The notes under the pieces are model-generated. The model had not been told where the DNA came from, ran no database searches, and saw only the letters and a list, made by a program, of their open reading frames with translations. From NCBI RefSeq assembly GCF_004194535.1, contig NZ_CP025781.1, positions 4,154,001 to 4,218,000 on the forward strand: a DNA stretch of 64,000 nucleotides. Reading direction: 5' to 3'. Position numbers and translations under genes: made by a program. Positions 1-64,000 of the stretch are shown here, piece by piece. Numbering within the stretch: the stretch's first letter is position 1; each line of letters begins with the position of its first letter. This DNA is from Iodobacter fluviatilis (lineage in GTDB: Bacteria > Pseudomonadota > Gammaproteobacteria > Burkholderiales > Chitinibacteraceae).

Positions 1-2
1 CC

Positions 3-326
3 CTGATTGCCATTGGCTTCTTTATCTATGGCCCAGTCATGCTCATTGGCCTGCATGCTTTAGAGCTAGCCCCCAAAAAAGCAGCGGGAACAGCCGCTGG
101 ATTCACCGGTCTATTTGGCTACCTTGGCGGATCGGTAGCAGCCAGCGCAGTAGTTGGCTACACAGTGGATCATTTTGGTTGGGATGGCGGCTTTATGCTG
201 CTGATCGGCTCATGTGTCGCAGCCATGGTTTTACTGGCACTGACTATGTTGAACGACACACCCGCCAACAAAACCAAACGTGAAGAGAAAATGCTCAAAC
301 CAACATTGGCTAGCGCCAGCGCCTAA
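3..326 (+). CDS. glpT: glycerol-3-phosphate transporter, C-terminal part
   Basis: The reading frame is open from base 3, so the gene starts left of the window and only the last 107 codons are seen. The visible part carries the motif [18 protein letters not shown] followed by [12 protein letters not shown], which is close to the end of E. coli GlpT, the inner-membrane antiporter that takes up sn-glycerol-3-phosphate in exchange for phosphate (MFS, organophosphate:phosphate family). Two hydrophobic segments and a charged cytoplasmic tail are visible. A hairpin terminator lies 19 bases after the stop. The family call is firm; substrate rests on similarity only. Confidence 0.9.
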
Positions 327-344
327 CAAACTGTGAGGAAAACG

Positions 345-376
345 AATGCCGCACCCTATAAAGTGCGGCATTTTTT
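345..376 (+). terminator. intrinsic terminator of glpT
   Basis: A 10-bp perfect stem, AATGCCGCAC (345-354) with GTGCGGCATT (363-372), an 8-base loop and a run of six T at 371-376. It sits just after the glpT stop codon. Confidence 0.85.
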
Positions 377-558
377 ATGGGTACAATCCTTGGATGGCTC
401 TGACAGCAAGCAAGCATCCCACTCTTGGCGAGCGGAGCCGTATATTTTTTGCCTCCCTGCTGGCAACCAAACTGATGTAATCCATAACCTGAGAATGCGC
501 CTTAAGCGCTCGCCAAATAGACTTATGCACGCGAGTGCATCAGCCTACATTGAGCCCT

Positions 559-714
559 TTATTTATGCCAAGCAACTTGATAAGACTGAGCAGGATTAGT
601 AGAAGCCTGAGCGTCTCTCATGTTTTCTTCATGCGCATTAACAATGGCCATATAGATGGCAATGTGCACCAAAGCAACAATAAACAAAACAAGTAAATGT
701 GAAGTGAGCCGCAT
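559..714 (-). CDS. small membrane protein, 51 aa
   Basis: A 51-codon frame that starts MRLTSHLLVLFIVALVHIA and so has one strongly hydrophobic segment (about residues 5-25) and a polar tail. A GGAG ribosome-binding site lies 9 bases before the ATG, which is why this start is preferred to longer frames that read into the upstream spacer. It sits alone between glpT and hldD. I do not recognise a family. It could be a one-span small protein associated with an inner-membrane complex, but nothing shows that. The hydrophobic core and the good RBS are the only support. Confidence 0.45.
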   Translation of the reverse strand: MRLTSHLLVLFIVALVHIAIYMAIVNAHEENMRDAQASTNPAQSYQVAWHK

Positions 715-850
715 GATTTTTACTCCATTACACTGTGTTGACAATGGCAATGTAATAGGCAAAAGCAGGGTTGAGTAGGTGTAAGCGACAAAATGTAAAA
801 GCTGAGGAATCAAGCGCGAAAAACGCGACCCGAAGTGCTATATAGAAGGG

Positions 851-877
851 AAAAGCCGAGCAAATGGCCCGGCTTTT
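851..877 (-). terminator. probable terminator after hldD
   Basis: AAAAGCCG (851-858) pairs with CGGCTTTT (870-877) around a 11-base loop, 17 bases beyond the hldD stop on the minus strand. The U-tract is only four bases, so strength is uncertain. Confidence 0.6.
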
Positions 878-893
878 GAGTTTATTTGAGTTG

Positions 894-1889
894 CTACTTA
901 TGCAGTAAAACGCCCACATAACGGCCTACACCTTCTGCTACCGTTAAGAAATCTTCATCGTAGCCAGACTCCCTCAATAGCGTGGTGTCCGCCTCAGTAA
1001 AACTCTGGTACTTACCCTTTAAAGCATCAGGAAATTCGATATATTCCAGCACGCCCTGGGTCACCATTTCTTCTAAAGTTAAAGCTGCTTTACCTTCATG
1101 CACACGACAAGTATTCACCACCGCCAATGCCACATCATTAAATGGCTGGGATTTACCTGTACCTAGATTATAAATGCCGCATATTTCTGGGTTATCCATA
1201 AACCATAAATTGGCTTTCACCACGTCTTCAACCGAAATAAAATCACGGGTGTGTCCACCATTGGCATAACCAGCGTATTCGCCAAATAATTTAACCTTAC
1301 CGCTCTCTTTATATTGATTAAAGTGATGAAACGCCACCGAAGCCATACGGCCTTTATGCTGTTCACGCGGACCGTAAACATTGAAGTATCTAAAACCAAC
1401 AGCCTGCGCAGTTAACTCATTCATCCGCTGGCGTAATACTTGATCGAATAGCAATTTAGAATAACCATATACATTCAATGGCGCTTCGCAATCAGGCGTT
1501 TCAATAAAGCCATGATCGCCATTACCATAAGTTGCTGCGCTAGAAGCGTATAAAAACTGTACTTCCTCAATCTGACACCAATCGAACAAGGCTAGCGTAT
1601 ATTGATAGTTATTATCCATCATATACTTGCCATTATGCTCCATTGTGTCCGAGCACGCCCCTTGGTGGAAAATAGCGGTGATTTCGTCGTCATAATGGCC
1701 ATCGCTTAAATCCGCAATAAAATCTTCTTTATCGGCATAGTGGCTAATTTGGCAATCCACTAAATTTTTAAATTGATCGGGCAGGCTTAAATCATCCACC
1801 GCAATAATATCGGTTTCACCACGAGCATTCAGACCCTTAATAATATTTGAGCCAATAAATCCTGCGGCTCCGGTGACTACAATCGCCAT
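894..1889 (-). CDS. hldD: ADP-L-glycero-D-manno-heptose 6-epimerase
   Basis: Converts ADP-D-glycero-D-manno-heptose to the L,D form used for the inner core of lipopolysaccharide. The 331-residue product begins [15 protein letters not shown], a Rossmann NAD(P)-binding loop (G7-x-x-G10-x-x-G13), and has the short-chain dehydrogenase pair Y141-x3-K145 in NVYGYSK. A frame extending a further 45 codons upstream exists, but the AAGGAAT ribosome-binding site directly before this ATG and the family length fix the start here. It follows the GH9 gene on the same strand after about 75 bases. Cytoplasmic. Identification is strong. Confidence 0.95.
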
Positions 1890-1963
1890 TTCATATTCCT
1901 TTTTAAATATAATGTGTCGTATATATATTGGTGCGTGGGCATAAAAGCGTACCCACCCTACAT

Positions 1964-3654
1964 TTAATCTTTGCCAATTCGTGTACTCAACGCCAAGAAT
2001 AGCCATGCCCCATGCGGCATCCATTGTTCTGTCCAGCGCCAGCTATTTGCCATGGTGGCAAGCTCTGATGTTTTAAAATCAATGTCGCTTTGATCATCTA
2101 ATCCACTGGTAATGCCATTACATACGCCGCCTGGCGCATTATAAAAGCCCACTTCGTAACGTGGATTATTACGCCCCCAGCCCTGCAGCATGCAGGCATC
2201 AAAGGGGTTTGCTCCTAAGATCCAATCCAAACAAGCTTGCTCGTATTGCGCCAATTGTGTGACTAGGGGCAATTCTGTAAAAAATACACGCTGCGCCCTT
2301 GCTGCCGCAGCAGCAATCGAGCCTAAACGGGCATTCTCACCTTGCCACCAATAACCTGTACCATTATCGTGTGGAATAAAAAACTGCGCTTGTCCAATAT
2401 TCCCTTGTTTTACAAATTGCCGTGGATAGCCAAAAGGGTTATTCACGCTGTTAAAGGTAATAGCGAACTCAAACTGGTAAGCCAACCGTAGTGCTTCTCT
2501 AATGCGCCCAACTAAGGGCGAAGATGGAACGACTTCGATAAAACGCATCAAGGCAATATAAGGCAGCCCCGCTTCGGCGGCATGAAAGTAGCTACGCTCG
2601 CCAATTGCATCGGCTTTAAACCATCCTTCTACCGTTTGTCGTTCCAACAGATTTAAAACCCGCCGTGCAGCGGCGTCTGCGTAGCTAGCGCTGCCGCTTT
2701 CAGACAGTAACTCGCAAGCAGCAAGCAAGGCGCAGTAATCGTCAATTATATTTTCTGTGCCATCACTTAAGTACTCGATATTGTGCTGCTCAAGATGGTA
2801 AAAGCCCAACTCGGCGGCTTGCAGATATTGCTCACGGGTAAATTCACCGTCGCGGTGCAGCGCAGAAGCCCGCGCTAGCGCCGCAATCGCCATGCCACCA
2901 CCTTGGCGAAATGCAGCTTGGTAACTATCAAACTTCTCGCCTGTTTGCGTTTTATACTCGCAAATATCACGGCGATTTTCGTCTTTAGACCACTGATCAA
3001 ACACCGTCATATAGAAATAGCCTAAGGGGTCTTGCATACGCAGCAGGTAATCTGCGCCGTGCAGCGCCTCATCGACGATTCTTTCGTTAAACCATTTGGA
3101 TTGCTGCGGTAATTGTGCGTGACCATCAATCAAATTCCACACCACCTGCGGCGTTTGCTGTGGATTCATAAAGTTAGCGTAAGACAAATGGCTTAAATAT
3201 TTAGAGCAGTCGCCCGAAGCGTCGTACCAGCCTCCATGCACATCACGGCGCTCTTCCCCCCCCACTTTGGGCGGTTTTTATCGGCCTGATCATACAGGCC
3301 CGTGCAGCGCTGGCCTTTGATGTAATGCACAAGATCAGACAGAATCTGCTCAGAAAATAGGCGCTTTGCTATGGCAAACATGGCGGACACGAATGGCGGG
3401 CTGATCTCATCAATAAGTAGAAAGTACTCACCTTCAACGGCTAATTCAGAAAAATCGGCAATCCAATAGTGCCAAGTTCCTGCTCCCCAATTATCCACCC
3501 CACCGCTTTTTTGTAATTCCCCAGCAAACGCCAGCTCGCGCGATCCAGCAAGGTAGATACTGAAACGGCGAGCTATTAAATCAGCAGGCGCATCAATAAT
3601 GGCTTTTTTTTGCCCTACCAATTCAAAACCAAGATGGTTTAAAAGTATTTTCAT
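1964..3654 (-). pseudogene. GH9 glycosidase (chitobiase/exo-glucosaminidase type), frameshifted
   Basis: Two adjacent frames together make one glycoside hydrolase family 9 protein of about 563 residues. The 5' frame (3654 to about 3256) encodes the N-terminal Ig-like CelD_N domain; the 3' frame (about 3265 to 1964) encodes the (alpha/alpha)6 catalytic domain with GGWYDASGD, SYANFMNPQQTP and WRWTEQW. They join in a run of eight G (coding strand; C at 3256-3263): nine would restore the phrase ...RPKWGGEERRDVHGG. Similar Vibrio enzymes act on chitobiose or glucosamine oligomers after chitin uptake; no signal peptide is visible here, suggesting a cytoplasmic enzyme. Whether the gene is really broken, phase-variable, or a sequence error cannot be told from the DNA alone. 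Confidence 0.8.
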
Positions 3655-3718
3655 TTTTTTATCGACTCTCTTTTTTGACGCTTAAATAGAATTAGAATTC
3701 AGCCAGTTTCGTGCTGCT

Positions 3719-4018
3719 CCTAGCAACCTGTCGGACTTAAGACTGATCTACTACGGAAAAGCCGGATTTGGCCACGGCAGCTAATCCTATTTGCGTCATA
3801 GATTGAAAGTCTGGCCATAGCTGCTGGCCACCAATGCCCGCACCAATAGCCAAAGCTAAAAATTTTACACACCCTGTGCCACTCCCGCCCAGTCTTCGGC
3901 CAAGACCACACAATTGACATTATCCTCCGCCGTAACGGGCACAGCACCGGCTCATTTCACGCATTTTCTCGTTGAATAGCTAGCTATTCGCCTCAAAAAC
4001 CCACGAAATCTGTCTCAA
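3719..4018. repeat. inverted-repeat element family 1, copy A, interrupted
   Basis: Bases 3719-3776 match one arm and 3954-4018 the inner part of the intact element at 35018-35185 (reverse orientation), starting CCTAGCAACCTGTCGGACTT and including the small hairpin GAATAGCTAGCTATTC. About 177 bases of unrelated sequence (3777-3953) split the copy, and the far terminal repeat is missing. The inserted part contains a minus-strand frame ending ...VVLAEDWAGVAQGV and stop, which looks like the tail of a lost gene. The whole 3655-4119 interval has no intact gene. Confidence 0.7.
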
Positions 4019-4119
4019 TCAGCCCAAAGCTGCTGATGGCAAGGGCATAACATTGATCCATCAATGAGACATTTTTGTTAAAAATAAAGAGGAAGCGTAG
4101 CTTGGAGCCAAGTAATGGC

Positions 4120-4794
4120 TTAATTTTTTATTTCCCAATCAATCGCACTTTTACCCTGCGCGATTAAATACTGATTAGCCGCAGAGAAATGCCCATTACC
4201 AATAAACCCTCGATATACCGATAGTGGCGATGGGTGGGCGGAGCATAAGATGCAATGCTGGCTACTATCGATGAGCGCTTGTTTTTTTTGTGCGTAAGCA
4301 CCCCATAGCATAAACACCAAATGCGGGTAGCGTTTGGCCAGCGATTTGATCAATGCATCGCTTAAACTTTCCCAGCCCTGCTTCGCATGCGATGCGGCTT
4401 GATCCGCCTCCACCGTTAATACACAGTTCAAGAGCAAAACACCCTGCTGCGCCCAGCTTTCTAGGTTGCCATGCTGTGGTGGGCTGTGCCCCAAATCTCG
4501 CGCAATTTCTTTAAAAATATTGACTAAAGATGGTGGCGTTTTTACACCAATAGGCACCGAAAAACTCAAACCATGCGCCTCCCCAGCGCCGTGATAAGGA
4601 TCTTGCCCCAAGATCACTACTTTAACGTCCTCAGGCGCGACGCTATTGAGCGCCGCAAACCAAAGAGGCCGCGGTGGATAGACGGTTTTTTCGGCAGCAA
4701 GCTCTGCCGCTAAAAACGCATTCAGCTGCTGCCATTTAGCACTGACCAACACCTCACCCGCCAAATCCTGCCATTTATCCGGCAAACGCATCAT
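4120..4794 (-). CDS. ung: uracil-DNA glycosylase
   Basis: Removes uracil from DNA as the first step of base-excision repair. The 224-residue sequence has the family-1 catalytic water-activating motif GQDPYH (Asp65), the uracil-binding [10 protein letters not shown] and the C-terminal HPSPLS loop with His187. Length matches the family. Its ATG overlaps the stop of the upstream PilZ-like gene by four bases, so the two are translationally coupled. No frame damage seen. Confidence 0.96.
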
Positions 4795-5297
4795 GCGGCG
4801 GCTCCGCGTTCCGAATGCACGATGCGACGGTGATTTCTAAAGACGGTGCGCTCAAACCAATCGCGCAAGGCTTCTTCTTTTAACTGCAAGCGAGCAGTGA
4901 TGGCATAGCCTTGCCCACTCACTGCACATGAAATAATTTCAGCAGGTAATTGCAGGGAAAAAGGAAAGATACGCGAAAGGCTTAGCGTCAGCGCGCCATG
5001 AGCGCCCATCGGCAAAGCCGTTGCATCCAGCCAAGAAATCGTTTCCAAAGCAATAACAGCGTCTTTAGCCGGAGGCAAATCTTGGCTTAGGTGCTTGGCA
5101 GTCCAAAGCAACATCAAATCCAGCTTGGCATGTAACGCCTCTTGAGCATGATTACGCTCGTCGCTGCTGGCTTCAAACTCAGCCAGCACGGCCAGATAGC
5201 GAGTGGCCTCAAATGTGCTTTGCTGCAAAGTGGCATGCCAAGCTAGCGGCAAGTGAGCAAAAAAATGTACGCCATCAGGAATAGGAAGCTGACTCAT
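4791..5297 (-). CDS. PilZ-like (possible c-di-GMP effector) protein
   Basis: A 168-residue soluble protein with an N-terminal alpha-helical half (about 20-90) and a beta-rich half. The stretch [20 protein letters not shown] followed by [11 protein letters not shown] resembles the core strands of PilZ domains in neisserial proteins, but the canonical RxxxR and D/NxSxxG signature cannot be read clearly, so nucleotide binding is uncertain. It is the first gene of a two-gene unit with ung. If PilZ-like, it would act as a cytoplasmic adaptor; the call rests on pattern resemblance only. Confidence 0.45.
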
Positions 5298-5437
5298 AAA
5301 ATTTCAACCCAAATGTTGTTTTACAAATTATAACGCGGCAATCTTGCCATTTTGTTAGCTTATTTGCATCAAACGTTAACAGTTCCTTGCAAAAGAGCCT
5401 ATAAAAACATGAGCAATATTGACTTGGAACTGATGTT

Positions 5438-6436
5438 ATGCGCCACTTCGCACTGTTTTTGTGTTTGATCTTTTCTTCCGCTCAGGGCAATGAGCCTAGC
5501 CACGCCGCGCCAAGCAAAGCAGAGAGTAAGCCTAGTCATGAGCCCCCCAAAACCAGCCATGAAGCAGTGGCTAAAGAAGCACCAAAGGCCAGCGCTGCAG
5601 AGCCGCCAGCCCGCGAAATACTTACCCCCCCCGTTCACGCAGCTCCCCCACTAGGTAGGCATGGTATCCCCAATCCAAGCGTTAGCCATGCCCCAAAAAA
5701 ACGATCAAGCCATGCCCCCGCTCATGGTACGGCCCATGCATCATCGCGGCATGCAGGCGGGCACTGGGCCTATGAAGGAAGTACAGGACCAGAAAACTGG
5801 GGAGGGATGAGCCCCTCTTTTTCCCTATGTAAAGAAGGTCGTGAGCAATCCCCTATTAATATTACGACCAGCTATGCGCAAGAAATGGAGAAGATAAAAT
5901 TCAACTATGGCATGACTAAGATTACGGTGGTTAACAACGGCCACACCATCCAGCTAAACATTGATCCAGGTAGTTTTATTGAAGCCCTAGGGACTAAATA
6001 TCAACTCTTACAGTTCCACTTTCATACCCCTAGTGAAGAAGCAATCGGTGGGATTCGCTACCCGATGGTCGCCCACTTGGTACACAAAAGTGAAGACGGC
6101 AAGCTTGCCGTAGTCGCTGCGCTGATTCAGCAAGGCGGGCAAGACAATCCTTTAGTCGAAGCGCTGTGGGACAAAATGCCAAGCGAGCATAATGAGACCC
6201 GCACATTTGATAAGCTTACTTATAGCCCCGCTGCATTGCTGCCCCTCGATCAATCTTTTTATACTTTTATGGGTTCACTCACCACCCCGCCTTGCTCTGA
6301 AGGTGTACGCTGGCTAGTGATGAAAAACCCTTTGAGTATTTCAGCCCGTCAAATTGCCCGATTTAGAAAAGAATTCCCAATGAACGCCCGCCCAATTCAA
6401 TCGATTAATGCTCGAAATGTGATGGAAGGAATGTAG
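5438..6436 (+). CDS. alpha-type carbonic anhydrase, exported
   Basis: Hydrates CO2 to bicarbonate, probably in the periplasm. Residues 1-17 form a signal peptide (cut near SAQG). Residues about 18-109 are a low-complexity Ala/Pro/His/Lys linker with eleven histidines. The catalytic domain starts at HWAYEGSTGPENWGG; zinc ligands are His194, His196 (QFHFHTPSEE) and His213 (HLVH), and the Cys131/TPPCSEG pair probably forms the family disulfide. At 332 residues it is longer than the usual ~250, entirely because of the linker. It stands alone, divergent from the PilZ-like/ung pair. Activity is well supported; the role of the His-rich linker is unknown. Confidence 0.93.
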   Translation: MRHFALFLCLIFSSAQGNEPSHAAPSKAESKPSHEPPKTSHEAVAKEAPKASAAEPPAREILTPPVHAAPPLGRHGIPNPSVSHAPKKRSSHAPAHGTAHASSRHAGGHWAYEGSTGPENWGGMSPSFSLCKEGREQSPINITTSYAQEMEKIKFNYGMTKITVVNNGHTIQLNIDPGSFIEALGTKYQLLQFHFHTPSEEAIGGIRYPMVAHLVHKSEDGKLAVVAALIQQGGQDNPLVEALWDKMPSEHNETRTFDKLTYSPAALLPLDQSFYTFMGSLTTPPCSEGVRWLVMKNPLSISARQIARFRKEFPMNARPIQSINARNVMEGM

Positions 6437-6513
6437 TTACTCTGCAGGCTTGAGAAATACGTTGCCAAAGAAACGCACACAAGTCACGAGCAAATGTGGC
6501 ACTACGACCTCAT

Positions 6514-6562
6514 AAAAAAACCTAAGCATTACATTAGGTGTTTTATATGCTTAGGGCTTTTT
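6514..6562. terminator. bidirectional terminator
   Basis: CCTAAGCAT (6521-6529) pairs with ATGCTTAGG (6547-6555). T-rich tracts follow on both strands: GCTTTTT on the plus strand and seven T on the minus strand (A at 6514-6520). It separates the carbonic anhydrase gene from the convergent TrmH-family gene. Confidence 0.8.
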
Positions 6563-6595
6563 GTGGGTTAACAATACAGTTTAATATAACACCCC

Positions 6596-7372
6596 TTAAG
6601 CTAGGCTTACCTGCCTTTGCCGCTCGTAGCAAAGGATCGCAGCAGCAGCAGCCACATTAAGCGACTCAATTTGCCCCTCCATTGGGATGGTTAGGCGTAA
6701 GTTGGCGACCTCCTGCATGGCAGCTGAAACCCCAGCCCCTTCTGAACCAAGCACCAAGGCTAAATTTTGTGCAAGATGAACAGTGTAAGGCGGCACAGCC
6801 TGCTCGAGCACCGTTACCGCGACCGCGCCGTTAAAATCAGCGGCAAAGGCAGGCAAGGCAATGTGCTCAAGCATATCCAAAACAAAATGCGCCCCCATGC
6901 CTGCACGCAATACTTTGGGCGACCAAATATCCGCACATTCATCCGCAAGCAGCACTTGATCTACGCCAAAGGCGGCCGCGGTACGCAAGATGGTGCCCAC
7001 ATTACCTGGATCTTGCACGCCATCTAGCAACAGGCAAAAGCCCTCTTTCCTTGCGGCCATTGCTACAGGAATGGCATATAGCCCCATAATACCTGTGGTG
7101 CTGGGTAAATCACTTAATTCGGCAAACAAGGCTTCATCTAACACGATTTGCGCCACAGCAAACCGTTGCAATAAGGATTGCACTTCAGGGCTTTCTAAGG
7201 CAGCGGGGGTTACAATAATTTTTTCAAGCTGACCTCCCACATCAGCCAATGCCAACAATAAATGAGTGCCATCCAACAGGGTTTGTCGGGTTTTACGCCG
7301 CTCTTTGCGGCTTGTAGCCAGTTTTAAAAGCGTTTTAAAAAAGGAATTTTGACGTGAAGAAATAAGAAGCAT
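6596..7372 (-). CDS. TrmH/SpoU-family RNA 2'-O-methyltransferase
   Basis: A 258-residue SPOUT methylase. The N-terminal substrate-binding domain (about 1-100) is followed by the trefoil-knot catalytic domain with motif 1 DPGNVGTILRTAAAFG, motif 2 LALVLGSEGAGVS and motif 3 IPMEGQIESLNVAAAAA. These use S-adenosylmethionine to methylate ribose 2'-OH in rRNA or tRNA. The exact target (rRNA as in RlmB-like or tRNA) cannot be set from sequence. It follows the HDOD gene by 18 bases and probably shares its transcript. Confidence 0.88.
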   Translation of the reverse strand: MLLISSRQNSFFKTLLKLATSRKERRKTRQTLLDGTHLLLALADVGGQLEKIIVTPAALESPEVQSLLQRFAVAQIVLDEALFAELSDLPSTTGIMGLYAIPVAMAARKEGFCLLLDGVQDPGNVGTILRTAAAFGVDQVLLADECADIWSPKVLRAGMGAHFVLDMLEHIALPAFAADFNGAVAVTVLEQAVPPYTVHLAQNLALVLGSEGAGVSAAMQEVANLRLTIPMEGQIESLNVAAAAAILCYERQRQVSLA

Positions 7373-7390
7373 AGATAACCTAAGACAAAA

Positions 7391-8803
7391 TCATCGTGAC
7401 TGTGCAGGATGATGAGATAAAGCACGGCTAGTAAGCAAGCCAATTTGTTTAAAGTGCTGATAGTGGGTTTCAGCGATGCTATCGCCACCCTGCCGATCGG
7501 CATAGATAATCCCTACCGCCTTGTCCCCAACAAAAATAGACATGGCGCAAAAATCATTATTACCAACCTGTTCACGAAAACCAACGGGCAGCATCGGCGC
7601 TAGCGTTGCGGCATTGCCAAGGTTAAACCAAATGCTTTGTTGTTTAAGCATAAGCCGCGTCAACAAATGCGGCTCATCCAACTTGATATGCAGCTGGCGA
7701 GCTGGGTCTGTCGCATCGATACCATGGGCAAAACGCGCTTTAATCGCGTTTTCGCCCGCCACAAGGAGTGCAAATAAAATCCGCCGCATGCCCAGCCCTT
7801 CAGCAAGCGCACGCACCGCTAAAGTCATAATTTGATTAGCCGGTGCACCTTGAGCGCCAGCCAAATGCAAGGCTTGCATTCGTTCCGCAAGAATATCTTT
7901 TTCAACTTTTATCTCAGCAACGACGGGAGTTGCCACCGCAGGTGTAGCTGCAACAGGTAGAGGCCACTCACCTGGTAACATCGGCAACCAACGTGCAGCA
8001 GGCCAACCTTGTTTTTGTGGCTCATTACGTGCGTAAACCAGCATCAAGCGATTAGTACGCTGCCAAACGTCATCCACACTGGTATTTAACACATCCGCCA
8101 TCTGCTGCAATAAGCCCCTCGCCTCTGCTTGCCACCAGCCTCGATCAAGCAAGCTAGCCACGCGCAAAGTAGCATGCTGTAACACCTGCCGCGGCAAGGC
8201 GTCCGCTGATGGCTCTGCTAGCAAAAGACTTAAGGTTGGGGGTAATGACCACGCCGCGAACAATGCAGAGGCGTGATCTCGTCCAGGTGGGGCAGCTGCA
8301 TCTGTATCATGCGCAATTAGCTCTAGCATCTCAGGGATGCGGCTGAGCAAGGCAGAGATAAAAATTTCATCCAAATGCGCGTCATAGCGCTCACCACCAA
8401 ACTCACGCGCCATTTTAGCCATAAAGCGACTGTCGCCAATCAGCTTATGAATTCGGGCGATGCTGCGCGGATGGGCTTGTAATATATCCTCTAAAATAGG
8501 CATTTTCATAAAATGCTCTATAAATGGCGCAACACCCATCAGCATCGCAATGCCATTGATAGTGGTGATATCCGCAGACAAGCTATTTTTTTGCCGCAGA
8601 TTAATATAGCGCAACGCTTGCGCAGTCAGCAAAGGATCCTTTAAAACAATATCCGCCAAATCTGAAGGATGGAGCCGATCTGCACGACGCAAAGCCACCT
8701 GCAATTGCTCTTTGCTAGATTGCAAAATAGGCAAGCCACGACGCGCCCAATAGGCAAGCCATGCAACATTACTTTTTGCAGTAGTTTGAGCTAGATTTTC
8801 CAT
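7391..8803 (-). CDS. HDOD-domain protein with C-terminal GAF-like domain
   Basis: A 470-residue signalling protein. Residues about 25-220 resemble the HDOD fold (PILQSSKEQLQ..., LTAQALRYIN, LSRIPEMLELIAHD), a relative of HD phosphohydrolases that lacks obvious catalytic HD pairs. Residues about 320-465 look like a GAF sensor (FCAMSIFVGDKAVGIIYADR). Such proteins regulate motility, surface attachment or second-messenger signalling in Proteobacteria. Its start overlaps the end of the methyltransferase gene by 13 bases, and the stator genes lie just upstream, hinting at a motility link. Function is inferred from domains only. Confidence 0.75.
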   Translation of the reverse strand: MENLAQTTAKSNVAWLAYWARRGLPILQSSKEQLQVALRRADRLHPSDLADIVLKDPLLTAQALRYINLRQKNSLSADITTINGIAMLMGVAPFIEHFMKMPILEDILQAHPRSIARIHKLIGDSRFMAKMAREFGGERYDAHLDEIFISALLSRIPEMLELIAHDTDAAAPPGRDHASALFAAWSLPPTLSLLLAEPSADALPRQVLQHATLRVASLLDRGWWQAEARGLLQQMADVLNTSVDDVWQRTNRLMLVYARNEPQKQGWPAARWLPMLPGEWPLPVAATPAVATPVVAEIKVEKDILAERMQALHLAGAQGAPANQIMTLAVRALAEGLGMRRILFALLVAGENAIKARFAHGIDATDPARQLHIKLDEPHLLTRLMLKQQSIWFNLGNAATLAPMLPVGFREQVGNNDFCAMSIFVGDKAVGIIYADRQGGDSIAETHYQHFKQIGLLTSRALSHHPAQSR

Positions 8804-9510
8804 ACTAAAAGTCGGCTGCCTTTCCAGTCTCCAATATTACAGACGCGCTGTGGAGGCACATTGGGAATATCAAAGCTATTGCTAATTAATAGGCTGCCAG
8901 GACGCATTTCTTTTTGCGCTTTTTCCCATAACAAACCCATTGGCTCAGGGGATAAATAAGCATAAACCACATCGTATTCTGCTAAATCGGCAGCAAAAGC
9001 ATCACCATGTTGCCAGCCAGCTGCGCTATTGGCTAAACGAATTCTACCCAGCAACCAAGGCAGCCAAGCAAACTCAATCCCATCGGCTTGCACATCGGGC
9101 CTATAGCGCATAAACCAAGCTAATACCGTGCCCGTACCCGCGCCAATATCCAGTAAGCGTGCACCTTGTGGCACTTGCTCGGCCAGCTGTTCTAAGGCTT
9201 GGCTATTACTCAAATATAACGGCACACGGTTGCGTAATACGCCACCAAAAACCATCCAACACAATAGAAATGCTGCCAAATACCAGCGGGGGTCAATTGA
9301 AAAACTAATCGCCAGCAAGATAAACAAGGGAAATGCCGTGTGAATTAGACACCACCATTTTCTATCATGCCAACGCATTGCCGCAAAAGTAGAAAAAGCC
9401 CCCGCAATAAGTGCCCAATATAAGGCGGGCAACCGCAAAAAAAATACGCATACTGAAGCACCTAATATTGCACCTAATTGAATCAGTGCAAAACGAGCGG
9501 CCTGCGTCAT
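8791..9510 (-). CDS. membrane-anchored SAM-dependent methyltransferase
   Basis: A 239-residue protein. The first ~95 residues contain three to four hydrophobic segments (ALIQLGAILGASVCVFFL, then FPLFILLAISF, YLAAFLLCWMVFGGVL). The rest is a class I methyltransferase with motif I LLDIGAGTGTVLAWF and acidic residue in DGIEFAW, then a motif-IV-like DVVYAYLSPEPMG. The substrate is unknown. It overlaps motB by four bases upstream and the HDOD gene by 13 bases downstream, so it is in the motAB transcript. Similar methyltransferases are common hypothetical genes in this order. Confidence 0.72.
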   Translation of the reverse strand: MTQAARFALIQLGAILGASVCVFFLRLPALYWALIAGAFSTFAAMRWHDRKWWCLIHTAFPLFILLAISFSIDPRWYLAAFLLCWMVFGGVLRNRVPLYLSNSQALEQLAEQVPQGARLLDIGAGTGTVLAWFMRYRPDVQADGIEFAWLPWLLGRIRLANSAAGWQHGDAFAADLAEYDVVYAYLSPEPMGLLWEKAQKEMRPGSLLISNSFDIPNVPPQRVCNIGDWKGSRLLVWKI

Positions 9511-10402
9511 TTACTCGGCTTTGGAATGGTGGCAATAGGCTCGGCTTTTTCTTCTTGGCCTTTACCCGCCTGCTCACGAATATTATCTTCTGCATCGTGA
9601 TTCAAAACCACGATGCTGATTCGACGATTAATAGGGTTATAAATATTGCCCGTGTCTAGCGGCACAACGTCACCATAACCATTGACGCGCAATATTTTAT
9701 TATCAGGCAGACCGCCAGCTACTAATTCACGGCGCGACGAATTGGCACGATCAGCAGAGAGCTCCCAATTGCTATAACCATTATCGCCACCAGCAAATTT
9801 AGATGAATCAGTATGCCCAGATAAAGACACCGAATTAGGCACTTCATTCAAAAACTGGGCGATTTCTTGCAGCATGCCACGGCTAAAGGATTCAAGCTCT
9901 GAGCTGCCCGATTTAAACATCGGCCGATTTTGCTCATCCACAATTTGAATTCTTAAGCCTTCTGACACCATATCTAGCTTCAATTGATCTTTAAACTTAG
10001 CCAAAGCAGAGTTTTCTTTGACTTTACTATCAATCAACGCTTCAATTTTTTGTTTTAATTCGGAGAGGCGCTTTTTATCTTTAGTGGATTCACTAACCAC
10101 ATCGCCCTTCTTAACTTGCCCTGCTTGCTGGGTAAGATCATTGCCACCCCCTTTAATCAAAGACGTAGCATCCCCTGCACCATCTCCCCCGACATCGACA
10201 CTTTCAATGGGTTGGCAAAATAGCTGGTAATCCCTTTCATGGTTCCTTTGGATACCGAACCCAGCAACCACATCAATAAGAAAAACGCCATCATTGCCGT
10301 TACAAAGTCGGCATAGGCAATTTTCCAAGCGCCGCCATGATGGCCATGCCCACCTTTTTTGATGCGTTTTACAACTATGGGGCGTTGTGAATCATCGCTC
10401 AT
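9507..10402 (-). pseudogene. motB: flagellar motor stator protein MotB, frameshifted
   Basis: Two frames together encode MotB, the stator subunit that anchors the flagellar motor to peptidoglycan. The 5' frame (10402 to about 10186) has the N-terminal cytoplasmic tail and single transmembrane helix with the proton-path Asp in AWKIAYADFVTAMMAFFLLM. The 3' frame (to 9507) has the plug region and OmpA-like peptidoglycan-binding domain with LSGHTDSSKF and NRRISIVVL. They break at five G (C at 10186-10190); six would give the continuous KVSMSGGDGAGDATSL. It follows motA by 22 bases. Loss, if real, would stop this stator working; a one-base consensus error is just as likely. Confidence 0.85.
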
Positions 10403-10424
10403 TTTGCACTCAACCTATCTGTGA

Positions 10425-11284
10425 TTACTTACCTTTAGCACTCTTAACATGCTCTTCCAATTCTTTAAAACTAGGACGCTCGTGAATACTTAATGCTTTA
10501 CGGCCAAATTCAACCGCAACTTGCGGCGCATAACCATTCAAACTCGCCAGCAAAGTCACTTTTACCGCTTGGAAAGCAATGCTAGTGGCAGCCCCCTGCT
10601 TCTCTAGCACGGTTGCCAATGGGCCAAAAAAGCCATAAGCCAGCCAAATCCCCATAAAGGTACCCACCAAAGCGGCACCAATCAATTCACCCAAGGCAGG
10701 TGGAGGTAAGTGTAAAGAACCCATCACGTGAACCACCCCCATAACCGCCGCCACAATACCGAACGCAGGCAGACCATCGGCAAGTTTGGTTACCGCATCT
10801 ACGGCCACATGCGCATCGGCGTGGTGCGCCTCTAGTTCCACATCCATTAAGTTTTCAATTTCCATAGAATTAAGATTACCCCCACCATTAAGCGTAGGTA
10901 ATCACACAGAAATTCGGTTAAGTGGTGATCGTGTGAAACGGAAGCATATTTGGAAATAATCGGGCTGGAATGGGGATCTTCAATGTCAGTTTCGATCGAC
11001 ATTAAACCTTCTTTACGCACTTTTGAGAGAATCTCAAACATCATGGCAAAGAGATCCATATAAAACGGCTTGTTATATGGTGAGCTTTTAAACATAAGAG
11101 GCAAAGCCGCAATCGTAGACTTCATCCCCTTAGCGCCTTGCGCTGCAATCATCGCGCCAATCGCACCGCCGAAAATAATAATCAACTCGGAGGGTTGCCA
11201 GAATGTCCCCAAGTGCCCGCCGTGTGCTGCGTAAGCGCCCAGAATACAAACACACATGAAAATATAGCCAATAATGACGAACAT
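10425..11284 (-). pseudogene. motA: flagellar motor stator protein MotA, frameshifted
   Basis: Two frames together give a MotA of about 286 residues, the four-helix inner-membrane partner of MotB that conducts protons to drive the flagellum. The 5' frame (11284 to about 10880) covers the first two helices (MFVIIGYIFMCVCILGAYAA and the GGAIGAMIAAQG segment); the 3' frame covers helices 3-4 (ADGLPAFGIVAAVMGVVHVM and LVGTFMGIWLAYGFFGPLA) and the C-terminal tail. The break is at five G (C at 10879-10883); six would restore LMVGGNLNSMEIENL. No other damage is seen. Confidence 0.86.
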
Positions 11285-11406
11285 GCGTCAGCTTCCCTGT
11301 GATGACTTAATAAAATAACTTACTTAAGATGCATATTAGAATATTGATTAGTGCGCTACAACCAATGAGATGGATTAAAACGAAATGAATGAAATTTAAT
11401 CGATTT

Positions 11407-11987
11407 TTACCAAAGTGTAGCTTGTGCGCTGGCCTTTATAACCGGACCAAAGCTTTTTCTATGTACGGGGCAAGGGCCAAGGCGTTTTAGCGCCTCTAAA
11501 TGCTGTGCGGTGGGGTAACCCTTGTGCTGGGCAAAACCATAACCGGGATATAAAGCCTCAAGGGATTCGATCTCTCGATCACGGCTCACTTTGGCTAAAA
11601 TTGAAGCAGCAGAGATACACGCCTCCAGCGCGTCCCCCCCACAATAGCCCGCCCCGCCACGGTTAACCCCTTAGGCACTCGATTGCCATCAATTAAAGCC
11701 TCCGTAGGCACAACAGAAAGACCAGCAACGGCGCGCTGCATGGCTAACATAGAGGCGTGCAGAATGTTTAATTCATCGATTTCTTCGATTGAGGCCTGCG
11801 CCACCGACCATGCAATCGCACAAGATTTAATGGCATCAAACAACACATCGCGGCGCTTAGCACTCAACTTTTTAGAGTCATTTAAGCCTGGTAAATCATA
11901 GTGTTGCGGCAAAATAACCGCTGCCGCATAAACCGCCCCAGCCAAAGGGCCTCGCCCCGCTTCATCCACACCACAAATCAACTTCAA
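11407..11987 (-). pseudogene. rnhB: ribonuclease HII, frameshifted
   Basis: RNase HII nicks RNA-DNA hybrids and single ribonucleotides in DNA. The 5' frame has [15 protein letters not shown] with the metal-binding Asp-Glu pair and LNDSKKLS; the 3' frame continues SRDREIESL...[14 protein letters not shown] to the C-terminus. They part at seven G (C at 11634-11640); eight would give [17 protein letters not shown] start at 11987 is chosen because AGGGG lies just before it and the codon overlaps the lpxB stop (TTGA), so the gene is coupled to lpxB. An upstream ATG at 12011 is the alternative. Confidence 0.85.
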
Positions 11988-13153
11988 ATTTTCACCCCTA
12001 ATACAGCGCAAACTGCATCGGCAGCACGTTCGGCGGCATCACAACGCAGGCTATGGTGCAAATCAGCAAAACGGGCACTTAATGCATTAGATAAACGCTT
12101 ATCATCAAATAAATTTGCCATCGCTTGCGCTAAGTTGTCAGAAGTTGCATCGTCTTGTAATAGCTCTGGCACAATAAACTGCCCTGCCAATACATTAGGC
12201 AAGCTAACATAAGGTAGGCGTAATTTTCTTTTAACTATGCGATAAGTTAATGGCGATAGGCGATAAGTCACCACCATCGGGCGTCTGGCCAGCATCGCTT
12301 CCAGAGTGGCGGTGCCCGAAGCCAGCAAAATCACATCCGCCGCCTGCATAGCCTCATGTGCATGACCAAACATCAAGCGAAACGGCAGCTCTTGCGCGCC
12401 CTGCTTCCAGATTGCTCTTTCAAACAATAAGCGGGTTTCGCGCGTCACAAAAGGCACTAGAAACAGCGCATTTGGATAGCGTTCAAGAAGTTTTTGTGCA
12501 GTTTCAACAAAAAGTGTAGCCAGCATTTCTACTTCGCTTTGCCGACTACCTGGCAACAAAGTAAATACAGCACGCTGATCGGGGATTTCTAATGCTTCAC
12601 GCACAGCAAGCTGATTAGGTTCTGCTGGAAAAATTTCAGCTAACGGATGCCCAACATAGCTGGCAGGAATACGCGCATCTCGGTAAATTTGCTCTTCAAA
12701 GGGAAATAGCAACAACATATGAGAAACGCATTGGCCGATTTTTTTTAGCCGTTCAGAGCGCCAAGCCCAAACAGATGGGCCCACATAATGAATAGTGGGC
12801 ACGCCTGCTTGTTTCAGGGCTTTTTCTAAAGAGAAATTAAAATCAGGCGCGTCAATGCCAATAAATAAATCTGGCTTATTCGCGAGCAATTGTTTTTTTA
12901 ATTGCCGCCGAATTCTCAGTAATTCAGGCAAATGCCGAATCACTTCTAAATAGCCACGCACAGCCAGTTTTTCCATTGGAACAACGGTTGCACAACCTGC
13001 GCTTTGCATCTTAGGGCCGGCAATACCAAAGAATTCGGCATGAGGGAGGCGTTTTTTAAGTGCCAAAATAAGCTGGCTGCCTAATAAATCGCCCGAGGCT
13101 TCACCTGCCACCACCGCAATGCGCGGGCGACCTTGAATATGGGATAGCTGCAT
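11984..13153 (-). CDS. lpxB: lipid-A-disaccharide synthase
   Basis: A GT19 glycosyltransferase that joins UDP-2,3-diacylglucosamine to lipid X to make the lipid A disaccharide at the inner face of the inner membrane. The protein starts near [14 protein letters not shown] and contains [27 protein letters not shown] and [10 protein letters not shown]. The ATG at 13153 leaves one base after the lpxA stop; an alternative ATG at 13198 would overlap lpxA by 44 bases and adds residues not usual in the family. About 389 residues. Confidence 0.95.
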
Positions 13154-13154
13154 A

Positions 13155-13931
13155 TTAACGGATAATTCCGCGTGTAGATGCTGCAAAGAAATCGACAAAG
13201 GGCTGGAGCTCAGGTTGAATCAAGCTCTGCTCCTCAAGCATTTGGCGTGCATCTACAAAAGGAATGTTTTTGCGATACAACGTTTTATAGGCGCGTTTAA
13301 TATTAGTAATTTGCTCACTACTAAAACCACGGCGTTTTAATCCCTCACTATTAATGCCATTTGGCACCGCGCGATTACCCGCCGCCAATACAAAAGGCGG
13401 CACATCTTGCGCCACCGCCGCAGTAAAGGCCGTCATTGCGTGTTGCGCAATTTTGCAGAATTGATGCACGGTGGTAAACCCACCCAAAATGACCCAATCA
13501 CCGATCTCCACATGCCCCGCTAAGGTCGTGTTATTGGCGAAAATGGTGTGATTGCCAATTTTGCAATCATGCGCAATATGCACATAGGCCATGATCCAAT
13601 TATCATTACCTATTTGGGTGATGCCCTTATCCTGAGACGTACCCGTAGAAATCGTGACATTTTGAAAAATGGTATTACCATCACCAATGAGCAGCTGTGT
13701 AGGTTCACCCGCATATTTTTTATCTTGAGGATCGCAGCCGATACTCGCAAAAGGATAGATGCGGTTATTGCAGCCAATGTGGGTATGCCCACTAATGACA
13801 ACATGCGCCTCTAAGCGTGTACCCGCTCCAATTGAGACATGCTCGCCAATCACGCAATATGGGCCGATCTCTACATTATCTGCCAGCGTTGCGCCGTCAT
13901 GGATAATGGCGGAAGGATGAATTTTAGGCAT
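13155..13931 (-). CDS. lpxA: acyl-ACP--UDP-N-acetylglucosamine O-acyltransferase
   Basis: First step of lipid A synthesis. The 258-residue protein is a left-handed beta-helix built of hexapeptide repeats (IHPSAIIHDGATLADNVEIG onward) with the catalytic His near residue 121 in YVHIAHDC and an alpha-helical C-terminus. The start at MPKIHPSA is chosen over an ATG 14 codons upstream because of family length and a weak AGAAG before it. It sits 16 bases after fabZ and one base before lpxB. Confidence 0.95.
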   Translation of the reverse strand: MPKIHPSAIIHDGATLADNVEIGPYCVIGEHVSIGAGTRLEAHVVISGHTHIGCNNRIYPFASIGCDPQDKKYAGEPTQLLIGDGNTIFQNVTISTGTSQDKGITQIGNDNWIMAYVHIAHDCKIGNHTIFANNTTLAGHVEIGDWVILGGFTTVHQFCKIAQHAMTAFTAAVAQDVPPFVLAAGNRAVPNGINSEGLKRRGFSSEQITNIKRAYKTLYRKNIPFVDARQMLEEQSLIQPELQPFVDFFAASTRGIIR

Positions 13932-13947
13932 TTTATTCTTCTGATAA

Positions 13948-14400
13948 TTAGCGCTTAACGTCGCGTTGAGCACACATCAAATCGGCCTCAGCAGCCAGCT
14001 CGTCGCCTACAAAAGCTTGCGCTTTGTATTTCCAAATACCGCGCTTATTGGCCGTGATTTGTACGCATAAAGTCAATTGATCACCGGGCACCACTTGGCG
14101 CTTAAAACGCGCATTATCAATGCCTGCAAAGAAATACAACGAATCTTCCGAAGGAGGTACTTTTAAACTTTTATACGATAAAACACCCGCGGCTTGTGCC
14201 AGCGCTTCCATAATCAACACACCAGGCATAACCGGATAGTTTGGAAAATGGCCCTGAAAAAATGGCTCATTAATACTAACGTTTTTAATTGCTTTAATAG
14301 AGACACCCAGCTCCATTTCAACTACGCGATCAATTAATAAAAACGGATAGCGATGTGGTAAGCATTTAGCAATTTCTAAAACATCCATAATTTGATTCAT
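13948..14400 (-). CDS. fabZ: 3-hydroxyacyl-ACP dehydratase
   Basis: Dehydrates 3-hydroxyacyl-ACP in fatty-acid elongation and competes with LpxA/LpxD for the same substrate, which explains its place in the lpx cluster. The 150-residue hot-dog-fold protein shows [13 protein letters not shown], the catalytic His51 in [13 protein letters not shown] and Glu65 in LIMEALAQA. Five bases separate it from lpxD. Cytoplasmic. Confidence 0.96.
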
Positions 14401-14405
14401 TACTC

Positions 14406-15440
14406 TTATTCTCCAACCGGCAACTGAGTATGCCGTAGTTCTTTTTCAAGTTGCTTAATACGTTTAGCTAAATCGTCCAAATGCCGCAAATGTGCAGCAT
14501 TATGTCGCCATTCATCGTGAGTTTGCATCGGGTAAGAGCCAGAATAAACGCCTGGTTCACGAATTGTTTTAGCCACCAAAGTGCCGCCCAATACGGTGGT
14601 GCCATCGCAGATTTCTAAATGACCAGAAATCATCACTGCGCCGCCAATTTGGCAACGCGCACCGATCTTAGTAGAGCCTGCAATCCCAACGCACGCGGCC
14701 ATGGCGGTGTGCTCACCGATTTCAACGTTATGGGCGACTTGGATCAAGTTATCAATACGTGCACCATTGCCAATCACAGTATCACTGAGCGCACCACGAT
14801 CCACCGTAGTGCAAGAACCAATTTCTACGTCATTGCCGATCAAAACACGCCCAAGTTGCGGGATTTTTTCCCAATGATCCCCAGCCCACGCATTACCAAA
14901 ACCATCCCCTGCAATCACGGCATTGCTATGCACAATGACCCGGTCCCCAATAAAAGCACCATGATGAATACTGCTATTAGGATGGATTAAACAATCACCC
15001 CCAATCTCAACCTGCTCGCCAATATAGGCATTGGCCATCACGATGGTTCGCTCGCCAATCTTTGCACCCGCAGCAATCACGGCACCTGGACCAATTTGTG
15101 CACTAGCCGCAACAATAGCGAACTCATCCACTACCGCACGCGGATGAATGCCCGCTACGGCAACAGGCTGTGGGTATAGCAGCTGAGCCACTTTAGCAAA
15201 ATAAAGCTGGGGATCACGGGTTGTAATATGCGGGCGATCAAGTGCAGCGCTTTCGGTAGGGCGAACAATAAACGCCGCCGCCAAGCTGCTTTGCAACTGG
15301 GCGCGCAAACGAGGGTTAGCTAAAAAGCTAATTTGCCCCTCACCCGCTTGATCTAAAGAGGCAACGCCCAAAATGGCGACATCGGCACCATGAAGCTCAC
15401 CACCCAACAATTCAATAAAAGAAGACAAAGAAAGCGCCAT
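14406..15440 (-). CDS. lpxD: UDP-3-O-(3-hydroxyacyl)glucosamine N-acyltransferase
   Basis: Third step of lipid A synthesis. The 344-residue protein has the N-terminal uridine-binding domain (about 1-100, with [14 protein letters not shown]) and then a long hexapeptide beta-helix ([39 protein letters not shown]), with the likely catalytic His in [19 protein letters not shown]. The C-terminus is helical, for trimer packing. Four bases follow the skp stop. Confidence 0.95.
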
Positions 15441-15444
15441 GCGT

Positions 15445-15939
15445 CTATTTATCCGCCAAAAGCTTTATCACCTTATCGGTGATATCAATTTTAGGGTTAA
15501 ACCAAGCCGCATCTTGTACGATTAAATCGTATTTTTCATTTTTAGCAATTTGTTCAATTGCAGTTCTTACGCGCTCTTGCAAACCTGAATACTCTTCATT
15601 ACGACGGGTATTCATATCTTCATTTAGCTCACGCATCATGCGCTGATAATCTTGATTCATTTTGATCAGCTCGCGCTCTTTTATACGCCGATCAACTTCA
15701 GCAATCGCACCTTTGTCCATCAATTGTTGCAATGCTTTGCCTAGAGTTGCAAGTCTTTGCACCTCGTTTTTTCGGGCGTCGAACTCTTTGTCTAGTTTTT
15801 TGCCAGCCCTTAAGCCAGGCGCTGATTCACGCAAAATACGATCTGGCTCAACAAAGCCAATTCTCACTTCAGCAGCAAACGCGCTGGACACGAATGCCAA
15901 GCCCATTCCAAACAATAACGCACGTGGCCATTTCAACAT
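15445..15939 (-). CDS. skp: periplasmic chaperone Skp (OmpH)
   Basis: Holdase for unfolded outer-membrane proteins on their way to BamA, encoded right after bamA. The 164-residue precursor has a signal peptide (1-22, cut after SSAFA), a short beta part (EVRIGFVEPDRILRE) and a long charged helical arm (about 45-130) typical of Skp trimers. The C-terminal strand YDLIVQDAAWFNP closes the body. Start has an AGGAGTGT-type RBS. Confidence 0.93.
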   Translation of the reverse strand: MLKWPRALLFGMGLAFVSSAFAAEVRIGFVEPDRILRESAPGLRAGKKLDKEFDARKNEVQRLATLGKALQQLMDKGAIAEVDRRIKERELIKMNQDYQRMMRELNEDMNTRRNEEYSGLQERVRTAIEQIAKNEKYDLIVQDAAWFNPKIDITDKVIKLLADK

Positions 15940-15957
15940 ATGTAGACACTCCTAAAA

Positions 15958-18246
15958 TCAGAATACTTGACCCAGTTGGAACTGTAATCCGCGCTCAACG
16001 CGATCATTTGGCTGAGCATTAAATGGTGCTGCCCAGCTTAATTTGATCGGTCCAACTGGCGAAACCCAAGTGAACGCAACCCCTGCTGAATAACGCATTT
16101 CTTCAAGACGTGGGCGGCTACCTGCGCCCCATACCGCACCTGAATCAGCAAACACGCTTAAACGCGTTGAACGATCATTTTTTAAACCAGGGATTGGAAA
16201 GAAGAATTCAAAGTTATTAATAATGCGCTTATCGCCCCCCATCCCATCGCCCTTGCTATCGACAGGGCCAACTGAGCCAGAACGGAAGCCGCGAATAGAG
16301 CCTACGCCACCAGCGTAAAAATTCTTATAAAACGGATATAAGCTATCCCCATAAGAGTGACCATAGCCGCCCTCCACATTCCACATCAGGCTCATTTCTT
16401 TGCCAAAGGGTATAAAGTATTGGCTGCGTGTGGACAGCTTGTAGTAGTCGACATCTGAGAACGGCGCAGTCACTTCACCGTTCAAGCTCAGCAACCAGCC
16501 TGATGTTGGGTACGAACCGCTATTACGCGTGTCCCGCCCCCAATCCACAGAGACAGGGAAAGTTTTATTTCTTGCTCCTTGGTTATTTACAAAATCAAGC
16601 ACATGCTGAGGTGCAGTCGCATCAGCTTGAATAGCAAGGCTTTCAAAACCCAAACCAAGACCGACTCGATTGGTTTCAGTTAAAGGCAAACTAATTCTTG
16701 AATTAAAACCATAAGAGGATGTGGTGTAATTGCCCAAATCAACCTTAGAAGGATCGGTATCGCGGCGGTACAGATTCCAACCTACAGATACGCCGTCTGG
16801 CGTGGCATAGGGATTAGTGACCCCCAGAGAATACACTTTATTAGATGAGCTTGAATTCACTTCAACGGCGAATTGCTTACCGCTACCTAAGAAGTTATTT
16901 TGGGATAGTGACAACACTAAAACAATCCCTTCACTCTGGCCGTAACCTGCACCAATATTAAAGTTACCTGATTTTTTCTCAGTGACCGTCACATTCATAT
17001 CCACTTGATCTGCCGTATCGGGCACCAAGGGGGTATCAACCACAACTTCACCGAAATAATCTAATTGCTCTAGGCGCTGTTTTGAGCGTTTAATTTTTGA
17101 GCCATCGTAAGCGGCAGATTCTAATTGGCGTAATTCTCGGCGCACCACCACATCGCGGGTCTGAGAATTGCCACTCACATTAATCCGGCGTACATAGGTT
17201 TTTTTGCCCGGATCAATATAAAAAGTGAACGCAACTTTATTATTTTTTTGATCAATTTCCGGCACTGCATTAACGTTGGCAAAGGCATAACCCTCATTAC
17301 CCAAGGCATCCGTTATGGCCGCTGTAGATTGATTTAAACTTTCGCGCGAAAAGGTTTCACCCGCATTCAAGGTGATCATTTTCTTCAAGATGGCAGGATC
17401 AAGCACCGTGTCGCCAATTACTTTAACGTCACTTACTTCATATTGCTTGCCTTCAGAGATATTCAGTGTCAGGAAAATACCTTCCCGATCTTCTGAAATA
17501 GCCACTTGGGTGGATTCAACATTAAATTCAATATAGCCGCGATCCATATACCAAGAACGAAGGCGCTCTAGATCGGCAGATAGTTTTTGTTTGGAATATT
17601 GGTCAGCCTTGGTGTACCAAGTCATCCAACCACCGGTGGTTTGCGTCATCATGTCCAGCAAATCACCTTCAGAAAAAGCATTGTTGCCCACAATATTAAT
17701 TTGCTGAATGCGTGCGACTTCGCCTTCAGATATATCTAACTGCACGCCAACACGGTTGCGCTCTAATTTAGTCACTTCTGTTTTTACCACCACAGAATAG
17801 CGACCACGCGAATAATATTGCTGTTTAATTTCTTGAACGGCCGCGTCTAAAACACTCTGGTCAAAAATTCGCCCTTCAGCAAAACTTTGACTTTTAAGGG
17901 CAGTTTTGATCTGGTCTTTTTCCAGCATTTTGGAACCATTGACATTAATCTGTGCAATGGTTGGGCGCTCATCTACGGTAACAATTAAAATCTGGCCATT
18001 TGACTCAACCCGCACGTCATTAAAAAAGCCCGTGGCAAATAGAGCCTTGATCGCTTCTTGGGCGCGATCATCATCAAAGCGATCCCCTACCTTGACGGGT
18101 AGGTAATTGAAAATCGTACCTGCATCGGTACGCTGCAAGCCCTCAACGCGAATATCGCGAATCACGAATGGCTCAACCGCCCAACTAGGTAAGGCAACAC
18201 CGGCAAGCGCCGCCGCTAACAACAAGTTTATCGATTTTAATTTCAT
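15958..18246 (-). CDS. bamA: outer-membrane protein assembly factor BamA
   Basis: Core of the BAM complex that folds beta-barrels into the outer membrane. The 762-residue precursor has a signal peptide (1-23, ending LPSWA), five POTRA domains (about 24-420; the first begins FVIRDIRVEGLQRT) and a C-terminal 16-strand barrel. The lid-loop motif appears as GSIRGFRSGSVGP and the protein ends in the aromatic FQLGQVF. Length and order are typical. It leads the skp-lpxD-fabZ-lpxA-lpxB group. Confidence 0.97.
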   Translation of the reverse strand: MKLKSINLLLAAALAGVALPSWAVEPFVIRDIRVEGLQRTDAGTIFNYLPVKVGDRFDDDRAQEAIKALFATGFFNDVRVESNGQILIVTVDERPTIAQINVNGSKMLEKDQIKTALKSQSFAEGRIFDQSVLDAAVQEIKQQYYSRGRYSVVVKTEVTKLERNRVGVQLDISEGEVARIQQINIVGNNAFSEGDLLDMMTQTTGGWMTWYTKADQYSKQKLSADLERLRSWYMDRGYIEFNVESTQVAISEDREGIFLTLNISEGKQYEVSDVKVIGDTVLDPAILKKMITLNAGETFSRESLNQSTAAITDALGNEGYAFANVNAVPEIDQKNNKVAFTFYIDPGKKTYVRRINVSGNSQTRDVVVRRELRQLESAAYDGSKIKRSKQRLEQLDYFGEVVVDTPLVPDTADQVDMNVTVTEKKSGNFNIGAGYGQSEGIVLVLSLSQNNFLGSGKQFAVEVNSSSSNKVYSLGVTNPYATPDGVSVGWNLYRRDTDPSKVDLGNYTTSSYGFNSRISLPLTETNRVGLGLGFESLAIQADATAPQHVLDFVNNQGARNKTFPVSVDWGRDTRNSGSYPTSGWLLSLNGEVTAPFSDVDYYKLSTRSQYFIPFGKEMSLMWNVEGGYGHSYGDSLYPFYKNFYAGGVGSIRGFRSGSVGPVDSKGDGMGGDKRIINNFEFFFPIPGLKNDRSTRLSVFADSGAVWGAGSRPRLEEMRYSAGVAFTWVSPVGPIKLSWAAPFNAQPNDRVERGLQFQLGQVF

Positions 18247-18315
18247 TATTCTGAAGAGTCACTAATGAGTTAGCAGGCATGACACAAGCTCAGCCCACAC
18301 GACGTTAAAAAGATT

Positions 18316-18348
18316 AAAAACCCGATTTACAATTGTAAAACTGGGCTT
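18316..18348 (-). terminator. probable terminator between rseP and bamA
   Basis: On the minus strand AAGCCCAGTTTTACAA pairs imperfectly with TTGTAAATCGGGTTTT and is followed by five T. It may only reduce read-through, since rseP and bamA are usually co-transcribed and bamA can have its own promoter. Confidence 0.55.
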
Positions 18349-18387
18349 CAATAGGACTTATCACTGCGATTTGCGAGCTGCGAGCTG

Positions 18388-19740
18388 CTATTGGCTGGGA
18401 AAAAGTCGGTAGATGTCGTTGTAAAGCGCTAGGGACATTAAACCCAGTAATAACGCTATGCCGACGCGCTGGCCAAATTCTTCAGCCTGAAGCGGCAAAC
18501 GCCGCCCCGTCAAAAATTCTACCGTATGATACATCAAATGCCCACCATCAAGCACCGGCAAGGGGAGTAGGTTTAAAACCCCCAAACTAATACTAATAAT
18601 GCATAGATATTCAAGAAAAGCATTTACCCCCAAACGAGCACTATCTCCAGCATACGTTGCGATAGTAATCGGGCCGCTCACTTGCTTAACCGAAACCAAA
18701 CCAGTAAGCATTTTCCAGAACATAATCACCGTAAGCCGGCTACCCTGCCATGTTTTATCTACCGCATATTGCAGGCCTTCAACCAGTCCAAATTGACGCA
18801 CTATTTTTTGGTTTTGCCACGCGTCTACATCCGGAAATGGAGCCAGTCCAAGCTTGCCAACGGTACGGCCCTTTTCAACGACCGCCTGAGGAAAGACTGT
18901 TTGTTCAAGTACTTGCCCATTACGTTTCCAACTTATCACGAGGGTTTGCTTCGCTGAGCCCGACACCTTGGCCTGCACATCACCCCAGCCTCGCAGCGGT
19001 ACGCCATTAATAGCCAGCAGCACATCACCCACCATAATGCCAGCTTGGTCCGCTGCACTTTTAGCGACGACTTGAGCAATACGCAAGCTCAAAGGAACTG
19101 GGGAGATCCCGATGCGCGCCAACAACTGCTGATCAATTTCATCTTTACTTAAACGGCTTAAATCCAGGGAAATATCACGCGCTGACCCATTAATGGATCG
19201 AAGCTGCAAGGGTACTGTTACCGCGTTACCGCTGTGCTCTAACAACCCTAATTGCAGCTCATCCCAGCTAAAAATGGGCGCGCCAGACAATGAAATAACT
19301 TCATCACCCTTGGCAAAGCCTGCTTTTTCAGCCGTAGATGCAGGGCTAACAAAGCCGATCACCGGCTTTAATGCCTCAACACCAGACAAAGAGAGCCCCC
19401 AATAAATCAAAATTGCGAGCAAAAAATTAGCCAACGGGCCGGCAATGACAATCGCCATTTTGGCCAAGGGAGGACGACGATTAAACGCGCGATGTAGCTC
19501 TGCAGCGGCAATAGGTTCGCCTTCCCGCTCATCGAGCATACTGACGTAACCACCGAGTGGAAACATGCCGATTTTCCACAGCGTTTCCCCACGCTGCCAC
19601 TGCCAAAGCGTTTTGCCAAAACCAATGGAAAACACCAACACTTTTACACCGCAGCTTTTAGCAACGCGATAATGCCCGTACTCATGGACAGACACCAATA
19701 AGCCCATCGCAATCACAAAGGCCAGCAAAGTAATTAGCAT
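18388..19740 (-). CDS. rseP: site-2 protease RseP
   Basis: Inner-membrane zinc metalloprotease that cleaves anti-sigma factors (RseA type) and signal-peptide remnants. About 450 residues: helix 1 carries the active-site HEYGH (His19, Glu20, His23), two PDZ domains follow (about 110-280), and the third-helix motif [15 protein letters not shown] has the zinc-binding Asp. The ATG at 19740 overlaps the dxr stop (ATGCTAA) and has an AGGGG before it; a longer frame from 19758 is unlikely. Confidence 0.95.
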
Positions 19741-20945
19741 GAATGCCCCTGCAGCCAAGCTCGAGCAGCCTGTCGCGCCGCCTGATCTGCCCCAAGCAAG
19801 GCCTCAAGCGATTCAGTCGAACTAGTCGCAACGCACTGCTCCAAAACGGACTCAATCAAAACAGGGATATCCGTAAATCGTAGCGCTTTATTTAAAAAAC
19901 CGTCGACAGCCACTTCATTTGCAGCATTTAAAATAGCAGGGGCAGCGCCTCCTGCTGCTAAGGCATCAAAAGCCAGTTGCAAACAAGGGAAGCGAGTAAG
20001 ATCTGGCGACTCAAAATCTAGGCGACCAACACTAAAGAAGTCCAACGATTTTACCCCAGCCTCGATACGCTCCGGGTAAGCCAAACCATAGCTGATCGGT
20101 GTGCGCATATCAGGGTTTCCTAGCTGCGCCAGTACCGAGCCATCCATGTATTCCACCATGGAATGCACCACACTTTGTGGGTGTACGATGACAGCAATAT
20201 CATTTTTGTCGGCCGCATTAAACAACCAGCGGGCCTCAATAACCTCAAGGCCTTTATTCATCAGCGACGCAGAATCAACAGATATCTTGCGGCCCATAGA
20301 CCAATTAGGATGTTTACATGCCTGTTCTGGCGTGACAAAGACCAAGTCTTGCGCCGCCATCTTGCGAAATGGTCCACCAGATGCAGTGAGTAAGATGCGT
20401 TTTACTCCAACGTTTTGCAGGCGATCTGCATATGGGTTTTCGCGATAGGCCTGAGGCAATACTTGATAGATGGCATTGTGCTCGCTATCAATGGGCAAAA
20501 GCACTGCACCAGATTCGCGCACCGCATCCATAAACAAAGCGCCCGCCAAGACCAAGGTTTCTTTATTGGCGAGTAAAACACGTTTTCCTGCCTTGGCAGC
20601 ATTCAACGTTGGGCGCATACCTGCAGCGCCAACGATGGCTGCCATGACGAAATCTACTTCACGAGCCGTTGAAACATCACTAAGCGCTGCTTCGCCCCAT
20701 AAAACTTCAGTTGCCGAGCCATGATCTTTGAGCATAGTGGACAGCTGCTGAGCCGAGGAAGCATCTAAAACCACGGCATAACGTGGTTTAAATTGCACAC
20801 ATTGCTCAGCAAGTTTTTCTAACTGGCTTGCCCCGGTGAGAGCAAAAACTTCATAACGCTCTGGATAGCGCGCCAGCACATCGAGCGTGCTCACTCCAAT
20901 GCTGCCTGTTGCGCCAAGAATAGTGATAATTTGTTTAGAGGACAT
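19734..20945 (-). CDS. dxr: 1-deoxy-D-xylulose 5-phosphate reductoisomerase
   Basis: Second step of the MEP isoprenoid pathway, making 2-C-methyl-D-erythritol 4-phosphate with NADPH and a divalent metal. The 403-residue protein starts with the NADPH loop [16 protein letters not shown], has [10 protein letters not shown] and [14 protein letters not shown] (metal and substrate binding), TASGGPFR and [18 protein letters not shown]. Downstream uppS uses the products to make undecaprenyl-PP. Overlaps rseP by seven bases. Confidence 0.97.
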
Positions 20946-21239
20946 GTTGATATGGCCTTGCGCTTTATTGGTCGGTTAAAAAGAAAAACCGAAGCCACCT
21001 AAGACATATACATAAGCTAACAACACTTATTTGCTAGAGAATAGTTATTTCCAACCAGCCCAATCGGCTTTATGTGCACCCGATCATAGTAAGACAGCTC
21101 AGCCAGACTGGAAATAATTGTCTAATGACTTAGCAATAAGAAATGCCACTCAGCATATAGTGAATTCAATACGTACATAAAACGCCGAACGAATAACGAT
21201 CATTCAGATTACCAAAAAAAGCGTGTCATTCGTTTGAAT

Positions 21240-22064
21240 TTAGAACAAATAGAAAGCAAGATAGATCGCAGCAGCTACCGGCAAGATGGCCAATAAACTG
21301 TCAACTCTATCCATTACTCCGCCGTGGCCCGGCAATAAATTGCTACTGTCTTTCATGCCAATTTGTCGCTTAAATAGGGATTCTAATAAATCACCCATCA
21401 CGCTTGCTGCGGTTAATACCACCGCAATAAATAGCCAATATACTAAAGGCAACGATTCACCATGTGTAAATATATGTTTAGGCAAGAAATAAACATAAAT
21501 CATTACGCCAACTACCCCGCCGACCACCCCTTCCCAGCTTTTTCCTGGGCTAATTTTGGGTGCTAATTTATGCTTACCAAAGGCCTTGCCAGAAAAATAA
21601 GCGGCGGAATCCGCGACCCATGCAATAGCCAATACGGCCAGCAAAGCCCAAGGGCCAGCGCTACGAAGCACAATCATTGCCAAGCCAGCGGGTAATAATA
21701 ATGCCCAACCCAACAAAGCATTTAAATTACCCGCAGCAGCTAATGGCCATTTTTTATTTAACCATACGGGATTAATAAATATCCAAAAACAGCTTGCCGC
21801 TAGCATTAAGCCAAGCAAAACCGAGGCATACATCAACTGGCAAAGCACGGCAAACAGCACTGCAGTTAATATTGGGTATATTTTAGCAACAAGCCCTTGC
21901 ATGCCGGATAAACGCTGCCATTCCCAACTAGCGGCAACCATAATCAGCCCGCAAAATGAGATCCATGCTAGGTAGCCAATTGATCCTGACTGGGGTAAAT
22001 AGAAAATAGCAGCCAATACTAACGGCAGCAGCAATAAGACGGTAATAACACGTGTTTTTAGCAT
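21240..22064 (-). CDS. cdsA: phosphatidate cytidylyltransferase
   Basis: Makes CDP-diacylglycerol from phosphatidate and CTP, the branch point to all phospholipids. The 274-residue polytopic membrane protein has about eight hydrophobic segments and the family signature in LFKRQIGMKDSSNLLPGHGG with MDRVDS after it. Its start overlaps the end of uppS by seven bases. The 294 bases between it and dxr hold no gene I can support. Confidence 0.96.
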   Translation of the reverse strand: MLKTRVITVLLLLPLVLAAIFYLPQSGSIGYLAWISFCGLIMVAASWEWQRLSGMQGLVAKIYPILTAVLFAVLCQLMYASVLLGLMLAASCFWIFINPVWLNKKWPLAAAGNLNALLGWALLLPAGLAMIVLRSAGPWALLAVLAIAWVADSAAYFSGKAFGKHKLAPKISPGKSWEGVVGGVVGVMIYVYFLPKHIFTHGESLPLVYWLFIAVVLTAASVMGDLLESLFKRQIGMKDSSNLLPGHGGVMDRVDSLLAILPVAAAIYLAFYLF

Positions 22065-22816
22065 GAGGACTGAAGTTGTTCGCTGATGCGACCAAAGCGG
22101 CGTTCACGCCCGTGATACCAATCAATGGCCGCAGCTAATGCATGGCGATCGAAATCGGGCCATAACATATCGCTGAAATATAATTCGGTGTAGGCCAATT
22201 GCCAGAGTAGGAAATTACTAATTCGCTGCTCGCCACCGGTCCGGATAAACAAATCTGGCTCTGGCGCATAGGCCATTGCTAAATAAGGGGTTAAATCTTC
22301 CTCGGCAAAGGTAGTCGATAATTCTGGGTGATCTGCCAATAAGCAATGCGTGGCATGCATGACATCCCAACGGCCACCATAATCAGCGGCAATGGATAAC
22401 GTTAAGCCAGTATTTTCTGCTGTTTTTACTTCTGCAGCATCAATCAAAGCAATTAATTCAGGACTAAAGTGTTCCCGATTACCAATAATTTTTAACCGAA
22501 TATTATTATCGTGCATGCGTGTGATTTCACCGCTTAACACCTTAAGAAACAAGCCCATTAGAAAAGAAACTTCGTCTTGCGGGCGGCGCCAATTTTCATT
22601 GCTAAATGCGAATACGGTTAAGTAACCTACACCTAAAGCATCACATGCGCGCACCGTTTCACGTAACGCTTCAACGCCACGTTTGTGACCAAAAATACGT
22701 GGCATCATGCGTTTTTTAGCCCAACGACCATTGCCATCCATAATCACGGCAATATGACGTGGAACCGTTGCAATTTCTTGCGGTATTTCTTTGGTCGAAC
22801 TACTGAATATGGCCAC
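22058..22816 (-). CDS. uppS: undecaprenyl diphosphate synthase
   Basis: Cis-prenyltransferase that makes the C55 carrier for peptidoglycan and O-antigen. The 252-residue form has HIAVIMDGNGRWAKKR with catalytic Asp27, FAFSNENWRRP, and the C-terminal DLFIRTGGEQRISNFLLWQ. A GTG start at 22816 is preferred: AAGGGG lies seven bases before it and the length equals E. coli UppS. The ATG at 22864 would start within a perfect hairpin. Cytoplasmic, membrane-associated. Confidence 0.95.
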   Translation of the reverse strand: MAIFSSSTKEIPQEIATVPRHIAVIMDGNGRWAKKRMMPRIFGHKRGVEALRETVRACDALGVGYLTVFAFSNENWRRPQDEVSFLMGLFLKVLSGEITRMHDNNIRLKIIGNREHFSPELIALIDAAEVKTAENTGLTLSIAADYGGRWDVMHATHCLLADHPELSTTFAEEDLTPYLAMAYAPEPDLFIRTGGEQRISNFLLWQLAYTELYFSDMLWPDFDRHALAAAIDWYHGRERRFGRISEQLQSSC

Positions 22817-22831
22817 ACCCAACCCCTTGCG

Positions 22832-22868
22832 TTTATTGGCCAATACAAAGATTGTATTGGCCAATAAA
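22832..22868. repeat. perfect 17-bp hairpin between frr and uppS
   Basis: TTTATTGGCCAATACAA (22832-22848) and TTGTATTGGCCAATAAA (22852-22868) form a perfect stem with a three-base loop, ending four bases from the frr stop. There is no U-tract, so it is not a standard terminator; it could protect the frr 3' end, act as a processing site, or modulate uppS. Confidence 0.85.
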
Positions 22869-22871
22869 TGA

Positions 22872-23429
22872 TTACATCGTCATGAGTTCTTTTTCTTTTT
22901 CTGCCAACAAACGATCTACTTCAACAACATAGCGGTCAGTTAGTTTTTGCACATCATCCGTACCACGACGCTCATCGTCTTCAGAGATGTCTTTGTCTTT
23001 AACCAAACGCTTTAATTGCTCGTTTGCGTCGCGGCGTACATTACGAACCGCCACTTTGGCGTCATCTGCCTCATTACGCACAATTTTGGTTAAATCTTTA
23101 CGGCGCTCTTCCGTGAGTGCAGGCATTGGCACGCGAATCACATCACCATTGGTAGATGGATTCAAGCCCAAATCACTATCACGAATCGCTTTTTCAATCT
23201 TGGAAAGCATGGTTTTTTCCCAAGCTTGAACGCCAATAGTCCTTGAATCAATCAAAGTTACATTGGCAACCTGATTAATCGCAGTAGGTGAGCCATAGTA
23301 ATCAACATTGATGTGATCCAATAAACCAACATGCGCACGGCCAGTACGAACCTTTGCTAAATTCACGCGTAAAGCTTCTACGGACTTTTGCATCTTTGTT
23401 TCGGTATTGCTTTTAATATCTGCAATCAT
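22872..23429 (-). CDS. frr: ribosome recycling factor
   Basis: Splits post-termination ribosomes with EF-G. The 185-residue protein starts [20 protein letters not shown], with [19 protein letters not shown] and [15 protein letters not shown] of the family's three-helix bundle. The chosen ATG has AAGGGG before it; an ATG ten codons upstream lacks one. It lies between pyrH and uppS as is usual in Proteobacteria. Confidence 0.97.
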
Positions 23430-23597
23430 AATGCATCCCCTTATTTGCTCAAACGACAAGTATGCACTCGTCTTTTTAACTCATACTATTAATGGTGCGG
23501 CACTTACTACTGGCCATGCAGGCCTCCATAAAAAACGTAAGTAAGCGCCTAACAGCCATCAAACCTAAGCCCAATGACCGCCACTGCTTAAGAAGGC

Positions 23598-24317
23598 TTA
23601 GCAGTGTACCAGCGTCCCTTCGTCTTCCCCAAGAACTACACGCTTTAATGCGCCTGCTTTGAAGATACTAAAGACACTTAAATTCATATTTTGATCGCGA
23701 CACAGCGCGAATGCGGTGGCGTCCATCACCTTTAGATTGCGGCCAATGGCCTCATCAAAGGTCAGTGTTTGATAACGTACGGCATCTGGGTTTTTCTTTG
23801 GATCATCGGTGTAAACACCATCCACCTTGGTGGCTTTCAGTACAATATCCGCACCCATTTCCATGCCGCGCAAGGCCGCAGCAGTATCGGTTGTAAAGAA
23901 AGGGTTGCCTGTTCCCGCGCCAAAAATAACCACTTTGTTTTCTTCAAGATAGCGAATCGCTTTGCCACGTACATAAGGCTCAGCAACTTGTTGAATTGTC
24001 AGTGCGGATTGAACACGGCTTACAATACCAGCGCGCTTCATGGCATCTTGCAAGGCTAACGCATTCATCACCGTGGCCAACATCCCCATGTAATCAGCAG
24101 TAGCACGATCCATACCTGCAGCGGCGGGCGCTACGCCACGGAAAATATTACCACCACCAATAACGACACCAACTTGAACACCAAGATCTAATACTGCTTT
24201 AATTTCACCAACAATACGATCAATTGTAACGCGATTAATGCCGTAGCTATCCTCACCCATGAGGGCTTCGCCGGAGAGTTTCAGCAAAATGCGTTTATAT
24301 TTGGGTGCTTGGCTCAT
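23598..24317 (-). CDS. pyrH: uridylate kinase
   Basis: Phosphorylates UMP to UDP. The 239-residue amino-acid-kinase-fold protein contains [36 protein letters not shown] and [13 protein letters not shown]. It is the bacterial hexameric enzyme, normally controlled by GTP and UTP. It follows tsf after 134 bases with two hairpins. The 168 bases between it and frr hold no gene. Confidence 0.97.
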
Positions 24318-24357
24318 GCGAGGATTCCTTATCCATGGAGGGGCGAATTGTGGAAAC

Positions 24358-24436
24358 GCCGCACGTTACCGTGCGGCGCATAATACAACTTATCTTGCAA
24401 CTTACCCAGCCCAGGGTGAGCCAAGCAAGATAAGTG
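24358..24436 (-). promoter_or_regulatory. two hairpins in the tsf-pyrH spacer
   Basis: GCAAGATAAGT (24426-24436) pairs with ACTTATCTTGC (24389-24399), and GCCGCACG (24358-24365) with CGTGCGGC (24370-24377). Neither is followed by a good U-tract. They probably set partial read-through or mRNA processing between tsf and pyrH. Confidence 0.55.
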
Positions 24437-24451
24437 TAATACTTTTAATGC

Positions 24452-25327
24452 TTAAATCTTTGCAGCAGCAGCCACTTCAGCAGCGTAATCAACCACTGCT
24501 TTTTCAATGCCTTCACCAACGACGAACAGATTAAATGCTTTTACTGTTGCAGAATTGGTTTTGAGCAACTGCTCGATGGTTACTTTGTCATCCATTACAA
24601 ATGGCTGGCTCAGCAAAACAACATCTTTCAGGTACTTTTGAACAGTACCTTCAACGATTTTTTCCAGCATTGCTTCTGGCTTGCCCGCTTCTTTAGCACG
24701 CTCAGTTGCAACACGACGCTCAGTTTCGATCAATTCAGCAGGCACACCGCTTGCATCGAGTGACTTAGGCTTAGTTGCCGCAATGTGCATGGCAATTTGC
24801 TTACCCAGTTGCTCATCACCACCGATAAGATCCAGCATCACGCCTAATTTGTTGCCGTGCAGATAAACTGCAACTTGACCTTCTGTTTCAAAGCGCGCAA
24901 AGCGACGCAATGTAACGTTTTCACCCAGTTTGGCCACAGCATCTTTACGAATTTCTTCAACAGTTTTGCCGTCAACCACAACCTGAGACAAGGCATCCAC
25001 ATCGCTTGGATTAGCATCCGCGACGGCTTGAGCCGCTAGCTTAGCAAACGCGATAAAACCTTCGTCTTTAGCCAAAAAGTCTGTTTCACAGTTCACTTCA
25101 AGTACCGCGCCGATTTTTTTATCTGCGGAAATAAATGAAGCAATAATACCTTCAGCAGCAGTACGGCCAGCCAGCTTGGACGCCTTGTTGCCGGATTTGA
25201 TTCGCATTACTTCTTCAGCTTTTTTGATGTCGCCATCAGCTTCAACCAAAGCTTTTTTGCATTCCATCATGCCAAGGCCAGTCAGCTCGCGCAGCTGGGC
25301 AACCATCTTCGCGGTAATTTCCGCCAT
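24452..25327 (-). CDS. tsf: elongation factor Ts
   Basis: Nucleotide-exchange factor for EF-Tu. The 291-residue protein starts [20 protein letters not shown] and holds the N-terminal UBA-like domain with [13 protein letters not shown], then the core with NCETDFLA. An AGGAGA ribosome-binding site lies directly before this ATG, so a start 11 codons upstream is rejected. It follows rpsB after a terminator-like hairpin. Confidence 0.97.
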
Positions 25328-25434
25328 GATTATTTCTCCTGAAACTGAGTAAGAAGTCACACGGTTTTTTCATTTTGCCCTAGCAAATAGGCGCGTTCTG
25401 AAAAATATAGCCGAGGGACTTATCTATCATTTAC

Positions 25435-25460
25435 AAAAAAGGGGCTAAACGCCCCTTTTT
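25435..25460. terminator. hairpin terminator/attenuator between rpsB and tsf
   Basis: AAAAAGGGGC (25436-25445) pairs with GCCCCTTTTT (25451-25460) with a five-base loop. On the minus strand it is followed by a run of T, as expected for the partial terminator usually found between rpsB and tsf. Confidence 0.85.
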
Positions 25461-25480
25461 CGCATATTAACTTTACGATA

Positions 25481-26203
25481 TTACTGTGCAGTTGCTGCAG
25501 CAGCTGCTTCGACAAGTTCTTGTGCTGATTGGTTTTTACCTTCAAGCACAGCATCAGCCATACCTTGAGCGTACAAACGAATTGCGCGGCTTGAATCATC
25601 GTTACCAGGGATAACGAAATCAATACCTTCTGGGTTGTTGTTGGTATCAACCACGCCGATAACTGGGATGCCCAGTTTCTTAGCTTCAACCAAAGTACCC
25701 TTTTGGTAACCCGTGTCGATTACGAAAATCACGTCTGGCAGACCCTTCATATCCTTGATACCGCCTAGGCTACGATTGAGCTTTTCAACTTCACGGTTCA
25801 TGTCCAGCAATTCTTTTTTACCGTAGCCGCTGTTTTCATTAGCAACGATAACTTGTAACTCTTCCAGACGTTTGATTGACTGCTTAACTGTTTTGTAGTT
25901 AGTCAGCATACCGCCCAACCAGCGGTGATCAACGAAAGGCATGCCGCAACGCGCTGCTTCTTCAGCAACGATTTCACGAGCTTGACGCTTTGTACCTACG
26001 AACAGAACAGTCCCTTTGTTTGCAGCAATACGACGAGCGTATTTAACCGCTTCTTCAAACAATGGCAGTGTTTTTTCGAGGTTGATAATATGAATCTTGT
26101 TACGTGCGCCAAAAATATATTGACCCATCTTTGGGTGCCAGTAACGAGTTTGGTGACCGAAGTGGACACCGGCTTCAAGCATATCGCGCATGCTAACGGA
26201 CAT
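25481..26203 (-). CDS. rpsB: 30S ribosomal protein S2
   Basis: Late-assembling small-subunit protein that binds S1. The 240-residue sequence starts [20 protein letters not shown] and includes [28 protein letters not shown] and the C-terminal [20 protein letters not shown]. It heads the translation/envelope gene run. A leader hairpin and promoter lie upstream; S2 commonly represses its own mRNA through such a leader. Confidence 0.98.
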
Positions 26204-26247
26204 AGTAAAACTCCAAGCTAAGGGTTACATCTAGCACTCACACGACA

Positions 26248-26268
26248 CTCAAAATCACGGATTTTGAG
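26248..26268 (-). promoter_or_regulatory. rpsB leader hairpin
   Basis: CTCAAAATC (26248-26256) and GATTTTGAG (26260-26268) form a nine-base-pair stem with a three-base loop in the untranslated leader of rpsB. Position fits an autoregulatory S2 leader, but I cannot match it to a described motif. Confidence 0.5.
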
Positions 26269-26327
26269 CACCCTTAACGGGGTGAGCACCAAAATTATCT
26301 GCAGGCACCATGCCCACAGAACGCAAG

Positions 26328-26357
26328 ATTATAGCCGCTTCATGACTATTTATTCAA
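26328..26357 (-). promoter_or_regulatory. rpsB promoter
   Basis: On the minus strand a perfect -10 TATAAT (26328-26333) lies 18 bases after TTGAAT (26352-26357). It would give a leader of about 120 bases for rpsB. The remainder of the 26204-26731 interval holds the 5' region of divergent trxB and no gene that I can support. Confidence 0.7.
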
Positions 26358-26653
26358 GGTAAAGTCTTGCTTATGGCAATAAAACAAATCCGCAATACAT
26401 TTTAAATCCTAAAAAACCGCCTTTACAGTCGCACGCGTGGGTCGGTTACCCCTAAATGAATACCTCTCTCCGCACTACCCACCCCAAGCGCAAGCAACGA
26501 CAAGCCAAAGATAACGCAACATCATTGCGTATATATTGAGTGCAACACACACAACAAAGATGGATACGCTTGCGCTCCCGTTTCGCCATAAAAATCAATT
26601 CAGTCACTACAATGGAACGTCTATCAATCGCTCCAATAGGCATTTTTGATTAG

Positions 26654-27685
<1,032 letters not shown>

Positions 27686-27712
27686 GATTTTGAATTAATC
27701 AGATGTTTTTAG

Positions 27713-27736
27713 AAAGGGCGCACAGCGCCCTTTTTT
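27713..27736 (+). terminator. trxB terminator
   Basis: AAAGGGCGC (27713-27721) pairs with GCGCCCTTT (27725-27733) around ACA and is followed by T residues. It lies 27 bases after the trxB stop. Confidence 0.88.
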
Positions 27737-27754
27737 ATTCCTTAGGTAAGCACG

Positions 27755-28363
27755 ATGGATAAGCTCCGCCAGCTGCGAAAAGCACTCAAAAATCAAGCAC
27801 CGCAAGCGAGCAAACCCGCCAGTCATCCTCCAGCAGAGACACTCGACGATCACACGCTCTTTATGCGGGCAGTAAAAGGCACTAAGCCACTTAAAATCCA
27901 GCAATATATCCACCCCAGCCCTGTTATTAGCCCTTGGCCACGCAAACAACAGGCCGAGCATATGAGCCCGCTTGATGATATGACTGATTTTTGGCCATGG
28001 GATGAGCTAGCCCCCGGAGAAGAGCTGCTGTATAGCAAGCCTGGGCAAAAGCTCGACACGCTTAAACGCCTGCGCAAAGGTCAGTGGCCCACTACGGGGC
28101 ACTTAGATTTACACGGCTTAAGTAGCGATGAAGCGCGGGTCAGCGTCACGCATTTTTTACAAAGAGCTAATGCTGCCGGCTTACGCTGCGTGCGCATCGT
28201 GCATGGAAAAGGAATGGGCTCAAAAAATGGCGAACCCATTTTGAAACAAAAACTTAAAAACTGGCTGGCGCAAAGAGACGAAGTGCTGGCCTTTTGCCAA
28301 GCGCCACAGCATGAAGGAGGGGGTGGTGCGGTACTGGTTTTGATTCGCACACGCAAAGATTAG
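27755..28363 (+). CDS. Smr-domain protein (SmrA/SmrB-like endonuclease)
   Basis: A 202-residue protein with a charged, proline-rich N-terminal half and a C-terminal Smr domain (about 115-200) with LDLHGLSSDEA, RIVHGKGMGS and a terminal GGGGAVLVLIR. Smr domains in this class nick RNA or DNA; E. coli SmrB cleaves mRNA at collided ribosomes, but which role applies here is not visible. It is transcribed after trxB past a terminator, so it may have its own promoter. Confidence 0.85.
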   Translation: MDKLRQLRKALKNQAPQASKPASHPPAETLDDHTLFMRAVKGTKPLKIQQYIHPSPVISPWPRKQQAEHMSPLDDMTDFWPWDELAPGEELLYSKPGQKLDTLKRLRKGQWPTTGHLDLHGLSSDEARVSVTHFLQRANAAGLRCVRIVHGKGMGSKNGEPILKQKLKNWLAQRDEVLAFCQAPQHEGGGGAVLVLIRTRKD

Positions 28364-28469
28364 AACAAGCCAAATCTTTACCTACAAATTCTATACACCT
28401 CAGCGTTTCACCCATCCATGCGGCTTAATGTACAATGCCGCACCGCTCAATCCCCCATGAAAATCTCGC

Positions 28470-30119
28470 ATGAATAGTCTGATTAATCGTCCCGCAGCTA
28501 AATGGCTGGCACTCCTACTTCTTGCCGTACTTTGGTTTGGCACCTTGGGCTATCGCAAGCTCATTACGCCAGATGAGGGTCGCTACGCTGAAATCGCCCG
28601 CGAAATGGTAGTCAGTGGTGATTGGAATACGCCTCGCCTAAATGGCATCAAATACTTTGAAAAGCCCGCGCTACAATACTGGGCCACGGCGGCCAGCTTT
28701 GAGATTCTTGGCGAATCAGATTTTGCAGCGCGCATCTGGCCAGGTATTACCGGCTTTTTAGGGCTGTTAGCCGTATTTTTTACCAGCCGCAAACTCTGGG
28801 GCGAAGCCACTGCTTGGTTGGCGGGCGGCATTTTGGCCAGTAGCGCATGGTGGATAGGCAATGGCCACTTTTTAACGCTGGATATGGGCGTCAGTGCATT
28901 TCTAACGTTTAGCCTATGCGGTTTCTTACTCGCCCAGCGTGATGGCGCCAGTGCCAAAGAAAACCGTAATGGCATGCTGATGGCTTGGGCTGCGATTGGT
29001 CTGGCCGTTTTATCCAAAGGCTTGATCGGGCTGGTTCTCCCTGGTATCGCCATCGTGGCGTATTCCATTATTTGTCGAGATCTTAAGCTGTGGACCAAAC
29101 TCCATCTATTTAAAGGCTTAGCACTGGCCTTACTGATTACCGTGCCTTGGTTCTTGACCGTATCTAAAGCCAATCCAGAATTCGCGCAGTTTTTCTTTAT
29201 TCATGAACACTTTGAGCGTTTTTTAAGCACGGAACACCGCCGTGAAGGCCCGATTTACTACTTTCTCCCCATTTTAGCCATTGGCCTATTGCCGTGGACT
29301 AGCCTCTTGCCGCAAGCACTTAAAAAGAGCTGGAAAGCAGACGGTCAATTTAAAGTAAATCGCTTTTTGTTGATTTGGGCCGTGTTTATTTTTGCCTTCT
29401 TTTCTAAATCAGGCTCCAAACTGCCTTCATATATTTTGCCGATTTTCCCAGCATTAGCGATGTTGATGGCGCAAACGCTGATGGATATCAGCGGCAAGGC
29501 CCTGCGCTGGCACTTGCTTTGGATTGCTATCCCTGGGCTAATTTTGATTGGCGCTTACCCTTGGGTGAGCACAATGGAGAGCAGTGGCACCCCGCAAATC
29601 TATAACGCAGCCTATGCGCTCTGGTTAGTTGCAGCGGGTGTCGTGTTAACTGCGGGTGCTGTATTTGGCTTTATTTTGGCGGGCAAAGGCAAAAAAGAAG
29701 CCGCCATTGCGACGATGGCTCTGGCAGGCTTAATTGGTGGGCAGCTACCAATGGTTGGGCATGAGTCTTATGCTTATACCAATTCTAGCTACCATATCGT
29801 TGCCACAGTAAAACCACTGCTTAAGCCAGATAGCAAGCTTTATGCCGTGCATTACTACGACCAATCCCTGCCCTTTTATTTAAAACAAACCCTGCAATTT
29901 GTTGAATATGTCGATGAATTTAAAATGGGCCAACAAGTCGAGCCCGATAAATTTATGAGCATGGATAACTTTGTCCTTCAATGGGAAATGGACAGTCATC
30001 CCGTGGCTTTTATCGATAGCGAAGCAGAAAGCGATACCTTCAAAAAACTACAAGAACGTGGGCTAAAAATGAAAATTATTGCCCAAGACGCTCGTAGATT
30101 GGTGATCACTAAACCATGA
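28470..30119 (+). CDS. arnT: lipid A 4-amino-4-deoxy-L-arabinose transferase (ArnT-like)
   Basis: GT-C glycosyltransferase that moves L-Ara4N from undecaprenyl phosphate to lipid A on the periplasmic side, lowering binding of polymyxin and cationic peptides. The 549-residue protein has a first membrane helix, then the acidic loop LITPDEGRYAEIAREMV with the catalytic Asp-Glu, about a dozen more helices and a soluble C-terminal domain (about 440-549). It leads an operon whose next gene overlaps it by four bases. A possible -10 TACAAT lies at 28431-28436; no clear PmrA box was found. Confidence 0.88.
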   Translation: MNSLINRPAAKWLALLLLAVLWFGTLGYRKLITPDEGRYAEIAREMVVSGDWNTPRLNGIKYFEKPALQYWATAASFEILGESDFAARIWPGITGFLGLLAVFFTSRKLWGEATAWLAGGILASSAWWIGNGHFLTLDMGVSAFLTFSLCGFLLAQRDGASAKENRNGMLMAWAAIGLAVLSKGLIGLVLPGIAIVAYSIICRDLKLWTKLHLFKGLALALLITVPWFLTVSKANPEFAQFFFIHEHFERFLSTEHRREGPIYYFLPILAIGLLPWTSLLPQALKKSWKADGQFKVNRFLLIWAVFIFAFFSKSGSKLPSYILPIFPALAMLMAQTLMDISGKALRWHLLWIAIPGLILIGAYPWVSTMESSGTPQIYNAAYALWLVAAGVVLTAGAVFGFILAGKGKKEAAIATMALAGLIGGQLPMVGHESYAYTNSSYHIVATVKPLLKPDSKLYAVHYYDQSLPFYLKQTLQFVEYVDEFKMGQQVEPDKFMSMDNFVLQWEMDSHPVAFIDSEAESDTFKKLQERGLKMKIIAQDARRLVITKP

Positions 30120-30487
30120 AAGCCATTGAATTTGGATTAATATTATTTGGCGTATTGCTCAATGCCGGTGCGCAGCTTTTATTAAAAGCAGGCACCCGTA
30201 CCATTGGACAATTCGATTTCTCCATGGCCAACGCATGGCCTATTGGGCTAAAAGTAGCCAGCAACCCACACATTATTGGCGGGCTATCCTGCTATGTGAT
30301 CAGCGTAGTGGTCTGGATTTTGGCACTATCCCGCGTTGAAGTCAGTATTGCCTACCCGATGCTATCAATCGGTTACGTTGTCAATGCTGGCCTCGCTTGG
30401 TGGCTATTTGGCGAAGCGGTTACGCCCATGCGCCTGATTGGAATCGGCATTATTATGCTGGGCGTACTGCTGGTGGCAAAAAGCTAA
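30116..30487 (+). CDS. SMR/EamA-type flippase subunit (ArnE/ArnF-like)
   Basis: A 123-residue, four-helix small-multidrug-resistance-fold protein (LILFGVLLNAGAQLLLKAG at the start, AYPMLSIGYVVNAGLAWW near the end). In E. coli, ArnE and ArnF form a heterodimer proposed to flip undecaprenyl-phosphate-Ara4N; here only one subunit gene is present, so a homodimer or a partner elsewhere is implied. It overlaps arnT (ATGA) and the next gene (TAATG). Confidence 0.8.
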   Translation: MKAIEFGLILFGVLLNAGAQLLLKAGTRTIGQFDFSMANAWPIGLKVASNPHIIGGLSCYVISVVVWILALSRVEVSIAYPMLSIGYVVNAGLAWWLFGEAVTPMRLIGIGIIMLGVLLVAKS

Positions 30488-30849
30488 TGTTGCGCATTTA
30501 TTTAGCACGCCTTGGCTGGGCCTATGTGGCGTTTATCTGGATCATGTCTTTGATTCCGATCACCCTACCAGACGTGCCTAATAGCGACAAAATAGGCCAC
30601 TTTCTGGCCTATGGCTTATTAACACTATGGTTTGGGTTGGCATGTCAAAAAAAACCAAGCCTGATCTTCTTGCTAGCCAGCCTGATGGGCGTGACGATTG
30701 AATTTGCCCAAGCATTAACGCCCTACCGTAGTTTTGACCCCCATGACATGCTAGCCAATGCCTGTGGTGCGCTACTGGGCACACTACTAGCGCTGGCCTT
30801 ACTGCGATTTTTGCCTTCTATTTTAAGAAAAAAAACGGACAAAACATGA
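30487..30849 (+). CDS. VanZ-like membrane protein inside the arn operon
   Basis: A 120-residue protein with three to four hydrophobic segments and the VanZ-type features SDKIGHFLAYGLLTLWFG, IEFAQALTPYRSFDPHDMLAN. The start at 30487 overlaps the previous stop and the end overlaps arnB by four bases, so it is fully embedded in the operon. VanZ-like proteins are of unknown biochemical function; VanZ of enterococci gives low-level teicoplanin resistance. Its place between a flippase and an aminotransferase gene suggests an envelope role tied to Ara4N. Confidence 0.8.
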   Translation: MLRIYLARLGWAYVAFIWIMSLIPITLPDVPNSDKIGHFLAYGLLTLWFGLACQKKPSLIFLLASLMGVTIEFAQALTPYRSFDPHDMLANACGALLGTLLALALLRFLPSILRKKTDKT

Positions 30850-31976
30850 GCGCTTTTCTCCCTTTTACCCGCCCAAGCATTGACGAAGAAACCATTAACG
30901 ACGTAGCCAATGTGCTGCGTTCTGGCTGGATTACCAGCGGCCCAAAGGTCAAAGCCTTTGAAGCGGAGCTATCCAGCTACTTTGGTGGCCGACCTGTGCG
31001 TGTGGTTAACTCTGCAACTGGCGGTCAGGAAATCGCCCTGCGTTTAATTGATCTACAGCCGGGCGATGAGGTCATTACCACCCCAATGACTTGGGTTTCA
31101 ACCACAAATGTTGTACTCAATACCGGTGGCAAGCTGGTGCTAGTAGATGTAGATCCGCTGACCCGCAATATTGATTTAGATTTAGTCGAAGCCGCTATTA
31201 CACCACGCACCAAAGCGATCATCCCGATTGATTTAGCGGGCTTACCGGTCGATCGTGATCGCCTCTATGCCATTGCGAATAAACACGGCTTACGCGTAAT
31301 AGAAGACGCAGCACAGGCACAGGGCGCAACTTGGAAAGGGCAAAAAATCGGCAGCTTTGGCGATCTATGCTCGATTTCTTTTCATGCCAATAAAAACATG
31401 ACCACCACCGAAGGTGGCGCTTTGGTGATGAATAACGAAGCCGAGGCGGCGTTATTTGAAAAGTGGCGCTTGCAAGGGGTCACGCGCTTCCCCGACGGCA
31501 GCATGGATGTGGATTTACTCGGCGGAAAATTCAATATGACCGACGTAGCAGCAGCCATCGGACTGGGACAATTAAAGCAGCTGGATGGATTTAATTTCAA
31601 GCGTAAAGAGTTAGCAAAAGCGTATTTCCGTTTGCTAGATCCTGAATTAGGCTTAGAATTGCCGCCCGCCAACTTTGAAGACAGTAACTGGCATATGTTC
31701 CAGCCGCTACTGCCATTGGCAGAAATGGAAATCAGCCGTGGTGAATTTATCGCGCAGATGAAAGAAAAAGGCATAGGCATTGGTGTGCATTACCCAGTGC
31801 TGCATCTATTTAGCTATTACCGAAACTTAGGTTACACGGAAGGCATGTATCCGCACGCGGAGCATATTGGCGCAGCCACTATTACGCTACCGCTCTTCCC
31901 CGCCATGGAAATCGCCGATGTTGAGCGTGTATGCAAAGCACTCAGTGAAGTGATCCGCGCAGCCCGCCCGCTTTAA
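30846..31976 (+). CDS. arnB: UDP-4-amino-4-deoxy-L-arabinose aminotransferase
   Basis: PLP enzyme that aminates UDP-4-keto-arabinose using glutamate. The 376-residue DegT/DnrJ/EryC1/StrS protein shows NSATGGQEIALRL (PLP phosphate site), VIEDAAQAQGA and the PLP lysine Lys183 in SFHANKNMTTTEGG. High match to the ArnB pattern. A short hairpin follows it before arnC. Confidence 0.93.
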   Translation: MSAFLPFTRPSIDEETINDVANVLRSGWITSGPKVKAFEAELSSYFGGRPVRVVNSATGGQEIALRLIDLQPGDEVITTPMTWVSTTNVVLNTGGKLVLVDVDPLTRNIDLDLVEAAITPRTKAIIPIDLAGLPVDRDRLYAIANKHGLRVIEDAAQAQGATWKGQKIGSFGDLCSISFHANKNMTTTEGGALVMNNEAEAALFEKWRLQGVTRFPDGSMDVDLLGGKFNMTDVAAAIGLGQLKQLDGFNFKRKELAKAYFRLLDPELGLELPPANFEDSNWHMFQPLLPLAEMEISRGEFIAQMKEKGIGIGVHYPVLHLFSYYRNLGYTEGMYPHAEHIGAATITLPLFPAMEIADVERVCKALSEVIRAARPL

Positions 31977-31992
31977 ATATTTATTTGCAACA

Positions 31993-32019
31993 AAGCCTGC
32001 TGGCTGTTGGCAGGTTTTT
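31993..32019 (+). terminator. weak hairpin between arnB and arnC
   Basis: AAGCCTGC (31993-32000) pairs with GCAGGTTT (32010-32017, one G-T pair) and runs into five T. It may attenuate rather than end transcription, as arnC continues the pathway 15 bases later. Confidence 0.5.
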
Positions 32020-32033
32020 AGCCAGAGAGATCA

Positions 32034-32990
32034 ATGAATCCCATCGTTTCAGTAGTAATCCCTGTTTACAATGAAGAAGACGGCTTACAAGCGCTGTTTG
32101 ATCGACTGTATCCTGCACTTGACGCATTAAACACGCCTTACGAAATTCTATTTATTAATGATGGCAGCCGCGATCGCTCAGCAGGCATCTTAAGCAGCCA
32201 ATACGACAAGCGCCCAGATGTAACCCGCGTCATTCTGTTTAATGGCAATTTTGGCCAACATCGCGCCATTTTGGCTGGGTTTGAGCATTCACGCGGCGAG
32301 CGCATCGTTACGCTGGATGCCGACTTACAAAACCCACCCGAAGATATCGGCACTTTGCTAGTAGAAATGGATAAGGGCCACGACTATGTTGGCTCGATTC
32401 GTCGTCAGCGCAATGACAGCTGGTGGCGACACATTGCCAGCCGCAGCATGAACAATCTGCGCGAAAAGCTGACCAAAATAAAAATGACCGATCAGGGCTG
32501 CATGCTGCGCGCCTACAGCCGCCGTATTATCGACACCATTAATCAGTGTCAAGAAATGCATACCTTTATCCCTGCGCTGGCTTACTCTTTCTCGCAGAAC
32601 CCAACTGAAGTAGTAGTTGGGCACGAAGAGCGCTTTGCCGGTGAATCTAAATATTCACTGTACAGCTTGATTCGCCTTAATTTTGACTTGATGACCGGCT
32701 TCTCAATCTTGCCTCTACAGTTATTCTCTATGTTGGGGATTTCTGTATCGCTGGGCTCTGGCGCGCTGTTCTTATTGCTGGTCTTACGTCGTATTTTTAT
32801 GGGGCCAGAAGTGGGTGGGCTGTTTACCTTATTCGCCATTGTCTTCTTCCTGATCGGCATCGCCCTATTTGGCATTGGTTTGCTTGGCGAATATATCGGC
32901 CGTATTTATCATGAAGTACGCCAGCGCCCACGTTATTTGATCGCGTCGATATTGCAAAAAGACCCGCTAGAAAAAAAGGATGAAGCGTGA
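32034..32990 (+). CDS. arnC: undecaprenyl-phosphate 4-deoxy-4-formamido-L-arabinose transferase
   Basis: GT2 enzyme that puts formylated Ara4N onto undecaprenyl phosphate at the inner membrane. The 318-residue protein has an N-terminal GT-A domain (SVVIPVYNEEDGLQALFDRL, LDADLQNPPED with the metal-binding DAD) and two C-terminal membrane helices (about 230-300) ending GLLGEYIGRIYHEVR. It overlaps the next gene by four bases. Confidence 0.92.
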   Translation: MNPIVSVVIPVYNEEDGLQALFDRLYPALDALNTPYEILFINDGSRDRSAGILSSQYDKRPDVTRVILFNGNFGQHRAILAGFEHSRGERIVTLDADLQNPPEDIGTLLVEMDKGHDYVGSIRRQRNDSWWRHIASRSMNNLREKLTKIKMTDQGCMLRAYSRRIIDTINQCQEMHTFIPALAYSFSQNPTEVVVGHEERFAGESKYSLYSLIRLNFDLMTGFSILPLQLFSMLGISVSLGSGALFLLLVLRRIFMGPEVGGLFTLFAIVFFLIGIALFGIGLLGEYIGRIYHEVRQRPRYLIASILQKDPLEKKDEA

Positions 32991-33919
32991 AATCTGCCGT
33001 TGTTTTTGCCTATCACAATGTTGGCGTGCGCTGCATCAAGGCACTACTCGCCGCAGGCATTGAAATCAAGCTCATTGTGACGCATCAAGACAATCCAAAT
33101 GAGAACATCTGGTTTAGCTCGGTCGCACAATTAGCGGCAGATTACGCCATCCCCTACATCACACCAGATGACCCAAACACGGTGGAAGTTGAGGCAAAGA
33201 TTGCGGCACTAAACGTTGATTTTCTGTTCTCGTTTTATTATCGCAATATGCTAAAAGAAGCTTTACTTGCCGCGCCCAAAAGCGGTGCGTTTAATATGCA
33301 CGGCTCTTTGCTGCCAAAATACCGTGGCCGCGTGCCGATCAACTGGGCAATTATCAATGGTGAAACCCAAACCGGCGCAACGCTGCATGTAATGAATATC
33401 AAGCCAGATAACGGCCCGATTGTAGCGCAACAAGCCGTGCCAATTTTTCCTGACGATACGGCACAAGAAGTATTTGAAAAAGTCACCGTGGCTGCGGAAA
33501 TGTGCCTAAGCCATGCGTTGCCTAGGCTTATTGCTGGAAACACTGATTTTAAGCAGCAAGATTTAAGTCAGGGCGCTTACTATGGTGGCCGTACAGCCAA
33601 AGACGGGCAGATAGACTGGCAAAAAAACGCAAAAGACATCCATAATTTGGTGCGTGCGGTAACCGTGCCTTATCCGGGTGCATTTAGTGACATTGGTGGA
33701 AAAAGGTTGATTGTCTGGCGTACACGGCAAATATTCACAAGCCAGACGACAGAGATCGAACCCATTACGCCGCTCATGTATGCTGATGGCAAACAAATCA
33801 TCCTGCTTTGCAGCGATGGTGCGGCACTTTTAGTGCTGCATGCAGAGTTCGCAGGGGAAACGCTAACGGGTGAGAATTTCATTCATCACTTTGGCGCATC
33901 TTCAATAGATTTACATTAA
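32987..33919 (+). CDS. UDP-Ara4N formyltransferase, stand-alone (ArnA N-domain)
   Basis: Transfers formyl from 10-formyl-tetrahydrofolate to UDP-Ara4N. The 310-residue protein matches the N-terminal domain of E. coli ArnA: catalytic Asn103, His105 in AFNMHGSLLPKYRG and Asp141 in IKPDNGPIV. E. coli ArnA is one bifunctional 660-residue chain; here the two activities are separate genes, 18 bases apart. It overlaps arnC by four bases. Confidence 0.9.
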   Translation: MKSAVVFAYHNVGVRCIKALLAAGIEIKLIVTHQDNPNENIWFSSVAQLAADYAIPYITPDDPNTVEVEAKIAALNVDFLFSFYYRNMLKEALLAAPKSGAFNMHGSLLPKYRGRVPINWAIINGETQTGATLHVMNIKPDNGPIVAQQAVPIFPDDTAQEVFEKVTVAAEMCLSHALPRLIAGNTDFKQQDLSQGAYYGGRTAKDGQIDWQKNAKDIHNLVRAVTVPYPGAFSDIGGKRLIVWRTRQIFTSQTTEIEPITPLMYADGKQIILLCSDGAALLVLHAEFAGETLTGENFIHHFGASSIDLH

Positions 33920-33937
33920 TACCTCCGGGAAAACAAA

Positions 33938-34981
33938 ATGAAAAAAGTCCTCATCCTTGGCGTAAATGGTTTTATCGGCCATCACTTATCCAAACATATC
34001 CTTGAAAATACCGATTGGGAAATTTTTGGGATGGATATGTACAGCGATAAAGTTTCTGAATTTATGGATAACAAACGCTTTCACTTTTTTGAAGGCGATA
34101 TCACCATTAATCAAGAATGGATTGAATACCACGTTAAAAAATGTGATGTGGTTCTGCCATTAGTCGCTATTGCAACACCTGCGACCTATGTACAAGCGCC
34201 ACTGCGCGTATTTGAATTGGATTTTGAAGCGAATCTGCCAATTATCAAATGGTGTGTAAAGTACAAAAAACGCGTGGTATTCCCTTCTACATCTGAAGTT
34301 TACGGCATGTGTGAAGACGAAGCGTTTGACCCAGAAGAATCCAATATGGTGTACGGCCCGATCAGCAAACCACGTTGGATCTACGCTTGCTCTAAGCAGC
34401 TAATGGATCGTGTAATTGCAGCTTACGGCCAGCAAGAAGGCTTGGATTACACCCTATTCCGCCCATTTAACTGGATTGGCGCAGGCTTAGATAGCATCCA
34501 CACCCCAAAAGAAGGCTCTAGCCGTGTGATTACCCAATTCTTGGGTCATATCGTTCGTGGCGAGCCAATCAAACTGGTGGATGGCGGCGCACAAAAACGG
34601 GCGTTCACCTACATCACCGACGGCATCGAAGCGCTGGTTAAGATTATCGATAATAAAGACGGCAAAGCCACCCGCCAGATTTACAACATCGGTAACCCAG
34701 TCAACAACTACTCAGTACGTGAGCTTTCAACCATGATGCTGGATCTGGCTAAAACCTATCCTGAATACGCAGAAATGGCTGCCAAAGTGACTGTTCTAGA
34801 AACGACCTCTGGCGAGTACTACGGCAAGGGTTACCAAGACGTACAAAACCGTGTGCCTAAAATCGACAATACCAAGGCCGACCTGAATTGGGCTCCAAGC
34901 ACCACTATGGAAGACTCCTTGCGCGGCATTTTTGATGCTTACAAAGATCAAGTTGCTGCAGCGCGTGAATTGGTTAATTAA
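33938..34981 (+). CDS. arnA: UDP-glucuronate decarboxylase, stand-alone (ArnA C-domain)
   Basis: Oxidatively decarboxylates UDP-glucuronate to UDP-4-keto-arabinose with NAD. The 347-residue SDR protein starts KKVLILGVNGFIGHHLSKHI, has PSTSEVYGMCEDE and the Y-x3-K pair in RWIYACSKQLMDR, all as in the C-terminal domain of ArnA. It lacks the formyltransferase domain, which the previous gene supplies. Symbol given for the domain match. Last gene of the operon. Confidence 0.9.
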   Translation: MKKVLILGVNGFIGHHLSKHILENTDWEIFGMDMYSDKVSEFMDNKRFHFFEGDITINQEWIEYHVKKCDVVLPLVAIATPATYVQAPLRVFELDFEANLPIIKWCVKYKKRVVFPSTSEVYGMCEDEAFDPEESNMVYGPISKPRWIYACSKQLMDRVIAAYGQQEGLDYTLFRPFNWIGAGLDSIHTPKEGSSRVITQFLGHIVRGEPIKLVDGGAQKRAFTYITDGIEALVKIIDNKDGKATRQIYNIGNPVNNYSVRELSTMMLDLAKTYPEYAEMAAKVTVLETTSGEYYGKGYQDVQNRVPKIDNTKADLNWAPSTTMEDSLRGIFDAYKDQVAAARELVN

Positions 34982-35017
34982 TTCCCGCGTACTTGTATAA
35001 GAAAAGTCACGCACACC

Positions 35018-35185
35018 CTAGCAGCCTGTCGGACTTAAGCGATCGTAGCGAGGGAAAGACCGGTTTGAGACAGATTTCGCGGGTTTTTGAGACGAATAGC
35101 TGGCTATTCAACGAGAAAATGCGTGAAACATGGCCAAATCCGGCTTTTCCGTAGCAGATCAGTCTTAAGTCCGACAGGCTGTTAG
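35018..35185. repeat. inverted-repeat (MITE-like) element family 1, intact copy B
   Basis: A 168-bp element with 22-bp terminal inverted repeats beginning CTAGCAGCCTGTCGGACTT (35018) and ending CCGACAGGCTGTTAG (35185), one mismatch. A small internal hairpin GAATAGCTGGCTATTC is centred near 35105. No coding capacity. Copies A (3719-4018) and C (50346-50506) share the ends or core. Confidence 0.8.
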
Positions 35186-35188
35186 TAA

Positions 35189-35233
35189 ACCCCATTAAGA
35201 ATGCGGCCTTCGAGGCCGCATTCTTAATGGGGT
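35189..35233. repeat. perfect 21-bp hairpin after the arn operon
   Basis: ACCCCATTAAGAATGCGGCC... (35189-35209) and its exact complement (35213-35233) with loop TCG. No U-tract follows on either strand, so it may block exonucleases or end transcription with help. The region 34982-35369 otherwise has only the repeat B and no supported gene; a 29-codon minus-strand frame with CDDVCPRGATCEVDY (about 35256-35345) may be debris. Confidence 0.8.
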
Positions 35234-35369
35234 AAATAAACGAACCGGCAAACTATTCTATAAAACTACCGTTGCTATCATTGGCGTAATCAACTTCGCA
35301 AGTGGCCCCACGTGGACAAACATCATCGCAGTCCTCAAAAAAACGCTACTCAAACCTACTTTTCTGTTA

Positions 35370-36104
35370 TCAAACTAATATAGCTCGAGCCAGTCGGTTT
35401 TTTTCGCGTTGCATTTCACTCAGACTGATGCCCACAAAACCCAAATGTTGTTCACTGGCTAATTTTGCAGCCTCCGGCTTGGCGGCACAAATCGCCTCAT
35501 AAATGCCCTTATGCTGTTCAAAAATATGATTGCGCGTCTCTTGCCGTTGATAAAGGCCGCTGATATTCAGCAATAAACTGCGCTCTAGCAAGACACATAA
35601 GCCCTTCATCATCTGATAAAACACCACATTATGGCTGGCCTGAGCAATCGCCAAATGGAACTGCACATCGGCTTCAGCCTCATCCTGCCTATCGTCTTTT
35701 TCATGCGCCAAACTCAGCGCCGTAAAACATTCAGTCAGTCGAGCCAAATCATGTTCATCGGCACGTAAAGCGGCAAACCAAGCACAGGCACCTTCAATCG
35801 TGGTGCGATATTCCAGCAAATCCTGCCGAGCCTCTGGGTGCCCTTCCAACAAGGTATGCAAGGGATCAGAAAACGAAACCCCCATATTGTGGCAAATATA
35901 GTGCCCCCCCCCTTGTCGACTATCAATTAAACCTTTGGCCGATAATTTTTGAATCACCTCGCGAATACTAGGTCGAGAGACCTGAAACCGCTCGGCCAAG
36001 GTGCGTTCCGGCGGTAGTTTTTCTCCGGCTTTAAGTTGTCCATCGAGCATCATGGCCTCCAATTCTTGCATCACTAGATCTGCAACCCTTGGTGTTTTTC
36101 GCAT
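35370..36104 (-). CDS. lldR: FadR-subfamily GntR regulator of lactate genes (LldR-like)
   Basis: A 244-residue repressor. The N-terminal winged helix (about 5-75) includes LPPERTLAERFQVSRPSIREV; the C-terminal FCD domain (about 90-235) has the metal-ligand pattern (HDLARL, FHLAIAQASHN, EQHKGIYEAI). It is divergent from lutABC-lldP, and two TTGGT-N3-ACCAA sites lie between them. A run of nine G in the coding strand (C at 35903-35911) encodes the GGG of SRQGGGHY; the frame is intact here. Confidence 0.87.
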   Translation of the reverse strand: MRKTPRVADLVMQELEAMMLDGQLKAGEKLPPERTLAERFQVSRPSIREVIQKLSAKGLIDSRQGGGHYICHNMGVSFSDPLHTLLEGHPEARQDLLEYRTTIEGACAWFAALRADEHDLARLTECFTALSLAHEKDDRQDEAEADVQFHLAIAQASHNVVFYQMMKGLCVLLERSLLLNISGLYQRQETRNHIFEQHKGIYEAICAAKPEAAKLASEQHLGFVGISLSEMQREKNRLARAILV

Positions 36105-36118
36105 TATTCCAGCCTCTA

Positions 36119-36133
36119 TTTGGTATGACCAAT
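36119..36133. promoter_or_regulatory. LldR operator 1
   Basis: Perfect palindrome TTGGTATGACCAA at 36120-36132, just before the lldR start. FadR-subfamily lactate regulators bind TTGGT-N3-ACCAA; position suggests autoregulation. Confidence 0.7.
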
Positions 36134-36379
36134 TTATTTAATCATAGTGTATTGATACTGTAAGCATGTTTATTTCAGCATAAACCAGACCAGTTATCCG
36201 CTCATCGCAGCATTGTCATTCGCACTATAATCACGAAAAAAAGCATAAACACCAACAAATACCTTTATTTTTGGTGAAAATTTACTGCATTGCAATGCAT
36301 ACCAGTTCAATTTACCTGCGGATTACCCACATATTGACCCTCATAAACTTGGTAGTACCTTAGTAAGAGCAAGATTTAT

Positions 36380-36394
36380 CTTGGTCTTACCAAT
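36380..36394. promoter_or_regulatory. LldR operator 2
   Basis: Perfect palindrome TTGGTCTTACCAA at 36381-36393, 15 bases before the lutA start. A third, imperfect site TTGGTAGTACCTT lies near 36349. Two sites about 260 bases apart would allow looping, as described for lldPRD in E. coli. Confidence 0.72.
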
Positions 36395-36408
36395 TTCATG
36401 GCGGACAT

Positions 36409-37173
36409 ATGCATAGCAACTCATCGATCTCTCTGTTTGGCACTTGTGTAGTGGATCTTTTTTTTCCACAAGCCGGAATGAGCGCGCTAAAAATTTTAGA
36501 GCGCGAAGGCATTCAAGTGAATTATCCACAAGCGCAAAGCTGCTGTGGTCAACCCGCGTATACCTCGGGCTATTCGGATGAAGCGCGCCGCGTGGCTCTC
36601 GCACAAATTGCGGCATTTCCGGGCGAAGACCCGATTGTGGTTTTATCCGGCTCCTGTGCCGGCATGATGAAACACCATTACCCTACCTTGTTCCAAGGAA
36701 TGCCCGAAGAAGAAATCGTGCGGCAGTTTTCTAAACGGATTATTGAATTCACGGCCTATCTGCTTGAGGTGTTGAATATTGAGCTTCATGATCTTGGCCC
36801 CGCCGAAAGCGTTGCTTTGCATACCTCTTGCACGGCTCGCCGTGAGATGGGCACTTTGCAAAATGGCCGCGAGCTACTGCGACGTCTCGATAAAATCGAC
36901 TTAAAAACACACGATCACGAATCCGAATGCTGCGGTTTTGGCGGAACTTTTTCCGTGCGCCACCCCGATATTTCGGCAGCCATGGTGCAAGATAAAACGG
37001 CAGCCCTGCGCCAATGTGGCGCAAGCAAAGTCATTAGCGCAGATTGCGGCTGTTTACTAAATATCACCGGCGCACTGCAAAAACAGCAAGCTCACCCCGA
37101 AAACAAAACAGCCTTTGCTGGCCTGCATATCGCCGAATTAATCTGGCAGCGCACAGGTGGCAAGTCACAATGA
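36409..37173 (+). CDS. lldE: lactate utilisation protein LutA/LldE
   Basis: Subunit of the iron-sulfur L-lactate oxidase LutABC/LldEFG, which feeds electrons from lactate to the respiratory chain. The 254-residue protein has two CCG-type cysteine clusters (QSCCGQPAYTSG and ESECCGFGGTFS) for cofactor binding. Operator 2 lies just upstream. The next gene starts within its stop (ATGA). Confidence 0.93.
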   Translation: MHSNSSISLFGTCVVDLFFPQAGMSALKILEREGIQVNYPQAQSCCGQPAYTSGYSDEARRVALAQIAAFPGEDPIVVLSGSCAGMMKHHYPTLFQGMPEEEIVRQFSKRIIEFTAYLLEVLNIELHDLGPAESVALHTSCTARREMGTLQNGRELLRRLDKIDLKTHDHESECCGFGGTFSVRHPDISAAMVQDKTAALRQCGASKVISADCGCLLNITGALQKQQAHPENKTAFAGLHIAELIWQRTGGKSQ

Positions 37174-38603
37174 AAACTGAAATCTTGCATAATTTTACGT
37201 CGCGTAGCCGCGCAGCTACAGCCGATGAAGCACAAAGGGGCAAATTTCGCTCAGCAATGGATTTTCTAATTGCCAAGCGTGCAGCTCAGTTTCCCGACCC
37301 CACCGAATGGGCGGAGCTACGTGAATCTGGCCAGCAAATTCGCCAGCGCGCTCTCGCCTATCTACCCAAACTACTCGTTCAATTCGAGCAAAAAGCACAG
37401 CAAAATGGCATGACCGTACATTGGGCAGAAACACCGCTAGAAGCCAATCAGATTATTCATGGCATTTTGCAGCGACAACAGGTGCGCACACTGATCAAGG
37501 GCAAATCCATGGTCAGCGAAGAAATCGAACTAAATCAATACCTACAGGCCCACAGTATTCAGGCTCTGGAATCGGATATGGGTGAATTTATTGTCCAGAT
37601 GGCGGATGAAAAACCGTCACACATCATCATGCCTGCGATCCATAAATCCAAACAAGAAATTGCTGCGCTATTTGCCGCAGAAATAGACGACACCCCCTAT
37701 ACCGAAGACGTGGACGAACTCATCCAAATTGGCAGACAGGCATTGCGCCAGCAGTTTTTTAATGCCGATGCGGGCTTATCTGGCGTGAACTTTGCAATCG
37801 CCGAAACCGGCACGCTTTGCCTCGTTGAAAATGAAGGCAATGGCCGCTTAAGCACCAGTTGCCCCCGCGTGCATATTGCCATTACCGGCATTGAAAAGAT
37901 GTTAGAAAACCTCGCCGACCTGCCGACTTTACTCACTTTGCTAACCCGATCTGCTACTGGGCAACCCATTACCACTTATGTGAATTTGATTTCTGGCCCG
38001 CGCCGCGCCGATGAACAAGACGGCCCAGAGGAAGTACATATTGTGCTGTTGGATAATGGCCGCAGCCAAGCCTATGCCGATGTACAGCTACGGCAAACGC
38101 TGCAATGTATACGCTGTGGGGCCTGCATGAACCACTGCCCGGTTTACACGCGGATTGGCGGCCATGCCTATGGCACCACTTATCCTGGGCCGATTGGCTC
38201 GATTATCTCGCCCCATTTACTCGGCTTAGCAGAAACACGCGATTTGCCATCGGCCTCTACGCTGTGCGGGGCCTGCGGCGATGTGTGCCCCGTCAAAATA
38301 CCGATTCCTGAACTGTTGCTGCGCCTACGGGTTGAAAACGTAACTCGCGCGGGAACAAAAGATCACCCAGCAGTGATGCGTGGTCAGGGAGCCAAATATC
38401 GCTTAAGTGAAAAATTAGCTTGGCAGGCATGGAGCTTACTCAATACTACGCCAGCGCTGTATTTGGCATCCCGTCGCAGCGCTGCGGGTTTGCGGCATCT
38501 AATCCCTTCCGTTAAAGCTTGGACACAGGCGCGAGTCATGCCAAAAATCGCACCGCAATCCTTGCATGAGCTCATCAAAGCCCATCAGGAGCAAAAATCA
38601 TGA
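37170..38603 (+). CDS. lldF: lactate utilisation iron-sulfur protein LutB/LldF
   Basis: Second LutABC subunit. The 477-residue protein (start MKTEILHNFTSRS at the ATGA overlap; a frame 42 codons longer is rejected) has an N-terminal LUD domain (about 60-300) and two 4Fe-4S motifs, CIRCGACMNHCPVY and CGACGDVCPVKIP. Ends within the start of lutC, again overlapping by four bases. Confidence 0.94.
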   Translation: MKTEILHNFTSRSRAATADEAQRGKFRSAMDFLIAKRAAQFPDPTEWAELRESGQQIRQRALAYLPKLLVQFEQKAQQNGMTVHWAETPLEANQIIHGILQRQQVRTLIKGKSMVSEEIELNQYLQAHSIQALESDMGEFIVQMADEKPSHIIMPAIHKSKQEIAALFAAEIDDTPYTEDVDELIQIGRQALRQQFFNADAGLSGVNFAIAETGTLCLVENEGNGRLSTSCPRVHIAITGIEKMLENLADLPTLLTLLTRSATGQPITTYVNLISGPRRADEQDGPEEVHIVLLDNGRSQAYADVQLRQTLQCIRCGACMNHCPVYTRIGGHAYGTTYPGPIGSIISPHLLGLAETRDLPSASTLCGACGDVCPVKIPIPELLLRLRVENVTRAGTKDHPAVMRGQGAKYRLSEKLAWQAWSLLNTTPALYLASRRSAAGLRHLIPSVKAWTQARVMPKIAPQSLHELIKAHQEQKS

Positions 38604-39250
38604 GCGCCCGCGCCCATATTCTCGCCAAACTCACGGCTAGCCATGATCAACCAGGCTGGCCCGCTCCAGTTGCTCTAAAAACCAATCCGCCACGCACTAT
38701 CAACGCGGCAGACCAACTGGCCCAGCTAAAAACAATGATGGCAGCCGCACATACCGAAATCCATGAAGTCAGTAGCGAGAACTGGCCTGAGAAAGTGGCA
38801 GAACTTACTCAGGCCAAAAATCTAAACAATTTGCTAATTGCCCCAAAAACTGCGCTGGGCAAGCAATTGCAAGCGCAGTGGCCAGTAGATGGTGTAACTT
38901 TGAAATACGATTTACACCATTCCGGCGGAAAAGAAGAGCTGTTTTTTTCTGTTGATGCGGCTTTAACTAGCTGCCGCTCGGCCATTGCTGAAACCGGCTC
39001 CTTGGTACTGTGGCCATCTCCTGCCGAGCCTAGGCTAATGAGCTTGGTGCCACCGGTGCACTTTGTGTTACTGGATGCCCATAATATTTACCCTTCTCTC
39101 ACCGAAGTGATGCAGGCAGAAAACTGGGCCGCCGCTATGCCCAGCAATGCTTTGCTGATCTCCGGCCCATCCAAAACCGCAGATATTCAACAAACCCTCG
39201 CTTATGGCGCACACGGCCCTAAGGAGCTGGTTTTGCTGATTATGGTTTAA
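38600..39250 (+). CDS. lldG: lactate utilisation protein LutC/LldG
   Basis: Third subunit, 216 residues, with a LUD domain (about 60-210) marked by SCRSAIAETGSLVLWPS and PRLMSLVPPVHFVLL. No Fe-S motif, as usual for LutC. Cytoplasmic. The three genes overlap in a row, so the complex is made together. Confidence 0.92.
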   Translation: MSARAHILAKLTASHDQPGWPAPVALKTNPPRTINAADQLAQLKTMMAAAHTEIHEVSSENWPEKVAELTQAKNLNNLLIAPKTALGKQLQAQWPVDGVTLKYDLHHSGGKEELFFSVDAALTSCRSAIAETGSLVLWPSPAEPRLMSLVPPVHFVLLDAHNIYPSLTEVMQAENWAAAMPSNALLISGPSKTADIQQTLAYGAHGPKELVLLIMV

Positions 39251-39328
39251 CGATTGCCTACCTGTAAAAACACCTAGCTACAGAAATCGCTGTGGCTAGG
39301 TTCATCGACGTATCAAGGAGTATTCATC

Positions 39329-40981
39329 ATGACTTGGACTCAGACATATGATCCATTGGGCAATATCGGCTTATCGGCACTAATTGCCGCGATTCCTATT
39401 ATCTTTTTCTTTTTAGCGCTAACGGTTTTCAGGCTTAAAGGGCATATTGCCGGTTTAGGCACCATTATCTCGACTTTAGCCGTCGCTTTATTCTTTTATA
39501 AAATGCCGATAGGAATGGCTTTAATGGCCACTTTTAATGGCATGTGGTATGGGCTATGGCCTATTTCATGGATTATTATCACGGCCGTATTTTTATACAA
39601 ATTATCGGTAAAATCTGGACAATTTGAGATTATCCGAGATTCAGTCATATCGGTGACTGACGACCAGCGTTTGCAGGTTATTTTAATTGGCTTTTCATTT
39701 GGAGCCTTTCTAGAAGGCTCGGCAGGCTTTGGCGCACCAGTGGCTATTACCGCTGGGATTTTGGTTGCTTTAGGTTTGCAGCCATTATATGCCGCAGGCT
39801 TATGTTTAATTGCCAATACTGCACCTGTGGCGTTTGGCGCATTGGGCATTCCTATTCTGGTTGCAGGAAAAACAACGGGAATTGACCCGATGCTGATTGG
39901 CATGATGGCCGGACGTCAATTGCCACTGCTCTCTATGTTTGTGCCATTTTTCCTCGTCTGGTTAATGGATGGCTACCGCGGCGTACGTCAAACCTGGCCT
40001 GCGGTATTGGTTGCCGGCCTGTCCTTTGCCCTTGCACAGTACTACACCTCAAACTATATCGGCCCAGAACTACCTGACATCACTTCAGCCTTGGTCAGCA
40101 TGCTGGCGCTTTCGGTATTCCTCAAATTTTGGCAACCCAAAGAGGCGTTTACTTTTGGCATTGATCGCTGCCAGCCCAGAAAAAAATCACCCCCAACCCA
40201 TTACAGCCTCAGCCAAATCCTGAAAGCATGGTCGCCCTTTATTGTCTTAACCATCATTGTCATTATCTGGAGCCTGCCGCAATTTAAAGCGCTGTTTGCC
40301 AAAGGCGGCGCTCTATACAGCTTGGTATTCAGTTTTCATGTGCCGGGGCTGGATAACCTAGTAATTAAAACCACCCCGATTGTCACTAGTGATACGCCCT
40401 ATGCTGCCGAGTATAAATTTGATCTGATTTCAGCCACAGGATCAGGCATTTTACTCGCAGCATTAATCACGATGGCCTTACTGCGTATCCGTATTAGCGA
40501 TGGTATCAGCGTCTTTGCAGAAACCTTGCAAGAGCTGCTCCGTCCGATATTTTCTATTGCCTGCGTGCTGGGCTTTGCTTATCTAGCCAATTATTCTGGT
40601 CTATCCTCCACCCTTGCGTTGGCATTGGCTTCCACTGGAAAGTTCTTCCCATTTTTTTCACCAGTACTGGGCTGGTTAGGCGTATTTTTAACCGGATCGG
40701 ACACCTCTAGCAACGCATTGTTTTCCAGTCTGCAATCCATTACCGCCCAACAAATTGGGGTGAGCGAAGTCTTGCTAGTCGCTGCCAATACCACCGGTGG
40801 CGTAACTGGAAAAATGATCTCCCCTCAATCCATCGCCGTAGCGTGCGCCGCAGTCGGGTTGGTTGGTCGCGAGTCAGATTTATTTCGCTTTACCATTAAA
40901 TGGAGTTTTATGTTTTTGCTACTACTCTGCATCATGACCTATATCCAAGCCTATTACCTGACCGGCATGATTCCAGGATGA
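39329..40981 (+). CDS. lldP: L-lactate permease
   Basis: Inner-membrane lactate/proton symporter of the LctP family, 550 residues with 12 or more hydrophobic segments. Family marks include [50 protein letters not shown] and [16 protein letters not shown]. It closes the lactate operon 78 bases after lldG; a GGAG site (AAGGAG) precedes the ATG. Terminated by the hairpin at 40994. Confidence 0.95.
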
Positions 40982-40993
40982 GTCTTTAATTAA

Positions 40994-41025
40994 AAAAGAG
41001 AAAACCAGAGATGGTTTTCTCTTTT
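40994..41025 (+). terminator. lldP terminator
   Basis: AAAAGAGAAAACCA (40994-41007) and TGGTTTTCTCTTTT (41012-41025) form a 14-bp stem with a GAGA tetraloop and a T-rich end. Confidence 0.85.
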
Positions 41026-41065
41026 AAGGCGCTATGCTCCGGATAAACTTAATTAAATAAAGAAA

Positions 41066-41142
41066 CGCTGATTGTTTTGTTAATCCCGTACAAAAACCCA
41101 GTATTTGGACTACCCCCAATACTGGGAACAAGCCTAATCAGC
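41066..41142. repeat. nested palindromic element
   Basis: CGCTGATT (41066-41073) pairs with AATCAGCG (41135-41142); inside it CCCAGTATT-TGG pairs with CCAATACTGGG (about 41098-41126). It looks like a REP-type or decayed insertion-sequence end. The interval 41026-41879 holds this, the repeat at 41315 and no gene that I can support. Confidence 0.5.
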
Positions 41143-41314
41143 GCATTACCAAAAATCCCCAACAAGACAACAGCGCGCTTTAGCCAATGCCTTACCATCT
41201 CTTTCCAGTTATGCACCACACCTCCACCTATTCATTTACTTAGGGACCAAAATTATCTGTTCAGGGATTAAGTCATATCACCTTTATCGTTAAAGACATT
41301 GAGCGCATGAATAA

Positions 41315-41404
41315 TAACTGGGGTCAGAGTAAAGTTAAATCTGCTTTCTCCGGCGCTGAGGGTATGAACCATAGTAGGATTTAAGTTTGCTCTAACCCCA
41401 GTTA
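41315..41404. repeat. GGGGTCAGA inverted-repeat element (REP-like)
   Basis: A 90-bp element with ~27-bp imperfect inverted ends: TAACTGGGGTCAGAGTAAAG at the left and CTCTAACCCCAGTTA at the right. Ends of this sort are typical of REP sequences linked to RAYT (Y1) transposases. A partial right-hand relative (AACTGGGGCCAGA) begins at 44091, so the P450/isocyanide pair lies between two such ends. Confidence 0.7.
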
Positions 41405-41879
41405 CTCATTGGCATAAAAAACACAACGCATTTCTAAAAAACAGAATTCTCGACTAAACAATTAAACGTCCACTTAACCCTTTAATTTCTTCAGCCTTGC
41501 ACCCCATGCGTGAGGGGCTTAAATCTATCCACTAAGCCCCACTGAAGGTCATCACCACAAGTCGCAACAGATGATCCCCCTGCCCCGCAAAAATACCGCA
41601 GAAGAAATAACTCAAGAAGACCTGCCCCATCACTCCATATTGCATTTGCTTGCAAAATATCCAATTCAAATGAAATTCACGCGAAATCTTGTATAAAACG
41701 TAAGGATTTACCACATTGTCTTCCGATTAATCTTATGTAAAATGTAAGTTTCAACCCATTTACTTTCCATCCTTTCATAAGTAAGACAGTCTGTCAGCGC
41801 TTAAATTGAATATAGCCATCACTTTACTATCAAGAGAACATTGTCGCTGGCTTGAAATCCAAATCGGGTAGCTGCCGCT

Positions 41880-43145
41880 TTGTTCGACCATACCATGTTG
41901 AAATTAAAAATGATCACGACTAAACCACTCTCGTTCTACGACCCTGCCTTCTATCAAAATCCTTATGCCAGCTTTCAACGGCTCATGGAGAAGGGCGAAA
42001 TCCACTACGTCAAGTTCCCCAGCGGAGTATGCGGCTGGCTAGTCACCGGTTACGATGCGGCGATGAAAACGCTCACGCACCCAAACATAGGTAAAAACCA
42101 CAAACTGGGCAATGCTCATTGGCGCTCACTCGCGTCAATCATGCCAGAGCCGCAGCACACCACCCTACAGTCGCACCTGTTACATCAGGATCCGCCCAGA
42201 CACACAGCTCTGCGCGCTTTAATCATGGAGGCGTTCTCCGCTTCGCGGATTGATCGATTTCGTGAGCGAATCGCGCTGATAGCACAGCGCTTGCTTGAGC
42301 CGCTCCAAAGAGCTGGGGAATGTGACTTGATCGCCGATTTTGCATCGCAACTGCCCTTGCTGGTATTGAGCGAAGTAATCGGGCTTTCTGACAAGCACCG
42401 CATACAATTCAAACCTGTCTGGTGTAAGGTAGTGCAGCCTGTTGGCCCTAACGACGTCGGGCGAGCAGCGTACATTGGATTATTAACTGAGTTGCAATCC
42501 TATATTGACACCGTCATTGTTGAGTCACGTGGCGGTGATTCCGATCGACTGATCGTTCAACTTATCGCCGCCTATGACGGGAAAAAGATAAGCCGTGACG
42601 AGCTCACTTCGGTGTTATTTCAATTACTGGTTGCTGGTCAGGAGCCGATGACCAATCAAATCGGCAATGCCATGCTGGCATTGCTGCAGCATCCCGAGCA
42701 ACTCAAACAAATACGGGAGGATTCAACACGTATTGACCGAGCAATGACCGAGTTGCTTCGGTACGATGGCGCGTTTGCATTAAGCACATGGCGATTTTTT
42801 ACCGAAACAACTCAATGGTTGGGCGCAACTGTTTTTGCGGGCGACTCGGTGATCGTCGGGCTCAACGCGGCCAATCACGATTCGGCGCAGTTCGGTTGTC
42901 CTCACAAGCTTGATTTTGCGCGTGAACCAAACAAGCCACTTTCATTTGGCTATGACCATCACTACTGCCCTGCCTCTGCATTAGCACGGTTGGAGCTCGA
43001 AGTCAGCATTCAAGCAATTTTAGAATACCTGCCCAACATCCAACTGGCCTGCACCGACAGAGAATTGCGCTGGATTAATGCGGTGTTGGCACGTGGACTG
43101 TTGGCACTGCCGGTGAGATATACTCTTGGAGCATCAAGATCATGA
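41880..43145 (+). CDS. cytochrome P450
   Basis: A soluble bacterial class-I-type P450 of 421 residues. The heme-binding loop is LSFGYDHHYCPASALARLEL with ligand Cys363; ExxR is Glu291-Arg294 (ELLR); the C-helix has DPPRHTALR. The I-helix oxygen-activating motif reads LLVAGQEPMTNQ (252-259), with Pro-Met where AG-x-E-T-T is usual, leaving one Thr. No reductase or ferredoxin gene is next to it. The stop overlaps the start of the isocyanide synthase (ATGA), so it almost surely acts on that product. An internal ATG (MLKLK at 41895, or MITTK) could be the true start; the substrate is unknown. Confidence 0.93.
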   Translation: MFDHTMLKLKMITTKPLSFYDPAFYQNPYASFQRLMEKGEIHYVKFPSGVCGWLVTGYDAAMKTLTHPNIGKNHKLGNAHWRSLASIMPEPQHTTLQSHLLHQDPPRHTALRALIMEAFSASRIDRFRERIALIAQRLLEPLQRAGECDLIADFASQLPLLVLSEVIGLSDKHRIQFKPVWCKVVQPVGPNDVGRAAYIGLLTELQSYIDTVIVESRGGDSDRLIVQLIAAYDGKKISRDELTSVLFQLLVAGQEPMTNQIGNAMLALLQHPEQLKQIREDSTRIDRAMTELLRYDGAFALSTWRFFTETTQWLGATVFAGDSVIVGLNAANHDSAQFGCPHKLDFAREPNKPLSFGYDHHYCPASALARLELEVSIQAILEYLPNIQLACTDRELRWINAVLARGLLALPVRYTLGASRS

Positions 43146-44080
43146 TACCTCCACTCAAACACGACTCCGTTGCCAACACAACCAAAGCCATTCTGAATAT
43201 CTTGCTACGGCACCGACGCGAACTTTATCCCAATGCGCGGCATCAATATTTACCGCAACAGGAACAGATACGCAGGTTGGTACAAACCGGCGAGACAATA
43301 CAACTGACATTGCCGGCATTTCCCTGCAAATCACCCAATTCCGACAAGGTGCTGGGTGATTTGCCAGATATGGCCGAACGCATGTCATTGCGGTTCTTAA
43401 AACAACTGTGCGATGAAATTGAAAAGGTTTATGTGGCTGGCGCTCGTGTGTTGATCTGTTCAGATGGTCATGTTTTTGGTGATCTGATCCAAGTGAATGA
43501 TTCCACGATTAATGGCTACACCGCTGGATTGATCGATATGATCAATACAGAGCAGATTTCATGCATCGACATATTCCAGTTAGGTCATGTATACCATCAA
43601 GTTGATTTTGATACGCAGCGCGCATTGCTTGTCGAAGAATGGGCGCGACCGCTTCCTGTTCTGCGCGAGGAAGTAACATCTAACGAGTACCAAAACAAAC
43701 TGTACCGCGGCATAACGCGATTCCTACTGGAGGATGCGTGTTTATCAGTCGGCATGAGCAAATCTGCCTTACAACGCCTTAGCAAGACACGAGCACTGGC
43801 CGTCATGCAGCGCTCGGAAGCGTGGGGCAATTTAATTGCGCATCATCACCCATGCACCGTGCGACTTTCAATTCATCCGCAACCGCCGGGTTCGGCCAAA
43901 TTAGGCATCATGCTGCTCAACGCCACCGATACTTGGGTAACCCCATGGCACGCAGTGCTTGTAGATAGTGGCAATAGTACTTTGTTGATGAAGCATCGCG
44001 AAGCGAAACAGATTGGCAATCTGGTCCGAGAGAATGGACGGCCCAGTCACTACGTCATTCCAAATGAGTATCGATGTTGA
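43142..44080 (+). CDS. PvcA/Dit1-family isocyanide synthase
   Basis: A 312-residue protein of the pyoverdine/dityrosine biosynthesis family. Members such as PvcA and IsnA turn the amino group of tyrosine or tryptophan into an isonitrile using ribulose-5-phosphate. Hallmarks here are FPCKSPNSDKVLGDLPDMAE (60-79), LICSDGHVFGDL (104-115), VRLSIHPQ (240-247) and TPWHAVLVD (267-275). The usual partner is an Fe(II)/2-oxoglutarate oxygenase (PvcB); here it is a P450, as in the yeast DIT1/DIT2 pair. Family assignment is strong; the amino acid used and product are unknown. Confidence 0.9.
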   Translation: MIPPLKHDSVANTTKAILNILLRHRRELYPNARHQYLPQQEQIRRLVQTGETIQLTLPAFPCKSPNSDKVLGDLPDMAERMSLRFLKQLCDEIEKVYVAGARVLICSDGHVFGDLIQVNDSTINGYTAGLIDMINTEQISCIDIFQLGHVYHQVDFDTQRALLVEEWARPLPVLREEVTSNEYQNKLYRGITRFLLEDACLSVGMSKSALQRLSKTRALAVMQRSEAWGNLIAHHHPCTVRLSIHPQPPGSAKLGIMLLNATDTWVTPWHAVLVDSGNSTLLMKHREAKQIGNLVRENGRPSHYVIPNEYRC

Positions 44081-44090
44081 TGCTTTAAAA

Positions 44091-44175
44091 ATAACTGGGG
44101 CCAGAAAAAACCTACAGAGTCAGTCTTAAAAAAACCTACAAGGTCAGGTCTTACATTTGACATGAAGCAATCAAT
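44091..44175. repeat. partial repeat ends after the isocyanide synthase gene
   Basis: AACTGGGGCCAGA (44091-44103) resembles the left end of the element at 41315. It is followed by AACCTACAAGGTCAGGTCTT and TACATTTGACATG (about 44133-44164), the left end of the ~100-bp family seen at 45156 and 48875. Decayed composite of two repeat types. Confidence 0.65.
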
Positions 44176-44307
44176 TAACCAATCAATTAATAACTGGCAC
44201 CTTCGGAGTAACAAAATTGACCACAGTCCATATGGCAATTCGCATGAGGCATAGTGCACCAAATGCCGCATAACCCGTCAGTGGAGAGGGGCTGCGCAAA
44301 AGCGCGC

Positions 44308-45144
44308 ATGCCTGAACAACCGAAATACATCCTAGGCTCTAGTGATTCGGAACGTGAGCGGTTAATCAGACAGAGTGCAGCGCACGAACCCGAGGCGGTC
44401 TGGCTGCTGGACCAAATCGGAGTGCAACCGGGCTGGCGCGCGGTCGACGTTGGATGCGGACCGCTTGGAATCCTCAACCTCCTCTCTGATCGGGTGGGTC
44501 CGAGTGGAGCGGTCGTAGGTTTGGACAACGAGCCGCGCATGCTGGAGATGGGGCGACATTCTGTTGCCGAACTCGGTCTGCAGAATGTGCAGCTAATGCT
44601 AGGGGAAGCGGCCTCAAGCGGTCTTCCGAGGTCATACTTCGATTTTGCCCACGCTCGCCTTGTGCTTATCAACGTGCCGAACCCCGAAGAGGTGCTCCGC
44701 GAGACGGCGGCACTCGTTCGTCCGGGGGGCGTGGTCGCTATTCAGGATGTCGATTGGATCTCCTGGACGTGCGAGCCACCTCATCCGAAATGGGATCGGC
44801 TGATTTCGATACTGACAGCGGTTCGACGCGCACGTGGGCTCGACGTTTTCATCGGCCGCCGCGTACCGGGTATGCTCCACAAATTGGGACTCGTCGATGT
44901 GCAGATGAAGGCGTTCGCACCAATATGGAGGTCCGGCGACCTGCATCAGAACCTCCCCATCGTCTTTGCTGGCATCCACAAGGAGCAGATTATCGAGGAC
45001 AGGCTGTGCACGGAAGACGAGCTCACCGACTTGATGCACGTCTTAAGCGATCACCTGAGCCATCGCGATACTTTCGTTGTCTACAGCCTCTTGTTCCAAA
45101 CCTGGGGCTTCAAGCCTGTGCACAATGAGCAATCCGCGTTATAG
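44308..45144 (+). CDS. SAM-dependent methyltransferase, G+C-rich
   Basis: A 278-residue class I methyltransferase: motif I VDVGCGPLGILNLL, acidic GLDNEPRML, FDFAHARLVLINVPN (motif IV) and LVRPGGVVAIQDVDW (motif VI). Resembles UbiE/small-molecule methylases. Its G+C content is clearly above the flanks (about two thirds in sampled lines), and it lies between repeats, which points to transfer. The start MPEQPKY is inferred; an earlier ATG at 44254 adds MPHNPSVERGCAKAR, a phrase typical of translated cassette-junction DNA. Whether it methylates the product of the adjacent P450/isocyanide genes is unknown; 228 bases and repeats separate them. Confidence 0.82.
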   Translation: MPEQPKYILGSSDSERERLIRQSAAHEPEAVWLLDQIGVQPGWRAVDVGCGPLGILNLLSDRVGPSGAVVGLDNEPRMLEMGRHSVAELGLQNVQLMLGEAASSGLPRSYFDFAHARLVLINVPNPEEVLRETAALVRPGGVVAIQDVDWISWTCEPPHPKWDRLISILTAVRRARGLDVFIGRRVPGMLHKLGLVDVQMKAFAPIWRSGDLHQNLPIVFAGIHKEQIIEDRLCTEDELTDLMHVLSDHLSHRDTFVVYSLLFQTWGFKPVHNEQSAL

Positions 45145-45155
45145 CGCTTAACATA

Positions 45156-45262
45156 GAACCTAAAGTGTCATGGCTTACATTTGACGAGAAGCTATCAATT
45201 CAATCTGATTTACAAACTACTGTACATTTTATCTGACGTAAAATGTAAGGCCTGACCCCGTT
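45156..45262. repeat. ~105-bp inverted-repeat element, family 2
   Basis: Starts AACCTAAAGTGTCATGGCTT, TACATTTGAC and ends GTAAAATGTAAGGCCTGACC, CC. Ends are imperfect inverted repeats. Closely related to the copy at 48875-48978 and to partial copies at 44133 and 49476. Confidence 0.75.
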
Positions 45263-45294
45263 GCTCCCTCTGAATTCAGCATAGGCACGAAGGC

Positions 45295-46281
45295 TTACTT
45301 GGGGCTACTCAGGCGATGCCCCAATGAAGTCGCATAGGCTGCCGCGCGTACTGGTAGTGTTGGATCGGCGCTTGGCAGCATGCCCGCAGGTAAGACAGTA
45401 GGAATGAAGGTAGTCGTATCACAAGCTTGGGCTGTTTGCGCTTTGATGCGAATGTTCCCCACCAATACTTCTTTGCGTGTTGTAGGCCAGACTTCTGTTG
45501 GATCAATTAAGTTGTCTTCCTTTTGGGCAAGCATTGCATACAACTGGAACTCGACGGGTCCATTTTCCAGTCGGCTGGTCAATTCATCTGCCAAGAACGC
45601 CTTGCTGCGTGCTGCGGCTTCTTCATCACTCAAGCCCTGTTGATTAGCCACAGGCTCTGCGCGCCAGCGAATTGCTGTTTTCTTGTGTGCGCTGTTTTCC
45701 AGGTAGAAAGTACTTACTGCCCAATAGGGTATGGTTGCGTAACTGGCCGGAACTGGCTGGCTGGCAACATACTTGGCTTGCAACAATGTATGCGGATTTG
45801 CTGCATTAAATGCATCCAACTTTTCTTTGATGGGCTTGCCTGTAGCTGGATCTGGTTTGCGAACCGCCAAGAATTCTACAAACTCGCTGGGCGTGCGGGC
45901 AAAAAACATCGGTGATGAAATCATCAGGAGATCATGCCGCTCACCACCCGCAATGTCGAACCTAAGCGTTAGGCCGCGCAAATTACGGGCATTATCTGGC
46001 GCATTTGGGTTGCCACCACCAATTGAAAAACGGCCTATCATAGGGGTAATGGTATTAGCTTGCAGATGCTTGGCTGAAGACAATTTAGCACCAGCGCCAC
46101 TAGAAATAAACTCGCCACTGATACAGAATCCCTTGGCATGTGAGGCACGCATATGGGCATGGCGGCCAAACACACCATTCAATGCGTCAACCAAGGCTGC
46201 GGGGCTGGGTTCGTCGGCAAGTGCAGCGCCTATACACAGGCTAGTGAGCGTACCAAGGGCTATCGTTGATTTGAATTTCAT
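45295..46281 (-). CDS. catalase-type heme peroxidase, periplasmic (SrpA-like)
   Basis: A 328-residue precursor with a signal peptide (1-22, cut after GAALA) and the mini-catalase fold: NGVFGRHAHMRASHAKG with the distal His, GRFSIGGGNPNAPDN, LRGLTLRF, FFARTPSEFVEF and the proximal heme Tyr in RAAAYATSLGHR. Such proteins break down hydrogen or organic peroxides in the periplasm, weakly compared with full catalases. No partner gene (cytochrome b561 type) is adjacent; the nearest is an HPP membrane protein. Confidence 0.88.
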   Translation of the reverse strand: MKFKSTIALGTLTSLCIGAALADEPSPAALVDALNGVFGRHAHMRASHAKGFCISGEFISSGAGAKLSSAKHLQANTITPMIGRFSIGGGNPNAPDNARNLRGLTLRFDIAGGERHDLLMISSPMFFARTPSEFVEFLAVRKPDPATGKPIKEKLDAFNAANPHTLLQAKYVASQPVPASYATIPYWAVSTFYLENSAHKKTAIRWRAEPVANQQGLSDEEAAARSKAFLADELTSRLENGPVEFQLYAMLAQKEDNLIDPTEVWPTTRKEVLVGNIRIKAQTAQACDTTTFIPTVLPAGMLPSADPTLPVRAAAYATSLGHRLSSPK

Positions 46282-46687
46282 TATGACTTTCCTTATATGT
46301 TATTGATGAAGTGAATTGGTTCTGCCGCATTAACTGCATGGGGACAAGCTTAGTCTAAGTCGACCTGTCACCCTATTTCAAAATTTGTTGAATTTTTCCT
46401 GCCGAGGTGCAAAGCTGGTCGACAAACAGTAGTGGGTTAGGCTTCATCCTGAAGCCTCTGCACTTAGCAGATTGTGTGTATTGCTTAATGCCAGCGAGCT
46501 CACGTTACACCGAGTGAAATGCTGTGAGTATTGGCTGCGTGATTCGCTGAATTGCATTAATAATGCTATTCAAATACTTGATTTTCCGCACCACGATAGG
46601 CACTTCCTTATCCACAGAGCCTGATGGTCAGCCTGAGCTAGTTCGGCAGAGCCATTTATAGTTTCTAACATTGCGGCTATTTGTCAT
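46282..46687. other. gene-free interval
   Basis: No supportable gene. A hairpin AGGCTTCA-TCC-TGAAGCCT lies at 46439-46457 and a lone DnaA-box match TTATCCACA at 46608-46616. It should contain the promoter of the peroxidase gene on the minus strand, which I could not place. Confidence 0.5.
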
Positions 46688-47143
46688 TTATTTGGACCTA
46701 TGGTTGTAATGTTTGTATATGGCATGATCTAAGCCAAAAATTAATGCTGCAAAAAGGCAACTTAACAGAATGGCGATGAGTGACTCCCTCGCTAAGATAC
46801 CCCCGCCTGTGGCGAGTGCAGGTGGATGGCGTATTGATGAAGATTGAATAATGAGTAAGAAAATACATCCGATTATCCAGGTGCAGGTCTGTTCGTAAAA
46901 ATGAGTCAATTTCATTTGAGTGATGAAAAAGAGCAGCAAGGCCTCCCCGATGGCGGATAACAAATGAGCCAATAATTTACCGTTGAAGCTGCGGTAAAAG
47001 GATACTTGATGGCTTGTTGACATTAATACCGTAATGGCCAGGGGGAATCCCCCTGCTGGGCTATGCCAGTACGCAGCAGCCGGTAGAGCGGCTGCACAAA
47101 ATATCGCTACGCGTGTGATATCTTTATGCATCACCAAATACAT
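46688..47143 (-). CDS. HPP-family membrane protein
   Basis: A 151-residue integral membrane protein with four hydrophobic segments and the HPP signature in IRHPPALATGGGI, preceded by SPAGGFPLAITVLM. HPP proteins occur in Proteobacteria and plant plastids, where some carry nitrite; the bacterial role is not settled. Given the adjacent nitric-oxide-related remnants, a link to nitrogen-oxide handling is possible but inferred. The start may be the ATG at 47131. Confidence 0.65.
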   Translation of the reverse strand: MYLVMHKDITRVAIFCAAALPAAAYWHSPAGGFPLAITVLMSTSHQVSFYRSFNGKLLAHLLSAIGEALLLFFITQMKLTHFYEQTCTWIIGCIFLLIIQSSSIRHPPALATGGGILARESLIAILLSCLFAALIFGLDHAIYKHYNHRSK

Positions 47144-47284
47144 CAGTGAAAAAGGGTTCGTATCGGATCCACTTTGGGCTCACACCTGCGAAAATTAGCC
47201 ACTGATGTTGTCCTTTCATGAGTGTGAGTGGGCTGCATAAACAATAATTGGCGACAACAAAAAGCGTATTCAGTGGCCCTAAGT

Positions 47285-47640
47285 CCATCCATCCATCCGA
47301 CTCAAATTTGATGCGCTTGAACGACTAATTGTTTAACAACCACTATGATGTTTTCCCATGCTTGCCCCGTTTTCCAAGTGCTGTGATAGACGCAGCTTTT
47401 GCGAGCTATTAAATCTGCTGCAATTAGCTAGTAAGCCTCATTCCATGCGGCTAGAGCCTCTTTGTTTACTCCTTCACCCAGCACTTCACCAATTGAGGCG
47501 ATCGAGTGACAATCAACGGTCGTGTCCTGGCCTAATGTAATACCAAGGCTGGCGTACTTATGTGCAATTCGGCTAAGGTTAGGCTTGGCGATTTCAGATC
47601 GATTTAGATTTGCTGTATAGCCATATACGGTATCCGCCAT
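47285..47640 (-). pseudogene. flavohaemoglobin (Hmp) globin-domain fragment
   Basis: The readable 70-codon piece contains SRIAHKYASLGITLG and IASIGEVLGEG...EALAAWNEAY, matching the globin E-H helices of Hmp-type nitric oxide dioxygenases. An in-frame TAG follows, after which the frame still reads LIAADLIARKS, as in Hmp. The N-terminal globin helices and the whole FAD/NAD reductase part are gone. It is a dead remnant next to other nitric-oxide genes. Confidence 0.7.
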
Positions 47641-47723
47641 TGAAGACTATGAGTTTCGTGTTTTTACAATTAGGAATAAGTATTAATATTCATTAAAAGT
47701 ACATATTTTTGGTAAAAGCCCAA

Positions 47724-48101
47724 TCAACCTGCGTTATAGTTTCCCAGAGCATGGTGGGCGGCTAAGCGAACTACATAGCCTAATTTAAAAAAAGCAGCTG
47801 AAATCAGCACGGTTAAATGGGCGCAGGTTTGCTCGCTGATGCTGAAATATGCATCGTAAAAATAAGCAATTGCAATCGCCGCCAGCATGCAAAAAATAGC
47901 GAGCGATATTATCGCGCGGCCTAGATTGAGCGCAGTTTGCGGCTTGATATTTGAAATAAATTGCCAATTTTGCGTGCGCTCTACGCCTTGCCATGCGGTG
48001 ATTGCATTCATTTTGCTCACTTCATATTGATGATTGAAAGCGGATCGCACCGTATCAAATGGCAGAAATCCAATTCGTTGCAGGTCTTCGTTCGTCGTCA
48101 C
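47724..48101 (-). CDS. two-helix membrane protein after the hemerythrin gene
   Basis: About 125 residues; hydrophobic segments at roughly LGRAIISLAIFCMLAAIAIA and LTVLISAAFFKLGYVVRLAA. The GTG at 48101 is chosen because AGGAG lies seven bases before it and it begins 12 bases after the hemerythrin stop. I do not recognise a family; co-transcription with a hemerythrin and its location among nitric-oxide genes suggest a stress role, by inference only. Confidence 0.6.
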   Translation of the reverse strand: MTTNEDLQRIGFLPFDTVRSAFNHQYEVSKMNAITAWQGVERTQNWQFISNIKPQTALNLGRAIISLAIFCMLAAIAIAYFYDAYFSISEQTCAHLTVLISAAFFKLGYVVRLAAHHALGNYNAG

Positions 48102-48112
48102 GGTTCTTCTCC

Positions 48113-48487
48113 TCACGGTTGTGCTTCCCAATGCGCTTGTAAAACGGTAAATAATTCACGCTCTTCAAAGCGAACATGTGCTTTCAGTAGCAAACCAAAT
48201 TGTTTGAGTGCATTTGAGTTGGTCTCATCTCCACTCAGGCTAAGCAATTGCTGATGTTCTATTTTCAGCCGGTTTGTAAGTGCAAATTCGCCATAACTTA
48301 ATAACTGAGGAATTAAGGTTTCTTCCTCTTCCTTAAAATGCGCACTCAGTTCAATTCTTGCAGTTTTAACCTGCTGACTAAGACTTTCAGAGATGGTATG
48401 CACTGGGGCAGAAGCTAGGCTGTTCGCCAGCTTTAGCGAGGCATAATGCTCGCGAGAAAGCTTGATTAGTTTCTCATCACGTCGCAT
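48113..48487 (-). CDS. hemerythrin-domain protein
   Basis: A 124-residue four-helix bundle with the di-iron ligand pattern: His in SREHYASLK, HFKEEEETLIP, IEHQQLLSL and HVRFEERELF. Hemerythrin-like proteins bind O2 or NO, or repair damaged iron centres. An A+T-rich possible NsrR site lies in the spacer to the divergent nsrR remnant. The downstream membrane gene probably shares its transcript. Confidence 0.82.
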   Translation of the reverse strand: MRRDEKLIKLSREHYASLKLANSLASAPVHTISESLSQQVKTARIELSAHFKEEEETLIPQLLSYGEFALTNRLKIEHQQLLSLSGDETNSNALKQFGLLLKAHVRFEERELFTVLQAHWEAQP

Positions 48488-48547
48488 CTTGATCTCCTTA
48501 AGTCTCAGTTGTTAAATGTGACTATAAAATACATATTTAAAATAGTC

Positions 48548-48565
48548 AAAATATATTCATCTTTT
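48548..48565. promoter_or_regulatory. possible NsrR operator
   Basis: AAAATATATTCATCTTTT reads on the other strand as AAAAGATGAATATATTTT, similar to one arm of the NsrR consensus (AAGATGYATTT). It lies between the hemerythrin gene and the nsrR fragment. Weak evidence from sequence alone. Confidence 0.35.
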
Positions 48566-48602
48566 AGTTATGGTATTTATATCTTTGTCATGAGTTGAGG
48601 TA

Positions 48603-48890
48603 CTGACACACATTACTCAACATGCTGATTATGTGCTGATGGTTTTGATTTACTTGGTGGCGAACCAGCATCGCTTAGCAACGATCCATGAAAGATCGAC
48701 GAGATTTGACGTTTCACGCAGCCATATGATGAAGGTTGTGAATCAATTAATCCGTCATGGCTATGTTGAGGGGCTGCGTGGCAAGGGGGACGGATTACCT
48801 TTGGAAGGTTCGCTAAATGAGATTGGTGTTGATAATGTTGTTCGTCATATGGAGCATGATCTGTCTTTGGTTGAAACCTATAGGGTCAGG
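48603..48890 (+). pseudogene. nsrR: NsrR-type Rrf2 repressor, truncated
   Basis: The frame reads THITQHADYVLMVLIYLVA, then VSRSHMMKVVNQLIRHGYVE and GVDNVVRHMEHDLSLVE, the winged-helix half of NsrR, the NO-sensing Fe-S repressor. An ATG at the expected first codon is missing, and the gene is cut at about 48875 by a family-2 repeat, losing the three cluster cysteines. It cannot make an NO-responsive regulator. Confidence 0.75.
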
Positions 48891-48978
48891 TCTTGCATTT
48901 GACATGAATGTAATTAATTTATCAGCCTTGCAAACCACTATAAATTATATCTTGTGCAAAATATAAGGCCTAGCCCCA
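48875..48978. repeat. ~104-bp inverted-repeat element, family 2, inside nsrR
   Basis: Begins AACCTATAGGGTCAGGTCTT, GCATTTGACATG and ends GCAAAATATAAGGCCTAGCC, CC; the ends are imperfect inverted repeats. Same family as 45156-45262. Its left edge coincides with the end of homology in nsrR. Confidence 0.78.
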
Positions 48979-48997
48979 TATTTCTCCTTCCTAAATT

Positions 48998-49429
48998 TCA
49001 TTCGGTCATCGAATATATCGTAATAGAAATATCAACTCCTAACGATTGCATACGCGCAAGAGTGTGAATAGATATGGGATTAATAACGTAACGCGGACTA
49101 ACCCCGCTACTGTATCCAATATCTAATGTTTTTTTAGAGCATGCTCGCCACAGTGATTGCAGTGCTACCGGAAGCTGCTCAATGCAATTAAGTAAACAAT
49201 TGATACTTTCTTCAGGCGTTTTAAAATTACCATACTGATCAAACGCTTCAAAAGTAGCTTGATAACCAATGCCATCAATATAGCCAACATGCAAACGAGT
49301 AATAGTCGCAGTGTCAGGAGATTCACTTTCAGGAGAGATAACTTCCGCGAGTGAAGTCAAATCGACTGGAGCCGTGAGCACCAAATCTGTATTTATATAT
49401 CGTACAGTTTTTTCGTAATCTATTTCCAT
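48998..49429 (-). CDS. unknown soluble protein, 143 aa, possible immunity protein
   Basis: An acidic 143-residue protein with no signal peptide or membrane segment. It ends in a strand LGVDISITIYSMTE that resembles the close of DUF4279-like small proteins. Two repeat fragments flank it and a haemagglutinin/CdiA-type remnant lies just upstream on the same strand, where CdiI-type immunity genes usually sit. Immunity function is only a guess from position and size. Confidence 0.5.
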   Translation of the reverse strand: MEIDYEKTVRYINTDLVLTAPVDLTSLAEVISPESESPDTATITRLHVGYIDGIGYQATFEAFDQYGNFKTPEESINCLLNCIEQLPVALQSLWRACSKKTLDIGYSSGVSPRYVINPISIHTLARMQSLGVDISITIYSMTE

Positions 49430-49475
49430 AGCTTCATTCCCTGAATAAGTAGTACATTTCCAACTTTCAAACTTA

Positions 49476-49543
49476 AGCCTAAGAAATTAAGTATTACATT
49501 TGACATAATTATTATAAATTTAGCCTGCTTTGCAAACAGTAAT
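49476..49543. repeat. partial family-2 repeat
   Basis: TATTACATTTGACATAATTA and TAGCCTGCTTTGCAAACAGT match the left two thirds of the copy at 48875; the right end is missing. It overlaps the 3' end of the haemagglutinin remnant. Confidence 0.6.
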
Positions 49544-49850
49544 CCTCCCTAAAAATCATCATAATATTACGCAATCCTTCTGATGGTAAATCTTGTGCAC
49601 CTTGCAATAAACGACAAGGAATCCGCAAATAGTGCAAGCTTTCATAGGGGCATTTTTTGCTGTTTAGGGGCATATTCAGCGTGACTTTGCCTGCGGCACT
49701 GGCGATTTTTCCTTGGCTGTTTTGTAGCTTTTGCACGCATTGCAAAGTGCCTTGGCGATTATCCAGTTGGTTGGGTGTTTTAACCGTCAGATCCGCCGCC
49801 TGAATATGGCCCGCTTGGTTATCTATTTTTTGCGCATTTAATGTAAGCGC
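49512..49850 (-). pseudogene. filamentous haemagglutinin/CdiA-type exoprotein remnant
   Basis: A stop-bounded frame of about 112 codons whose first 60 residues show the FHA repeat rhythm: ALTLNAQKIDNQAGHIQAA, NQLDNRQGTLQ, LQNSQGKIASAAGKVTLN. Such ~20-residue repeats build the beta-helix of two-partner-secretion adhesins and CdiA toxins. The rest (from about NMPLNSKKCP) is unrelated. The secretion signal, most repeats, the toxin tip and a TpsB partner are absent in the window. A relic. Confidence 0.7.
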
Positions 49851-50086
49851 CTAAGGAGTTGAGTACCACGCTTAGATACGAAAGCGTCGTCAAACCCGCG
49901 ATGGCCATCACCCAACTCAGCATTATTAATAGCAAAAATACCCTGCACGAGAAACAGCAACTATTCAACGTGCCTATGCGTAAAATAAGGGCTCTAACAC
50001 TTGTGGGGAGCTTTGTTTAACTTAAATCTGCGCCTAGCCCACTTTATCAATGACTGAGCTAGCAACGCTTAATTTCCATCGCCAAG

Positions 50087-50350
50087 CTAGGGTCTGTTGA
50101 CGTTTCATTTACAATAGTGCTGAGCCGAGAAACGGCCAGGCACAAGGCATGTAACAAAGGCAATAACGGGTTATTGTCGAGGAGCATCACGCATTTCCGG
50201 CCCCGCCCCTCGCGGTTTAGCCCCTTTGGGGGCGGAACTAAAGTTAAAAATCGCTCATGGTACTTGTACCATGTTGCAATTTTCTCCTTGATCAGCCCCC
50301 CCCAAAAAAGTGCCAAACGCAGCCGTGTATAAAACGTCAACAGATCCTAG
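50087..50350. mobile_element. 264-bp MITE-like element
   Basis: Ends CTAGGGTCTGTTGACGTTT (50087-50105) and AAACGTCAACAGATCCTAG (50332-50350) are 19-bp inverted repeats with one mismatch; CTAG at both tips may be target duplication. The inside includes a run of nine C and no transposase. It directly abuts the next repeat. The stretch 49851-50679 has no other supported gene. Confidence 0.75.
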
Positions 50351-50506
50351 CAGCCTGTCGGACTTCGCATCAGTCAGCTGCAAAATCACCTGATCGGCCT
50401 ATATTTCACCAGATTTTTGACCAATAACTCGTTATTGGCGCTGCAAATCCGGCAAAATCCGGTCTCGACCATGCGATTTTTCGCTTCGACCGTCTAAGTT
50501 GCTAGC
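50346..50506. repeat. inverted-repeat element family 1, diverged copy C
   Basis: Begins CCTAGCAGCCTGTCGGACTT as in copy B and has the matching central hairpin CCAATAACTCGTTATTGG after TTTTTGAC. The right end is diverged (AAGTTGCTAG). It shares CTAG with the right tip of the MITE before it. Confidence 0.6.
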
Positions 50507-50679
50507 AATACGCTTTCAAAGCTTTGGAAAACCCTCCTGATACTCGGGGCATTGGAGGTAATGGCCGCTTACCTTTTATTCAAGCTTTGCGAGCACGTTT
50601 TATTGCCCAACTGGCCTACGAGTCAAAACAAGGCGGGCAGTTAGCCTTGTACTCTTTTATATTTTTCACAAGAAACCAT

Positions 50680-51423
50680 ATGGCCCACACTTCTTACACT
50701 GGCTGGCCCGCTCTAAAGCCTGCACTCTACCTTTTTATCATTCTCGCTCTGCTCATGCTGTGGTACGGCCCGATTGCTCAGCAGGCGCATTATCATGATT
50801 TTGCGGATCAACGTGCGGGCTTAGGCATCGCGAATCTACGCGATGTATTATCCAACCTCGGTTTTGCACTGATCGGGGCATGGGGCTTACAGCGCAGCGG
50901 CTCACAGCAGGGCATCGCCAAAGCAGGCTGGATGTTTGGATTTTTCAGCCTGCTGCTCACTGCGGTAGGCTCGGTTTGGTATCATCTTGCGCCTGATGAT
51001 GTGCGGCTGATTTGGGATCGGATCCCCATTGCCCTTGCTTGCGCGGGATTTTTATCGGCACTGGCTAGCCAGCTGCATGGCAGGCTCAACAGCACATGGT
51101 TTATTGTTCCCTTAGCCTGCTGGGCCGTTTTGTCTGTGGGCTATTGGGCCGTCACACAAGATTTGCGCCCCTATTTATTACTACAGGCTTTACCGCTGAT
51201 TTTATTGCCGCTATGGCAGTGGCAGCTTTGCGGCAGGCAGCGCCCTTTTTGGCTGATGCTGGCGGCTAGCCTTTGCTATATTTTGGCCAAAACTGCCGAA
51301 TTACAGGATCTAATGCTTTTTAATACCCTGCAGCAGTATTTATCCGGCCATACTTTAAAACATCTTTTAGCCAGCCTTGCCTGCCTATTTATTTTATTTG
51401 CGAGCCCCCATGAAACTGCCTGA
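50680..51423 (+). CDS. CREST-superfamily membrane hydrolase (ceramidase-like)
   Basis: A 247-residue protein with seven hydrophobic segments. The CREST signature residues can be placed: Ser98 and His102 in GSVWYHLAPDD, Asp113 in IWDRIPI, and His224 and His228 in SGHTLKHLL. The superfamily comprises alkaline ceramidases and related putative lipid hydrolases. The start at MAHTSYTGW is chosen because the earlier frame reads through the repeat. It overlaps the next gene by 14 bases. Substrate unknown. Confidence 0.7.
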   Translation: MAHTSYTGWPALKPALYLFIILALLMLWYGPIAQQAHYHDFADQRAGLGIANLRDVLSNLGFALIGAWGLQRSGSQQGIAKAGWMFGFFSLLLTAVGSVWYHLAPDDVRLIWDRIPIALACAGFLSALASQLHGRLNSTWFIVPLACWAVLSVGYWAVTQDLRPYLLLQALPLILLPLWQWQLCGRQRPFWLMLAASLCYILAKTAELQDLMLFNTLQQYLSGHTLKHLLASLACLFILFASPHETA

Positions 51424-52963
51424 CTTGTTATTTCGCCGTTTTGCCAGCCTGCTGCTATTGCTCACGCTGACCAGCCCTGCTCAGGCGGTAAGTAGCCTGC
51501 AAGAATTCCAGACCAGCATTGCTGAGCTGATCAGCATCCGCACCGAAGCTTACCGCTTTGCCGAGCAGCATCAGATCATCGGCAATAGCGCCACCCCCAA
51601 ATTAAACCGCCAGCAAAGCGAGCAATTACGCGGCATTATTCAGCAGTATTTTGCTGTACGCGCCCGCCTACTACCCGAAGTAGAGCATATCGCCCCCTGC
51701 TTTGCCCTGAGCGCCCCCATCCGCCTAAACATACAAAAGCCCAGCACAACCGGCTTGCCGGAGCTGTGCACCACTGCAAAAAGCCGAATGTGGGCGCCAT
51801 CGCTAAACCCATATGACGAGGTAGGTAAAAAAACACTGCTCGATCTTGAACGCGGGCTAGCCGCGGCGCTCGTGCTGATGGATAGCTACCAAATTGCCAT
51901 TGCGCCCTACGCGCAGAACGCAGAACTTCGCTACCTACTTAATTACGATGTAAAAAACACCATACAACTGGATGAATTGATCCGCCAGTACCGCTCAGGC
52001 GAGGTACACGCTCAGCTACTCCTCGCCAGTAATCTGGTCGATCAATACTTTAAAATGCGGAGTGAAAGCAGCCAAACACCTGATGCTAATGAGCAATATT
52101 TATATGCCCTGAGCCAAAGTACGGTTTGGTATGTGAATCAGCGAAAAAGCACCAGAGGTAATCCACTAGAAATCACACAATTCATTCTTGAAGACTTTAA
52201 TCAGCAGAGAAAAGTAGCACAGAACATCCTTAGCTTTGGTCTAAGCTTTGGCTTTGGCCAAATGGTGGGCCTAGTGCAAACGCGTAATGGCAAGTTAAAT
52301 CGCCCTGATCCCAGCACACTAATCCAGCTAGAAAGCGAAATGCGCCCACTGGATATCTTGCTGGAAAAAACACCGTTTCGCCTCACCGATAAAATGATTC
52401 CCGGCCACTACGGCCATATGGCGCTGTGGCTAGGCTCTGAAGCCGAGCTAAAAGAAATGGGGGCATGGGATGACATCCCAGCTCAGTGGCAAGAGCAAGT
52501 ACGTAAAGGGAAACGCATCGTAGAAGCGCTGCGCTCTGGCGTCACCCTGAGTACGCTCGATCACTTTATGAATATTGATGATCTGCTCGTGCTGCGCGAT
52601 CAACGCATATTAAGTAAAGATTACCAGCGCAATGCCGCAATCACCGCAGTGCAGCAGCTGGGCAAAGAATACGATTTTAATTTTGACGTAATGACGCACG
52701 AGCGCATCGTTTGTTCTGAGCTGGCCTACGTGGTCTTTCCAGATCTTGATTGGCCGCTGGCCCAAACACTGGGCCGCTACACCATTAGCCCAGATAATGT
52801 AGCCCAACTGGCTATGGGCGAGATGCCCATCTTTAGCCCCATTATCATGTACCGCGATGGCAAGCGCGAAGAGGATCAGTTACAAGAAAAATTACTTGCG
52901 CTGATCTCAAGAGTAAAACACAGCAACGAGATCATCAACGATGCTCGCCCTTCAACCCAGTAG
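51410..52963 (+). CDS. exported YiiX/YebB-like permuted papain-fold hydrolase
   Basis: A 517-residue protein with a signal peptide (1-26, ending SPAQA), a long alpha-helical N-terminal part (about 30-290) and a C-terminal YiiX/YebB-like (NlpC/P60-related) domain with His333/His336 in IPGHYGHMALWLG and Cys435 in ERIVCSELAY. Members of this permuted-papain group hydrolyse lipids, amides or peptides. Coupled to the CREST gene, which suggests a shared envelope-lipid task. The helical extension is not recognised. Confidence 0.72.
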   Translation: MKLPDLLFRRFASLLLLLTLTSPAQAVSSLQEFQTSIAELISIRTEAYRFAEQHQIIGNSATPKLNRQQSEQLRGIIQQYFAVRARLLPEVEHIAPCFALSAPIRLNIQKPSTTGLPELCTTAKSRMWAPSLNPYDEVGKKTLLDLERGLAAALVLMDSYQIAIAPYAQNAELRYLLNYDVKNTIQLDELIRQYRSGEVHAQLLLASNLVDQYFKMRSESSQTPDANEQYLYALSQSTVWYVNQRKSTRGNPLEITQFILEDFNQQRKVAQNILSFGLSFGFGQMVGLVQTRNGKLNRPDPSTLIQLESEMRPLDILLEKTPFRLTDKMIPGHYGHMALWLGSEAELKEMGAWDDIPAQWQEQVRKGKRIVEALRSGVTLSTLDHFMNIDDLLVLRDQRILSKDYQRNAAITAVQQLGKEYDFNFDVMTHERIVCSELAYVVFPDLDWPLAQTLGRYTISPDNVAQLAMGEMPIFSPIIMYRDGKREEDQLQEKLLALISRVKHSNEIINDARPSTQ

Positions 52964-53145
52964 CCATAGTCAAACAAAAAGAAAACGTGCTTTTTACCAA
53001 AGGCTTCCGTGAATTTAACGTGCTGGTTCAAGCAAACCCAAAGGCCATTAAAGTATGAGCGAAAAGGGATTCTTGGCTCGCTTATCCACGGCAGTTTTTC
53101 TTATTTGGCAAAATTCTAATATTGTAAGTACCTCTACTCTTCAGC

Positions 53146-53176
53146 AAAAAAACGCCAACCCTAGGGTTGGCGTTTT
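53146..53176 (-). terminator. purF terminator
   Basis: AAAACGCCAACC (53149-53160) and GGTTGGCGTTTT (53165-53176) with loop CTAG; on the minus strand a run of seven T follows. It lies 15 bases after the purF stop. Confidence 0.9.
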
Positions 53177-53190
53177 AAATATGAAATTGC

Positions 53191-54732
53191 TTAAAGCAGA
53201 TTCTGCTCACCCACGCCAATATTCATATCTAATAAACGGCTTTCTGCAACGTCCCCCGCTTTAGCGGATAAAGGCGATAGACGTTTGGCTTCTAATTCAT
53301 CCAAATATTTTGGCGTAATATCGCCAGTAATATATTTGCCATCAAAACAGGATGTTTCAAATGAAGTAATCTTGCCTGCACTGGCCTTGCTACACGCATC
53401 AATTAAAGCATCTAATTCTTGATAGATAATCGCATCCACGCCAATTTCATCAGCGATTTGCTGATCAGTACGGCCCGTTGCAATCAGCTCTGCACGCGTA
53501 GGCATATCAATACCATAAACATGCGGATACATCACTGGCGGCGCAGCGGAGGCTAAATAAACTTTAGTTGCCCCGCAATCCCTCACCATTTGTACAATTT
53601 GGCGGCTGGTTGTACCACGCACAATTGAATCATCCACCAGTAATACATTCTTGCCTCGAAACTCAACCGCAATTGGGTTAAGCTTTTGGCGCACTGATTT
53701 TTTACGGCTAGCTTGGCCTGGCATAATAAAAGTGCGGCCAATATAGCGGTTTTTCATAAAGCCTTCGCGATATGGCAAACCTAATTTATTGGCTAATTGC
53801 AAGGCTGAATCACGGCTGGTATCCGGAATAGGAATAACTACGTCGATATCAAGTTTTGGAATCACAGCGGCGACTTTATCGGCTAGATTCTCACCCATAT
53901 TTAATCGCGCTTCGTGCACCGAAATACCATCGATAACGGTATCTGGGCGGGCGAAATAAACATGTTCAAAGATGCAAGGCACAAGCACAGGATTGGCATG
54001 GCATTGCTTGCTATGGAATTCGCCTTCAAAAGTCACATATACCGCTTCGCCTGGCGCAATGTCACGCTCAAATTTAAAGCCCAATACATCATGTGCCACA
54101 GATTCTGAGGCAACAATATATTCAAGGCCTTCTGGTGTTTCGTGCGTGCCTAAGCACAGCGGGCGAATACCATAAGGATCACGGAAAGCCACCAAGCCAA
54201 AGCCAGCAATCATTGCCACAACTGCATAAGCGCCTTTTACCCGCTCGTGCACAGCGGTGATCGCATCAAATACAGTGCCTGCATCCAGGTGAGGCCCTGT
54301 GACACGGCGTGACAGCTCATGCGCAAACACATTGAGCAGCGCTTCAGAATCGGAGTTGGTGTTGATATGGCGCAGATCAGTGCGGTACATATCTTCTTTC
54401 AACTGTTTATCGTTGGTCAGGTTGCCGTTATGCGCCAGCACAATACCAAATGGGCTATTTACATAAAAAGGCTGCGATTCTGCAAGGCTAGAGGCAGAGC
54501 CTGCCGTTGGATAGCGCACATGGCCAATCCCAGCGTTCCCCATCAAAGAGCGCATATTGCGAGTGCGGAATACATCACTCACTAAGCCCTGCCCTTTGTG
54601 CATATGGAGCGTGAGCCCCTCCGCAGTAACGATTCCTGCAGCATCTTGACCACGATGCTGCAAAACCAGCAAACCATCGTATAACAACTGATTAACGGGT
54701 GTCTTGGCGACGATACCTACAATGCCACACAT
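53191..54732 (-). CDS. purF: amidophosphoribosyltransferase
   Basis: First step of purine synthesis, turning PRPP and glutamine to phosphoribosylamine. The 513-residue protein begins [20 protein letters not shown] with the N-terminal nucleophile Cys, has [19 protein letters not shown] and the PRPP motif [13 protein letters not shown]. Full length. It follows cvpA, as in E. coli. Confidence 0.97.
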
Positions 54733-54838
54733 CGGAGTGCCCCTTTAGTTCTTTAATCTAACAAATGCACGCATAGCAGCCAAAATGGCCATCACGGCAG
54801 TATCTTTAAACAGAGTGGTGGTAAGCACCGACCCAAAA

Positions 54839-55330
54839 TCAATCGTAATGAATGCGCGCAGACAGCGCTTCTGGCAGCCAAACCTTGGCCATCACGGCTG
54901 CTTCTTCAAATAAGGGGCTAAACATGGCATTTCGCCAAATCATTTGCTTAGGTAGGCTGGTAAAGCCAGCAGCTAAAACCAGGGTTAAGCATAATAAAAA
55001 GCCACGTAATAGGCCAAAACCGGCACCAAACAAGCGATCCATCGGTTTTAAGCCGGTAGCTTGCAAAAATTGATTGAACGTCACTCGCAACATGGCGGAA
55101 GCCACCCAAGTCACAAAGAAGATCAAGATAAACCCCGCCAAATAACGCAGCTCATCATTGGGTAAACTTTGCGGCATCCATACAGCGACCACGCTGGCGT
55201 AATGACTCGCCAGCCAAAATGCCAGCACCCAAGCCGCCAAAGCCAGCACTTCTTGCACCAAGCCCCGCATCACTGACAGCAGCATGGATAAGCCCATAAT
55301 GCCTAATACTGTGTAATCAAAACCTGTCAT
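54839..55330 (-). CDS. cvpA: CvpA family membrane protein
   Basis: A 163-residue protein with four hydrophobic segments (starts FDYTVLGIMGLSMLLSVMRG, family motif GLVQEVLALAAWVLAFWLA and MDRLFGAGFGLLRG). Linked to colicin V production and envelope integrity in E. coli; function is unsettled. Nine bases after the SPOR gene. Confidence 0.92.
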   Translation of the reverse strand: MTGFDYTVLGIMGLSMLLSVMRGLVQEVLALAAWVLAFWLASHYASVVAVWMPQSLPNDELRYLAGFILIFFVTWVASAMLRVTFNQFLQATGLKPMDRLFGAGFGLLRGFLLCLTLVLAAGFTSLPKQMIWRNAMFSPLFEEAAVMAKVWLPEALSARIHYD

Positions 55331-55338
55331 CGTTCAAC

Positions 55339-56073
55339 CTATTTGCTAGATAGGTGCCCGCTTAAGCCAAGCACTCCCATTTTTTTAAGATAGCTTTGTG
55401 CTTTCGCCTCGTCTTTGACTGGCCCGACTCTAACCCGCATTAATGCACCTTTTTCTGTTGTTACCTTTTCAGAATAGGCAGGTATGCCTTCAGCTTTAAG
55501 CTTACTGACGACTTGTGCTGCTTTATCGCCATCGGCATAAGCGCCAATTTGAATAAAGTAACGTTTATCACGTAGGGTTTTTTCAGCAGGGGCCGCTGAC
55601 TTACTAGGCATGGCATCCAGCCCATCTAATATTTTTTGGGGATCAGCCACGGCAATAGGCGTTGGTTTAGGCGTTGGGACGGGTGTTATCACTATTTTTT
55701 TTTGATGACTCACCAACTTACCAGGCAAAACAGACTGAGTGCTACTAGACACCCGATACTGAGGGGCCGGTGTTGGCGTTGATTCTTGAAGCGGGGGGTC
55801 TAGCTCGGGCTGCGGTGTTAAAATAACGGGCACCTCTGCAGTGTCCACTAAAGCCACTTCAGGCGCAGCCTTTACAACAGGCTGCAGCAGAGCGGGAGAG
55901 CTAGAGATGATTTCTATGCTGTTACTACCAGCGATATTGCGTGGTGGAGTGCTATCAAGTGCCGTCCACAACACAATCAGGGCAAAAACCACTAAGGTAA
56001 TAGCGCCCACCAAGCGGCGACGGGCACGTTTTTTAAGCTGTAGCAAATCTTCGCTGGTGTTTCGGTTAAGCAT
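55339..56073 (-). CDS. SPOR-domain membrane protein (DedD-like)
   Basis: A 244-residue protein with one N-terminal membrane helix (about 20-38, LVGAITLVVFALIVLW), a proline-rich periplasmic linker and a C-terminal SPOR domain (about 165-240, RYFIQIGAYADGDKAAQVV) that binds denuded septal peptidoglycan. The order folC-dedD-cvpA-purF is as in E. coli, so it is probably the DedD-type septal protein. Confidence 0.85.
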   Translation of the reverse strand: MLNRNTSEDLLQLKKRARRRLVGAITLVVFALIVLWTALDSTPPRNIAGSNSIEIISSSPALLQPVVKAAPEVALVDTAEVPVILTPQPELDPPLQESTPTPAPQYRVSSSTQSVLPGKLVSHQKKIVITPVPTPKPTPIAVADPQKILDGLDAMPSKSAAPAEKTLRDKRYFIQIGAYADGDKAAQVVSKLKAEGIPAYSEKVTTEKGALMRVRVGPVKDEAKAQSYLKKMGVLGLSGHLSSK

Positions 56074-56075
56074 AT

Positions 56076-57359
56076 TCAGCGCTCATGCGTCGCCATAACT
56101 TCAGCAACTGTGTAAAAGGATCCAAAGGCGAGAATTCTATCACTTTCTGTAGCCAGCTTACAGGCCGCCGTGAAAGCAAGTTCGATATTCTCATAAATAT
56201 TTATCTGTGCACGAGGAGTAAGGCTACTGACAATCTTTGCCAATTGCTCAGGACTCGCCGCACGCGGCAATTGTGGTGCCGCTAAATGCCATACATCGAT
56301 ACGATCTGCCAACAAGGCCACTACACCTGCAATATCCTTATCGGCCATCATCCCCATCACCGCATGCGTGACTGGATAAAAACCCATACTATCTAAATTA
56401 GCCCGTAAGACTTTAGCCGCGTGCGGATTATGCCCTACATCGAGCACCACCGCAGGCCGGCCAGGTAATACTTGGAAACGAGCGGCCAACTCAACTTCAA
56501 GCAAGCCGCGCTTTATATCACCGATACCGATCGGCAGTACATCTTTTACGGCATCAAGTAGGGCCAACACAACCGCAGCATTACCTAATTGATATTGCCC
56601 ACGCAGCGCGGGAAATGGCAGCGCATGGCGGCGCACACCGTTTTTATTCCACCACGTCCATTGCTGCCCTTCTGCCTGCTTTTCAAAACCAAAATCTTGC
56701 CCGATAAGCTGCAAGTTTGCGCCAATACGCCGTGCTTCATTCATCAAACTCAGCGGCGGCTCAGGATCAGCACAAATTGCAATTTTATTGGCTCGATAAA
56801 TACCTGCTTTTTCAAAGCCAATCGCCTCGCGCGTGTCGCCTAAGTAGGATTGATGGTCTAAGCCAACGTTCACAACCGCCGAAGCAAGGGGCTCAAAAAC
56901 ATTGACCGCATCTAAGCGCCCGCCCAAACCCACTTCTAATACCGCCACGTCCACGCCTGCAGCCATAAATTGCTGCACTGCGGCGAGCGTGCCAAACTCA
57001 AAGTAGGTCAGGGATATTTCACCACGTGCCGCTTCAATCGCTTGAAAACTAGCCACAATATCGGCGTCACTTGCAGGCTGCAAATTAATAGCCACCCGCT
57101 CATGGTAATGCAATAAATGCGGCGAGGTGTAAGTGCCGACTTTGTATCCAGCCGCGTGTAAAATGCTCGATAACATTGTGCACACCGAGCCTTTACCGTT
57201 GGTTCCCCCCACCAATAACACAGGGAAATTAGGCTTTAAGCCCATCGCATCACGCACGCTGGCAACGCGCGTTAGCCCCATATCAATCGCACTGGGGTGA
57301 AGCTGTTCTAAATAGGAAAGCCACGCATCAAGAGAGAGGGAATCAAACGGAGTAGGCAT
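56076..57359 (-). CDS. folC: bifunctional folylpolyglutamate/dihydrofolate synthase
   Basis: Adds glutamate to dihydropteroate and then to folates. The 427-residue Mur-ligase-fold protein has the P-loop GGTNGKGSVCTML (51-63), TSPHLLHYHERV and GLGGRLDAVNVF. The stop-start with accD shares one base (57359). It ends two bases before the SPOR gene. Confidence 0.95.
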   Translation of the reverse strand: MPTPFDSLSLDAWLSYLEQLHPSAIDMGLTRVASVRDAMGLKPNFPVLLVGGTNGKGSVCTMLSSILHAAGYKVGTYTSPHLLHYHERVAINLQPASDADIVASFQAIEAARGEISLTYFEFGTLAAVQQFMAAGVDVAVLEVGLGGRLDAVNVFEPLASAVVNVGLDHQSYLGDTREAIGFEKAGIYRANKIAICADPEPPLSLMNEARRIGANLQLIGQDFGFEKQAEGQQWTWWNKNGVRRHALPFPALRGQYQLGNAAVVLALLDAVKDVLPIGIGDIKRGLLEVELAARFQVLPGRPAVVLDVGHNPHAAKVLRANLDSMGFYPVTHAVMGMMADKDIAGVVALLADRIDVWHLAAPQLPRAASPEQLAKIVSSLTPRAQINIYENIELAFTAACKLATESDRILAFGSFYTVAEVMATHER

Positions 57360-58225
57360 CAGTTAAGGGCAGGCTGTTTAGAAAGGAGTGTCATTAATTG
57401 GGCTAATTTCTGGCGCATTTCACGACGGTCAACCACCATATCTAAAGCGCCTTTTTCCAGCAAGAATTCTGCGCGTTGAAAGCCCTCTGGCAGGGTTTCA
57501 CGAACGGTTTGCTCGATCACACGCTGGCCGGCAAAACCAATCAACGCGCCAGGCTCTGCCATCACAACGTCACCTAAAAAGGCAAAGGAGGCTGAAACAC
57601 CACCCATTGTTGGGTCGGTTAGAATAGAAATAAAAGGCAGTTTTTTATCGGCCAGCTTGGTTAAAATTGCGCTGGTTTTGGTCATCTGCATCAGCGAATT
57701 CAAGCCTTCTTGCATCCGTGCGCCACCTGAAGCCGACACACAAATAAAAGGGATATTGTTTTCGATAGCCACCCGCACGCCACGAACAAAGCGCTCGCCA
57801 ACCACCGAGCCCATCGAACCACCAATAAACTTAAACTCAAATGCAGCCATCACAACCGGCACATTTAAAATAGCGCCCTGCATTACAACCAGTGCATCGT
57901 CTTCGCCCGTTGCTTCTTGTGCCGCACTCAGCCTATCGCTATATTTTTTGCTATCTTTAAATTTCAGCACGTCCAGCGGCTTGACTTCAGCTCCAATTTC
58001 AAACCGGCCTTCTTGATCGAGCAAGATATCCAAACGGCGGCGTGCGGCTACCGCATTGTGGTAATCACACTTTGGGCATACTTCTAAGTTGTTTTCTAAA
58101 TCAGTACGGTATAAAACCGCGCTGCAAGCAGGGCATTTATGCCATAAGCCCTCAGGCACACCTGACTTGGTCACCGTAGTGCGAATCTTAATCTTCGGCG
58201 GAAGCAGTTTTTGCAGCCAGCTCAT
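57359..58225 (-). CDS. accD: acetyl-CoA carboxylase carboxyltransferase subunit beta
   Basis: Forms malonyl-CoA with AccA. The 288-residue protein has the N-terminal zinc ribbon (Cys31, Cys34, Cys50, Cys53 in CPAC and CPKC) and the crotonase-like core with [18 protein letters not shown] and [12 protein letters not shown]. It lies 109 bases after trpA, past a palindrome. Confidence 0.96.
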
Positions 58226-58280
58226 TGTTATTTCTCCATCAGCAGCACTTTAATAAACTAGCAAATGAGGCCTTGTAGAT

Positions 58281-58310
58281 ATACGGAGAACAGCATGCTG
58301 TTCTCCGTAT
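58281..58310. repeat. perfect palindrome between trpA and accD
   Basis: ATACGGAGAACAG followed by CATG and CTGTTCTCCGTAT, a 30-bp perfect palindrome. No U-tract. It could tune expression of accD relative to the trp genes or bind a dimeric protein. Confidence 0.75.
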
Positions 58311-58334
58311 TCTGCGCTGGCCATCAACACTTGT

Positions 58335-59138
58335 TTAAGCGCGTGCGGTGTCCATCGCGGCACGAATGCCGGTAAGAAAGTCTGTTAATCGATCAGCTAG
58401 GCCTTCTTCGCCCGCCTCAGCTTCTTTTACTAAACGTGAGCCAATCACAACCGCATCGGCCACACCAGCCACGGCTTTTGCCGTTGCTGCATCACTAATC
58501 CCAAAACCCACGCCTACGGGAATATTGAGATATTCTTTGATAACACTGAGTTTTTCAGTGACATCTTTAATATCAAGATTGGCCGAACCTGTTACACCCT
58601 TCAGCGAAACATAGTACACGTAACCTGCCGCCATCTCTGCAACCGCTTTAATTCGGGATGCATGCGTGGTGGGGGCCAGCAAAAAGATGGGGTCGATGCC
58701 GTGTGATTTAAGGATGTCGACGCGCTCCTTGGCTTCTTCAGGTGGCAAATCAACGGTTAATACCCCGTCTACGCCTGCCAATACCGCCGCCTTAGAGAAT
58801 GCTTCATAGCCCATCGCTTCCATCGGATTAGCGTAGCCCATCAATACCACCGGTGTTTCTGTATTGGTCTGGCGAAACTCAGCGACCATGCCCAGCACTT
58901 GACGCAGGGAAACGCCATGCAAAAGCGCCCGCTCTGATGCTCGCTGAATCACAGGGCCATCGGCCATCGGGTCAGAAAACGGCACGCCCAGCTCTAAAAT
59001 ATCAGCGCCACCCGCCACCAGCGCATGCATTACACCAACCGTAATACGTGGATGCGGATCTCCTGCAGTCACAAAAGGGATCAAGGCCTGGCGATTCTGG
59101 CCTTGCAAACGCGCAAACGTTGCTTGAATTCGGGACAT
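58335..59138 (-). CDS. trpA: tryptophan synthase alpha subunit
   Basis: Cleaves indole-3-glycerol phosphate to indole. The 267-residue TIM barrel has catalytic Glu49 and Asp60 in [20 protein letters not shown], and [19 protein letters not shown]. Twenty bases separate it from trpB. Confidence 0.97.
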
Positions 59139-59158
59139 AGGTCTATCCAGGGGTGTTA

Positions 59159-60382
59159 TTAAAGTTCGATACCAGTAAGGCGGGCCAATGTTGGGATATC
59201 TTTATCACCACGACCCGACAAATTCACCAAAATCACTTGATCTTTTGACATCGTTTTAGCCATCTTGGCCGCATGCGCTAATGCATGACTCGACTCAAGG
59301 GCCGGAATGATACCCTCAAAATGACAAAGATCGTGAAAAGCTGCAATCGCTTCATCATCATTAATCGCCACATACTCTGCGCGACCGATGTCTTTTAGGT
59401 AGCTATGCTCAGGCCCAACCCCCGGGTAATCCAAGCCCGCAGACACAGAATGGGTATCGCTAATCTGCCCATTTTCATCTTGCATCAAGAAGGTACGATT
59501 GCCGTGCAATACGCCTACTTTTGCGTTGGTAGTAAGGGGAGCCGCGTGACGGCCGGTTTCAATACCATCCCCGCCCGCCTCTACACCAATCAAACGTACA
59601 GATAAATCATCGACGTAGGGATAGAAAATTCCAATTGCATTAGAGCCACCGCCCACACAGGCCACCACGGCATCTGGCTGGCGACCTATCATTTCTGGCA
59701 TTTGCACCTTGCATTCATCGCCAATCACCCGTTGGAAATCACGCACCAACTGCGGATAAGGATGAGGGCCAGCACAAGTGCCGATGATGTAATAGGTTGA
59801 ATCGACATTAGTCACCCAATCACGCATCGCTTCATTCATGGCGTCTTTCAGCGTTTTGGTACCAGATTCTACGGCAACAACTTTAGCGCCCAAGAGCTTC
59901 ATACGATAGACATTGGGGGCTTGGCGCTTCACGTCTTCAGCACCCATATACACGATGCATTCCAAACCATACCGCGCCGCAACCGTAGCGGATGCCACGC
60001 CGTGCTGGCCCGCTCCCGTTTCGGCAATCACCCGTTTTTTACCCATGCGGCGAGCAAGCAGCGCTTGGCCGATGGTGTTGTTTACTTTGTGTGCGCCGGT
60101 ATGGTTTAAGTCTTCGCGTTTTAGATAAATTTGCGCGCCGCCGAGTATTTCAGACCAACGCTTGGCGTGGTAAATCGGGCTAGGGCGGCCAACATAGTGC
60201 TTGAGCTCGCTATGGTATTCAGCAACAAACTCAGGATCTTGCAGGGCTTTTTCGTACTCAATACGTAGCTCATCAAGTGCGGGAATCAAAGTTTCGGCAA
60301 CAAAAATACCGCCAAACTGGCCAAAATGACCGTGGGAATCGGGCTGCTGATAGGATTGCTGGCCGTGTGTTGTCTCAGTCAT
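59159..60382 (-). CDS. trpB: tryptophan synthase beta subunit
   Basis: PLP enzyme joining indole and serine. The 407-residue protein has the PLP lysine Lys99 in [29 protein letters not shown] and [10 protein letters not shown]. Start at the ATG at 60382, within the end of trpF (overlap of eight bases), is preferred over one two codons earlier. Confidence 0.97.
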
Positions 60383-61007
60383 GCGCATTTCTCTCTGCTT
60401 GATTAATAAACGCAGCAATTTTTGCTACATCTTTTACACCCTTGCTACTTTCTACACCGCTCGATACATCCACGGCCCAAGGTTTGACCTTGCAAATCGC
60501 TTCAAAAACATTTTCTGAATGTAAGCCACCTGACAAAATCAGGGGCAAAGGTAGCTTTTCTGGGATCAAATCCCAATCAAAAGCCTCGCCTGTACCACCT
60601 GGCACGCCATCTACAAAGGCATCAACCAATATCCCTTTACAGAGTGGCCCTACAAAGCGCTGCGCATATTCTAACAAATTTAGATCAGGCTTTACCCTTA
60701 GTGCTTTCAAATAAGGGCGGCCAAATTTCTGGCAATATTCCGGCGACTCATCACCATGAAATTGCAATAGATCCAAAGGCACGCGATCCAGTACGCCACG
60801 CACAAAGGCCGCCTCAGCATTCACAAACAAACCCACGCTACTGACAAAGGCAGGCAAGGCCGCAACAATCTGCTCAGCCATGGCGGTTTCCACATAGCGT
60901 GGGCTAGGCGGATAAAACACCAAGCCAATAGCATCTGCGCCTAAATCGGCGGAGCGTCTTGCCATTTCTGGGTCACGCAGACCGCAAATTTTAATCCGTG
61001 TTTTCAT
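60375..61007 (-). CDS. trpF: phosphoribosylanthranilate isomerase
   Basis: Third tryptophan step. The 210-residue TIM barrel shows Cys8 in KICGLRDPE, Asp129 in [14 protein letters not shown] and [10 protein letters not shown]. Only trpF, trpB, trpA are here; trpE, trpG, trpD and trpC are elsewhere, as is usual in Betaproteobacteria with split trp genes. Confidence 0.96.
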
Positions 61008-61018
61008 CCATCTGCCCG

Positions 61019-61813
61019 TTAAATTAAACCATGGCGTGATTCTGGCTCGCTTGCCAAATCGAATTCAGGTGGATAGCTTACACCAGCGAGGTATAGTCCG
61101 TCTGGCATAAAGGTTGGTGGCGCGGCTGTTCTATCTTTTGCAAGGATTAATTCGGCCATCCACTCGGGCTTATCGTTGCCCTTGCCGATATGCAATAAGG
61201 CTCCAATCATATTACGTACCATATGGTGCAAGAAAGCATCGGCAGAGAAATCACAAATAATAAGATGACCTTCTTTTTGTATATTCGCCCGCGTCATGGT
61301 TTTGATCGGAGATTTAGCTTGGCACTCCGCGGCCCTAAAGCTTGTAAAATCATGCTGCCCAAGCAAATACGCTATCCCAGCCTGCATCGCTTCAAAATCT
61401 AAATCATTAAAAGTCCAGCCCATACGCCCTGACCAAAGTGCGGGGCGCACCGGATGATTGAGCAATAAATAGCGATAATGCCGAGCAAACGCCGAGAACC
61501 GCGCATGAAACCCATCCGAAACAGGCTTGGCCCATAATACGGCTACCGAATCAGGCAGAAAGCTATTCACCCCCCTCACCCACGCGGTGAGCGGGCGATT
61601 CACCTGCGTTTCAAAGTGAACAATCTGCCTCGCACCATGTACGCCGGTATCCGTACGGCCAGCGGCATGCACGCGGATGGGCTCACCCGCCATTTGGCTG
61701 AGCGCCAGCTCTAAAGCCGCCTGTACGGTCGGCAAATCTTTTTGGACTTGCCAGCCATAAAAGGCTCGGCCATCGTATTCCACTGCGAGCGCGTATTTCA
61801 TTAACATCGTCAT
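61019..61813 (-). CDS. truA: tRNA pseudouridine(38-40) synthase
   Basis: Makes pseudouridine at 38-40 in tRNA anticodon stems. The 264-residue protein has VEYDGRAFYGWQ and the catalytic Asp55 in HAAGRTDTGVHG. A start four codons later (MKYALAVEYDG) is possible. It lies 11 bases before trpF, the usual neisserial order. Confidence 0.95.
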   Translation of the reverse strand: MTMLMKYALAVEYDGRAFYGWQVQKDLPTVQAALELALSQMAGEPIRVHAAGRTDTGVHGARQIVHFETQVNRPLTAWVRGVNSFLPDSVAVLWAKPVSDGFHARFSAFARHYRYLLLNHPVRPALWSGRMGWTFNDLDFEAMQAGIAYLLGQHDFTSFRAAECQAKSPIKTMTRANIQKEGHLIICDFSADAFLHHMVRNMIGALLHIGKGNDKPEWMAELILAKDRTAAPPTFMPDGLYLAGVSYPPEFDLASEPESRHGLI

Positions 61814-61842
61814 CTACAAAGAAGCCATCTACAAAAAAATAT

Positions 61843-62469
61843 CTAATGAAGCATTAGCAAAGTGCTCAATGCCGCTGCACACAAGAACACAAGCAACAGC
61901 CAATCAAAAAAAGACAGCGACTCTACCAGAATCGAGACTTCCTGCAACTCACAAGGCTGCTCCGCAAGCGCCAATCGCTGCACAAATGTGCTCCACGTTA
62001 GTGGCTCTGCTTGGGATAAAAACTCGACCGAGAAACGCATTGTTAAGCTCAAGCGCAAAGCCCAGCGTTGCCGATTCAACCCCAAATATGCAAGTGGTCG
62101 CAATAAAACATACAGCCCAGAAAAAATCTGCGTCGAGCTTAACCTCCACAGCAGTAATTGCAAGGCCGCTAGTGCACCGATTAAACGCACGGCTTGCAGC
62201 CCACCCAAAGCCAAGCCCTCTATCGTGGGTGAGTAGCGGCTTGGCCAAAGATACTGCCCTGGCGTAGCCCAGCCATACACCAGCGCAATCGCCAACAATA
62301 AATAGCGGCAGCGTTTTAAAGTTAAGCGGCAGCGCTTAGCACAATAACTTAGGGCAAGTAAAACACATAGCGCAGAAAAGACAATGAGTGGGGTACCCTG
62401 CAAGAATTGCAAGATACACGCCACCCAAAGCCAAACTACAATTTGATTTGCAGAATGTATTCTAATCAA
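61843..62469 (-). CDS. EcfT/CbiQ-like membrane protein
   Basis: A 208-residue protein with five or six hydrophobic segments; the middle part, AALQLLLWRLSSTQIFSGLY then LNRQRWALRLSLTMRF, resembles the transmembrane component of energy-coupling-factor transporters. No ATPase or substrate-binding subunit is adjacent, so it may be a solitary relative of unknown job. The start overlaps fimV by four bases. Confidence 0.5.
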   Translation of the reverse strand: MIRIHSANQIVVWLWVACILQFLQGTPLIVFSALCVLLALSYCAKRCRLTLKRCRYLLLAIALVYGWATPGQYLWPSRYSPTIEGLALGGLQAVRLIGALAALQLLLWRLSSTQIFSGLYVLLRPLAYLGLNRQRWALRLSLTMRFSVEFLSQAEPLTWSTFVQRLALAEQPCELQEVSILVESLSFFDWLLLVFLCAAALSTLLMLH

Positions 62470-64000
62470 AGATTACCTAACAAAGCTTGCGCCTGCTTCT
62501 GCTGATCAGGGTTGCCTTCACCAAGAGCCTCTTGTAAGATTTCCCTTGCACCTTCGACATCCCCCATATCCACATACGCTTTTGCCAGATCAATTTTAGT
62601 TTGCACAGGATCATCCCCTGCAAAATCTAAACTTGATTCTGTTGTCGAAAACGCAGAATCCGACTCAAAGTTAAGTCCTAAATCACCCAAATCAATGGAT
62701 CCTTCCATTGGCAAGCTGGATGTAGTGATTTCAAGAGGCGTATCAAGAGAGAAATCAAAATCCAAACCTAAACCATCATCCGGGCTAACGGCTTCCAAGA
62801 CCTCATCGGCCCCGCCGTTAGGCGGCACGGGTTGATTTGGTGCATCATTCAAATCTAAATCAGGCAAAGTAGCCGTGATATCGGTAGCAGCTTCTGGCAT
62901 GGCATCAAGATCAAAATTCAAACCAAATGAATCATCCGCAATAGGCTCTAGGGAAGCGACCGTTTCAGCCGATGCTTTTGCTACTGATGAAGTAAAATCA
63001 ACGGGCAAGTTCAAATCAAGCATTTCATTGTCGCTAGGCGCGTCGACAAGTTTTGCCGCATCTCCTGCCACCAAGAAGTCATCCATGCCAAAATCAAGAC
63101 TGGCTAAATCATCGATGGCGGTTTTTTTTTTATCTACTGACGCAGTCATATCAAGCGTATTTGAATCAAAATCAAGCGACAAATCTAGATCTGTGAGGCT
63201 AGCTTGATGATCAACGTTTGGTGCAGCGGCCTCTACACTCATCATTTCATCAAAATCACTGACGCTACTTGCTGACGAGGATACTGGCAGCTCATCAAGC
63301 GGCAAGTCAAACTCATCAGCAGGCATAGACATATTTTCAAACACGCTAGCGGCCGTAGTTGAGGCAAAGGCCGTATTTACGGGTGCTTGGGTATAAAGCG
63401 GATTTTCTGGGTCAATTTCACGACCTTGATACGCCGCCTGCTCCCAATGCGCGCCTTTACCTGACGTCATAGCAAAGAGATCTGCCGCCAATTCTTCAAA
63501 AGACGTTTTGTCTTTTTTGGCTGCCAATATTTCCAGTAGCTTCAGGCGAATTTCGTGGCGATTTGGATCTTTAACCAAGGCATCACGTAGGATTTCCTCA
63601 GCCTGCTCGTTTCGATCGTAAGCCATATACACTTCAGCTTCAGCAATCGGATCAACCTCATCCGTATCAATGGTGCCTAGACCTTGGCGGCTAAAATCGG
63701 TAAGGAATGAGTTTTCTGTTGGCTGGGTGCTAATCACCGCACCGCCAGTATTGCCAAGCAGAGTATTAGATTTTAAATCCCCACCTGTTAATACGCTATC
63801 CGCAAACGCGCTACCTTGCCTGCGTCTCCGCGTCCAAGCAAAGCCAGCACCACCCAAAATAATCGCTGCCAAACCACCACCTAACGGCAATAAATTATCC
63901 ATTAGCGCATCTACGGTGCTAGGTTCAGCAACAGGCATTGGAGCAGGTAAAGAACGACGTACTTTCTTTGCTGGGCTAACGCTCGATGCGACACTGGCCG
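62466..64000 (-). CDS. fimV: FimV/HubP-type polar hub protein, C-terminal part
   Basis: The frame is open to the window edge, so the 5' end (LysM and signal peptide) is off-window. The visible ~511 residues have one membrane helix (LLPLGGGLAAIILGGAGFAW), a TPR-like unit (AEAEVYMAYDRNEQAEEIL), a very acidic low-complexity stretch and the FimV C-terminal motif QTKIDLAKAYVDMGDVEGAR. FimV organises type IV pili and cell-pole proteins. In many Proteobacteria it precedes truA. Confidence 0.9.
   Translation of the reverse strand, partial: ASVASSVSPAKKVRRSLPAPMPVAEPSTVDALMDNLLPLGGGLAAIILGGAGFAWTRRRRQGSAFADSVLTGGDLKSNTLLGNTGGAVISTQPTENSFLTDFSRQGLGTIDTDEVDPIAEAEVYMAYDRNEQAEEILRDALVKDPNRHEIRLKLLEILAAKKDKTSFEELAADLFAMTSGKGAHWEQAAYQGREIDPENPLYTQAPVNTAFASTTAASVFENMSMPADEFDLPLDELPVSSSASSVSDFDEMMSVEAAAPNVDHQASLTDLDLSLDFDSNTLDMTASVDKKKTAIDDLASLDFGMDDFLVAGDAAKLVDAPSDNEMLDLNLPVDFTSSVAKASAETVASLEPIADDSFGLNFDLDAMPEAATDITATLPDLDLNDAPNQPVPPNGGADEVLEAVSPDDGLGLDFDFSLDTPLEITTSSLPMEGSIDLGDLGLNFESDSAFSTTESSLDFAGDDPVQTKIDLAKAYVDMGDVEGAREILQEALGEGNPDQQKQAQALLGNL

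Follow-up and report, generated by a model that had tools for sequence, protein, structure and literature searches.

A cytochrome P450 gene and an isocyanide synthase (ICS) gene that overlap by four bases form a compact pair in Iodobacter fluviatilis, and comparison with homologous loci shows it to be a reduced version, probably acquired by transfer, of a pathway known from actinobacteria rather than a system of a new kind. The best explanation, which we hold with moderate confidence, is a horizontally acquired, reduced operon of the hazimycin type that would make desamido-hazimycin. The window, that is the whole stretch of DNA that was analysed, comprises 64,000 nucleotides (contig NZ_CP025781.1, positions 4,154,001 to 4,218,000), and all coordinates below refer to it. 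The features are as follows.

41026..41909, plus strand: spacer of higher AT content separating lctP from the P450 gene; it carries dispersed palindromic repeats, and at its left edge synteny with congener G003 stops
41910..43145, plus strand: cytochrome P450 of the hazimycin-cassette subfamily, probable phenol-coupling enzyme (PF00067; in a clade with ICS-linked P450s)
43142..43145, plus strand: ATGA overlap of the P450 stop and the ICS start, four bases
43142..44080, plus strand: isocyanide synthase (ICS; isonitrile synthase) of the PvcA/Dit1 family (PF05141, full-length ORF)
44082..44195, no strand assigned: dispersed repeat elements (TAACTGGGGCCAG..., GGTCAGGTCTTACATTTGAC) between the ICS and methyltransferase genes
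44254..45144, plus strand: class I SAM methyltransferase (Methyltransf_31/11), perhaps the third enzyme of the pathway, though uncertainly so

The P450 frame is full-length and open from 41880 to 43145 on the plus strand. Its start is probably the ATG at 41910 and not the TTG at 41880, since the resulting N-terminus (MITTKP...) aligns with those of the homologues (MTIQEP...). Open reading frames and Pfam matches (p450, PF00067, 3.7e-13; DIT1_PvcA, PF05141, 7.5e-74, profile positions 1-266 of 273) agree with the sequence-only reading, which had recognised a P450 and a PvcA/Dit1-type ICS overlapping in ATGA. It had also called them fused in an operon: the genes are indeed adjacent and overlapping, but they do not encode a fusion protein. 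Translational coupling via the ATGA is likely; the equivalent overlap in the Pseudonocardia cassette described below is GTGA. A scan for promoters and terminators gave counts no higher than in shuffled sequences. Searches of the whole genome found one ICS and one P450, both of them the genes of this pair.

The ICS retains all 40 columns that are invariant across the 16 other rows compared. Its closest NCBIfam model is TyIsonSynPvcA (L-tyrosine isonitrile synthase PvcA), with a score far under the model cut-off, and 9dhm, 9dh4 and 3e59 are related solved structures. L-tyrosine is the probable substrate, judged from these family relationships. The best plasmid relatives in tblastn searches were from Streptomyces and Embleya (44-48% identity), a single-protein scan of genome contigs added one distant Pseudomonas ICS, and viral contigs held no relative. 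In the ICS tree the window protein branches off between the actinobacterial rows and the remaining ones (support 89/92); it is nearest to the actinobacterial rows by path and by identity, although it lies outside their group. This placement, with support of only 89/92, is a point against our best explanation.

The P450 gave a clearer placement. Its plasmid relatives in Streptomyces and Embleya, encoded directly upstream of ICS genes, are 49-52% identical (tblastn), and identity drops from 48% in Pseudonocardia to 36% beyond ICS-linked loci. In the tree it clusters with five cassette P450s from Streptomyces, Embleya and Pseudonocardia (support 100/99). The actinobacterial cassettes seen here all come from plasmid records. 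The annotations of Streptomyces melanogenes NBC_00668 and Streptomyces NBC_00060 both list three ABC genes of the iron type, then MFS, asnB, P450 and ICS, and Embleya NBC_00888 has a complete asnB ahead of its P450. Embleya NBC_00896 (L010:6094-7824) retains only some 137 N-terminal residues of AsnB, which read in frame into the P450, and farther downstream the opposite strand carries close homologues of the ABC genes; this is a further cassette copy that seems to have lost amidation, or a fusion. On plasmid pLS2-1 of Pseudonocardia HH130630-07 (L015, L017) the order asnB-P450-ICS is still visible: of asnB only the end is left, adjoining a transposase; the ICS breaks off behind its N-terminus, its remainder being found about 42 kb away; and IS5-type transposases lie near both ICS parts. 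Thus asnB, whole or as a fragment, is found upstream in the actinobacterial cassettes, and iron-type ABC genes in most. Among the sequences compared, the pairing of P450 and ICS is not a matter of chance, since the same two subfamilies adjoin in Streptomyces, Embleya and, in broken form, Pseudonocardia.

Hazimycin, a copper-binding antibiotic, is a diamide with two isocyanide groups that derives from two tyrosines. A cassette of ICS, P450 for phenol coupling, AsnB for amide formation and transporters fits such a product, and Matsuda et al. reportedly described hazimycin biosynthesis, with hazimycins as actinobacterial chalkophores, in 2024 (J Antibiot 77:228). The actinobacterial asnB-P450-ICS cassette is very probably the hazimycin cassette; we infer this from the structure of hazimycin and its copper binding. 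The paper on hazimycin biosynthesis and actinobacterial chalkophores is reference 25 of PMC11085572. The sequence-only reading had called the pair the best candidate in the window for an undescribed system, which is overstated in view of a homologous actinobacterial cassette with about 44-52% identity and the same gene order. As this cassette is very probably that of hazimycin, it comes in large part to the characterised homologous pair that would count against the claim; what survives of it is a possibly different end product.

Such a product may arise since the window copy lacks asnB and the transporters. There is no asnB near the pair, and of the two Asn_synthase matches in the genome one is short and weak; the other is full-length, shares 26% identity with the AsnB of the cassette, and adjoins an NRPS-like adenylation ORF. 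These asparagine-synthase-like and adenylation ORFs, at about 3.53 Mb of the genome (C1), form a separate possible metabolite locus. The cassette ABC importer and MFS exporter gave zero matches in the window, and the cassette substrate-binding protein matched the rest of the genome only partially, at 20 bits. Apart from a lactate permease (39329-40981), which belongs with the lutABC genes, the genes scanned from 26.7 to 59.1 kb bear out the earlier observation that no NRPS, PKS or transporter lies near. That the pair has neither transporter nor regulator is a point against our best explanation.

A two-enzyme route from tyrosine is plausible. By family, the ICS would take up a carbon from ribulose-5-phosphate onto the L-tyrosine amino group to give 2-isocyano-3-(4-hydroxyphenyl)propanoate. 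The P450, going by its subfamily and the structure of hazimycin, would then couple two phenol rings to a dityrosine-like di-isocyanide, with electrons supplied by general cellular redox partners. The product would be expected to keep free carboxylates (desamido-hazimycin) because the asnB amidotransferase is missing, and its hydrolysis would yield N,N'-bisformyl-dityrosine. Its role might be copper binding or antimicrobial action, exerted without a dedicated transporter. If active, the pair would demonstrate that a copper-binding isocyanide pathway can, in its core, function in non-actinobacterial hosts and dispense with amidation and transport genes. It would also offer an easily expressed two-gene system in which to study P450 phenol coupling of isocyanides and how far this resembles yeast spore-wall dityrosine.

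The activity of the P450 calls for caution. The haem-ligand cysteine (Cys363) and the ExxR motif (ELLR 291-294) are present, and 17 of 19 invariants are kept, the haem Cys included. The helix I of the subfamily reads AGQEP(V/M)TNQ, with Pro at the usual Thr position, a feature that might be better suited to coupling than to hydroxylation. The haem loop, however, is FGYDHHYCPA: four residues before the Cys, where FxxGxxxC calls for Gly359, Asp359 (GAC) was found, and all 12 other P450s, from all clades compared, have Gly there. In addition, residue 366 is Ser, and Ala in the compared P450s. Asp359 may impair or alter activity, and its absence from the 12 other P450s is a point against our best explanation. 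The pair could accordingly be read as a decaying remnant of a hazimycin-type cassette, stripped of asnB and transporters, with an inactive P450 and at most a monomeric tyrosine isocyanide as product. The change from Gly to Asp is one base away (GAC/GGC) and comes together with A366S, asnB, MFS and ABC genes are missing, and related cassettes do decay, as the Pseudonocardia locus split by insertion sequences and the shortened AsnB of Embleya NBC_00896 illustrate. Against this, both frames are fully open with an intact overlap, and the full set of ICS invariants and nearly all those of the P450 have been kept, so that we regard a remnant as rather unlikely.

Acquisition of the pair by horizontal transfer is likely, given its absence from congeners, the end of synteny, the bounding repeats and its atypical codon use. 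The ICS is absent from all eight congeners searched. Detailed synteny was compared with one of them, G003, in which the lldR-lutABC-lctP block matches at 80% identity as far as position 41025 of the window, where the alignment ends; lctP is followed there by a different gene, a glutamine synthetase by sequence. Dispersed palindromic repeats (TAACTGGGGTCAG..., GGTCAGGTCTTACATTTGAC...) at 41313-41619, 44122-44195 and 45155-45266 flank the pair and the methyltransferase gene, and occur in dozens of copies in the genome itself and in congeners. They recall REP/RAYT-type elements, and the genome has five Y1_Tnp genes. Integron attC sites were considered for these repeats and rejected by eye because of the near-perfect palindrome TAACTGGGGT/ACCCCAGTTA. 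Codon use correlates with the pool of window genes at 0.29 for the P450, 0.17 for the methyltransferase and 0.58 for the ICS, and is thus atypical for the first two and less so for the ICS. Loss from all congeners would be an alternative to transfer, but a less economical one.

To place the pair among other bacterial ICS loci, about 1,270 genome searches were made around the host, with some genomes drawn repeatedly, which yielded nine further ICS-bearing genomes, the ninth a weak match. This type of P450 was found in none of the eight loci opened. Four of them, from other proteobacteria (L056, L057, L058, L060), carry ICS, a TauD dioxygenase and a P450 of another clade; two (L053, L054) combine ICS, dioxygenase and glycosyltransferase in a rhabduscin-like manner; one (L059) has a second ICS-like gene, and one (L055) neither dioxygenase nor P450. 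The four loci with a P450 are conserved, and a gene for a LysR-like regulator lies near each of them. Since half of the opened loci carry a P450, finding one close to an ICS in bacteria is nothing unusual by itself; by gene content, the window is marked by the P450 subfamily and the absence of dioxygenase and asnB.

The sequence-only reading had rightly noted that no PvcB-type dioxygenase lies beside the ICS: no TauD/PvcB-type gene was found there, and a PvcB query, run without a positive control, had zero matches in the genome. The P450 might therefore take the place of PvcB and oxidise the monomer to a vinyl isonitrile or a similar monomer, either through decarboxylating desaturation or through hydroxylation. 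The P450 clade, however, is tied to the asnB-P450-ICS cassette, the presumed product of which is a saturated amide dimer, and the P450s of the loci with ICS and dioxygenase fall in another clade, which makes this replacement clearly unlikely.

The methyltransferase gene could belong to the pathway. It starts 174 bp downstream of the ICS on the same strand and, like the pair, has no orthologue in the eight congeners (matches of at most 35% over short stretches, one of 38%). A three-gene pathway in which the methyltransferase stands in for AsnB and the di-isocyanide is methylated on its carboxylates or phenols is nevertheless improbable: repeat elements separate it from the ICS, its GC3 is 0.67 versus 0.50-0.55 for the pair, and it has no match in the actinobacterial cassettes examined, while its closest plasmid relative (45%, Mesorhizobium) has no P450 or ICS beside it. 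More broadly, a minimal pathway of two or three genes (ICS, P450 and perhaps the methyltransferase) leading to a new free-acid or methylated dityrosine di-isocyanide, with a P450 of non-canonical haem-loop Asp, is a doubtful proposition.

A structural use as in yeast, with N,N'-bisformyl-dityrosine, formed from the product by hydrolysis, becoming part of the cell envelope, would fit the same two enzyme classes and the ready hydrolysis of isocyanides to formamides (PMC7345447), but is very improbable, as the leading PDB matches of the P450 are all bacterial P450s (e.g. PikC), its nearest relatives belong to a metabolite cassette with transporters, and no envelope-assembly gene adjoins the pair among the genes scanned from 26.7 to 59.1 kb.

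Compared with known systems, the reduced hazimycin-type operon that we favour shares with PvcA/PvcB and IsnA/IsnB (paerucumarin, rhabduscin) the ICS family and the probable first step; those systems have a TauD-type dioxygenase partner, as in L053 and L054, whereas the window pair has none. In the fungal xan cluster a tyrosine isocyanide unit is likewise combined with a P450, XanG, for which dimerisation of this tyrosine-derived unit of xanthocillin has been proposed (PMC5974471), but XanB has a dioxygenase domain leading to the vinyl isocyanide, which the pair lacks. The earlier comparison with yeast DIT1/DIT2 is reasonable as logic, since two genes only encode the same enzyme classes, an ICS-family enzyme and a P450 coupling tyrosine-derived units. 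The yeast genes are divergent, however, the window P450 is of bacterial type, and Dit1, which together with Dit2 leads to dityrosine, reportedly yields N-formyl-tyrosine and not an isocyanide (PMC7345447). The proteobacterial loci L056, L057, L058 and L060 also unite ICS and P450, yet contain a dioxygenase, and their P450s are only about 24-25% identical to that of the window. The hazimycin-type cassette, for which composition was taken from loci L009 and L011, differs in its asnB, MFS and iron-type ABC genes, its actinomycete hosts and the Gly at the haem-loop position of Asp359. It agrees with the window in having the P450 followed directly by the ICS on one strand, with 49-52% and 44-48% identity, respectively, and in the common helix-I motif AGQEP(V/M)TNQ.
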